From contig JAGVOW010000021.1 in the NCBI GenBank assembly GCA_020052515.1, positions 1-38,823 of the forward strand: 38,823 nucleotides of DNA, written 5' to 3'. Of this stretch, positions 1 through 38,823 are shown piece after piece (the first letter of the stretch is position 1; each line of letters begins with the position of its first letter). Source of the DNA: Brevinematales bacterium. Lineage in GTDB: Bacteria > Spirochaetota > Brevinematia > Brevinematales > JAOACQ01. The position numbers and the translations under genes were made by a program. The notes under the pieces were generated by a model. That model saw only the letters and a list, made by a program, of their open reading frames with translations, ran no database searches and was not told where the DNA came from.

Positions 1-164
1 TGCGGAATTAAATTAAAATGCCCCGACATTTCCGAAACTTCATTTTGTCCGCTTGATTGAGCTTTACCGGCAGGACCCATATAAGCGCACCATGAAAGAA
101 ATAGCGTTCCAAACACCAAAATTACAAAGGATTTTGCGAAAGAAACTCTTGAACTTTGTTTCAT
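1..164 (-). CDS. Exported protein, N-terminal part only
   Basis: The window holds only the first 54 codons; the rest lies beyond base 1. The start ATG (162-164) has an excellent ribosome binding site (AGGAGG about 7 bases upstream). The N-terminus is basic (MKQSSR) and is followed by a hydrophobic stretch (about residues 10-28) ending near LFLSWCAYMG. This looks like a Sec signal peptide. The cysteine could be a lipidation site, but tryptophan before it is atypical for a lipobox. After it comes a polar region rich in Gly, Ser and Gln. Function is not recognisable. It has its own consensus promoter just upstream, so it is transcribed separately from argJ. Confidence 0.6.
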   Translation of the reverse strand, partial: MKQSSRVSFAKSFVILVFGTLFLSWCAYMGPAGKAQSSGQNEVSEMSGHFNLIP

Positions 165-208
165 AACTCCTCCTACGACAATCATTTTCTTAACCGTTTA
201 AGAACATG

Positions 209-237
209 ATTATAAAAACCCTTTTCCGTTTTGTCAA
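209..237 (-). promoter_or_regulatory. Consensus sigma-70-type promoter for the exported protein
   Basis: On the minus strand a perfect TTGACA (232-237) is separated by exactly 17 bases from a perfect TATAAT (209-214), about 45 bases upstream of the ATG at 164. The promoter lies inside the hairpin that follows argJ (214-247), so terminator and promoter share bases. Confidence 0.8.
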
Positions 238-247
238 GAGGGTTTTT
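214..247 (-). terminator. Hairpin after argJ, possible intrinsic terminator
   Basis: Bases 214-225 (A5-CCC-T4) pair with 236-247 (AAGAGGG-T5), with one G-T wobble and a 10-base loop. Read on the minus strand it lies 33 bases after the argJ stop and ends in a T run followed by ATAA. It overlaps the next promoter. The stem is AT-rich with only three to four GC pairs, so termination may be partial. Confidence 0.5.
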
Positions 248-279
248 TATCTGGCATGAAGGTAGAATTTTTAAAAAGG

Positions 280-1506
280 CTAGCTCAAATAATTCGCGTT
301 AATCTTGACATAATCGCAGGTCAGGTCACTTGTCCAGACTTCAAAATCCGCTTTGCCCAGGTTTAGATCGATGGTAAGATTAATTTCCGGAGAGATCATT
401 TCGCCACCTGCGCGGCTTTCATTGGCTTTATTCACATCGCCGTTTTCAAAGATGACCAGGTCATTCATCAAAAGCCTTACTTTAGCAATATCAAATCTGG
501 CCCCTGAATAGCCGACAGCGGCAAGAATCCTGCCCCAATTGGGACTTTGTCCAAAGACAGCAGTTTTGACTAAATAAGAGTCGGCTATAGCTCGGGCTAT
601 TTTTTCGGCGTCATTTTCGCTCTTCGCGTTTTTCACAGCAATATGAATCAATTTGGTAGCCCCTTCGCCGTCTTTTACCACAAGCTTTGCCAATCCCAGG
701 CAAACTTTCGCGAGGACTTCTTTGAAGATAGAAAAGGTTTCACTGTCCTCAGTGATTTCGGTATTTCCGGCCATTCCATTTGATAATAGAAAAACACTGT
801 CATTCGTGCTGGTGTCATTGTCCACGCTGATGCGGTTAAAAGTAGTATCTACAGCATCTTTTAGCGCGGATTGCAGGGCGGATTTTGAAATCAAAGCATC
901 AGTGGTAATGAAAACCAGCATAGTCGCATGCGGGGTACTCATATCCGGTTTGATCATGCCGGCGCCTTTCGCTGAACCGCCGACGCGGACAGTCTTTCCA
1001 TCTATTTTGAATTCATAGGCCACGTTTTTCGGTTTTTTATCGGTAGTCATAATGGCATGAGAAAAATTCTTGATATCGCTTTCCGATTTGACCATTTTGC
1101 AGATTTTTTCAATGCCGTAAGTTACCCGGTCCATCGGAAGTTTTCTGCCGATTACGCCGGTGGAAGCAACCATAACGGAATCTTCCGGCAATGAGAGAAA
1201 CTGCTCTGTCAGGCGCGCCATTTCCAGGACGTTTTCATCGCCTGTTTTTCCCGTGAGGCAATTCGCGTTTCCGCTATTAACCAGAACGGCGGAGATCTTG
1301 TTTTCAATTCTCGCGAGATCAAACATGACCGGCGCGGCTTTAACCTGATTATTAGTAAAACTGCAGGCCGTTTCGCAGGGTTTTTGAGAATAGACAATCC
1401 CCAAATCCTTGTACCCGCCGTCTTTTAATCCGCAGGATATGCCTGTGGCCCTAAAACCTTTTGCTTCAGTAACGCCGCCTTCCAGCGGCTCTAATTTCAG
1501 TTCCAT
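280..1506 (-). CDS. argJ: Glutamate N-acetyltransferase / ornithine acetyltransferase ArgJ
   Basis: ArgJ moves the acetyl group from N-acetylornithine to glutamate, giving ornithine and N-acetylglutamate and so closing the acetyl cycle of arginine synthesis in the cytoplasm. The 408-residue length is normal for the family. The autocleavage site is visible as Ala194-Thr195 (motif KPDMSTPHATML), where the freed Thr becomes the nucleophile. The oxyanion-hole segment STGVIG is at 115-120 and NSGNAN at 77-82. The C-terminus (DYVKINANYLS) matches the conserved end of ArgJ. The start is supported by AGGAG. It is the last gene of recA-argC-argJ, 45 bases after argC. Whether it also uses acetyl-CoA (the bifunctional form) cannot be read from the sequence. 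Confidence 0.96.
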   Translation of the reverse strand: MELKLEPLEGGVTEAKGFRATGISCGLKDGGYKDLGIVYSQKPCETACSFTNNQVKAAPVMFDLARIENKISAVLVNSGNANCLTGKTGDENVLEMARLTEQFLSLPEDSVMVASTGVIGRKLPMDRVTYGIEKICKMVKSESDIKNFSHAIMTTDKKPKNVAYEFKIDGKTVRVGGSAKGAGMIKPDMSTPHATMLVFITTDALISKSALQSALKDAVDTTFNRISVDNDTSTNDSVFLLSNGMAGNTEITEDSETFSIFKEVLAKVCLGLAKLVVKDGEGATKLIHIAVKNAKSENDAEKIARAIADSYLVKTAVFGQSPNWGRILAAVGYSGARFDIAKVRLLMNDLVIFENGDVNKANESRAGGEMISPEINLTIDLNLGKADFEVWTSDLTCDYVKINANYLS

Positions 1507-1534
1507 AAATTTCTCCTAACCCCGGAAAGGGTAT

Positions 1535-1551
1535 TGTCAAAATTTTTGACA
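1535..1551. repeat. Short inverted repeat between argC and argJ
   Basis: Bases 1535-1551 read TGTCAAAATTTTTGACA, a nearly perfect 17-base palindrome in the 45-base gap just before the argJ ribosome binding site. It does not fit the usual ARG-box pattern. It could be a protein site or a small mRNA hairpin affecting argJ; role unknown. Confidence 0.45.
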
Positions 1552-2574
1552 TTACCTCAACCCTTCTGTCTCTTCTATTCCAAACATCACATTCATATTC
1601 TGAACCGCCTGCCCCGCGGCGCCTTTTACCAGATTGTCAATGAGTGAAACCACGATCAGATTTTGAGTCTCTTCATCATAGACCGCGCTCATGAAAACAT
1701 TATTGGTGTGAGCGACCCACTTCAATTGAGGAAGGTCTTTTCTATAAATTCGGATAAACGGTTCACCCTGATAAAATTGCTCCCATTCATCCAGAACCTG
1801 ACCGGCGATATTTTCCTTCGAAGGAATATAGATGGTACTGAAAATGCCCCTGTCAACCGGAAGGACATGGGGGGTAAAAGCCGCTGTTACTTTTCCCTCA
1901 AAAGCGGAAGAAAGCTCCTGGTTGATTTCCGGTTTGTGCCGATGGCCGGCTATCCCGTAAGCGTAAAAATTTTCATTCATCTCGATAAAAAGCCCGGGAA
2001 TGTCTGCCTTCCTTCCCCTTCCCGAAAACCCTGATTTCGCGTCAATAATAATGTGATCCGGAGCGATGATCTTCGATTTCAACAGAGGAATAAGCGGTAA
2101 TAATGCGGATGTCGGGTAACAGCCGGGATTGGCTATCAAGTTTGCCTTTTTTATTTCCTCACGGTAAATCTCGGTGAGGCCGTAAACCGCTTTTGAAACC
2201 AGCTCAGCGGAATGGTGTTTAAATTTATAAACCTTCTCAAAAAGAGGAATGCTTCTCAGCCGGAAGGCCGCGCTCAAATCAATTACTTTGATGCCCTTGT
2301 TTAAAAACTTCGGCGCGGCAAGGGCGGAAGCCTCATGCGGAAGGGCGAGAAAGACTGCGTCCACATTTTGATAAATGGATTCCTCTTCCATGGAAACATA
2401 AGTGAAGTCTTGATAATCCACCAGAGAAGGATCGAAATCGCCTACTTTTACATTTTTGTGAGACTCCGATGTCAAAAAGACAACCTCCGTCTGAGAATGC
2501 CTTTTTAGAATTTTTAATAGCTCCATTCCGGCGTAGCCGCTCGCCCCACAGACACCTACCCGCATTTTCTTCAT
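1552..2574 (-). CDS. argC: N-acetyl-gamma-glutamyl-phosphate reductase ArgC
   Basis: ArgC reduces N-acetylglutamyl phosphate to the semialdehyde with NADPH, the third step of arginine synthesis. The 340 residues include the N-terminal nucleotide-binding loop GASGYAG (10-16) and the active-site motif [12 protein letters not shown] with catalytic Cys152. The C-terminal part carries the HRHKPEINQ segment typical of the family. The ATG overlaps the recA stop as ATGA (2571-2574), with AGGAG inside the end of recA, so it is probably translated by coupling to recA. A second in-frame Met (residue 4) is an alternative start. argJ follows; argB and argD are not in the window. Confidence 0.96.
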
Positions 2575-3638
2575 TCTTTCTCTTCTCCTGAAACCTCTTC
2601 TTTCTTTTCCGCAATGGGAATCACTGTCAGCGCGGGATTTTCAGCGAGTTTTTTCCTGACTTCATCTTCTATTTTCTGAGCAAAGGGCGGCTTATCCTGC
2701 ATTTCTCTCACCACATTATCCCTTCCCTGAGAAATTCTTTCTTCGCCATGGTAATACCAGGTGCCTTTTCTCTGTAGAGCTCCGCAAGCGATCGCCGCGT
2801 CCACGAGACACCCCAGCTTGGAAATGCCCTTTCCAAAAATAATATCAAACTCCGCCTGTTTAAAGGGAGCGGCCATTTTGTTCTTCACCACTTTTGTCCG
2901 TACACGGTTGCCGTATTGATCATCGCCTTTTTTCAATGTTTCGATCTTACGGATTTCAATTCTGACGGATGAGTAAAATTTGAGCGCCATACCGCCCGTC
3001 GTTGTTTCAGGGTTGCCGTGGAAAACACCGATTTTCATACGAATCTGGTTAATAAATATCAAGGCTGTTTTAGTTTTACTGATAACGGCGGTCAATTTGC
3101 GGAGAGCCTGCGACATCAGTCTGGCCTGCATTCCCATTACTGCGTCACCCATGTTGCCGTCAATCTCGGATTTTGGGACCAAAGCGGCAACCGAATCCAC
3201 CACAATCAAATCCACTGCGCCGCTTCTCACAAGGCTTTCCACTATTTCGAGGGCCTGCTCACCTGTATCCGGCTGAGAAATCAAAAGATTTTTCACATCA
3301 ATCCCCAATTTCTCTGCGTAAACCGGGTCTAACGCATGCTCCGCGTCGATGAAAGCGCATGTACCGCCCGCTTTCTGCGCTTCCGCGATAATGCTGAGCG
3401 TCAGGGTTGTTTTTCCGGAAGATTCGGGCCCATATATTTCGGTGACACGCCCGTAAGGAATGCCTCCAATGCCCAGAGCCCAATCCAGAGTCAAAGCGCC
3501 GGTAGGGATCACCGGTTCATCAGAGGCTTTAGGTTTATCCCCCAGCCTCATAATGGAACCCTTTCCATATTCTTTTTCAATTTGAGCCATCGCGATCTGC
3601 AAGGCCTTTTCTTTTTCCTTATCTAATAACTCTGCCAT
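2571..3638 (-). CDS. recA: Recombinase RecA
   Basis: RecA forms ATP-dependent filaments on single-stranded DNA, drives strand exchange and triggers the SOS co-protease activity. At 355 residues it is full length. The Walker A motif is GPESSGKT (70-77) and Walker B is LIVVDS. The L1 DNA-binding loop (around [15 protein letters not shown]) and L2 loop (GNPETTTGG) are intact. The acidic C-terminal tail (EEVSGEEKE) is usual. The start has AGAGGGG upstream. I found no convincing LexA box and only a weak promoter (a TTGACA near 3677 without a good -10). Being the first gene of an arginine operon is unusual. The attC-like site A lies about 70 bases upstream, so transcription from the cassette island could run into recA. 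Confidence 0.98.
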
Positions 3639-3703
3639 AATTTATCCCCTCTCAAAAATTTTTATTGTAAAGATGTCAAAGGCAAATGTGCCGAAGGTTG
3701 AGC

Positions 3704-3756
3704 ATCGTACGGAGCCGCAGTGAGAACGGAGCGCAAGCGCTAACCCGCTGTTGTGC
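3704..3756 (-). other. attC-like site A (end of lipoprotein cassette)
   Basis: Minus-strand GC-rich imperfect palindrome in an AT-rich setting. It begins with GCACAAC-AGCGGG (3750-3756 and onward), like the RYYYAAC end of an integron attC, and ends with CTGCGGCTCCGTACGATG. The outer arms CATCGTAC (3703-3710) and GTGCGATG (3753-3760) pair over 8 bases with one wobble. It shares ACAACAGCGG at its 5' end with site B. The 3' box (GTACGAT) departs from GTTRRRY, as can happen where the last site meets chromosomal sequence. It lies about 50 bases after the lipoprotein stop codon, where a cassette attC is expected. Confidence 0.5.
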
Positions 3757-4332
3757 GATGGTGCAGATTTGGTAATTAACACTACTTGTTATAATTTATT
3801 CTAAAACTATTCAGCTACTACCTTGATAGCATTTATAAATACTATCTGCTTTTTCTTTCTTACCATTCGAAGCAGTTGAGAAATCATAATATAGCCCTGT
3901 TCCATCTGGTTCGATTATAAACGAATAGTTTCCACCATTTGACCCCCAATCCCAGCGATGGTTTAAACCGGCTCTTTGATAGTGTGTATATTCTCCAGAA
4001 TTTCCGCCATCGTAAAGAATAAATCCAATATTTTTAAACTTTTTTCCACCAAAGTAACCGATTTCCAGCAATATTGATTTTTCTGTCGAATAGTCATAAC
4101 AGTTCCATGAGATGAATCCTCCGACATCTTTTTCAGAAACTTTTTTATCATTAAGAATAATTGATCTTGGACCTGATTGGGGAGGTGATTCAGGGCGTGA
4201 TGTTAGTGAATTACATGAAATCAGTGAAATAAATAGTAATAAACTAATCAAATACCTGATTTTTTTATTCATGTTAACCTCCACTTTCTGAAGATATAAT
4301 TAAAATATAAAAATATCTGCACTTTCGCCTAA
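3710..4332 (-). mobile_element. Putative integron gene cassette carrying a lipoprotein gene
   Basis: The boundaries are inferred from the crossover points in sites B (G|TTAGGC, 4333/4332) and A (G|TAC, 3710). The cassette starts TTAGGCGAAAGTGCAGAT and carries attC end ATCTGCACCATCGCACAAC. These two ends (4315-4333 and 3750-3768) are inverted and match at 15 of 19 positions, including 8 perfect outer bases. In an excised circle they would sit next to each other and form the attC stem, the expected property of a real cassette. It holds one gene in the cassette orientation. No integrase is present in the window. Confidence 0.55.
3811..4272 (-). CDS. Small lipoprotein, cassette-borne, unknown function
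   Basis: This 153-residue protein has a signal peptide ending in the lipobox LISC (Cys20) and should be lipid-anchored in the envelope. I chose the ATG at 4272 because GGAGG lies 6 bases upstream; an in-frame GTG four codons earlier overlaps that ribosome binding site. After a short Ser/Pro-rich linker the mature part has an aromatic beta-rich domain with WNCYDYSTEKSILLEIGYF and LNHRWDWGSNGGNYSF followed by GTGLYYDFS. Cysteines occur in WNCYDY and near the end (YKCYQ) and may form a disulphide. I do not recognise a named family. It is the only gene between attC-like sites B and A, which fits a single-gene integron cassette. Confidence 0.75.
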   Translation of the reverse strand: MNKKIRYLISLLLFISLISCNSLTSRPESPPQSGPRSIILNDKKVSEKDVGGFISWNCYDYSTEKSILLEIGYFGGKKFKNIGFILYDGGNSGEYTHYQRAGLNHRWDWGSNGGNYSFIIEPDGTGLYYDFSTASNGKKEKADSIYKCYQGSS

Positions 4333-4434
4333 CGGCCGCGGACAGACGCTGGCAGTCTAACCCACTGCGGTTTTCTTCCACGTTCTTCATTCCCGCAGTC
4401 TTTTCTTACTGCTGGCGTTTGTCCGCTGTTGTAC
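4327..4434 (-). other. attC-like site B (end of PIN cassette)
   Basis: This is a 108-base imperfect palindrome on the minus strand. The 5' box is GTACAAC (4428-4434, one mismatch to RYYYAAC) and the 3' box is GTTAGGC (4327-4333, perfect GTTRRRY). The long stem pairs 4338-4356 with 4408-4426 at 16 of 19 positions. An inner stem pairs ACTGCGG (4364-4370) with CCGCAGT (4393-4399). The bulged outer boxes, long stem and variable centre are the layout of an integron attC. The site overlaps the last codons of the antitoxin-like gene, as cassette genes often do. Confidence 0.62.
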
Positions 4435-4611
4435 GCCGTGTTCGCGACTGTCGGATTTTATAGACTTCCAATTTTTACCAACTCTGCTTGCCATATCATT
4501 TATTTTATTTATCATCTCATTGATAGATAAATCTTTCACTTCATTGTATATTTCATCTTTCCAATTCCAAACTTTTATTAATGAATTTGATTCCTTAAAA
4601 ATCTTTATCAT
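4387..4611 (-). CDS. Small antitoxin-like protein next to PIN toxin
   Basis: A 74-residue protein whose start lies within the 3' end of the PIN gene (17-base overlap). The ATG at 4611 has GGAGG 6 bases upstream; a TTG one codon earlier is less likely. The sequence VWNWKDEIYNEVKDLSINEM resembles the small helical proteins commonly encoded next to PIN-domain genes and thought to act as their antitoxins. The last 15-20 residues (RTNASSKKRLRE) are encoded by the attC-like site, so the C-terminus was probably set by cassette formation. Antitoxin function is inferred from position, size and overlap only. Confidence 0.6.
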   Translation of the reverse strand: MIKIFKESNSLIKVWNWKDEIYNEVKDLSINEMINKINDMASRVGKNWKSIKSDSREHGVQQRTNASSKKRLRE

Positions 4612-5077
4612 CAAGAACCTCCAATGGGGATAGTAATCTTAGAGGATAATTATATCCCATCTTTAAATTTTCAATAATTATTTTATGTTCTTTGTTCACA
4701 TTTGCCAAGTGTTTAAAATTCCAGGATAATAAAATATCCATTTCATAGTATGTTGCATAACTGATATGAAGTGCATCTTCAACTTTCTTTACTGGGATAA
4801 CACCGTTGCCAATATAAATTTCAGCAATATTATTCAGTTCATCAAATTTATTCAATTTAATAATTCCAAATCTTTTAGAAATTTCAAGCATTCTTTTTCT
4901 AGAAACCGGATCTTTATCTTTATTAATTTCTAATAAAACAATGTCAGAAATATATAAGTTATAATTCTCTGAATAGTTTTCAAAAAAATCAATGGTAATG
5001 TTTTTAAACTCAGGAGAATCATCTGCAAAATAAAAACTTATAACGCTTGTGTCTAAATATATTTTTAATCTATTCAT
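4595..5077 (-). CDS. PIN-domain protein, VapC-like ribonuclease toxin
   Basis: This 160-residue protein matches the PIN fold. It begins with YLDTSVISFYF (acidic Asp9), has a central Asp/Glu region (SDIVLLEINK) and carries VEDALHISYATYYEMDILLSWNFKHLAN. The latter holds the conserved Asp and the WNFKHL segment of this PIN subgroup. PIN proteins are Mg2+-dependent RNases, and many are toxins of type II toxin-antitoxin pairs. The C-terminal PLRLLSPLEVLDD is typical for members paired with a small downstream antitoxin, and the next gene overlaps its end. It lies in the putative cassette upstream of attC-like site B. Toxin-antitoxin modules are common cargo of integron arrays, where they help stabilise the array. 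Confidence 0.82.
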   Translation of the reverse strand: MNRLKIYLDTSVISFYFADDSPEFKNITIDFFENYSENYNLYISDIVLLEINKDKDPVSRKRMLEISKRFGIIKLNKFDELNNIAEIYIGNGVIPVKKVEDALHISYATYYEMDILLSWNFKHLANVNKEHKIIIENLKMGYNYPLRLLSPLEVLDDKDF

Positions 5078-5125
5078 GATAAAATTATAAATCTTTTATT
5101 TTATAAAATCACTTTTTTAAATAGA

Positions 5126-5386
5126 TTATTTTTTTAAAAACGTCGCGAACATGGCGTCCGTAAAAGTCTCAACCTTCTTAATCCTGTTATGCCCTGCCAT
5201 CAGAGCGCACAAAATTCCCGTAATAATTTGCCCGAATGAAAATTTCTGGTTACAATATTCCCGCGCTGGAATATTTTTTTTGAGCATTTGATTCAACCCA
5301 ATCTTTTCCAGAAATACCAGCACGGGATAAATCCCGCTCGCGTTGCTCAAATCCTGCGCCGTGAAACCCACTTTGATATTTTTCAT
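5126..5386 (-). pseudogene. IS1380-family transposase, N-terminal fragment
   Basis: Only 86 residues remain of a protein that is normally over 400. The N-terminus MKNIKVGFTAQDLSNASGIY, followed by LVFLEKIGLNQML and FSFGQIITGILCALMAGHNR, has the typical start of IS1380-type DDE transposases. The reading frame stops at 5126, before any of the catalytic DDE core. No continuation was seen in the other frames towards the PIN gene. The last codons (about 5126-5166) coincide with the inverted arm of the PIN cassette, so the fusion point with the cassette probably lies near 5160. Non-functional. Confidence 0.75.
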
Positions 5387-5437
5387 CCCTCACCAGTTTG
5401 CCGGTCAAGCCGCGGTAATCTCACAAACTGGTGAGGG
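5387..5437 (-). repeat. IS1380-type terminal end with RBS-blocking hairpin
   Basis: CCCTCACCAGTTTG (5387-5400) and CAAACTGGTGAGGG (5424-5437) form a perfect 14-base inverted repeat around a 23-base spacer. The inner arm ends directly at the transposase ATG (5386) and contains its GGTGAGGG ribosome binding site. The hairpin would therefore hide the start in any read-through transcript, a known way for insertion sequences to limit transposase. The outer arm at 5437 probably is the element's terminal repeat; the opposite end is missing. Confidence 0.6.
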
Positions 5438-5527
5438 AGTGCTCCTCCTGTTGTTTTGTATCACAATATATTATAGCAGATTGGAGTCCCATTTGGCAAT
5501 TTTACTCTGGTAATTTAGGTGGTATTA

Positions 5528-5794
5528 TTAAGAAGCTTTTCTTAAAAGTTTAATATCTGGTTTAATATGACTAATACCAATCATTCCATCAATGGATAAA
5601 TCTTCATCTATATCAGGCCAATGAATTCCATAACCGGAAGGAGATATTTGATAATTCTGCTTGGTCTTTAAATCCGCATTAAATAATTTTTTCGATTCTT
5701 TTTTCAAATCTATTTTATAATTCTCTCCATCAATCGCAATTTCCATATAGGAATCGAAAAATTTAATTTTTCCAATTTTATGAATCGGCTTCAT
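5528..5794 (-). CDS. DUF2442 protein, putative antitoxin-like partner
   Basis: This 88-residue protein matches DUF2442: a small beta-rich region (FFDSYMEIAIDGENYKIDL) followed by the hallmark GYGIHWPDIDEDLSIDGMIG. I start it at 5794 because that Met follows a GGGGG ribosome binding site and fits the family; an upstream in-frame Met at 5851 lies inside the DUF4160 gene. The gene overlaps DUF4160 by 17 bases, and such pairs recur in many bacteria and have been proposed as toxin-antitoxin-like modules on genomic grounds. No activity is established from the sequence. Confidence 0.75.
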   Translation of the reverse strand: MKPIHKIGKIKFFDSYMEIAIDGENYKIDLKKESKKLFNADLKTKQNYQISPSGYGIHWPDIDEDLSIDGMIGISHIKPDIKLLRKAS

Positions 5795-6047
5795 TTCCGT
5801 CCCCCTTTTTGTATTTCTTCCATTCAGATACAATATAATCAAAATTTTCAAATATAATTTTTCTTAATTGCCTTCTATCTGATGGTGATAAATTATATTC
5901 ATATTCTGTTATAATATCAAAATTAACAGTATCAATCCAATATTTACTTTCCTTCTCGGCTTTTTGACAATGGATATGAATTGGCTCATTATTTTCATTT
6001 GAATAAAAAAAGAATCTCCAACCGAAAAGCAATAATATTGTTGGCAT
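5778..6047 (-). CDS. DUF4160 protein, first of a DUF4160/DUF2442 pair
   Basis: An 89-residue protein with the DUF4160 pattern MPTILLLFGWRFFFYSNENN followed by EPIHIHCQKAEKESKYWID. A helical part follows (LSPSDRRQLRKIIFENFDYIVSEWKKY). The His-x-His in PIHIHC is the family hallmark. The start at 6047 has GAGGG upstream and agrees with the usual MPTI beginning; the longer reading frame adds 19 residues without family similarity. A TATAAT at 6106-6111 may be its -10 box, without a clear -35. It overlaps the DUF2442 gene. A second, different pair lies at 10446-11089. Confidence 0.75.
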   Translation of the reverse strand: MPTILLLFGWRFFFYSNENNEPIHIHCQKAEKESKYWIDTVNFDIITEYEYNLSPSDRRQLRKIIFENFDYIVSEWKKYKKGDGNEADS

Positions 6048-6171
6048 AAAGCCCTCTTTTCCCCTCTTTTTTGCATGAAAGGGGGATGAGTTTTCATTCA
6101 GCAATATTATACACCCATTTTAAAAATAGGGGAAAATTTCGCAAATTTTTAAAAACACAGTTTTTAAAAAA

Positions 6172-6200
6172 CTGACAAAAGAATAAATTTGCTTTATAAT
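6172..6200 (+). promoter_or_regulatory. Promoter of carB
   Basis: CTGACA (6172-6177, one mismatch to TTGACA), a 17-base spacer, and a perfect TATAAT (6195-6200), 22 bases before the carB ATG. A near-perfect palindrome (6158-6174, CAGTTTTT/AAAAAACTG) overlaps the -35 box and could be a regulator site. The leader is too short for attenuation. Confidence 0.7.
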
Positions 6201-6222
6201 ATTTCAGTTTTAGGGAGCTTTT

Positions 6223-9200
6223 ATGCCGAAGAGGACAGATATCCACAAAATTATGATCATCGGGGCCGGCCCAATCGTGATTGGCCAGGCCTGCGAGTTT
6301 GATTATTCGGGGACACAGGCCTGCAGGGCGCTGAAAGAAGAAGGATATGAGATTATACTCATCAATTCCAATCCGGCCACTATTATGACCGACCCGGAAA
6401 TCGCCGACAAGACCTATATTGAACCCATCACACTGGAATATTTAGAAAAAATTATTGAGAAAGAGCGGCCGGACGCGCTTCTACCGACTCTGGGCGGCCA
6501 GACCGCGCTGAACGCGGCGATTGAGCTTTATGAGAAAGGGGTGCTGAAAAAGTACAATGTGGAAATGATCGGCGCGAATTATGAGGCGATAAAAAAAGGC
6601 GAGGACCGGGGGGAATTTAATAAAGCGATGGCCAAAATCGGCTTGAAAGTTCCGGAAAGCTTTGTTGTGCATTCTTTAGAAGAAGCCCTTGATTGTGTGG
6701 ATCAGCTGGGTTTTCCCAATATTGTCCGCCCCGCTTTTACATTGGGAGGCACCGGCGGCGGGATAGCCTATAACCTGGAAGAGTTCAAAGCGATTGTCAA
6801 AAGGGGCCTGGATGCGAGCATTAAGAGCGAAGTCCAGATAGACAAATCCCTCATCGGCTGGAAAGAGTTTGAATTGGAAGTCATGCGGGATAAAAAGGAC
6901 AATGTGGTGATTGTCTGCTCCATTGAAAATTTTGATCCGATGGGAGTGCACACGGGAGACTCTATCACCGTTGCGCCTGCTCAGACATTGACAGACAAGG
7001 AATACCAGCGCCTTCGGGACTATTCCATCGCTATTATCCGCGAGATTGGCGTGGACACAGGCGGTTCGAATATTCAATTCGCGGTCAATCCGAAGAATGG
7101 CGATGTGGTGGTGATCGAGATGAACCCTCGTGTTTCCAGAAGCTCGGCCCTTGCTTCCAAGGCGACAGGCTTTCCCATCGCGAAATTCGCGGCAAAACTG
7201 TCCGTGGGCTATACACTGGATGAAATTCCTAATGATATTACCAAAGAAACACCGGCTTCTTTTGAGCCGACATTGGATTATGTGGTGATCAAAATTCCAC
7301 GGTTTAATTTTGAGAAGTTTAAAGAAACAAAGCCTATTCTTGGAACCCAGATGAAGTCGGTTGGGGAAATCATGTCTATCGGCAGGACTTTCAAGGAAGC
7401 TATTCAGAAGGGATTCCGCTCGCTGGAAAATAAATACAGCGGCTGGAATGAAATCCTTTACGGCAAATCGAAGCTTCCGGCCGCGAAGAAGAAGAAAATC
7501 ATTTCGGAAAAATTGACCATTCCCAATCCGGAAAGAGCGCTTTATATCAAGGACGCTTTAAGGCTGGGTTTTACAATCGAGAAAATTTTCGCGCTTTCCA
7601 ATATTGATAAATGGTTTATCTACAATATGAAAGAAATCCTGGATATGGAAAATAAGATTCAAGGCAGGTATCTTTCGAGTATAGACGCTGAAGAAATGAA
7701 ATGGATAAAGCAGTATGGTTTTTCGGACAAGCAAGTCGGCGAGCTTTGCGTGCCTTCTGTGGAAGAAAATGAAGTCAGGAAATTTCGAAAATCCCTGGGC
7801 GTGGAGCCGACTTACAAGCTGGTGGATACTTGCGCGGCGGAATTTCAGGCAAAAACCCCTTATTTTTATTCCACTTATGAGGATGAAGATGAGGCCTTCC
7901 CGACGAAGAACAAAAAAGTTATGATTCTTGGAAGCGGGCCTAACCGGATCGGCCAGGGCATTGAGTTTGATTACGCTTGTGTGCATTGTTCCTTCGCGCT
8001 TCGGGAAGAGGGGTTCGAAACCATTATGGTCAACTCCAATCCGGAAACGGTCTCTACAGACTACGACGTCTCGAACAAGCTTTATTTTGAGCCGCTTACT
8101 TTTGAGGATGTGATGAATATTTACGAAAAGGAAAAACCTATGGGCGTAGTCCTTCAATTCGGCGGCCAGACGCCTTTGAAATTGGCGCTGCCTCTGGCCG
8201 AAGCTGGAGTTCCTATCCTTGGCACTTCGCCGGAAGCAATAGATATTGCCGAAGACCGCGACCGTTTTCGGGAATTAATTGAAAAGCTGGGGTTTAAACA
8301 GCCGCCTTCCTCGACGGCTACAAATATTAAAGACGCGCTTAAAATCGCTGATAGAATCGGCTATCCCATTTTAGCCCGTCCTTCTTATGTCCTGGGCGGC
8401 AGGGCGATGCTCATTGTCTATAGTCAGGAAGAATTGGAACAATACATGCTGGATGAGGCGGAGTTGATCAAGGACGGCCCTGTTCTCATTGATAAATTTT
8501 TGGAAGACGCGCAGGAAATGGATGTAGACGCTGTAGGCGATGGGTATGATGTGGTAGTGGCGGGCATTATGCAGCACATTGAACAAGCTGGGATTCATTC
8601 CGGCGACAGCGCGATGGTCCTTCCGCCGATCAGCATTGAGAAGGAAATGCTTTTAAAAATAGAGGAACAGTCTGTGGCAGTAGGAAAAGCGCTTCAGGTC
8701 AAGGGCCTTATGAATATTCAATTTGCCATCAAGGATGGAGAGCTTTACTTTATTGAAGTAAATCCGCGCGCTTCCAGAACGGTCCCTTTTGTCAGCAAAG
8801 CGACCGGAGTGCAATGGGCAAAGATCGCGTCTCGGGTTGTGGCAGGGCATAGTTTGAAAGATTTAGGCATAAAGGGCTACAAGGCTCCTTCCTATATTTC
8901 CGTAAAAGAAGTCGTGATTCCGTTCAATAAATTCCCCGATGTAGACGCTGTGCTCGGGCCGGAAATGAAATCGACAGGGGAAGTCATGGGTATAGATAAA
9001 ACATTCGGTGGAGCGTTTTTGAAATCTCAAATCGCGGCCGGCCTGGTGTTACCGAAAAAAGGCAATCTATTGGTTACTGTTAATGAAAAAGATAAGCCCA
9101 AGGTTTTGGAACCAATCCGAAAGTTAATCAAAATGGGTTACAATGTCCTGGCGACAGCGGGCACGTGCCAGTTTTTGAAGGCGAATGGCATCAAAGCGGA

Positions 9201-9453
9201 TTCACTATTCAAACTGGGAGAAGGTAAACCGGATATTATCGACGAAATGAAAAACGGTAAGATTCAGCTTATCTTTAATACCCCTAAGGGCCAGCAAGCC
9301 CATGTAGATGATGCGTATATCCGCAAGACGGCGACAACGCTTCGTGTTCCTTTGTTTACAACGCCCCAGGCGTTTTACGCGGTGGCAGAAGCACTGGAAT
9401 ATTTGGGCCACGAAGAGTTAACTGTGCAATCCCTTCAGGAATATTATAGGTAG
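6223..9453 (+). CDS. carB: Carbamoyl-phosphate synthase large subunit CarB
   Basis: CarB makes carbamoyl phosphate from bicarbonate, two ATP and ammonia delivered by the small subunit CarA, for arginine and pyrimidine synthesis. The 1076 residues are full length. The protein has two homologous ATP-grasp halves: the carboxyphosphate half starts at [21 protein letters not shown] (about residue 10). The carbamate half starts at [20 protein letters not shown] (about 566). The MGS-like allosteric domain runs from about 947 to the end ([14 protein letters not shown] onward). Start supported by AGGGAG. carA is not next to it, so it must be elsewhere. carB lies opposite to the argJ-argC-recA unit, separated from it by the accessory island, and has its own promoter. 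Confidence 0.97.
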
Positions 9454-9569
9454 CGCCTCATACCTGAAACCTTAATAAATAAGACATTTAATTATCGTCC
9501 TATACGCATTATAATAAACTGAGTGTAGAGCTTATTTCTCTAAAAGAAAATCCTTTTATTGGAGGCGTT

Positions 9570-10442
9570 ATGAATAGAGTATTATCCTTTTTTATGATGG
9601 CTATTTTTGTTTTTCTTATGCTTTCCTGCGGCAACAAACAATTTTCCGAGAAAAAGAGGGCCATGGCCAATCTGAAAGAAGAAGCCTCAGAAGCCTATAT
9701 AGCCGATGAGCCGGCTAAATCCCTGAACGCCGAGAGCAAGGTTGGGGGAAGTAAGAAAGACCTTTCTTTTGTATTTTTAAGCCCCTATCCGGTCGCTAAA
9801 GACCGTTATCTGGAATTTATGGTGGAGCTTCAGTACGATACAAAAAACTTTGAGCTGTCCCGGAAAGACTTGTTGGACATTGTTTCTCAAAACGGCTTTC
9901 TCAATTATTCTTCCGCGGCCTATGAAAATCTGCGCTATCGAATGACCGCGCAGGCTAATATTAAAGCAAGCGAACTGTATAATGTTATCAAGCTTCTCGA
10001 TAAACTGGGAAGTTTAAAAGTGGAAAACACTTCTGTAATTGACCACACCCGGGATATGGCCTGGAACCAGAGAAAGGTCAAAAGAGAACAAACCAGAATG
10101 GATCGGATTAATAAAGCGATGGCGCAGGTACCGCCTCAGAATAAAACCTGGAAAGAAAAAGAAGACGCTTTAGAAAAGAGCGAAGACTCCCTGGATCAGT
10201 CTCAGCATGAAGAATGGAATATTCAGGATCTGGTCGCCTGGGCAAAAGTAACCATAACGCTTTATGGCCCTCTGGACAGCGAGCCGATTTCTATTCCCTC
10301 ATTCAATAATGCGCTTGCCCTTTTGATCAATGGATTTTTCAAGCTATTGTATCTTTTGATTATTCTTCTGCCTTTTGCTCTTGTTGGCCTTTTTATATGG
10401 TGGCAGAGAAAGAGAATCGGCGGCTGGTTTAAGAAAAAGTAA
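9570..10442 (+). CDS. DUF4349-like lipoprotein
   Basis: A 290-residue envelope protein. Its signal peptide ends at Cys20 (FLMLSCGN). The middle holds the DUF4349-type pattern: VELQYDTKNFELSRKDLLDIV, then a helix-turn region, MTAQANIKASELYNVIKLLDKLG and an Arg/Lys/Glu-rich helical stretch (about 165-215) likely to be coiled coil. Near the C-terminus is a transmembrane segment (about 255-280) followed by a basic tail KRIGGWFKKK. Anchoring by both lipid and a C-terminal helix is typical of DUF4349 proteins; their function is unknown. Start supported by GGAGG. A TATAAT at 9510-9515 may be its -10 box with a poor -35. Confidence 0.7.
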   Translation: MNRVLSFFMMAIFVFLMLSCGNKQFSEKKRAMANLKEEASEAYIADEPAKSLNAESKVGGSKKDLSFVFLSPYPVAKDRYLEFMVELQYDTKNFELSRKDLLDIVSQNGFLNYSSAAYENLRYRMTAQANIKASELYNVIKLLDKLGSLKVENTSVIDHTRDMAWNQRKVKREQTRMDRINKAMAQVPPQNKTWKEKEDALEKSEDSLDQSQHEEWNIQDLVAWAKVTITLYGPLDSEPISIPSFNNALALLINGFFKLLYLLIILLPFALVGLFIWWQRKRIGGWFKKK

Positions 10443-10445
10443 GAT

Positions 10446-10694
10446 TCACGCGGCTTTTAAAGGTTTTTCTTTATAAAGGGTGTCTGGATCAATATCCGCC
10501 CCGTTTGGCCAGGATATTGTAAAGCCATCGACAAAAAACTTTTTAAAATATTCTTTGTCTTTTAAAGGCTCGAATATTCCTCCATCCAACCATGCGCTAA
10601 AATCAATGGTCTTTTTAATACCATTATCAAACTCAATTTCTATATTATAATCTCCGCAATACTCCGCATGGACAACAACCGGCATATAATCCAT
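10446..10694 (-). CDS. DUF2442 protein of second pair
   Basis: An 82-residue protein with the DUF2442 pattern: an N-terminal strand region (VVVHAEYCGDYNIEIEFDNG), SAWLDGGIFEPLKD and the conserved ISWPNGADIDPDTLY. I use the Met at 10694, directly after an AGGAGG-type site (TAGGAGGAAAT); a longer reading frame starts 9 codons upstream inside the hairpin region. It converges with the lipoprotein gene at 9570, ending three bases from it. The partner DUF4160 gene lies 128 bases upstream instead of overlapping, so this pair has been loosened compared with that at 5528-6047. Confidence 0.78.
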   Translation of the reverse strand: MDYMPVVVHAEYCGDYNIEIEFDNGIKKTIDFSAWLDGGIFEPLKDKEYFKKFFVDGFTISWPNGADIDPDTLYKEKPLKAA

Positions 10695-10708
10695 ATTTCC
10701 TCCTATGA

Positions 10709-10731
10709 GAAAAATTGCCAAGCAATTTTTC
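10709..10731 (-). repeat. Hairpin before the DUF2442 ribosome binding site
   Basis: GAAAAATTGC (10709-10718) and GCAATTTTTC (10722-10731) form a perfect 10-base stem with a 3-base loop, just upstream of the AGGAGG of the DUF2442 gene. It could act as a weak terminator after DUF4160 or control DUF2442 translation. Another hairpin with arms AATTCC/GGAATT lies nearer DUF4160 in the same gap. Confidence 0.5.
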
Positions 10732-10822
10732 GGCTATTTTCAAACCTCTTACTAATGCAATAATCCAATTCCGTGAAGCAGTTTACTGCGCAGGAATTGC
10801 GATCGGTTTATCATACCATCTC

Positions 10823-11089
10823 CTAATCCAAAGGCTCAATTTTCTTAAATTCTTTTTTTTCTCTTCCAAGAATCCAGTCTTCATTTAATTCATTGTTATG
10901 AGTACCAGCCCATTCTTTTATCAATCTCAATACTGTTTTTGATCGGATATTCCCTCTCAGCATATTTCCATTAAAATCAAATTGCCCTTTCTGGCCCTGA
11001 TAAAAAGCATGAAAATGCGGACCTTCTTCCTCTTTATAAAACATCCTAATAATAATACCAAAAAACATTGAAATATAAGGCATTTTCAT
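10823..11089 (-). CDS. DUF4160 protein of second pair
   Basis: An 88-residue protein with the common DUF4160 pattern MPYISMFFGIIIRMFYKEEE followed by GPHFHAFYQGQKGQFDFNG and RSKTVLRLIKEWAGTHNNEL, ending KKIEPLD. The HFHA motif is the family hallmark. A GGAG site serves either the first Met (11089) or the Met two codons later (11083), which agrees better with the family start. The pair partner is the DUF2442 gene at 10446. Proposed as part of a toxin-antitoxin-like module by association only. Confidence 0.8.
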   Translation of the reverse strand: MKMPYISMFFGIIIRMFYKEEEGPHFHAFYQGQKGQFDFNGNMLRGNIRSKTVLRLIKEWAGTHNNELNEDWILGREKKEFKKIEPLD

Positions 11090-11152
11090 TTTTCTCCAAT
11101 TTACTAATTTTAATAAAATAATTATAAAAAGTCAAAAGTAAATGGACTCTCT

Positions 11153-11209
11153 TTAAACCTTCATTCGCTTCAGCGAAAGCGAGTTGCTCAAAACGGAACG
11201 AAGCTGAAT
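11153..11209 (-). pseudogene. Remnant of a copA-type ATPase 3' end
   Basis: The minus-strand bases encode [14 protein letters not shown] and a stop, almost identical to the end of the intact copA at 13771 ([14 protein letters not shown] and a stop). Upstream codons for FSS also match if one missing base is allowed. The nucleotide match covers about 55 bases, with a few substitutions and one indel. It begins directly after the stop of the Asp-box lipoprotein gene. No further copA sequence was seen before it. It is a leftover of a second copy or the trace of a recombination event that put the lipoprotein gene here. Confidence 0.75.
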
Positions 11210-13615
11210 CTATAAGTCAAACCTCCAGACATCCATTCCATTTGCGTATTCCAGGATGCCTTTTCCATCATCGGTAATGTTTATTGGCCCTCCCATATTT
11301 GGAAAATCAAGTGCTTTTGACCAGGTTATCCCTGAATCATAGCTTGCGTAAATACCTGCCCCAGGAATACGGAAAGCGCCGCCCCATGAGCAAGTACTTA
11401 AAAATACGCGGGCAGGATTTGTCGGATCTACTACAACTTTACTGCAGGGCATTTGCCATGAATAGGTATCATTTAAGGGACGAACATTTACAGGAATAGT
11501 AAAAGGAACAATCCAGGCAGGAGTTTGTTGGGTGCTTATATTCGTTGAGACTGCAACACCTCTATGCCCTGAAATATACAATATCCTATTGCCCGGCGTT
11601 CCCCCTATGGTCGCGCCGCCATAAATAGTCCCGGTTGAAGCTGATGGATAGGATAGTTGGATCCAGCTGCCGCCGCCATTAGTACTTTTATATACCGAGT
11701 GATCAGACGTATTGTCTAGAGCCAGATAGAGATTATTATTATCGGGATCAATTGCTAAGTTTTGCCCATTAAAACGAGGATTCGCGGGAAGATTGCCGCT
11801 TATATTTGACCATGAAGTCCCGGCATTCGCCGATTGATAAATGCCAAATCCATCAAAAATCGCGTAAAGCGTATTATTAGAGCTGTAATTTGCGCCAAGC
11901 AACACTTGCCTGCAGGCGCCATTGATCGTCGTATCTGAATGAGGGATTGAAGGAAGGCCGGCCGTCAGGCGAGTCCATGTCGTGCCATCATCTATACTTT
12001 TAAACAGGCCTCCCGGCCCCTTTGCATGATCCACATAATTGCAGCCAAAATAAATCGTAGGGGGTGTAGTATCCACAATCTCCAGAGTCATTCCATGTTC
12101 CCAATTAGCGCTGTTATTAGCAATAATGGTTGTCAGCATAGAAGTCCATGTCAGCCCCCAATCGCTGCTTTTCATTAAAGATGTATCGCATCCAGCCGCG
12201 TATATTCTCTGGCCATGATTCAAACTGACGATCTTTCCATAACTTACACCACCGCAAGTAGTTATAAGTCCCTTATAAATCATTTTCCAGCTGGTTGTTT
12301 GAGCTGTAGAGTTGTATATATATCGCTTTAATCCCCAATCATCCGTTCCAAAAGCAAGATTTGGATCCTGCCAGTTGATAGCGAGATCTGTTGATGAACC
12401 ATAAGTCCTTCCAAAAGCATAAGGAGCCACAACAGGGTCTTTGTAAGGATAGCTTGAATCGTAATCCGCTACAGTGCCTTTGGCTAAAAACACATGCCAG
12501 CTTGCCCCACCGTTAGTTGTTTCATAAAGGTTGCATCGTGACCAATTATTAGGAGTGCCATTAACATTCCTGACACTCGCAAATGCCGCTAAAAGGCGAT
12601 TATGATTAACAGGGTCCATTACCAGCATTCCATACAGCTTTGACTCATGGTCATTTGAATTATAAAGCCCACTGTAAGGGTTAAGATCGATGCTGTCTGG
12701 ATAAGTTCCATTGCAGGCTGACCAGGAAAGACCGCAGTTCGTGGTTTTGTAAATCCCATGCGTACGGGTTCGAACATAGAAAACACTGGTATTTACAGGA
12801 TCGATACACAAGTCATATAGGTCTTTCGATGTCTCCGTATTATTTAAAACCGGTTCATCCGGTAAACCGTTAGTTAATTGCGTCCAGGTAGCGCCGCTAT
12901 CTGTACTTTTGAAAAAACCAATGGCTCCTGACACGTAAATATTCGTTTTAGCATTAGGGTCGATGATAATAGTCCTGATTGGACCCGCAAATAGATTGTT
13001 GCCCGGTTTATTCCAGGTAGAGCCGCCATCCGCGCTTTTAAAAACATGGCAGCTGTGATAATCGCTTGAAGAGGAAGAATCACCGCCGTCTTCCCCTGCC
13101 ACATAAATTGTATGAGGAGCCGTTGAAGTGTCAATAGCGATTGTACGTTTTTTTTTAGATTCGCACTTCCAGCTGGTTATCAGGGGATAACTTGCTGTAC
13201 TGTTTGCAACAGTTTGAGCGGTAAGCAGTGTCCAATTAGCCCCATCATCAACGCTTTTTTCTATGGAATTACCCGATTGAGCATAGAGAGTATAGTCTAC
13301 CGGGTCAATAGCAAGATCAAAAACATTCTGTCCATGGAAAGTCCGTGATAAATAGGACCATGTTTCTCCCCCATCGCTGCTTTTAAAAATTCCGCCCATA
13401 TCATTCGCGGAATAAAGAATGCTGGCATTAGCCGGATGATAAATAACCTTTGTCATCCAACCGCCGCCGCCCCACCCGATAGATCCAGTCCTGGCAGCAT
13501 TTCCTGAAACGCTGGAACTGCTATTATTAATATTGTTATCATCAACTCCTTTGTGGCAGCTTATTAATAATAAAGCCACCAAAAGCACTGTTAATAACGT
13601 AAATTTTCTGCTCAT
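11210..13615 (-). CDS. Asp-box repeat lipoprotein, GH74/xyloglucanase-like beta-propeller
   Basis: An 801-residue lipid-anchored protein (lipobox LISC, Cys20). I start it at 13615, where the Met follows GGGAGG; the longer frame adds 15 residues without a signal. At least eleven Asp boxes (S-x-D-x-G-x-T-W type: SSDGGETW, SADGGSTW, STDSGATW, SIDDGTTW, SYDSGITW and others) run through the chain, indicating stacked beta-propellers. The start of the mature part (WGGGGWMTKVIYHPANASIL, then NDMGGIFKSSDGG) resembles GH74 xyloglucanases, whose catalytic base lies in a similar D-x-GG motif. A role in binding or cutting plant or microbial glycans at the cell surface is plausible. Sialidase-like or purely structural propellers remain possible. 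It sits between copA and a copA tail remnant. Confidence 0.75.
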   Translation of the reverse strand: MSRKFTLLTVLLVALLLISCHKGVDDNNINNSSSSVSGNAARTGSIGWGGGGWMTKVIYHPANASILYSANDMGGIFKSSDGGETWSYLSRTFHGQNVFDLAIDPVDYTLYAQSGNSIEKSVDDGANWTLLTAQTVANSTASYPLITSWKCESKKKRTIAIDTSTAPHTIYVAGEDGGDSSSSSDYHSCHVFKSADGGSTWNKPGNNLFAGPIRTIIIDPNAKTNIYVSGAIGFFKSTDSGATWTQLTNGLPDEPVLNNTETSKDLYDLCIDPVNTSVFYVRTRTHGIYKTTNCGLSWSACNGTYPDSIDLNPYSGLYNSNDHESKLYGMLVMDPVNHNRLLAAFASVRNVNGTPNNWSRCNLYETTNGGASWHVFLAKGTVADYDSSYPYKDPVVAPYAFGRTYGSSTDLAINWQDPNLAFGTDDWGLKRYIYNSTAQTTSWKMIYKGLITTCGGVSYGKIVSLNHGQRIYAAGCDTSLMKSSDWGLTWTSMLTTIIANNSANWEHGMTLEIVDTTPPTIYFGCNYVDHAKGPGGLFKSIDDGTTWTRLTAGLPSIPHSDTTINGACRQVLLGANYSSNNTLYAIFDGFGIYQSANAGTSWSNISGNLPANPRFNGQNLAIDPDNNNLYLALDNTSDHSVYKSTNGGGSWIQLSYPSASTGTIYGGATIGGTPGNRILYISGHRGVAVSTNISTQQTPAWIVPFTIPVNVRPLNDTYSWQMPCSKVVVDPTNPARVFLSTCSWGGAFRIPGAGIYASYDSGITWSKALDFPNMGGPINITDDGKGILEYANGMDVWRFDL

Positions 13616-13770
13616 ATAAACCTCCCCGGAAATTACGAAGAAGCAACCTCTTGTTGACATGCATTTTTAATGCCAGAATACAATGTAAGCCTATTTTATT
13701 GCTAATAAAGCAAATAGAAAGAAGGAATATGGATTTTAAATGCATTCCGCACTAATATGCACTGTGCAAA

Positions 13771-15966
13771 CTACGCCTTCATCCGCTTGAGCGAAAGCGA
13801 GTTGCTCACTACCGACACGGAGCTGAATGCCATCGCGCCGCCAGCGATAATGGGATTTAAAAAACCGAGCGCCGCGAAGGGAATGCCGATGACGTTATAA
13901 AAGAAGGCCCAGAAAAGGTTCTGCTTGATTTTCGCCATGGTTTTTTTAGAAAGCCGGATAGCGGAAGCAACGCTTTTTAAATCGCCTTTAATCAAAGTGA
14001 TGTCGGAAGTTTCCATGGCGATGTCCGTTCCCGTGCCGATCGCAATGCCTATATCAGCAATCGCTAATGCCGGCGCGTCATTGATGCCATCCCCAACCAT
14101 TGCCACAATTTTGCCCTGGGATTTAAGTTTTTTAACTTCTTCCGCTTTATGATCGGGCAGCACTTCGGCAAAAATCTTCTCAATGCCGGCTTCTCTCCCG
14201 ATCGCTTCCGCGGTTCTTTTGTTATCACCGGTGATCATAATCACTTCCAGGCCCATTTTTTTAAACTCCGCGATTGCTTCGCGGGAAGTTTCCTTGATGG
14301 TATCCGCTACTGCCAGAATGCCGGCGATTTCATTATTTGCCGCGAGAATGATCACTGTCTTACCCTGGCTTTCCAGCTTTTCAATCTGTATAATAGCTGA
14401 ATGATAAGAAATCCTATTTTCTTCCATCCATTTTTTTGTACCAATTACAATGGATTTTCCATCTATCAATGCTTTCAATCCCTTTCCCGGAAACGCCTCA
14501 AAAATTTCCGGGTCAGCAATATCAAACTTTTCCTTTGCCGCTTTGTAAATAGCCTGCGCCAGCGGATGCTCCGATTTTTTCTCGGCAATGCCCGCTATTT
14601 TTAATAGCATGTTTTCATCCATACCGTTCAGCGGAACAATGTCCGTCAATTCGGGTTTGCCCTTTGTGATAGTACCGGTTTTGTCCAGGACAATAGTATT
14701 GATTTGATAAGCCTTTTCCAGGCTTTCCCCATTTTTAATGAGAATACCCTTCTGCGCTCCCTTTCCTGTTCCTACCATGATAGCAGTAGGCGTGGCAAGG
14801 CCTAATGCGCAAGGGCAGGCAATGACTAATACTGACACCGCGCTCACCAGCGCTTTTGTCAAATCGCCAAAGCCGATCAGCCAGATGAGAAAAGTCAGAA
14901 CTGCGATACCCAATACAGCCGGCACAAAAATCCCCGCGACTTTATCGGCGAAGTGCTGGACAGGCGCTTTTGAGCCCTGAGCCTCTTCCACTATTTTGAT
15001 AATCTGCGATAAAACTGTGTCTTTACCAATTTTTGATGCCTTGAAATAAAAAGCTCCGTATTGATTGATCGTTCCGCCGATCACTTCACTCCCCAGCTTC
15101 TTTTCCACGGGAATGCTTTCTCCGGTGAGCATGCTCTCATCCACGGTAGAATTTCCTTCGGTAATCTTGCCATCCACAGGGATTTTTTCGCCCGGCCGGA
15201 CTAAAACGATATCCCCGACTACCACATCTTCTATCAGAATATCCAATTCTGCTCCATTTCTTAACACTCGAGCCGTCTTTGCCTGCAATCCGACAAGTTT
15301 TTTGATAGCCTCCGAAGTCTTCCCTTTAGCCCTTGTTTCCAAATATTTACCCAGAAGGATCAGGGTAATAATAATGGCGCTTGCCTCAAAATAGAGATTC
15401 TCTTTGTTTCCGCCAAAAAAAGCATTGTAAATACTGAAGAAATAAGCCGCGCTCGTCCCCATAGCCACCAGCACATCCATCCCTGGGCTCAAGGATTTGA
15501 TATTGTGATAGCTATTTCTATAGAAACGGAACCCAATAATAAATTGTACCGGCGTAGCCAGACCTAATTGCAAATAGGGATTGTGAAGAATGCCCGCGTC
15601 GATCTTAAAAAACATTAAAATCATTGCCAGAAAGAGAGGAAAGGAGAGAACTGCCGAAGAAATAAAAAGCATCCCCATTTTACGAAGCTCTTTTTCCCGG
15701 ACCTGCTTTTCAATTTCCGGAGAAATTTTTTCTATCACTTCCGCTTTATAACCCGCCTCATGAATAGCTTTTACAACCCTGGCCGGTTTTATCATGTCTG
15801 GATCATATTCTACAAAGGCTTTTTCAGAAGCCAGATTGACCGCCGCTTTGTAAATGCCGGGAAGACCGCCGACTTTTTTTTCAATCCGCGCGCTGCAGGA
15901 AGCGCAGGTCATACCGCTGATTCTCAATTCTAAAGTATTTCCCTTTGCCGTAATAATTTTTTCCAT
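13771..15966 (-). CDS. copA: Copper-exporting P1B-type ATPase CopA
   Basis: A 731-residue inner-membrane pump that should export Cu(I) using ATP. Domains in order: one heavy-metal-binding domain with GMTCASC (Cys21, Cys24); membrane helices; actuator loop with LTGES; Cu-site CPC (384-386); phosphorylation site DKTGT (Asp428); SEHPLA nucleotide-binding motif; GDGINDAP (625-632). The last helices carry YN (FFYNVIGIP) and MAFSSVS. CPC, YN and M-SS are the Cu(I) signature of P1B-1 ATPases. I chose the Met at 15966: it follows GGAGGAGG and overlaps the previous stop as TAATG, so it is coupled to the SafE-like gene. Likely controlled by the csoR promoter. Confidence 0.95.
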
Positions 15967-17360
15967 TAATTGCCTCCTCCACAGCAAGCCCTTCCGGAAA
16001 TATTATTCCCGCTTATTTGCCCTTCTTTTTTATCAAAGATTTTAGTAATATCCGGTACCACCTGAATAGAGCTTTTGATCATTCCCATCCAGCAGGAATA
16101 ACCGATTGTTCCATCTTCCTGCGGGGTAAACTCGATGATGTTGTCTCCTGCAATGAGCTTTTTTTCAATATTGTATTTTGGAACAACAATCGTGCCATTG
16201 CATCCATTGAGATTTTTTTCATCTGCATGGACAATCCACTTTACGGGAATTCCCTTTTGAACGGTGATCGGCTCATAACTATTCGGCCCCACTTCCATTC
16301 TCACTACCTGTTCATTCCCGGCGATCTGCGCGACTCGAACGCTGGAATTGCCGATTAAAGAAGGCTTCCCGAAAAGGGACAAACCCCTATTCACCAAAAT
16401 CAATCCCAGCACAATGACCAACACACCGCTTGCTTTAAACATACTATTGGTAAACTTTTTGCTCAAAATGGAGCTCGCGGCCCCTAAGCCAAATTGAAGC
16501 GGCACTGTTCCCAGGCTGAAGAAAAACATGGAAAGCGCTCCCGAAAAGAAACTTCCCGTCCCCAGGGCGTAAAGCTGCATGGTTTGAAGCGGGCCGCAGG
16601 GCATCAGCCCAGATAGAAGGCCTACTAAGAATGGGCCATAGCGCGATCGATTTTCCATTATTTTATTACCGAAAAATCTGGGCATCCGAATATTCAATTT
16701 TGAAAGAAAAGGAAAGAGCCCCGCCATATTAAGCCCCATCACAATCATCAAAATTCCGGCGATAAAGACGACAGCGCTTTTGCCAATATTAGAGAAATGA
16801 AAAAGCGATCCCGCCGCTCCAATAAATCCCCCAATTACCGTATAAGAAACAACCCGACCCGAATTATAAAGGAAGGAGGGTAAAAAACCCGAAAATTTGT
16901 TCTGATTTGCTTCGCCAGTTTTAGAAATACATTGAGAAAGATTGATCCCGCCGCACATCGCAACGCAGTGTAGAGAAGTAAAAAGCCCTACCACAAAAAG
17001 AATCCCATATCCCATAGACTGATTCACAGCCGGAATAAAATTAAACCCAATTGTATTCTGAATAATGAAATAAAGCGCGAACACAACAATACCAAATCCT
17101 ACGATTTGAGTTACGGTATTTTTCACCTCCGGTTTTTTGTTCTGCGCCTTTTCCTGATTTACGACCTGATAGTCCAATTTCTCTATTGCTTCAATTATTT
17201 TTCTCTCAGAAATCAATGTCTCATTAAATCCGACTTTTACTTGTGAAGAAGCGGTAGAAGCTTTGACAGACTCTACTCCCTTCATCTTTTTCAAAGTATT
17301 TTCTATTAATAGCTCGCAATTCGCGCAGTGCATTCCCTTTACCTCAAAGATTCTTTCCAT
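15966..17360 (-). CDS. HMA / SafE-like membrane / cupredoxin-like fusion protein
   Basis: A 464-residue membrane protein with three parts. Residues 1-65 are a heavy-metal-associated domain with GMHCANC (Cys12, Cys15). About 80-320 form a multi-helix DsbD/SafE-type membrane domain with two half repeats marked [12 protein letters not shown] and [19 protein letters not shown]; Cys in each could face a metal or redox site. About 350-440 form a cupredoxin-like domain ([20 protein letters not shown], Cys in NGCNG and YSCWMGM). The chain ends in [10 protein letters not shown]. Such fusions occur next to copper pumps and are annotated as sulfite exporter TauE/SafE or UreH-like proteins. A part in copper delivery or export is inferred. 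It lies between csoR and copA. Confidence 0.85.
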
Positions 17361-17372
17361 AAACCGCCTCCT

Positions 17373-17684
17373 TTATTTCAACATTCTGCCAATTGTCACC
17401 AGAAACTCTTCAAAAACTTCATACTTTCCATCTTTAAGCTGGTCTATCACACAACCTTTAACATGGGCCTCAAAGAGAGTTTTTCTTACTCCATCCAGGG
17501 CAGCCTCCACGGAGCGGATTTGATCGAGAATATCATCGCAATAAACATCTTCCGCTACCATTTTTGTAATTCCCCGGATTTGCCCCTCAATTCGATTCAG
17601 CCGCGAAACGACATCTTTTTTAAATTTTTCTGAATGGTGCGCCTTTCTCGGTTCTCCCTCATGGTGATGCGTGTGATCTGTCAT
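17373..17684 (-). CDS. csoR: Copper-sensing repressor CsoR
   Basis: A 103-residue all-helical repressor of the CsoR/RcnR family that leaves DNA when it binds Cu(I). The metal ligands are visible as Cys49 (DVYCDD), His74 and Cys78 (FEAHVKGCV), the Cys-His-Cys set of copper sensors. The helix SRLNRIEGQIRGITKMV is the family hallmark. The N-terminus is His-rich (MTDHTHHHEGEPRKAHH), an extra tail that might bind metal. The start at 17684 follows GGAGG; the Met 8 codons upstream lies on the ribosome binding site side and is less likely. It is the first gene of the copper operon and should repress itself and the two genes after it. Confidence 0.93.
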   Translation of the reverse strand: MTDHTHHHEGEPRKAHHSEKFKKDVVSRLNRIEGQIRGITKMVAEDVYCDDILDQIRSVEAALDGVRKTLFEAHVKGCVIDQLKDGKYEVFEEFLVTIGRMLK

Positions 17685-17704
17685 AACAAAATCCTCCAAA
17701 TATA

Positions 17705-17721
17705 GCATACCCCTCTACCCT
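17705..17721 (-). promoter_or_regulatory. Candidate CsoR operator
   Basis: The minus strand reads AGGGTAGAGGGGTATGC immediately after the -10 box. It resembles known CsoR sites, which carry TA-flanked G/C runs such as GGGGTAT. A repressor bound here would cover the transcription start of csoR. Assignment rests on similarity and position. Confidence 0.55.
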
Positions 17722-17750
17722 ATTATAGTCAAAAACTAATTAAAAGTCAA
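17722..17750 (-). promoter_or_regulatory. Promoter of the copper operon
   Basis: TTGACT (17745-17750), a 17-base spacer and a perfect TATAAT (17722-17727), about 38 bases upstream of the csoR start. A strong promoter of this type fits a gene set held down by a repressor. Confidence 0.82.
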
Positions 17751-17771
17751 GAGATTTTTACTAAATGAAGT

Positions 17772-17939
17772 TTAATACAAAAGAAATCTTTGATTTGAAG
17801 AAGGGGCGCTTTCCCAATAAAAAGACAAGCCTATTACCCATTCAAACGAATCTCCACTCAAATCAAACAAAACCGGGTTTAAATATGGCATATAAAAATA
17901 AAATTTCACCGTAAGCAGCAAAGCTAATTTTACTATAAA
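17772..17939 (-). pseudogene. 3' remnant of a paralogous outer-membrane barrel gene
   Basis: Directly after the stop of the barrel gene (17941) an open stretch ends with FEWVIGLSFYWESAPSSNQR, then FLLY and a stop at 17772. This aligns with the end of the intact protein, VWWVLGLNFYWENLPEETRK, then FAVY. The fragment also holds MPYLNPVLFDLSG, comparable with the LNPFIELGW region. There is no start, signal or ribosome binding site of its own. It is best read as what remains of a second tandem copy after deletion. Confidence 0.65.
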
Positions 17940-17940
17940 A

Positions 17941-18774
17941 TCAATAAACAGCGAACTTACGCGTCTCTTCGGGTAGATTTTCCCAGTAGAAGTTGAGCCC
18001 TAAAACCCACCAAACATAATAATCCCGGTTTATATACGGAGAAATGTTCCAGCCAAGCTCAATAAATGGGTTTAAAGTAAAATTTTGATTGAAAGTAAAT
18101 GAGGCCTCAAGCCTTGAACTGATTTGAGTAGGCAATATATCTAAGAGAGCGTATAGGGGATAAATAAATATATTCCTAAAAAAATCATAAGTCCCTGCTT
18201 TCATAAACCCTGCGGCATGAGCATAGACAGCCGTAACTTTAAAACTTTGCTCCAGGAAAGTGAAGGGATGACTAACTTCAAACAGCCAGTATGCCCCAGC
18301 CTGGTAAGGAGTTAGATCAAAATAGATTTCAAACGCCGGCCGCAAAAAAATATTCGGAAGCCGCAGCTGCGTGAAGATTTCCGACGTTAAGGCCCCGGGC
18401 TTTGTGATGTGCCAGTATATATTTTCATACAAAGTCCCTCCAAAAACCAATTCCAGCCACCTTTCCTGAAAGAAAAACCAGTCTCCGAACAATCTCCATC
18501 TCAATTGGTCCGTCATTTCCGTATAGGAAATTGGACCTCTTCCCAGAAGTGAAAAATTTCCTTCCAGCTGAGCTGTTAAGCTCAACGAAGTAAATTTGAC
18601 TTCTATGACCGGAAGAATCCCAGGGGAATGATCAAAAGACAAGTCCATTCCCCGCCAAACATTCGGCCAGTCTAGAGTGACGCCGCATTTTAAATAAAAC
18701 CAGTTCACGGATTCGGCATGAAGCATTATCGGCAGCAGGCAAATGATAAAAATAAAAAGGATGTTTTTTTTCAT
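17941..18774 (-). CDS. Putative outer-membrane beta-barrel protein
   Basis: A 277-residue protein with a clear signal peptide (MKKNILFIFIICLLPIMLHA, cleaved after LHA). The mature part is made of short amphipathic strands rich in Trp, Phe and Tyr, and it contains VWRGMDLSFDH near its start, a pattern seen in small outer-membrane barrel families. The chain ends FAVY, close to but not exactly the aromatic end of typical barrels. It starts 18 bases after the lipoprotein gene at 18793 with an AGGA-type site, so the two are probably cotranscribed. A transport or structural role is possible; no substrate can be named. Confidence 0.65.
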   Translation of the reverse strand: MKKNILFIFIICLLPIMLHAESVNWFYLKCGVTLDWPNVWRGMDLSFDHSPGILPVIEVKFTSLSLTAQLEGNFSLLGRGPISYTEMTDQLRWRLFGDWFFFQERWLELVFGGTLYENIYWHITKPGALTSEIFTQLRLPNIFLRPAFEIYFDLTPYQAGAYWLFEVSHPFTFLEQSFKVTAVYAHAAGFMKAGTYDFFRNIFIYPLYALLDILPTQISSRLEASFTFNQNFTLNPFIELGWNISPYINRDYYVWWVLGLNFYWENLPEETRKFAVY

Positions 18775-18792
18775 GATACTGGTTCCTAAAAC

Positions 18793-19776
18793 CTAGTAAT
18801 AAAGGTCTTCATGAGCAATACCTCTGAGCTTAGGCTTCTCTGCCCCTAATTTAATTATCCTCAATTTATCCATTGGAAATTTATCCAACAGAATATAGCC
18901 GCCGTCTTTCCAGCTCGGAATTCTGCTATAGGGATTATCTGAATAGCTTAAAGGATTAACGGAAAAAAAAGTTATCCCGCTAGGAGTTGTATCCGCGACA
19001 TAGGCTCCATAATCCTGAAGCGCCTTAAGAATTGCCGTCTGATATTTATCCATGCCAAGGGAATGGATATCGAAAGACGGGTCCAATTGGATCAAAGCGC
19101 CCATAGGCAAAGCGTCAGGATCATCACTCCATCCGTCTGAATAAGAAGCGGGAGATACCGGACCTCCTTTTTTTGTAAACATTACTGCGCAAACCAATGC
19201 ATGGGGAATATTACCCGCAAGTAATTCCTGAGGCCAGATACAACCGCTCAAAAGCGAAAAACCAGAGGCCCGTGTACTGATGAATGGATTAATACCATTT
19301 CCGCTTAGATCAAAGACTGCGGAATTTCCCGCTACCCATCTTCCATTAATCGTACGGAACTGCCAGAACTCATAGGAATAGCTATTATCAATAAAACATG
19401 TATGGCCATCTGAAGAATCCGGCGGCCTTGCGTAATCAGGGATTGGAACTGATTTAAGGCCGCGCTTCGGATAACCGGAGGAAATAATCGGCACTGGATA
19501 ACGCGGAGTGCCCGGATCGGTATAAAAAACAGTAAAACCCGATTTTTTCCCTGATAAAACGATCGGCGGCTTATTAAGCTGGGCCTGAATTAATTTCGCG
19601 ACCAACTTACCAGAATTGGGATCAATATCTGGGTTTGCTGCTATCTTTTGATACCATAATGAACTGCCATTAAAATAAAACGGCGTAACCTGATCAAAAG
19701 CAGGGCAAACAGGGGGCTGAAATAAGCTGCAGCCGGCTAAAGAAAAAAAGACAAAAACAATTAACTTTTTTATCAT
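18793..19776 (-). CDS. Lipoprotein of unknown function
   Basis: A 327-residue protein with a lipobox (FSLAGC, Cys16), so it is envelope-anchored. The body contains DGHTCFIDNSYSYEFWQF, then GNSAVFDLSGNGINPF, SGFSLLSGCIWPQELLAG, IPHALVCAVMF and DALPMGALIQLDPSFDI, followed by LKALQDYGAYVADTT. I have seen this order of motifs in uncharacterised exported proteins of other bacteria, but I know no function. Conserved Asp, His and Trp residues could form a glycan or metal site; this is inference. Start supported by AGGA. It is first in a two-gene unit with the barrel gene and is read away from the parvulin gene. Confidence 0.7.
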   Translation of the reverse strand: MIKKLIVFVFFSLAGCSLFQPPVCPAFDQVTPFYFNGSSLWYQKIAANPDIDPNSGKLVAKLIQAQLNKPPIVLSGKKSGFTVFYTDPGTPRYPVPIISSGYPKRGLKSVPIPDYARPPDSSDGHTCFIDNSYSYEFWQFRTINGRWVAGNSAVFDLSGNGINPFISTRASGFSLLSGCIWPQELLAGNIPHALVCAVMFTKKGGPVSPASYSDGWSDDPDALPMGALIQLDPSFDIHSLGMDKYQTAILKALQDYGAYVADTTPSGITFFSVNPLSYSDNPYSRIPSWKDGGYILLDKFPMDKLRIIKLGAEKPKLRGIAHEDLYY

Positions 19777-19861
19777 TATATTATCCTAAAGATGAAATAA
19801 AAAAAAACAAGAATAAAATAGGTTCTAATAAGACGAAAAAGAACATTTTCATTCTATTTAT

Positions 19862-19890
19862 TTGAGAAAATACCCCTTCTAATGTATGAT
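19862..19890 (+). promoter_or_regulatory. Promoter of the parvulin-like gene
   Basis: TTGAGA (19862-19867), a 17-base spacer and TATGAT (19885-19890), each with one mismatch to consensus, about 33 bases before the ATG. Confidence 0.65.
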
Positions 19891-19922
19891 ATTGTAAAGG
19901 CAACTACGCATAAGGGGATTTT

Positions 19923-20795
19923 ATGAGTGAAATAATTGCTTTAGTAAATAGTGAGGAAATCAGCAAACAAATGATTGAAAGCGCGCTGGCGCGGTATCTG
20001 ATCCAATTAGAAGAAGATGAAACATTAGAGTTTGAGCCGACCGAAAAAAACATCCAATTTCTCAAAACCGAGGTTTTAAATCAATTGATAGAAAGGAAGC
20101 TCCTATTGCAAAGGGCGAAAAAAGCAGGTATTGAAGTTTCCCATGAGGCGGTCCGGGAAAACATTGAAAAGATGAAGGCAAATTTTAAAGATGCCGAAGA
20201 GTGGCAGACCAATCTAATATCACTTCACATTCAGGAAGAAAATTTATTTGATGAAGTCAAAAAGGAAATGTTGATAGAAAAGTTCTTGAATGAAAATTAT
20301 CCGAAGGGCGTTAAGTTTACCGAAGAAGAGTTAAAAGCCTATTATGATGAGCATGAGAAGTTTATGAAAGACCCGGATTTATTTAGCTTTTATGAGGCTT
20401 ATGCCCCAAAAACGGAAAACGTCAAAGAAATTTACGAGACATTTCAGCAGAAATCGGATGCTCACAAGATCTCTCAGGAAATGGAAAAATCAACCTTCCG
20501 TTTTCACCACCACATTGATGTACCGGCTTTTCAATTGCCGGAACAGGTTTTAAATGTATTGGCTGAGCTCGAGATAGGGAAAATAGCTTCTATGGAATCG
20601 CCTGAAGGCGGATTTTTGGTTTACAAACTTCTGAATAAGCTTATCGGTAAGCGATTGGTTTATGACAATATCAAGGAAAAATTGGCGGAATACTTGATAC
20701 AGTCCGCGAAAAATGAGGTAGTAGATAAAATTATCCAGGAAGAAATGGAAAAAGCCGCCATTGATTATAAAGACACTACTTATCTGGAAAAATAG
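19923..20795 (+). CDS. SurA/parvulin-like peptidyl-prolyl isomerase, no signal peptide
   Basis: A 290-residue mostly helical, charged protein. The N-terminal 130 residues resemble the SurA/trigger-type chaperone fold (LVNSEEISKQMIESALARYL, then LKTEVLNQLIERKLLLQRAK and FTEEELKAYYDEHEKFM). Residues about 145-240 keep traces of a parvulin (PpiC) domain (LPEQVLNVLAELEIGKIASM, then GGFLVYKLLNK). Unlike SurA or PrsA it has no signal peptide, so it should be cytoplasmic. Start supported by AAGGGG. The exported protein gene starts 15 bases later. Folding help for a client is likely; whether the degenerate isomerase domain is active cannot be seen. Confidence 0.7.
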   Translation: MSEIIALVNSEEISKQMIESALARYLIQLEEDETLEFEPTEKNIQFLKTEVLNQLIERKLLLQRAKKAGIEVSHEAVRENIEKMKANFKDAEEWQTNLISLHIQEENLFDEVKKEMLIEKFLNENYPKGVKFTEEELKAYYDEHEKFMKDPDLFSFYEAYAPKTENVKEIYETFQQKSDAHKISQEMEKSTFRFHHHIDVPAFQLPEQVLNVLAELEIGKIASMESPEGGFLVYKLLNKLIGKRLVYDNIKEKLAEYLIQSAKNEVVDKIIQEEMEKAAIDYKDTTYLEK

Positions 20796-20810
20796 CTTTC
20801 CGGAGATTTC

Positions 20811-22163
20811 ATGAAACCAAAACAGTTTTTGCTTTCTGCCATTTTAGCTTTATTTCTATTTCAAAGCATAAGTTATGCTGATTTTTTGGAAGATATAGAT
20901 CAAGCAAGCGATACTTATCAAAACGATAAGAAAAAGGCCCTGAAAACCCTGATTCAGGTTTATCAGAACCAGCCCTTTTTATCATTAATAAAAAACCGTC
21001 TTTTCTCAAAGCAAAACTATTTTCTCTACCGGGATTTTCTTTATGAGATACCTCTTTCACGGGAATCCATCCCTGAAATAATTGAAATCAATTTTTTAAC
21101 TGAAAGCTATGCTTCCTTATCAACCGACATTTCAAACTACTTAGTCTATTACACAGCGGATTCTTTTGCTGACCGGTTCGCGGATTTTATTACGGACGAA
21201 AAGTTTTCCCCCCAATTTTATTCCAATAAACAGAGCAAAACAATCTTTTCCATTTTTTCCAAAAGCTATATAAAAAAGGAAAAAGTCAGGGATTTTGATA
21301 GATTGTTGTTAAATACAAAAACTCTAGATGTATCCAACGCTATTTACCCAGATTGGGTCAAAGGCTATTTACTGGAAAGTTCCCTTTTTCTGCAAAGGGA
21401 CGTAAGTGAAATTTTAAAAATGGTTAACCTGACGAATGATTCCGTCCTCAAAGACCTGGAAATTCTGTCGGATTTTATAAATGGAGCGTATAAAAAAATA
21501 GTGTCAGAAAATCAAAAAAATCTTTTATTCTCGCCTTCAAGACAGGCTTTGCAGAAAAAATATCAAATAGATATGCCTTACATTGTCGCCTGCTCCTATT
21601 TCAGGGAATCCAATTATTCGAAAGCCCTGGAGTATTCAGAAGATTTTTATTTCCCGGAAAAGCAGGACATTTCCCGTTTCCGGTTCCTTTGTTATTTGGG
21701 TTCAGGAAATGTGCTTTCAGCGAAATGGGAAATCTTGAATATGCAAAGTCCGGAAGATAAAGCTTTTTATTCCGGGGTGATGGAGCTCATGGAGAACAAT
21801 TCTAATGGGATTATGAAAATTGAAAATTATCTGGCCGCTTCTGAGAAAAAACCGGATTTTGTCCTGGAATCTATGCTGATCGCTTTTACTTACTATAAAA
21901 ACAAAACCGATTTGAGCAAAGTCCTTGACGAGATAAAAAAATCACAGCTTTTTCAGGCAGAGCTGCCTGCTCTTCAGGATGAAAGCAAACAAAATTCTCC
22001 GGCAAAAGATTTCCTGAAATATCAAAAAGCCATTGAGCTTTCCCGGAAAAATCAAAAGGAGGAGGCAAAGAAAATATTGCTATTAATTATTTCTTCCAGC
22101 GAATCTTCGCCTCTTATTAAAAATATGGCGGTGTATGAATACCGGAAAACGGAAAAACCATGA
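20811..22163 (+). CDS. Exported helical-repeat (TPR-like) protein
   Basis: A 450-residue protein with a signal peptide ending near SYADF. The rest is alpha-helical with TPR-like spacing (for example YIVACSYFRESNYSKALEYS and FLKYQKAIELSRKNQKEEAK, then KILLLI), suggesting a periplasmic helical solenoid for protein contacts. No catalytic motif is visible. The ribosome binding site is GGAG. The gene lies 15 bases after the parvulin-like gene, and the MFS gene follows after 7 bases, so the three form an operon. Function not recognised. Confidence 0.65.
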   Translation: MKPKQFLLSAILALFLFQSISYADFLEDIDQASDTYQNDKKKALKTLIQVYQNQPFLSLIKNRLFSKQNYFLYRDFLYEIPLSRESIPEIIEINFLTESYASLSTDISNYLVYYTADSFADRFADFITDEKFSPQFYSNKQSKTIFSIFSKSYIKKEKVRDFDRLLLNTKTLDVSNAIYPDWVKGYLLESSLFLQRDVSEILKMVNLTNDSVLKDLEILSDFINGAYKKIVSENQKNLLFSPSRQALQKKYQIDMPYIVACSYFRESNYSKALEYSEDFYFPEKQDISRFRFLCYLGSGNVLSAKWEILNMQSPEDKAFYSGVMELMENNSNGIMKIENYLAASEKKPDFVLESMLIAFTYYKNKTDLSKVLDEIKKSQLFQAELPALQDESKQNSPAKDFLKYQKAIELSRKNQKEEAKKILLLIISSSESSPLIKNMAVYEYRKTEKP

Positions 22164-22170
22164 GGGGAAA

Positions 22171-23478
22171 ATGACTCCGAAAGTAAAACTGAAAAATACT
22201 ATTATTCATTATATTGACGGCGCCAGCTTTTTTATAGGAATCAGCCTTTGTTCATTTTCCGTCATTATTCCCGCTTATGTCAAACATTATACCAATAGTC
22301 CGCTTATGCTCGCCCTGATACCAGTCATCTTTGATATCGGCACCAGTATTCCTCAATTATTCAATGTTTATCTGGATAAGAAAAGTTCCCGGAAAGAGAC
22401 AAAAAAGAACACCATTCGGGATTATTTTATTTCTGCCATTATTAACCGGATCAGTTTTTGGGCAATTGGCTTTTCAATATTGTTTTTCAGTCAATACCCT
22501 TCTGTTTCTTTACTATCTTTTTACATCTTTTTTATCGTTTTTAATCTCTCTCTGGGCGTAACCCAGCCGAACTGGATCAATTTGATCAGTGTTACTGTCC
22601 CCGATGAAGTCCGGACAAGATTTACAGGAAACAGGGAATTTTTCGCGCGTACGGTGGGCATTATCGCTTCTTTCAGCCTGCCTTTTATTCTGGGAATGGC
22701 GGAATTTCCAAAAAATTACGCTTATCTTTTCATCGCCGCGGGCTTTTGTCTCACCATCGGCATTATTCCAGCCCTTTTTTACGAGCCCATTACGGTTATC
22801 AAAAAGGACAACCACAACCTCTGTTACGCGAGTTTTTCCCGTTTTATCAAGATTGGTTTAAACATTATCTGGATCAATAAGAAATTGCTGGGGCTTTTGA
22901 TGTTGTTCTGGAGCCTTTCTGTCTCGAGGATCAGCAACGCTTTTTATACGCCTTATATTATTGATAGCATCATCTCGAAATACCCGGCAGATCAGAAGAA
23001 CTTGCTGATCAGTATTCTGAATATCGCTCTTTTGTCTTTCGTCGCTTTGACGATGGCCCTGGTTGGAAAATTGATCCCTAAGGTAGGCTACAAAAAATTT
23101 CTGGCTATTGGGATGAGTAGTCTTATTCTGGCTAATACTATTGTGGTTTTCTTTCCTTTTTATTGGTCAGCGGTATTAGGGCAATTCTTCCTGGCGCTTT
23201 TTGTGTCTAGCGCTTACCTTGTCTCGATTAACGCCATTATGGATTATACAGAACCGGGGCTTCGTTCAACGATTATCGCCTTGAACAGCAATATTAACGC
23301 TGTTTTTATCGCCATTTTTTCCATTGCTGGAAGCGGCATAGCAAAAATTTTTAATTTTCAAACTGCCCTTTTGCTTGCAGCTTTCTTCAGTTTCATCATT
23401 ATGATAATAATAGTCCGCTCTCATATCCGGCCTACTTTAACAAGAATTGTCAGTCTCTGGAATACACCGAGGGATTAA
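22171..23478 (+). CDS. MFS transporter
   Basis: A 435-residue inner-membrane protein with about twelve hydrophobic segments in two halves. I start it at 22171, 7 bases after the previous stop, with GAGGGG upstream; the longer frame overlaps the previous gene. The first inter-helix region has YLDKKSSRKETKKN and the second has PDEVRTRFTGNREFF, where the usual loop-2 basic motif of MFS would be. An A/G-rich GKLIPKVGYKKFLAIG segment occurs in the second half. Substrate unknown. Position after two protein-folding/periplasmic genes gives no clear hint. It converges with hom, ending 5 bases from it. Confidence 0.82.
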   Translation: MTPKVKLKNTIIHYIDGASFFIGISLCSFSVIIPAYVKHYTNSPLMLALIPVIFDIGTSIPQLFNVYLDKKSSRKETKKNTIRDYFISAIINRISFWAIGFSILFFSQYPSVSLLSFYIFFIVFNLSLGVTQPNWINLISVTVPDEVRTRFTGNREFFARTVGIIASFSLPFILGMAEFPKNYAYLFIAAGFCLTIGIIPALFYEPITVIKKDNHNLCYASFSRFIKIGLNIIWINKKLLGLLMLFWSLSVSRISNAFYTPYIIDSIISKYPADQKNLLISILNIALLSFVALTMALVGKLIPKVGYKKFLAIGMSSLILANTIVVFFPFYWSAVLGQFFLALFVSSAYLVSINAIMDYTEPGLRSTIIALNSNINAVFIAIFSIAGSGIAKIFNFQTALLLAAFFSFIIMIIIVRSHIRPTLTRIVSLWNTPRD

Positions 23479-23483
23479 AGAGA

Positions 23484-24770
23484 TTATTCTATAATCCGCA
23501 TCATAACACCACGCTTTCGGCAAAAATCCAGCTTTTCAATTTCATCCAGAGCCAGAACCATATTCTTTTCCAGAGCAGAATGAGTAGTCATAATGAGCGG
23601 CACATAATCCGTCGCGCTTCTTTCCTTCTGGACAACAGAGGCGATGCTGATATTGTGATTTCCGAAAATACCGGAAATTTTGCTTAAAACCCCGGGCTTG
23701 TCCATTACATTAAATCGCACATAATAGCGGTTTTGTGTTTCACCAATATTTTTCATGGAAAGATTTTGAAAAGGCACATAGGCGGACTTTTGCGCAGAGC
23801 CTTCCAGCGATCTCGCGATATCAATGATATCAGCCACAACTGCTGTAGCAGTAGGCCTGGAACCAGCGCCCCTTCCATAATACATAGAGTTTCCCAGAAA
23901 TGTGCTTTCCAGTAAAATAGCGTTAAATTCATTGCGGACAAACGAAAGCTGGTTGTCACGCGAAACCAGCGCCGGATTGACTCTTACCTCAAAGGTATGG
24001 TCCGGATATCTTTTCGCTATAGCGAGAAGCTTGACCACATAACCTAAATCCTCCGCGTTCTGAATATCCACACTATCTATCCCAATTATTCCCTCTGCAT
24101 AAACCTTTTGATAATCCACCGGCGTATTAAACGCAAGGCCCGCTAAAATAGCGGCCTTATGCGCGGCGTCATAGCCATTGATGTCCAGAGTAGGGTCAGC
24201 TTCCGCGAAGCCTAGCTTTTGCGCCTGCTTTAACGCGCTCTCAAAATCCAGATTTTCTTCCGCCATCTTTGTCAAAATATAATTGGTTGTGCCGTTGACG
24301 ATTCCATAAATTGATTGGATGACATCGCCGGCTAAAGCATCCGCTATTGTCCGGATAATGGGTATACCGCCGCAAACACTTGCCTCAAAGGCGATTGTTT
24401 TTCCTTGCTGGCGGGCCAGGTCAAAAAGGGCCGCTCCCTTTTCAGCCAGAAGCGCTTTATTGGCAGTTACCACACTTTTTCCGCTTTTCAAACTTTCTTC
24501 CAAAAGGGTGTAGGCAAAACCCGTTCCGCCCACCAATTCTACCACAATCTCCACCCCAGGATCATTCAAGGCTTCTTTGTAATCAGAAATCTTTTTCGCC
24601 GATTGAATTTCTACTCTACGCGGGGTAGTCCAGTCTTTATCGACCACATATTTTAATTCTATATCGAGGCCTGTCCGTTTTTGAATAGTTTCTTTATTAT
24701 CCTGAAGAATTTCTATCACACCCGTGCCAATGGTTCCATAGCCGATTAACGCTATACCCGCTTTTCTCAT
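23484..24770 (-). CDS. hom: Homoserine dehydrogenase
   Basis: Reduces aspartate semialdehyde to homoserine with NAD(P)H, the branch point to threonine and methionine, in the cytoplasm. At 428 residues it is a stand-alone enzyme, not fused to aspartokinase. The N-terminal nucleotide-binding motif is GYGTIG (Gly10, Gly12, Gly15). The central catalytic region has GIVNGTTNYIL and DINGYDAAHKAAILA with the conserved Lys205. A C-terminal ACT domain starts near residue 349 (YYVRFNVMDKPGVLSKI), pointing to amino-acid feedback, usually by threonine. Start supported by GGAGG and its own promoter. Confidence 0.96.
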   Translation of the reverse strand: MRKAGIALIGYGTIGTGVIEILQDNKETIQKRTGLDIELKYVVDKDWTTPRRVEIQSAKKISDYKEALNDPGVEIVVELVGGTGFAYTLLEESLKSGKSVVTANKALLAEKGAALFDLARQQGKTIAFEASVCGGIPIIRTIADALAGDVIQSIYGIVNGTTNYILTKMAEENLDFESALKQAQKLGFAEADPTLDINGYDAAHKAAILAGLAFNTPVDYQKVYAEGIIGIDSVDIQNAEDLGYVVKLLAIAKRYPDHTFEVRVNPALVSRDNQLSFVRNEFNAILLESTFLGNSMYYGRGAGSRPTATAVVADIIDIARSLEGSAQKSAYVPFQNLSMKNIGETQNRYYVRFNVMDKPGVLSKISGIFGNHNISIASVVQKERSATDYVPLIMTTHSALEKNMVLALDEIEKLDFCRKRGVMMRIIE

Positions 24771-24796
24771 AAAGCCCTCCTTTGCAAAGACGCCCT

Positions 24797-24825
24797 ATTA
24801 TAAAAAGGAAAGCGCTATTTTTCAA
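24797..24825 (-). promoter_or_regulatory. Promoter of hom
   Basis: TTGAAA (24820-24825), a 17-base spacer and a perfect TATAAT (24797-24802), about 27 bases upstream of the hom ATG. Confidence 0.78.
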
Positions 24826-24846
24826 GTTTAGCCAGCCAGACACAAT

Positions 24847-24875
24847 TTGACAAAAAGCTTAATGTTTAGTAAACT
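24847..24875 (+). promoter_or_regulatory. Promoter of the TlpA-like gene
   Basis: A perfect TTGACA (24847-24852), a 17-base spacer and TAAACT (24870-24875), 22 bases before the ATG. It is divergent from, and about 20 bases away from, the hom promoter. Confidence 0.68.
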
Positions 24876-24896
24876 TTCCTGAAGGAGGATTTAAAT

Positions 24897-25403
24897 ATGG
24901 GTAAGTTTGGAAGAAAAATCGTTTTTATGGTAGCGACAGTCTTTTTCCTGTTCGGGATAGTCTTTTGTTTTGGCGAGGATAAAAACAAAACTTCTGCTCC
25001 CGCTTTTTCTGGAAAGGACATTTTAGGAAAGAAAGAAATCACTTTAAAACAATACACCAACAAAGTGATTCTTCTAAACTTTTGGGCTACATGGTGCCCC
25101 CCTTGCAGGGCTGAAATACCAGACTTGATTGAATTATTCAAAAAATACAAGAAAAACTTTATGGTTATTGGTGTCTCTTTAGATCAAGAAGGGCCGGAAG
25201 TAGTCAAAAAATTTTATCTGGATCATAATATGAATTATCCCGTCATTATGGGAACTCAAAACATTGTTTCCAGCTATGGCGGCATTTCGGCCATTCCCAC
25301 TTCTTTTATCATTAACAAGAAAGGCGAAATAGTAAAAAAGATACTGGGCTTTCGAAATAAAAAACAGTACGAAGAGGAAATTAAGCCTTATTTATCTGAG
25401 TAA
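24897..25403 (+). CDS. TlpA/ResA-like thiol-disulphide oxidoreductase
   Basis: A 168-residue thioredoxin-fold protein facing the periplasm, with an N-terminal hydrophobic segment (about 8-25) serving as signal or anchor. The active site is WCPPC (Cys67, Cys70), with the cis-proline loop AIPTSF (Pro134). The NFWATWCPPCRAEIP context is the TlpA/ResA signature. Such proteins reduce disulphides in exported clients, for example during cytochrome c maturation, but no cytochrome genes are near. GAAGGAGG gives a strong start. It is a single-gene unit with its own promoter. Confidence 0.9.
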   Translation: MGKFGRKIVFMVATVFFLFGIVFCFGEDKNKTSAPAFSGKDILGKKEITLKQYTNKVILLNFWATWCPPCRAEIPDLIELFKKYKKNFMVIGVSLDQEGPEVVKKFYLDHNMNYPVIMGTQNIVSSYGGISAIPTSFIINKKGEIVKKILGFRNKKQYEEEIKPYLSE

Positions 25404-25446
25404 AAGAAACAACCATTTCTCCGTTTCCTTTTCTTCCCGCCCGGAG

Positions 25447-25496
25447 TGAGCTTTCAGTAAGCGACGCGCGCTTCCGCGAGTAACTACTGAGCTTTC
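25447..25496. repeat. GC-rich repeat region between converging genes
   Basis: TGAGCTTTC occurs twice (25447-25455 and 25488-25496). TCAGTA (25454-25459) and TACTGA (25485-25490) are inverted around a GC-rich core (CGACGCGCGCTTCCGCGAG). It sits between the ends of the TlpA-like and DUF2156 genes and may help stop transcription from both sides, although it lacks a T run. Confidence 0.4.
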
Positions 25497-25506
25497 GAAG
25501 TCAAAT

Positions 25507-26385
25507 TTAAAAAGTCACTTTGTACTTTTTTATCAAACGAATGGGCACATAGCTCTCTTTTGCTTTGCGGATTCCTTCTATTCCCATATCCTGTTCCCGA
25601 TTGACAAATAAACACCGTTCGGCGGCTTCGTTCTGGATAAAAAGTTGATTCATCATTTGATAGCTCCCTGTGTAAGAAGAATCCGCTTTTTCAAAATGCA
25701 CGACAAATGTGGTGTCGTTTAACTTTTCCCCAAAAGAAAGAGCAACAGCTTGCCCCTCAACAAAAACGACCCCTCCAGCCGCATCCAGCAAGTCGAAGTG
25801 ATCCAGAAAAGTAGAAAACGCTATTTTTTCCCTTTCCACAGAAGGATTTGCAGTCATTTTTCCAGCCATCCATTTGTTAAAAAGCTCCAAACAATCTTTC
25901 TTCATAGCGCTGTCATATTTCTTATAAACAAAAGAATAATTTTCTTTGAATTTCTTGACAAAGCCTCTCTTGCCGTCCAATCTCCAGCCTTTTAAAGTCG
26001 CAAGCGAGGTTGCTTTATAAAGATAATCAAAATTATTCCTGTCAGGCATAATACGGGCAGAGGCGTACTTTATGTGTTTTTTCTGGTATTCTGGAACCAG
26101 CTCAAATTCCCGGATATTTTTTTTGAGGCCATAATCCATTAAGAAAGCAAAAGTTTTCAGGCAATCCTGATATCCAATGGGCGGAAGGAAATAACGTTTA
26201 CCTTCTTTTTCCGCGGCCAGAACCAAACCTTCTTCATACTGCGCAAATTCCATTTTTTTTGGCCCGCTCCACATAAACAAATTAGTAAAGGTATACTCGG
26301 AAATATTTGGAGGGCACGCCTGTAACATTTGAGTAAAAATCGACTTGTCTTCTATACTAATTTTCTTAAAGCTAAGTTCTTCCAT
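25507..26385 (-). CDS. DUF2156 (phosphatidylglycerol lysyltransferase-like) protein
   Basis: A 292-residue protein of the DUF2156 family, built from two GNAT-like acetyltransferase folds. Visible features: PPNISEYTFTNLFMW near the N-terminus, YLYKATSLATLKGWRLDGKR in the middle and the C-terminal MGIEGIRKAKESYVPIRLIK. Related domains transfer aminoacyl groups to lipids (MprF C-terminal domain), but stand-alone forms are uncharacterised. No membrane segment is visible, so it is probably cytoplasmic. Its ATG overlaps the stop of the broken cutA as TAATG, so it was the third gene after nitroreductase and cutA. Confidence 0.85.
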   Translation of the reverse strand: MEELSFKKISIEDKSIFTQMLQACPPNISEYTFTNLFMWSGPKKMEFAQYEEGLVLAAEKEGKRYFLPPIGYQDCLKTFAFLMDYGLKKNIREFELVPEYQKKHIKYASARIMPDRNNFDYLYKATSLATLKGWRLDGKRGFVKKFKENYSFVYKKYDSAMKKDCLELFNKWMAGKMTANPSVEREKIAFSTFLDHFDLLDAAGGVVFVEGQAVALSFGEKLNDTTFVVHFEKADSSYTGSYQMMNQLFIQNEAAERCLFVNREQDMGIEGIRKAKESYVPIRLIKKYKVTF

Positions 26386-26576
26386 TAAAATTCCTTAAAG
26401 TTTTTTGTTTCCTCTTCTATCCAGCTCAAATAATCTTCGCTGCCTTCCATTCTTTAGCTTCTTCCTGCTTGCCCATCCACCAGTAAATACTGAATATAGG
26501 CCCGCTTACCTGCGCGCATGCCGCAAGCCTTTTTTTCATTGTCTATTGTTGTAGAGACTTGAATAAAACTTTCCAT
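26385..26576 (-). pseudogene. cutA: Broken cutA (divalent-cation tolerance protein)
   Basis: Three pieces of CutA can be read in order on the minus strand in different frames. The start, with GGAG upstream, gives MESFIQVSTTIDNEKK. After a frame change comes LAACAQVSGPIFSIYWWMGK followed by QEEAKEW, the hallmark core of CutA. After a further gap the end SEDYLSWIEEETKNFKEF is followed by TAA (26385-26387). About 12-14 residues between the first two pieces and roughly 40 between the last two are missing, so no functional protein can result. The intact start signal and the TAATG join to the next gene show that it was once part of this operon. Confidence 0.82.
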
Positions 26577-26592
26577 TAATATCTCCGAAAGT

Positions 26593-26620
26593 ATAGGCGC
26601 GGTTAATTAACCGCGCCTAT
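26593..26620. repeat. 28-base perfect palindrome
   Basis: Bases 26593-26620 are a perfect palindrome with half-site ATAGGCGCGGTTAA, placed between the nitroreductase stop and the broken cutA start. As RNA it would form a very stable GC-rich hairpin in either direction. No T run follows on the minus strand, so it is not a classical intrinsic terminator. It may separate expression of the two genes, stabilise mRNA or be a protein site. Confidence 0.7.
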
Positions 26621-26628
26621 TATTAATG

Positions 26629-27174
26629 CTACCACTTTTCTTTATGCACTATTTCCAACAAAGGCTTTCTCAAATCGCTTTTTACAAAAAAACGCTTTGC
26701 GCTTTCTGAAAAGTTCATTTTATCCGCCGGATAACCTAACGGAGTAAACCCAACTATTTTCTGGTTTTTTGGCACCTGAAGAAAGTTTTTGAGCGGTTCT
26801 TCATCAAAAACGCCGATCCAGCAAGTCCCCAGGCCAAGACTGGCAGCGGCAAGCATCAAATTCTCAAAAGCAAGCGCCGCATCCGCTAAATAATAATCCA
26901 TGTTATTCCTTTTCCCGCTTGCCTCTGGATTGCCGCATACTATAATCAAAGCCGGCGCAGCCTTGATCCAGGATTGTTTCGGCGAAGAAAGGTCTACCAC
27001 TTTTTGAATTATATCCTTGTTTTCTATGACAATAAAATTCCAGCATTGCTGATTTTTCCAGGAGGGCGCAAGCCTTGCCGCTTCCAGCACCAGGTCTAAT
27101 TTATCCGGTTCTACAGTATCCGGCTTGTAACTTCTCACGCTTCTTCTGGCTCGAATGGCTTCCATTAACTCCAT
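26629..27174 (-). CDS. Nitroreductase-family flavoprotein
   Basis: A 181-residue FMN-binding oxidoreductase of the nitroreductase family. Typical features: the opening MEAIRARRSVRSYKPDTVE with the Arg-Arg-Ser FMN-phosphate motif, AARLAPSWKNQQCWNFIVI, and a later ALAFENLMLAAASLGLGTCW with GYPADK. These enzymes use NAD(P)H to reduce nitro compounds, quinones or other acceptors; the natural substrate is unknown. Start supported by AGGAG and a consensus promoter. It is first in a unit with the broken cutA and DUF2156 gene, divergent from aspS. Confidence 0.9.
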   Translation of the reverse strand: MELMEAIRARRSVRSYKPDTVEPDKLDLVLEAARLAPSWKNQQCWNFIVIENKDIIQKVVDLSSPKQSWIKAAPALIIVCGNPEASGKRNNMDYYLADAALAFENLMLAAASLGLGTCWIGVFDEEPLKNFLQVPKNQKIVGFTPLGYPADKMNFSESAKRFFVKSDLRKPLLEIVHKEKW

Positions 27175-27194
27175 AAAACAAACTCCTGAAAGGA

Positions 27195-27223
27195 ATTTTA
27201 ATCATTCTCCAGAAAATTGTCAA
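27195..27223 (-). promoter_or_regulatory. Promoter of the nitroreductase gene
   Basis: A perfect TTGACA (27218-27223), a 17-base spacer and TAAAAT (27195-27200), about 20 bases upstream of the ATG. Confidence 0.75.
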
Positions 27224-27233
27224 ATAGCATAAA

Positions 27234-27262
27234 TTGCCAAAAAAGTTTTTCTATTATAGAAT
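27234..27262 (+). promoter_or_regulatory. Promoter of aspS
   Basis: TTGCCA (27234-27239), a 17-base spacer and TAGAAT (27257-27262), each one mismatch from consensus, 27 bases before the aspS ATG. It is back to back with the nitroreductase promoter. Confidence 0.65.
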
Positions 27263-27289
27263 ATAAGGAAGCTTTGATCTGGAGGAGTT

Positions 27290-29080
27290 ATGATTACTAA
27301 GGAGTTGCAGCGCACTCATTACTGCGGTGATATTGATAAAGAAGAATTAGTGGGAAAGCGTTTAGTAATAAACGGCTGGGTTCAGAATTACCGGGACCAT
27401 GGCGATCTTACGTTTCTGGATATCAGAGACAGGACAGGCATTATCCAATTGGTTTTTGACCCAAAAACAAATCCGGATGCTCACTTGATCGCGAAAAAAG
27501 CCAGAAGCGAAGATGTGATTTCAGCGACCGGCGTTGTCCTGCTGAGAACGGCTGAAAATATCAACCCTAAAATCCCAACCGGCAAGCACGAAGTAAAAAT
27601 AGATACAATAGAAATCCTGAATAAATCTAAAACTCCGCCGTTTCAAATGGATCAAACCGAGATCAGTGAGGAAGTCAGGCTCAAATATCGTTTTCTTGAT
27701 TTTAGAAGGCCGGAAATGTATCAAAACCTGCTGATGCGTCATAAAATCACCCACACGGCCAGGAATTTTCTACATCAAAATGGTTTTCTGGAAGTCGAAA
27801 CACCGATACTTAATAAATCTACCCCGGAAGGCGCCCGGGATTTCCTGGTGCCTTCCCGCTTGTCTCCCGGTAAATTCTACGCTCTTCCGCAGTCGCCCCA
27901 GATTTTTAAGCAGCTCTTAATGGTAGGCGGAATAGAAAAGTATTATCAGATCGCGAAGTGCTTTCGGGATGAAGATTTACGCGCCGACAGGCAGCTCGAA
28001 TTTACCCAGATCGACATAGAAATGTCATTTATTACAGAAGATGATATTATCAGCCTGATGGAACAGATGATGGCCCAGGTCCTGGAAGAAAACTACCGGA
28101 TAAAAATTAAGCTGCCTATTAGAAGAATGACTCACCAGGAAGCGATGGAAAAGTACGCGATTGACCGGCCCGATCTGCGCTTTGGCATGGAAATTGTAGA
28201 TGTAACGAGTGTTGTAAAAGAAAGCGAATTTACCGTTTTTAAATCCGTGGCTCAAAGCGGCGGGATGATCAAATGCCTTCCCGTACCGGAAGGAAGCCGC
28301 TTGTCCCGTAAAGATATGGATGATCTGATTGCCTTTGTCGGAAAATACGGTTCAAAAGGAATGGCGTGGATGCGGGTCAAAGATGGAAAATTAGAATCCA
28401 ATATTGTAAAATATTTTTCCGATGCTATTCAGAAAGAATTAATCGAAAAAACAGGCGCAAAAGAAGATTATGCCTTACTTTTTGTGGGCGACGTGAAGAA
28501 AAAAGTGGTTTATGACTCTTTGGCAAACTTAAGGCTTCACCTGGGAGAGAAATTCGGTTTAAGGGACAAATCTAAATTCGAGTTTGTCTGGATTGTGGAT
28601 TTTCCACTCTTTGAATGGAATGAAGAAGAAAATCGCTATGATTCTGTCCACCACCCTTTTACCGCCCCTAAAATGGAAGACATCAATCTTCTGGAAAAAG
28701 ACCCGGGCAAAGTCCGCTCGGATGCTTACGACCTGGTGCTCAACGGCATTGAACTGGGTGGAGGAAGCATCAGGATTCATAACCCAGACGTGCAGAAGAA
28801 GATATTCAATCTCTTAAATATCTCCGATGAAGACGCTAAAATAAAATTTGGTTTTCTTCTGGAAGCCCTTTCCTATGGAGCGCCGCCCCATGGAGGATTG
28901 GCTTTTGGATTGGACAGGATGGTGATGGAGTTTCAAGGCCTTTCAAATATTCGCGATGTGATTGCTTTTCCAAAGACTCAAAAAGGCCAGGATATCATGA
29001 GCGATACGCCTTCTGAAGTAACTCAAAAACAATTAGAGGAGCTCAATGTCAAAATCGCGGAGAACAGGGCAAATAAATAA
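27290..29080 (+). CDS. aspS: Aspartyl-tRNA synthetase, probably non-discriminating
   Basis: Charges tRNA with aspartate in the cytoplasm. The 596 residues have the bacterial layout: anticodon-binding OB fold (about 1-110), class II catalytic core with motif 2 (CFRDEDLRADRQLEFTQIDI) and motif 3 (GLAFGLDRMVM near the C-terminus). The bacterial GAD insertion domain lies between, about residues 290-420. In the anticodon-binding domain the motif is YRDHGDL, with His37. A histidine here is typical of non-discriminating AspRS that also charges tRNA-Asn, while discriminating enzymes such as that of E. coli have Leu (RDLG). If so, the cell needs GatCAB to make Asn-tRNA. Start supported by GGAGGAG. Confidence 0.96.
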   Translation: MITKELQRTHYCGDIDKEELVGKRLVINGWVQNYRDHGDLTFLDIRDRTGIIQLVFDPKTNPDAHLIAKKARSEDVISATGVVLLRTAENINPKIPTGKHEVKIDTIEILNKSKTPPFQMDQTEISEEVRLKYRFLDFRRPEMYQNLLMRHKITHTARNFLHQNGFLEVETPILNKSTPEGARDFLVPSRLSPGKFYALPQSPQIFKQLLMVGGIEKYYQIAKCFRDEDLRADRQLEFTQIDIEMSFITEDDIISLMEQMMAQVLEENYRIKIKLPIRRMTHQEAMEKYAIDRPDLRFGMEIVDVTSVVKESEFTVFKSVAQSGGMIKCLPVPEGSRLSRKDMDDLIAFVGKYGSKGMAWMRVKDGKLESNIVKYFSDAIQKELIEKTGAKEDYALLFVGDVKKKVVYDSLANLRLHLGEKFGLRDKSKFEFVWIVDFPLFEWNEEENRYDSVHHPFTAPKMEDINLLEKDPGKVRSDAYDLVLNGIELGGGSIRIHNPDVQKKIFNLLNISDEDAKIKFGFLLEALSYGAPPHGGLAFGLDRMVMEFQGLSNIRDVIAFPKTQKGQDIMSDTPSEVTQKQLEELNVKIAENRANK

Positions 29081-29100
29081 AACAGGGGGCTTTACCTTTT

Positions 29101-31650
29101 ATGAAAAAGAACTCTTATCCATGGCTTATTGGAATTGGTTTTGTCATTTTAAGCGCTGTGTTTTTCCACAAGGCTTTTCTGGGTTATTCGATACAGGGAG
29201 TAGACGCGCCTTTAGGGGCTTTGCAAAGGTTTGCGGAACAAAGTAAATCCATTGTTTCTTTCTGGATTGATGATATCTTCTGGATGGGTTACAAATCAGG
29301 CAGCCTTTCAGTTAATTTTTATAGTTTTTTTATGAGATTTACAGATCCCGCCTTAGTACAATTCTTGACTTATTTATTCGCGGTGCTTTTTTCCCTGTTG
29401 TTTACCTACTTGCTCTTAAAAAAATTCAAACTTTCACATATTGCTTCTGTTTTTGGTGCGATCGCTTACTCTTTCACCCCTCCATTGATTACCCTGGTTT
29501 ATTCAGGACATACTCCAATGATAGATATGTTGCCCTATTCACCGGCATTGTTTTACTGTCTCACCATTGCTTTTGACAAAGAAAATCGTGATAGAACAAA
29601 GACTGCCTTAAGCCTTGCCTGTGCGGGAATCGCATGGGGCATTATGATGACCGATGATGTGCAGAGAGGCCTTTATTTCTCAATTTTTGCAGCCTTTTAT
29701 ATTCTTTTTAAAATTTTTGAGGCCAATCAAATTAAATGGAGGTCTTTCTTAAAAGACATTCAAAATAAAAATGTCTTGTTAGACCTATTAAAAATCGCCT
29801 TCATTGCCCTATTTTTATTCCTGACCTTCTCGAATGGTTTCAATAGCTGGCTGGATTCACTTAAAGTTCGTACCGCCCAGACTCAGAACGTAAACTCTAG
29901 CGAAGAAGCCGCTTTAGAAAAATGGAATCTCTCTACTATGTGGTCCTTTCATCCGGCCGAGCTTATAGATGCCTTTGCTTTCGGCTATCACGGTAAATTG
30001 TCCGGAGACACAAAAAACCCTTACTGGGGAGCAAAAGAATACGCTGGCAATAGCGAGGCCCTTGGCTTCTTTGTGCTGCTTTTTGTTTTGATTGGCCTTA
30101 TTGGTTATTATAATAAGAACAATCTGGTAAAATTCTTTTTTTACGGCGGTTTGATCGCTTTGCTTTTTTCGTTTGGAAGATTCTGGCCGGGAATGCCTTT
30201 TTACTGGCTCTTTTATCACCTGCCTTTGATGAGTAATTTCCGTGCCCCTGCGAAATTTGTATCCATTGCCGCCTTTGCTTTGGCGATACTTTCGGCTTTC
30301 GGAGTCGAGTTTATTCTCAAAGCCATTCAGGAAGAAAAGGAAAAGGCTGAAAAAACAATTCAAAATATTTTGAAAGTACTGGGCGTTTTTCTTGGTCTTG
30401 GTATTGTCTGGCTGATTCTTGTTTCTGCCTTTTCTTCCGATATAGCTGCCGGAATATCCCAAAAAATCCAAAATCAGGCAATGGGGAATATCGCCCTTGA
30501 AAACATCAATTCATCTTTAATGAGAATGATTATCTTTACCGCTTTATCCGCCGGAATTTTTTTAGTTGTTCTGCAATTAAAAGATAAGCCAAATTTAAAA
30601 AAAGGCGCGATTGCTTTATTCATTCTGCTTTTAACCTTTGATTTGTGGAGCATTAACTGGTATTATCTGGAAAAAAGTTATATTAAGGTAGACGAATATT
30701 ATCATCCGGATGGGGTCATCAGTTACTTAAACGAAGAATATAAAAACGATATTTTCCGCGTTACTACTTCTTTGATGATACCCAATAAGAATCAAGCTTC
30801 TCCTGTTCCAACCACAAGCTTAAAAGGGCCTTACATGACTTATTTTTTTCCTTATTTTCATGTCCAATCGATGGATATCACGGCTATTTCCGGGATCATT
30901 ACTGATTACAACAATTTCTTTATGAAAACCTTGGAAGGCTCTTCCTCACGCCCGATTCAAACTATTGATGATTTAGTCAATTTGAATCTTCGGCTGATGC
31001 GGATCGCCAATATAAAATACCTCATTACAGATGGGTACATTTATTTGAATCAGCCTATTCCAATTTTTCACAGCCTGACTAATAACACCAATTTTGCCCT
31101 GATTCAAGTGCTCAATGGCTACAATCAACCCCAGGCTCTATTTGCTGTAAAAAATTATCTTCCCCGGTTAGGTTTTTATGAAAATTATGTTTGCATAAGC
31201 AATAATGACGAAGCATTGAAGTATTTATCTGATCCATCGTTTGATATTGAGAAAGAGCTTGTTATCCAGGCTTCAAAAGAATCCAGCTTTATCTCTTCCA
31301 ATAAAGTGCTTCCCATTAAAATTACAGAATACAAATCTTATTACATTAAAGCAGAGCTATCTAATACTCAAGATGGCTTTGTTCTTATGACATCGAAATA
31401 TGATCCCAATTGGAAAATTTATATAGACGGCAAGAAGGTTCCTATTTATGTAGCGAATTATCTGGAAATGGGGACTTTCGTTTATAAAGGGAATCATCTG
31501 ATAGAATTTAAATTTGAGCCGAACAGCCTTTTGTTTTTTGTATCGTTATTCACTGCTTTAGCAGGATTTTTGGCTCTCTGCGCTTATTTGATTGGAATTA
31601 ATCTAAATAAAGAGGAAGCGCGCTTGACAAAACTAAATAAAATGCTATAA
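29101..31650 (+). CDS. YfhO-like large membrane protein
   Basis: An 849-residue protein with roughly a dozen or more membrane helices spread over the first 520 residues and a final helix near the C-terminus. A C-terminal outer domain contains YDPNWKIYIDGKKVPIYVAN, the typical end of YfhO-type proteins. These are thought to be GT-C-like membrane glycosyltransferases or related to lipid-linked sugar transfer (in Gram-positives, teichoic-acid modification). Early conserved features include FFHKAFLGYSIQG and GAIAYSFTPPLITLVYSGHT. It begins 20 bases after aspS and is probably cotranscribed. The last codons contain the promoter for the sugar-binding protein. The exact reaction is not known. Confidence 0.8.
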   Translation: MKKNSYPWLIGIGFVILSAVFFHKAFLGYSIQGVDAPLGALQRFAEQSKSIVSFWIDDIFWMGYKSGSLSVNFYSFFMRFTDPALVQFLTYLFAVLFSLLFTYLLLKKFKLSHIASVFGAIAYSFTPPLITLVYSGHTPMIDMLPYSPALFYCLTIAFDKENRDRTKTALSLACAGIAWGIMMTDDVQRGLYFSIFAAFYILFKIFEANQIKWRSFLKDIQNKNVLLDLLKIAFIALFLFLTFSNGFNSWLDSLKVRTAQTQNVNSSEEAALEKWNLSTMWSFHPAELIDAFAFGYHGKLSGDTKNPYWGAKEYAGNSEALGFFVLLFVLIGLIGYYNKNNLVKFFFYGGLIALLFSFGRFWPGMPFYWLFYHLPLMSNFRAPAKFVSIAAFALAILSAFGVEFILKAIQEEKEKAEKTIQNILKVLGVFLGLGIVWLILVSAFSSDIAAGISQKIQNQAMGNIALENINSSLMRMIIFTALSAGIFLVVLQLKDKPNLKKGAIALFILLLTFDLWSINWYYLEKSYIKVDEYYHPDGVISYLNEEYKNDIFRVTTSLMIPNKNQASPVPTTSLKGPYMTYFFPYFHVQSMDITAISGIITDYNNFFMKTLEGSSSRPIQTIDDLVNLNLRLMRIANIKYLITDGYIYLNQPIPIFHSLTNNTNFALIQVLNGYNQPQALFAVKNYLPRLGFYENYVCISNNDEALKYLSDPSFDIEKELVIQASKESSFISSNKVLPIKITEYKSYYIKAELSNTQDGFVLMTSKYDPNWKIYIDGKKVPIYVANYLEMGTFVYKGNHLIEFKFEPNSLLFFVSLFTALAGFLALCAYLIGINLNKEEARLTKLNKML

Positions 31651-31651
31651 T
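31624..31651 (+). promoter_or_regulatory. Promoter of the sugar-binding protein gene
   Basis: A perfect TTGACA (31624-31629), a 16-base spacer and a perfect TATAAT (31646-31651), overlapping the stop codon of the YfhO-like gene. It leaves a leader of about 90 bases before the next ATG, in which I saw no known riboswitch. Confidence 0.78.
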
Positions 31652-31746
31652 GTGACGGTTTTTCTTATTGTGTTATGTGTTTGATTGCTTTTCTGAATCG
31701 TTAACTATTGAAATCATAATATTATAATATTAAGGAGGAGTAAAGT

Positions 31747-33069
31747 ATGAAGAAAGTTTCTATCCTATCTATGATCTTGAAAGTATTGTTGGCTTTTGGT
31801 ATAGTCGCTTCTTTAACAGCAGCGGCTTGGAGTGAGGAAGTTAAGGATTACAACAATGAACCTGTAACTATCACTGTTGCTTGTTTCCCGGCCTTGGATG
31901 CCGCTTATTCAAATCTTATCCCTTTGTTTAACAAACGTTACCCTTTTATCAAAGTTGATCTCCAGGTGCTTGGCTATACGGAACACCACAACAAACTGAC
32001 AACGACTATGGCTGCCGGCGAAGGAGTTCCGGACGTTGCTACTGTTGAAGTCGCCTATCTAGGCACACTGGGCGGCGGTGGTGGTTTTATCAATCTTTTA
32101 GAAAAACCCTTCAACGCGGGAAAATACAAAGAGTTCTTTGCTCCTTATATGTGGGCACAGGCTTCTACCAGCGACAAAGAATTGATTGCTTTGCCTGTTG
32201 ATATGGGCCCTGGATGCGCTTACTACAGAACGGATGTTTTAGGAGAAGTAGGTGTAAAGATAGAAGATATTAAAACCATGGACGATTTATTTGCACTAGG
32301 GAAGAAAGTAAGAAAAGTAGATGCCAAAGGCAAGGCGACTCGCTGGTTGATTGCAAACACAAGAGACATTGTGGAAATGTATATCAGAGGCGACAACATC
32401 TGGTACTTTGATAAAAATGGAGTGCCGGCTTTAGATAGGCCTCAAATAAGAGCGGGCCTCACTTTCGCAAAAAGAATAAGAGATGCTGGATATGACGCGA
32501 AAATTGGTTCCTGGACTCCTGAATGGTACGGCGCTCTAAAAGACGGCGCGGTTGCTTTTCAGCCTTCCGGCGCATGGCTCACAGGGCACTTGAAGAATTG
32601 GATGGCTCCTACTGCTGCTGGAAAGTGGAAAGTAGCTAAATTCCCGGCTTTAAAGAAAGGCGGAAAACCTTTGAGCGTTTCATGGGGCGGCTCTTTCCTG
32701 GCTATCCCTACCACAGCTAAATACAAAGGCGCTGCCTGGAAATTTATTGAATTCGCTACTACTCGTGTTGAATCTCAGTTGATGAACTACGAAAAAGCAG
32801 ATGCTTTTCCGTCTCTAAAAGCAGCCTGGACTAATAAAATCATGTCTGACCCCATTGAGTATTTAGGCGGGCAGAAGGCAAGGCTCTTATGGGCTGATAT
32901 CGCAAGCAGTATTCCGGAAGTTTATGTCAACGAAAAAGACGCTGTAGCAGCTTCTGTATTAACTACCGCTGTCGGCAAAGTTCTGGATGAAGGCAAAGAT
33001 ATTGACAAATCTATTAAAGAAGCTCAAAAGACTCTGGAAAACAGAGTCAAAAGAAGCCGCAGAAATTAA
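31747..33069 (+). CDS. ABC transporter sugar-binding protein
   Basis: A 440-residue extracellular solute-binding protein (family 1) that should capture a sugar in the periplasm and deliver it to the permease. The N-terminus is a classical signal peptide with an Ala-rich end (SLTAAAWSEE); there is no lipobox. The middle has NLIPLFNKRYPFIKVDLQVL and AAGEGVPDVATVEVAYLG, typical of this family, and later LSVSWGGSFLAIPTTAKYKG. AGGAGG gives a strong start. A terminator follows, so it is made in excess over the permease, the usual pattern. Two GH94 phosphorylases downstream suggest a cellobiose-like or other beta-glucoside oligosaccharide as ligand. Confidence 0.93.
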   Translation: MKKVSILSMILKVLLAFGIVASLTAAAWSEEVKDYNNEPVTITVACFPALDAAYSNLIPLFNKRYPFIKVDLQVLGYTEHHNKLTTTMAAGEGVPDVATVEVAYLGTLGGGGGFINLLEKPFNAGKYKEFFAPYMWAQASTSDKELIALPVDMGPGCAYYRTDVLGEVGVKIEDIKTMDDLFALGKKVRKVDAKGKATRWLIANTRDIVEMYIRGDNIWYFDKNGVPALDRPQIRAGLTFAKRIRDAGYDAKIGSWTPEWYGALKDGAVAFQPSGAWLTGHLKNWMAPTAAGKWKVAKFPALKKGGKPLSVSWGGSFLAIPTTAKYKGAAWKFIEFATTRVESQLMNYEKADAFPSLKAAWTNKIMSDPIEYLGGQKARLLWADIASSIPEVYVNEKDAVAASVLTTAVGKVLDEGKDIDKSIKEAQKTLENRVKRSRRN

Positions 33070-33097
33070 AGGCCTATTATTTCATTAGTAAAACCAT

Positions 33098-33136
33098 AAA
33101 ATCCTCAGGGTTGAACGCTTCAATCCTGAGGATTTT
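33098..33136 (+). terminator. Intrinsic terminator-like hairpin after the sugar-binding protein
   Basis: AAAATCCTCAGGGTTGAA (33098-33115) pairs with TTCAATCCTGAGGATTTT (33119-33136) at 17 of 18 positions with a 3-base loop. It lies 28 bases after the stop codon. The T run is short (TTTTAC), so read-through is possible. The hairpin could also protect the upstream mRNA. Confidence 0.8.
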
Positions 33137-33159
33137 ACTTGTTAGGAATTCAGGATAAT

Positions 33160-33188
33160 TTGCATTATTTTTTAGAGAGAGATATAAT
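33160..33188 (+). promoter_or_regulatory. Possible promoter of the permease gene
   Basis: A perfect TATAAT (33183-33188) with TTGCAT (33160-33165) 17 bases upstream. The -35 is weak. It lies 60 bases before the permease ATG and would let permease and phosphorylases be made separately from the binding protein. Confidence 0.5.
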
Positions 33189-33248
33189 ATATTTCAAAAT
33201 AGAGTTTTCAAGCAAATATAATATCTTTAACTTTCTGAAGGAGCGTAT

Positions 33249-34208
33249 ATGGCAACATCATCCGTTGTTAAAACGACAAAAAAAGATTATAATTGGGGAG
33301 GGTTTCGTTTAAAGGCTGCGCCCTATGTTTTTACAGCTCCTTTCTTTATTGCTTTTTTAATATTTTCTTCTTTTCCGCTTGTTTTTTCTACATTCTTAAG
33401 TTTTCAAGAATGGAATGGCGTCCGCCAGATGAAATTTGCCGGAATAGATAATTACTTCTTTCTGATCCAGGATCCGCTTTTCTTAAAGAGCATTCTCAAT
33501 ACTATTATTTTAATGTTAATGTGTGATATACCTCAGCATGTTCTGGCTTTGTTTTTTGCTTTTATCTTAAATTCAGCTTTTATCAAGTTTCGGGAATTTT
33601 TTAAAGGCGCTTTTTTTCTGCCTTATGTAACTTCTAGCGTTGCGGTAGCTATTGTCTTTGGTATATTATTTGGGATGCAGTATGGTTTTATTAATTATTT
33701 GCTCAGTTTTGTTTTTGAATCGCCCATAATGAAATCATTATTTGGCGGCTCTTTTGAATTCCCTATAAACTTTGGTGTTGGCTGGGCCGCAAAAACAGCG
33801 GTATCCACTCTTGCGATCTGGAAATGGACTGGCTGGATTACTATATTGTATTTAGCCGGCCTTCAAGCTATTCCAGAAAGCCTTTATGAAGCGGCAAGAG
33901 TCGATGGAGCAACATGGCCCCAGGTATTTTTTCATATCACCATTCCTTTGTTAAAACCGATTATGTTTTTCGCGATCACGATGAGTATCATCGGTAGTAT
34001 GCAATTTTTTGACGAACCTTTGGTGTTATTGGGAGACGAGGGCGGTGTAAACAACACAGGTTTTACCGCCACTATGTTTATGTATAAAAGCGCGTTTGCG
34101 TGGGGCGAGTTTGGGAGAGCCGCGGCTGCTTCCTATATACTTTTTGTCGTAATATTATTCTTATCTTTTATCAATAATATGATTTTCAAAGATAGGGATA
34201 GGGTATAA
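33249..34208 (+). CDS. ABC sugar transporter permease (MalF/UgpA type)
   Basis: A 319-residue inner-membrane permease with about six helices. The EAA loop that contacts the ATPase is clear at about residue 214 (EAARVDGATWPQVFFHITIP). The N-terminal region PYVFTAPFFIAFLIFSSFPL matches the MalF/UgpA-type first subunit. Start supported by GAAGGAG. Such importers normally need a second permease (MalG type) and an ATPase. Neither is found next to it; the GH94 gene starts 21 bases later. They must be elsewhere or beyond the right edge. Confidence 0.93.
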   Translation: MATSSVVKTTKKDYNWGGFRLKAAPYVFTAPFFIAFLIFSSFPLVFSTFLSFQEWNGVRQMKFAGIDNYFFLIQDPLFLKSILNTIILMLMCDIPQHVLALFFAFILNSAFIKFREFFKGAFFLPYVTSSVAVAIVFGILFGMQYGFINYLLSFVFESPIMKSLFGGSFEFPINFGVGWAAKTAVSTLAIWKWTGWITILYLAGLQAIPESLYEAARVDGATWPQVFFHITIPLLKPIMFFAITMSIIGSMQFFDEPLVLLGDEGGVNNTGFTATMFMYKSAFAWGEFGRAAAASYILFVVILFLSFINNMIFKDRDRV

Positions 34209-34229
34209 AAAATTTAAGGGCCTTTTCTT

Positions 34230-36653
34230 ATGAGGTACGGCTACTTTGACGACGCAAAAAGAGAATATGTTATTACCGATCCAAAAACGCCTGTAAAGTG
34301 GATCAACTATATCGGCCAGCTTTCTTTCGGAGGCTTTGTTGATCACACAGGCGGAAGTGTTATCTGCAAAAGAGATCCCTCTCTCAATCGCATATTGAAA
34401 TACATTCCTCAAATGCCTTCTTCCGACTTCAAAGGCGAAACGCTGTATATTCGTTTGAAGGACAAGGAGGGGAAATATCAGGTATTTTCCCCTTATTTTG
34501 TTCCCACCTTGACTCCTTATGAAACCTATGAATGCAGGGTTGGTTTAGGTTATTCCCGTTTTATCTCTGAATTCTATGGGATTCAGTTTGATATTATTGT
34601 TTTTGTTCCCATCAATGAGTCCAGGGTCATCCGTGATATCAAAATCACCAACAAAAATAAATATTCCGTTGATATAGACGCTATCCCGGTTGTGGAATAT
34701 TCTCACTTTGAAGCCTTAATGCAATTGACAAACGCGGATTGGGTGCCTCAGACTATGCAGAGCCGCATCCATGAAGAAGACAATCATTTAAAAGTGCTGA
34801 CTCAATTTGCTTTTATGAAGAAAAATATCCGGACAAATTACTTTACTTCCAACCTTCCGATTTCGTCTTTTCAGTCTGATAGAAAACTTTTTCTAGGCGC
34901 TAATGAATATGGTTCATGGGTCCATCCTCAGGAGCTTCAAAACGAAGAACTGAGTAATTATGAGGCTCATCGAGGAGATAATATCGCCGCGCTCCTGCAT
35001 CATCTTGGTACCTTCAAGCCGGGAGAAACAAAAAGCCTAATCACTCAATTAGGCCAGGAAGATACCGTAGAAAAAGCTATGCCGAGAATACTCAAATACC
35101 GCGAATCAAAAAACGTGGATGCGGCTTTTCATGAGTTAGGTGATTTTTGGAATGATTATTTATCGAAAATGCAGGTAGAAACGCCGGATGTCTCTATGAA
35201 TACTATGCTCAATATCCACAATCCGCGGCAATGCTACATTACTAAAAACTGGTCCAGATATCTTTCGCTCTATCAGCTAGGATATGGTAGTGATAGGGGC
35301 ATCGGTTTTAGAGACGCTTCTCAAGACGTTATGGGCATTATCGCAAATGCGCCTGAAGAAGGAAAGGATCTGATAAAAAAACTCTTGAGTATCCAGAAAA
35401 GAGACGGCTCAGCCATGCATCAATTTAACCCGCTTACCATGGCAGCGGGAGTAGGAGACTCAAATTCAAGAGAATTTCAAGATAGGCCTAAATATTACAG
35501 TGATGATCACTTGTGGATTATTCTTGCGGTCTGCGCTTATATCAAGGAAACTGGCAACATTTCTTTTTTAGACGAAGTTATCCCTTATTATGAAAAGAAT
35601 AAGCACGATAAACCCCTGGAAACCTCTCCTGTTTTAGACCATTTAAAACGGGGGATTGAGTTTACAAAGAATGACATCGGAGACCATGGCCTTCCGCTTC
35701 TTGGGTTTGCGGATTGGAATGATACAATTAATCTAAAAAAAGGCGCGGAATCTGTATTTACCGCGAATTTGTATGGCAAAGCAATTCTGGAAATGATAGA
35801 ATTGATGGAACATTTAAATCTAAAAGAGTGGGTGGAAAAATACAAGACTGACTATAAAGAAATCAAAGATAAAGTAAATAAACAAGCCTGGGATGGAAAG
35901 TGGTATGTCCGTTATTTTGATTTTGACGGCACGCCTCTCGGATCTAATAAAAATTTACACGGAAAAATTTATATAAACGCCCAATCCTGGTCAGTTATTT
36001 CAGAATTTGCCCCCCTAAAACGAGGGAAGCAGGCATTGGAATCCGTCAATAAAATACTCAATACTAAAAATGGTATTAAAATGAGCTATCCCAGTTTTAA
36101 CGGGTTTGATCAAAATAAAGGCGGTGTAACTACTTATCCCCCTGGGGCAAAAGAAAATGGCGGTATTTTCCTGCACACCAACCCATGGGTGATTATAGCG
36201 GAAACCATCCTGGGTAATGGTGATAGAGCCTATGAATATTACAATCAGATCAATCCAGCCGCGAAGAATGATAAAATAGACGAATTTGAATGCGCGCCTT
36301 ATTGTTACCCGCAAAATATTCTAGGAGATGAACACCCTCAGTTTGGCCTTGCCAGAAATAGCTGGCTTTCCGGGACTGCCAGCTGGTGCTATCAGGCTAC
36401 CACAAAGCACATTCTAGGAATACAACCAGATTATAACGGTTTGAAAATCGACCCTTGCATTCCTAAAAAATGGAAAGGTTTTAAAGCGATGCGCGCTTTT
36501 AGAAATTCTTTTTATGAGATAGAGGTCAAAAATCCAAAACATGTTTCCAGAGGAGTGAAGTCCATAAAGATAGATGGAAAAATCATAAAAGGAAATATTG
36601 CCCCTATTTTTAACGATGGAAAAGAGCATTTAGTAGAAGTCATTATGGGATAA
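34230..36653 (+). CDS. GH94 glycoside phosphorylase, specificity unclear
   Basis: An 807-residue cytoplasmic GH94 phosphorylase, which splits a beta-glucoside with phosphate, inverting the configuration to give an alpha-sugar 1-phosphate. The N-terminal domain starts [20 protein letters not shown], shared by the family. The catalytic motif is FADWND (Trp496, Asp498), and the phosphate/acceptor region includes GIFLHTNPW and the C-terminal [14 protein letters not shown]94 includes cellobiose, laminaribiose, chitobiose and longer-glucan phosphorylases. The segment between about 160 and 290 differs from the cellobiose enzyme at 36671, so a different substrate is likely. It follows the permease by 21 bases, without an AGGAGG-type site (best is AAGGGCC). 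Confidence 0.9.
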
Positions 36654-36670
36654 ATCTGTGGGGGGAATCT

Positions 36671-38823
36671 ATGCGTTTTGGCTTTTTTGATGATTCCAAA
36701 AAAGAATATGTGATTCAAACTCCTAAAACACCCTATCCATGGATCAATTATCTCGGCTCCCAGAATTTTTTTGGGATCCTGTCCAATACCGCCGGCGGTT
36801 ATTGTTTTTATAAAGACGCCCGTTTGAGAAGAATTACTCGCTACCGTTACAACCAGGTTCCCGCAGATCATGGCGGCGGAAGATACTTTTATGTCCAGGA
36901 CAATGAAAACAATGAATTTTGGTCTCCTTCCTGGTCTCCGGTAAAAAAAGATCTTGATTTTTATGAATGCCGGCATGGTTTGGGTTATTCCAGGATCTCT
37001 GGCGAAAGAAGCGGAATTCGAAGCAGTATTCTTTATTTTGTTCCTCTTCACGAAAACTGTGAAATACATCAAATTCAGTTGAAAAACACTTCTCAAAAAC
37101 AAAAAAAAATAACTCTCTTTTCTTTTATTGAATTTTGTCTCTGGAACGCTATGGACGATATGACAAATTTCCAGCGGAATTTAAGCACCGGCGAAATAGA
37201 AGTTGAAGGTTCGGTCATCTATCATAAAACCGAATATCGCGAACGGCGGAATCATTTTTCTTTTTATTCAGCCAATACTTCCATCGATGGCTTTGACACG
37301 GACCGGGAAAGCTTTTTAGGCCTTTACAATGGTTTTGACGCGCCGCAAGCGGTCGCGGAAGGCAAATCTCGTAATTCTATGGCCAGCGGCTGGTCGCCTA
37401 TCGCTTCTCACTCCATTCAGATTGATCTAAAACCCGGAGAAGAAAAAAATATCGTCTTTGTTCTGGGTTATATCGAAAACCCGGAGGAAGAAAAATGGGA
37501 AAAGCCAGGCATTATTAATAAAAAGAGGGCAAAAGAACTCTTGAATAAATTTGATTCATCCCAAAAAGTGGAAAAAGCATTTGATGAATTAGGAAATTAT
37601 TGGAATGAACTGCTGTCGGCCTATCAAATAGAATGTGATGACGAAAAATTAAGCCGCATGGTCAATATCTGGCATCCTTATCAATGCATGGTTACTTTCA
37701 ATCTGTCCAGAAGCGCCTCTTATTTTGAATCAGGGATCGGCAGAGGAATGGGATTCAGAGACTCCAACCAGGACCTTTTGGGTTTTTTACACTTGATACC
37801 GAAAAAAGCAAAAGAACGCATTATAGACATTGCTTCCACACAGTTTGAAGATGGAAGCGCTTACCATCAATATCAGCCTCTCACTAAAAAAGGAAACAAC
37901 GAGATCGGTAGCGGGTTTAACGATGATCCCCTCTGGCTGATCGCTGCTGTCGCCGCTTATATCAAGGAAACAGGGGATTTTGCTATTCTGGATGAAGAAG
38001 TGCCTTTTGATAATAATGAAAAAAACAAGGCTTCTTTATTTGAGCATTTGAAACGTTCTTTTTATCACGCGGTTTTTAAAAAAGGCCCACATGGTCTCCC
38101 ACTCATCGGGAGAGCCGACTGGAACGACTGCTTGAATTTGAACTGTTTTTCAAAAGAACCCAATGAATCCTACCAGACCTGTGAAAATGTTCAGGATGGC
38201 AAGATCGCGGAATCGGTTTTCATAGCCGGCTTATTTACTGCAGTCGGCCCGGATTTTGTAGAAATATGCAGACACAGAGGCGATATTTCGGAAGCGGAAA
38301 AGGCCAAAAAAGAAATTTTAATTATGAAAGAAACTGTTCTACAACACGGCTGGGATGGAGAATGGTTCTTAAGAGCTTATGATGCCTTTGGCCAAAAAGT
38401 TGGCGGCAAAGAATGTAAAGAGGGCAAAATTTTCATAGAACCGCAGGGTTTCTGTATTATAGGCGGCATAGGAATAAAAGAAGGCCTCGCTGAAAAAGCC
38501 TTGAACTCTGTACAGGAAAAACTGGAAACCAAATACGGCATTATCCTTCAAAATCCAGCTTATTCTTCCTATTATATAAATCTAGGGGAAATTTCCTCCT
38601 ATCCGCCGGGCTATAAAGAAAACGCAGGTATTTTCTGCCACAACAATCCCTGGATCACCATTGCTGAGACAATCATTGGCCATGGAAAAAGGGCATTTGA
38701 ACTTTACAAGAAAATCACTCCCGCTTATCTCGAAGAAATAAGTGAAATTCATAAAATGGAACCCTACGCTTATTGCCAGATGGTAGCAGGAAAAGACGCT
38801 GTCCGGCATGGAGAAGGAAAAAA
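36671..38823 (+). CDS. Cellobiose phosphorylase (GH94), cut by window end
   Basis: The first 717 codons of a cytoplasmic GH94 enzyme; the stop lies beyond the window. Start at 36671 is supported by GGGGGG 5 bases upstream, 17 bases after the previous gene. From memory of the family, the N-terminus and middle closely match clostridial cellobiose phosphorylases: [59 protein letters not shown] and [15 protein letters not shown] (Trp484, catalytic Asp486), then [17 protein letters not shown]. It should turn cellobiose plus phosphate into glucose 1-phosphate and glucose, saving one ATP per disaccharide. The reading frame is intact to the edge. Confidence 0.93.

Follow-up and report, generated by a model that had tools for sequence, protein, structure and literature searches.

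Integrons with an IntI integrase, such as the sedentary chromosomal integrons (Vibrio cholerae IntI4, PDB 2a3v), combine a tyrosine recombinase, an attI site beside the enzyme that is used by different cassettes, and a same-direction array of cassettes with edges at GTT and hairpin sites (attC) containing R and L boxes. The additional domain of IntI has been reported to be necessary for integron activity, and an enzyme without it should therefore not handle classical attC sites. The I2 helix is believed to be the means by which IntI acquired single-strand recombination, and intermediates have been stated to be lacking (PMC7790495). In classical attC sites, the central spacer is unpaired and the strand is selected by extrahelical bases (PMC2727003). 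Clusters of two or more attC sites within 4 kb with no integrase nearby (CALINs) are common and are thought to arise from cassettes of a true IntI that acts in trans or has since been lost (PMC8618304). Because the IntI domain is a requirement of standard integron searches (PMC9668308), such searches would overlook systems without I2 or class them as CALINs.

Here we describe two minus-strand modules in a window of 38.8 kb (38,823 nucleotides), which is contig C21 of a 2.6-Mb spirochaete genome (G000) whose family relative is a Brevinematales MAG. The modules have a truncated IS1380 transposase to their left and recA to their right. With good confidence, we interpret them as cassettes of an integron-like system run by an IntI relative with a HARP-like domain at its N terminus and no I2. 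The relevant features of the window are:

3674..3768, minus strand: site A, a truncated attC-like site with R'', L'' and part of the loop, without the L' box and the 3' spacer
3750..4333, minus strand: body of cassette 2, with start GTTAGGCGAAAGTGCAGAT and end ATCTGCACCATCGCACAAC, ends complementary at 15/19 positions and an A/G difference at position 11
3811..4272, minus strand: small lipoprotein gene (ORF to 4284 with a GTG start), no Pfam family found
4315..4448, minus strand: site B, an attC-like hairpin with R'' GTACAAC at 4434-4428 and R' GTTAGGC at 4333-4327, matched by a covariance model
4387..4614, minus strand: 75-aa ORF that overlaps the PIN gene and stops within site B
4428..5157, minus strand: body of cassette 1 (the PIN cassette), with 5' arm 5157-5142 and 3' arm 4448-4433, complementary at 15/16 positions
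4595..5077, minus strand: PIN-domain protein of 160 aa (PF01850, 22.4 bits, slightly below the cut-off of 23.6)
5126..5386, minus strand: truncated IS1380-type transposase ORF (NF033539, E 2e-7, residues 5-81 of 86)

The 75-aa ORF had no family match and is a possible antitoxin of the PIN protein. Rfam yielded no match within the first 12 kb, and neither an attI-like motif in the window nor a recombinase on the 38.8-kb contig was found. Measured against the CALIN definition, the window holds one full site (B) and one truncated site (A). A DUF2442/DUF4160 gene pair at 5528-6104, possibly a toxin-antitoxin-like module, adjoins the IS1380 remnant.

The complementarity of module ends on which a sequence-only reading had based its proposal of integron-like cassettes was reproduced in both modules (3750-3768 against 4315-4333, 15/19; 4433-4448 against 5142-5157, 15/16). 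Complementarity of at least 15/16 at a distance of 200-1500 bp occurs at just two independent places in the window, of which the second pair is one. The first pair is not significant by itself, with 247 overlapping 19-mer placements of at least 15 matches in the window, and carries weight because homologous cassettes occur elsewhere; its end signature was also seen in 45 oriented pairs from other genomes. The shared start of both palindromes, CCGCTGTTGT, occurs within the window only at 3745 and 4423, and the GTTAGGC end claimed for site B is present.

Site B reads R'' GTACAAC, a 1-nt spacer (A), L'' GCGGACA, a variable loop, L' TGTCCGC, a GGCC spacer and R' GTTAGGC. Since covariance model R1 includes the window site by construction, model R2 was built from sites of other genomes only, with no site of the window's genome in it. 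R2 matches site B at 4320-4442 on the minus strand (28.7 bits, E 1.3e-4), which supports site B as an attC-like hairpin, and it also finds two sites on contig C20 of the same genome. Site A was matched by neither model. It is 78% identical over 87 bp to C57:112-198, with weaker homology to C20:128-204; it belongs to the same repeat family but is longer than claimed, with homology that extends to about 3674 and stops short of the L' box. Paired R and L boxes with GTT in R' are present in site B but not in site A, where L' is missing. When sites A and B were compared by BLAST against relatives, C57 alone was clearly above noise; a match of site A on C67 (E 0.04) was rejected, as no cassette signature follows it.

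The 5' end of the PIN cassette reads TACGGACGCCAT in place of the expected GTTGTACGCCAT and forms no G|TT boundary. The IS1380 homology of the adjoining ORF stops at about 5155, approximately where cassette 1 begins; in a search of the genome for an intact IS1380 copy that would fix this left junction, only a degraded copy was found.

Further sites of this kind, which the sequence-only reading had suggested looking for, occur in the same genome on contigs C20 and C57:

C20:2170-3222, minus strand: tyrosine recombinase of 350 aa, with an attI-like site and then three cassettes on its 3' side
C20:2054-1574: third cassette, found by manual inspection
C20:1381-950: cassette with a small protein, ends 19/20 complementary, GTTATGTGTC[A/G]TTGTATTTT
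C20:855-202: cassette with an HD-domain gene, ends 19/20 complementary, GTTAGGCGCC[A/G]TTGCCCCGC
C57:4231-4165: second attI copy, identical to the C20 attI
C57:4167-188: cassette of ~4 kb (locus L058), ends 19/21 complementary, with an N6-methylase gene (R-M type) and a 502-aa partner gene

A first scan for cassette ends with hard thresholds missed the third C20 cassette and the ~4-kb C57 cassette, both of which were recovered by hand. The putative attI, 67 bp long with repeats of the type ATATACGAAGT, sits between the C20 enzyme and the first cassette. Its one further copy in the genome, on C57, is 100% identical, C20 and C57 are unrelated outside the 67 bp, and the two copies are followed by different cassettes, each attached precisely at GTT. 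The arrangement looks like an attI with two independent cassette insertions, which resembles the use of attI in IntI integrons; here, unlike there, attI lies at the 3' end of the enzyme gene. The absence of an integrase therefore holds beside the window cassettes but not genome-wide, since a matching recombinase with attI and array is present on C20. No true IntI (TIGR02249) over cut-off was found in the window's genome, which has separate Xer-type proteins on C37 and C50. As a whole, the proposal of integron-like cassettes with attC-type sites is supported by the model match, the other sites and the GTT junctions, but has to be amended in that site A is truncated and the recombinase lies on C20.

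The best NCBIfam score of the C20 enzyme is to XerA/NF040815 (216 bits, cut-off 220), followed by the integron integrase model, also under its cut-off. IntI4 ranks first in both the PDB sequence search and the structure search (model pLDDT 84.9), aligning only at 87-252 and 276-349. The distance from KGxKDR to HxLRH is 58-61 aa in all I2-less proteins measured, versus 99-100 in two true IntI of the phylum. Because the ~40-residue IntI-specific insertion (I2) is absent, the C20 recombinase is not an IntI. It shares the lack of this insertion with XerA, but differs from XerA in being accessory and patchy, in its extra N-terminal domain, in adjoining arrays and in coexisting with separate Xer-type proteins. 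The N-terminal 70 residues weakly match HARP (PF07443; Pfam best 22.1 bits against a cut-off of 25, 3/30 members matching), and the top Foldseek match of the region is the HARP domain of SMARCAL1 (4o66, probability 0.91 but E 0.064). HARP is a substrate recognition domain in SMARCAL1. In the tree, true IntI form one clade adjoining the I2-less enzymes. The placement of IntI inside the HARP-type integrases has an SH-aLRT of 87, but such nesting is not claimed, because the AU test does not reject a single clade of HARP-type integrases (p 0.576).

A scan of GTDB genomes yielded 80 loci in Spirochaetota, Bacillota, Bacteroidota, Nitrospirota, Atribacterota, archaea and others. In an unbiased comparison of all 64 trinucleotides, GTT ranks first for inverted cassette-end pairs 3' of the enzyme (13 loci, versus 1 on the 5' side); without the restriction to the 3' side, the simple scan also returned numerous loci for other trinucleotides, and only with it did the signal become clear. 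Arrays at this position occur in many genomes and contain seven cassettes in 10 kb in Halanaerobium kushneri, five in Halanaerobacter jeridensis and six in a Spirochaetales MAG, and many loci have palindromic repeats ahead of their first GTT. The 5' end of a cassette is GTTAKRYGNNAT and the 3' end, in reverse complement, is GTTAKRYGNNGT. The A/G difference at position 11 is found in 43/45 cassette-end pairs, for which it was partly a selection criterion (positions 10-12 allowed), and is also visible in the unselected list.

Across the family, the sites fold at the junction as R'' - A - L'' ... L' - GGRAC - R'. The stem covaries (52 double-change cells versus 23.7 in shuffled data, with slid controls far lower), and the covariation lies in the L stem. 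The central spacer is 1x5 nt in 13/25 sites and close to that in most of the remainder, whereas it is about 5x6 in the one site compared from a true-IntI integron of the same phylum. The L stem shows a mismatch rather than a bulged base, and the classical extrahelical-base and central-spacer features are not seen. The suggestion of an attC type deviating from the classical one was thus borne out, but one base in the 5' box is not its main deviation; this lies in the 1x5-nt spacer, the end complementarity of about 20 bp and the conserved mismatch at position 11. Within the arrays of loci L090 and L102, the hairpin parts of sites are 93-96% alike, as in Vibrio superintegrons.

A precise cassette duplication is present in a relative, G211, a complete genome on one contig without IntI and with an I2-less enzyme. 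A 1424-bp cassette including its site occurs there twice, 25 kb apart, with 1421/1424 identical positions; identity starts exactly at the GTT after the shared site core and extends to the next GTT core, between unrelated flanks. Precise G|TT junctions are found in this duplicate and on C20/C57, but not at the 5' end of the PIN cassette. The G211 array (L221/L222, G211:C1:2030500-2067000) comprises at least eight cassettes, one of them duplicated, and the scan gave no pairs in its middle ~19 kb. Two Bacteroidota loci (L144, 11057-11997; L148, 11155-12095) share a 941-bp cassette (92.8%). Its gene part and hairpin appear to have separate histories, because the shared identity, which starts at GTT, ends 2 nt after AAC.

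The sites also co-occur with the enzyme. In 296 Spirochaetota genomes, counted without regard to kinship, R2 sites were found in 32/72 genomes with an I2-less enzyme versus 17/224 without (Fisher p 1.4e-11); G000 itself drops out of this phylum-wide run owing to its stricter filters. In 12 genomes, sites and enzyme gene are no more than about 30 kb apart. On the other hand, 40/72 enzyme-bearing genomes yielded no site at the threshold used, while sites were found in 12 genomes with neither enzyme nor IntI.

These data bear on two other readings. The window could be a classical CALIN, with ordinary attC cassettes derived from a true IntI in trans or since lost and the I2-less recombinase being an unrelated Xer-like enzyme. 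CALINs are frequent, the window cassettes resemble them in having attC-like sites with no adjoining recombinase, and Spirochaetota do carry true IntI (over cut-off in 35/296 genomes). However, R2 sites are unrelated to IntI in the same genomes (p 0.41), and IntI over cut-off is absent from 14 of the 15 array-bearing genomes checked, including the window's genome and G211, the exception being L074, which also has a true IntI. The attI-like repeats and arrays directly 3' of the I2-less enzyme, and a spacer geometry unlike that of the true-IntI site, speak against this reading as well, and we regard it as improbable; unlike in a CALIN, a matching recombinase is present in the genome, where searches demanding the IntI domain would miss it. 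Far less probable still is that the palindromes are bidirectional terminators or repeats with incidental end complementarity. Both are GC-rich and located at gene ends, and the 15/19 pair, taken by itself, does not exceed chance in the window. Against this reading, complementary ends across 0.2-4 kb recur in arrays with fixed GTT and the A/G-11 signature, a cassette is precisely duplicated in G211, attI is re-used on C20 and C57, and site B matches the covariance model. A terminator or repeat is thus unlikely for the family and applies, if at all, to site A alone.

A refinement rather than an alternative is that the cassettes were captured elsewhere by the I2-less system and reached recA by transposition or rearrangement instead of recombinase insertion at a secondary site. 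The left edge abuts the truncated transposase without GTT and the right edge of site A is truncated, but no intact IS copy was found in the genome; we consider the chances of this route to be even.

Under the preferred reading of an I2-less integron-like system, each cassette would start at GTT and carry a gene followed by a hairpin site at its end. From linkage, co-occurrence and junctions, we infer that the I2-less enzyme catalyzes cassette movement. The C20 recombinase would join the cassette site, presumably as a folded single strand, to the double-stranded attI located immediately 3' of the recombinase gene; with cutting at G|TT, cassettes would line up in the direction of this gene. Excision would rebuild a longer hairpin, which would account for the complementary cassette ends, and the HARP-like domain may read this hairpin in place of I2. 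The window pair would have been left behind, or inserted, outside the platform, next to recA and the IS1380 remnant. It is probably an old, decayed and largely immobile two-cassette outlier, because site A lacks L' and the PIN cassette lacks a 5' GTT.

More tentatively, these systems may form a distinct and widespread integron class, in which I2-less, HARP-fused integrases near the IntI root have kept a pre-I2 state, the HARP-like domain reads the folded site instead of I2, and part of the CALINs without identifiable integrase is included. In the open-access papers searched, we found no description of I2-less enzymes with adjoining arrays. The occurrence of such enzymes at attI and arrays in cultured bacteria (Halanaerobium, Alkaliphilus) makes the question of the origin of I2 testable.

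Recombinases without the N-terminal domain were also observed near cassettes. At locus L070 (G031:C15, 2396-7302), the cassettes lie 5' of an I2-less enzyme of this kind, as in classical integrons; the enzyme groups with IntI in the tree, the site beside it again has the short spacer form, and the genome also carries a true IntI. At locus L123 (305-4921), in a Bacillota MAG, cassette-like pairs occur near a recombinase of ~280 aa that also lacks the N-terminal domain.
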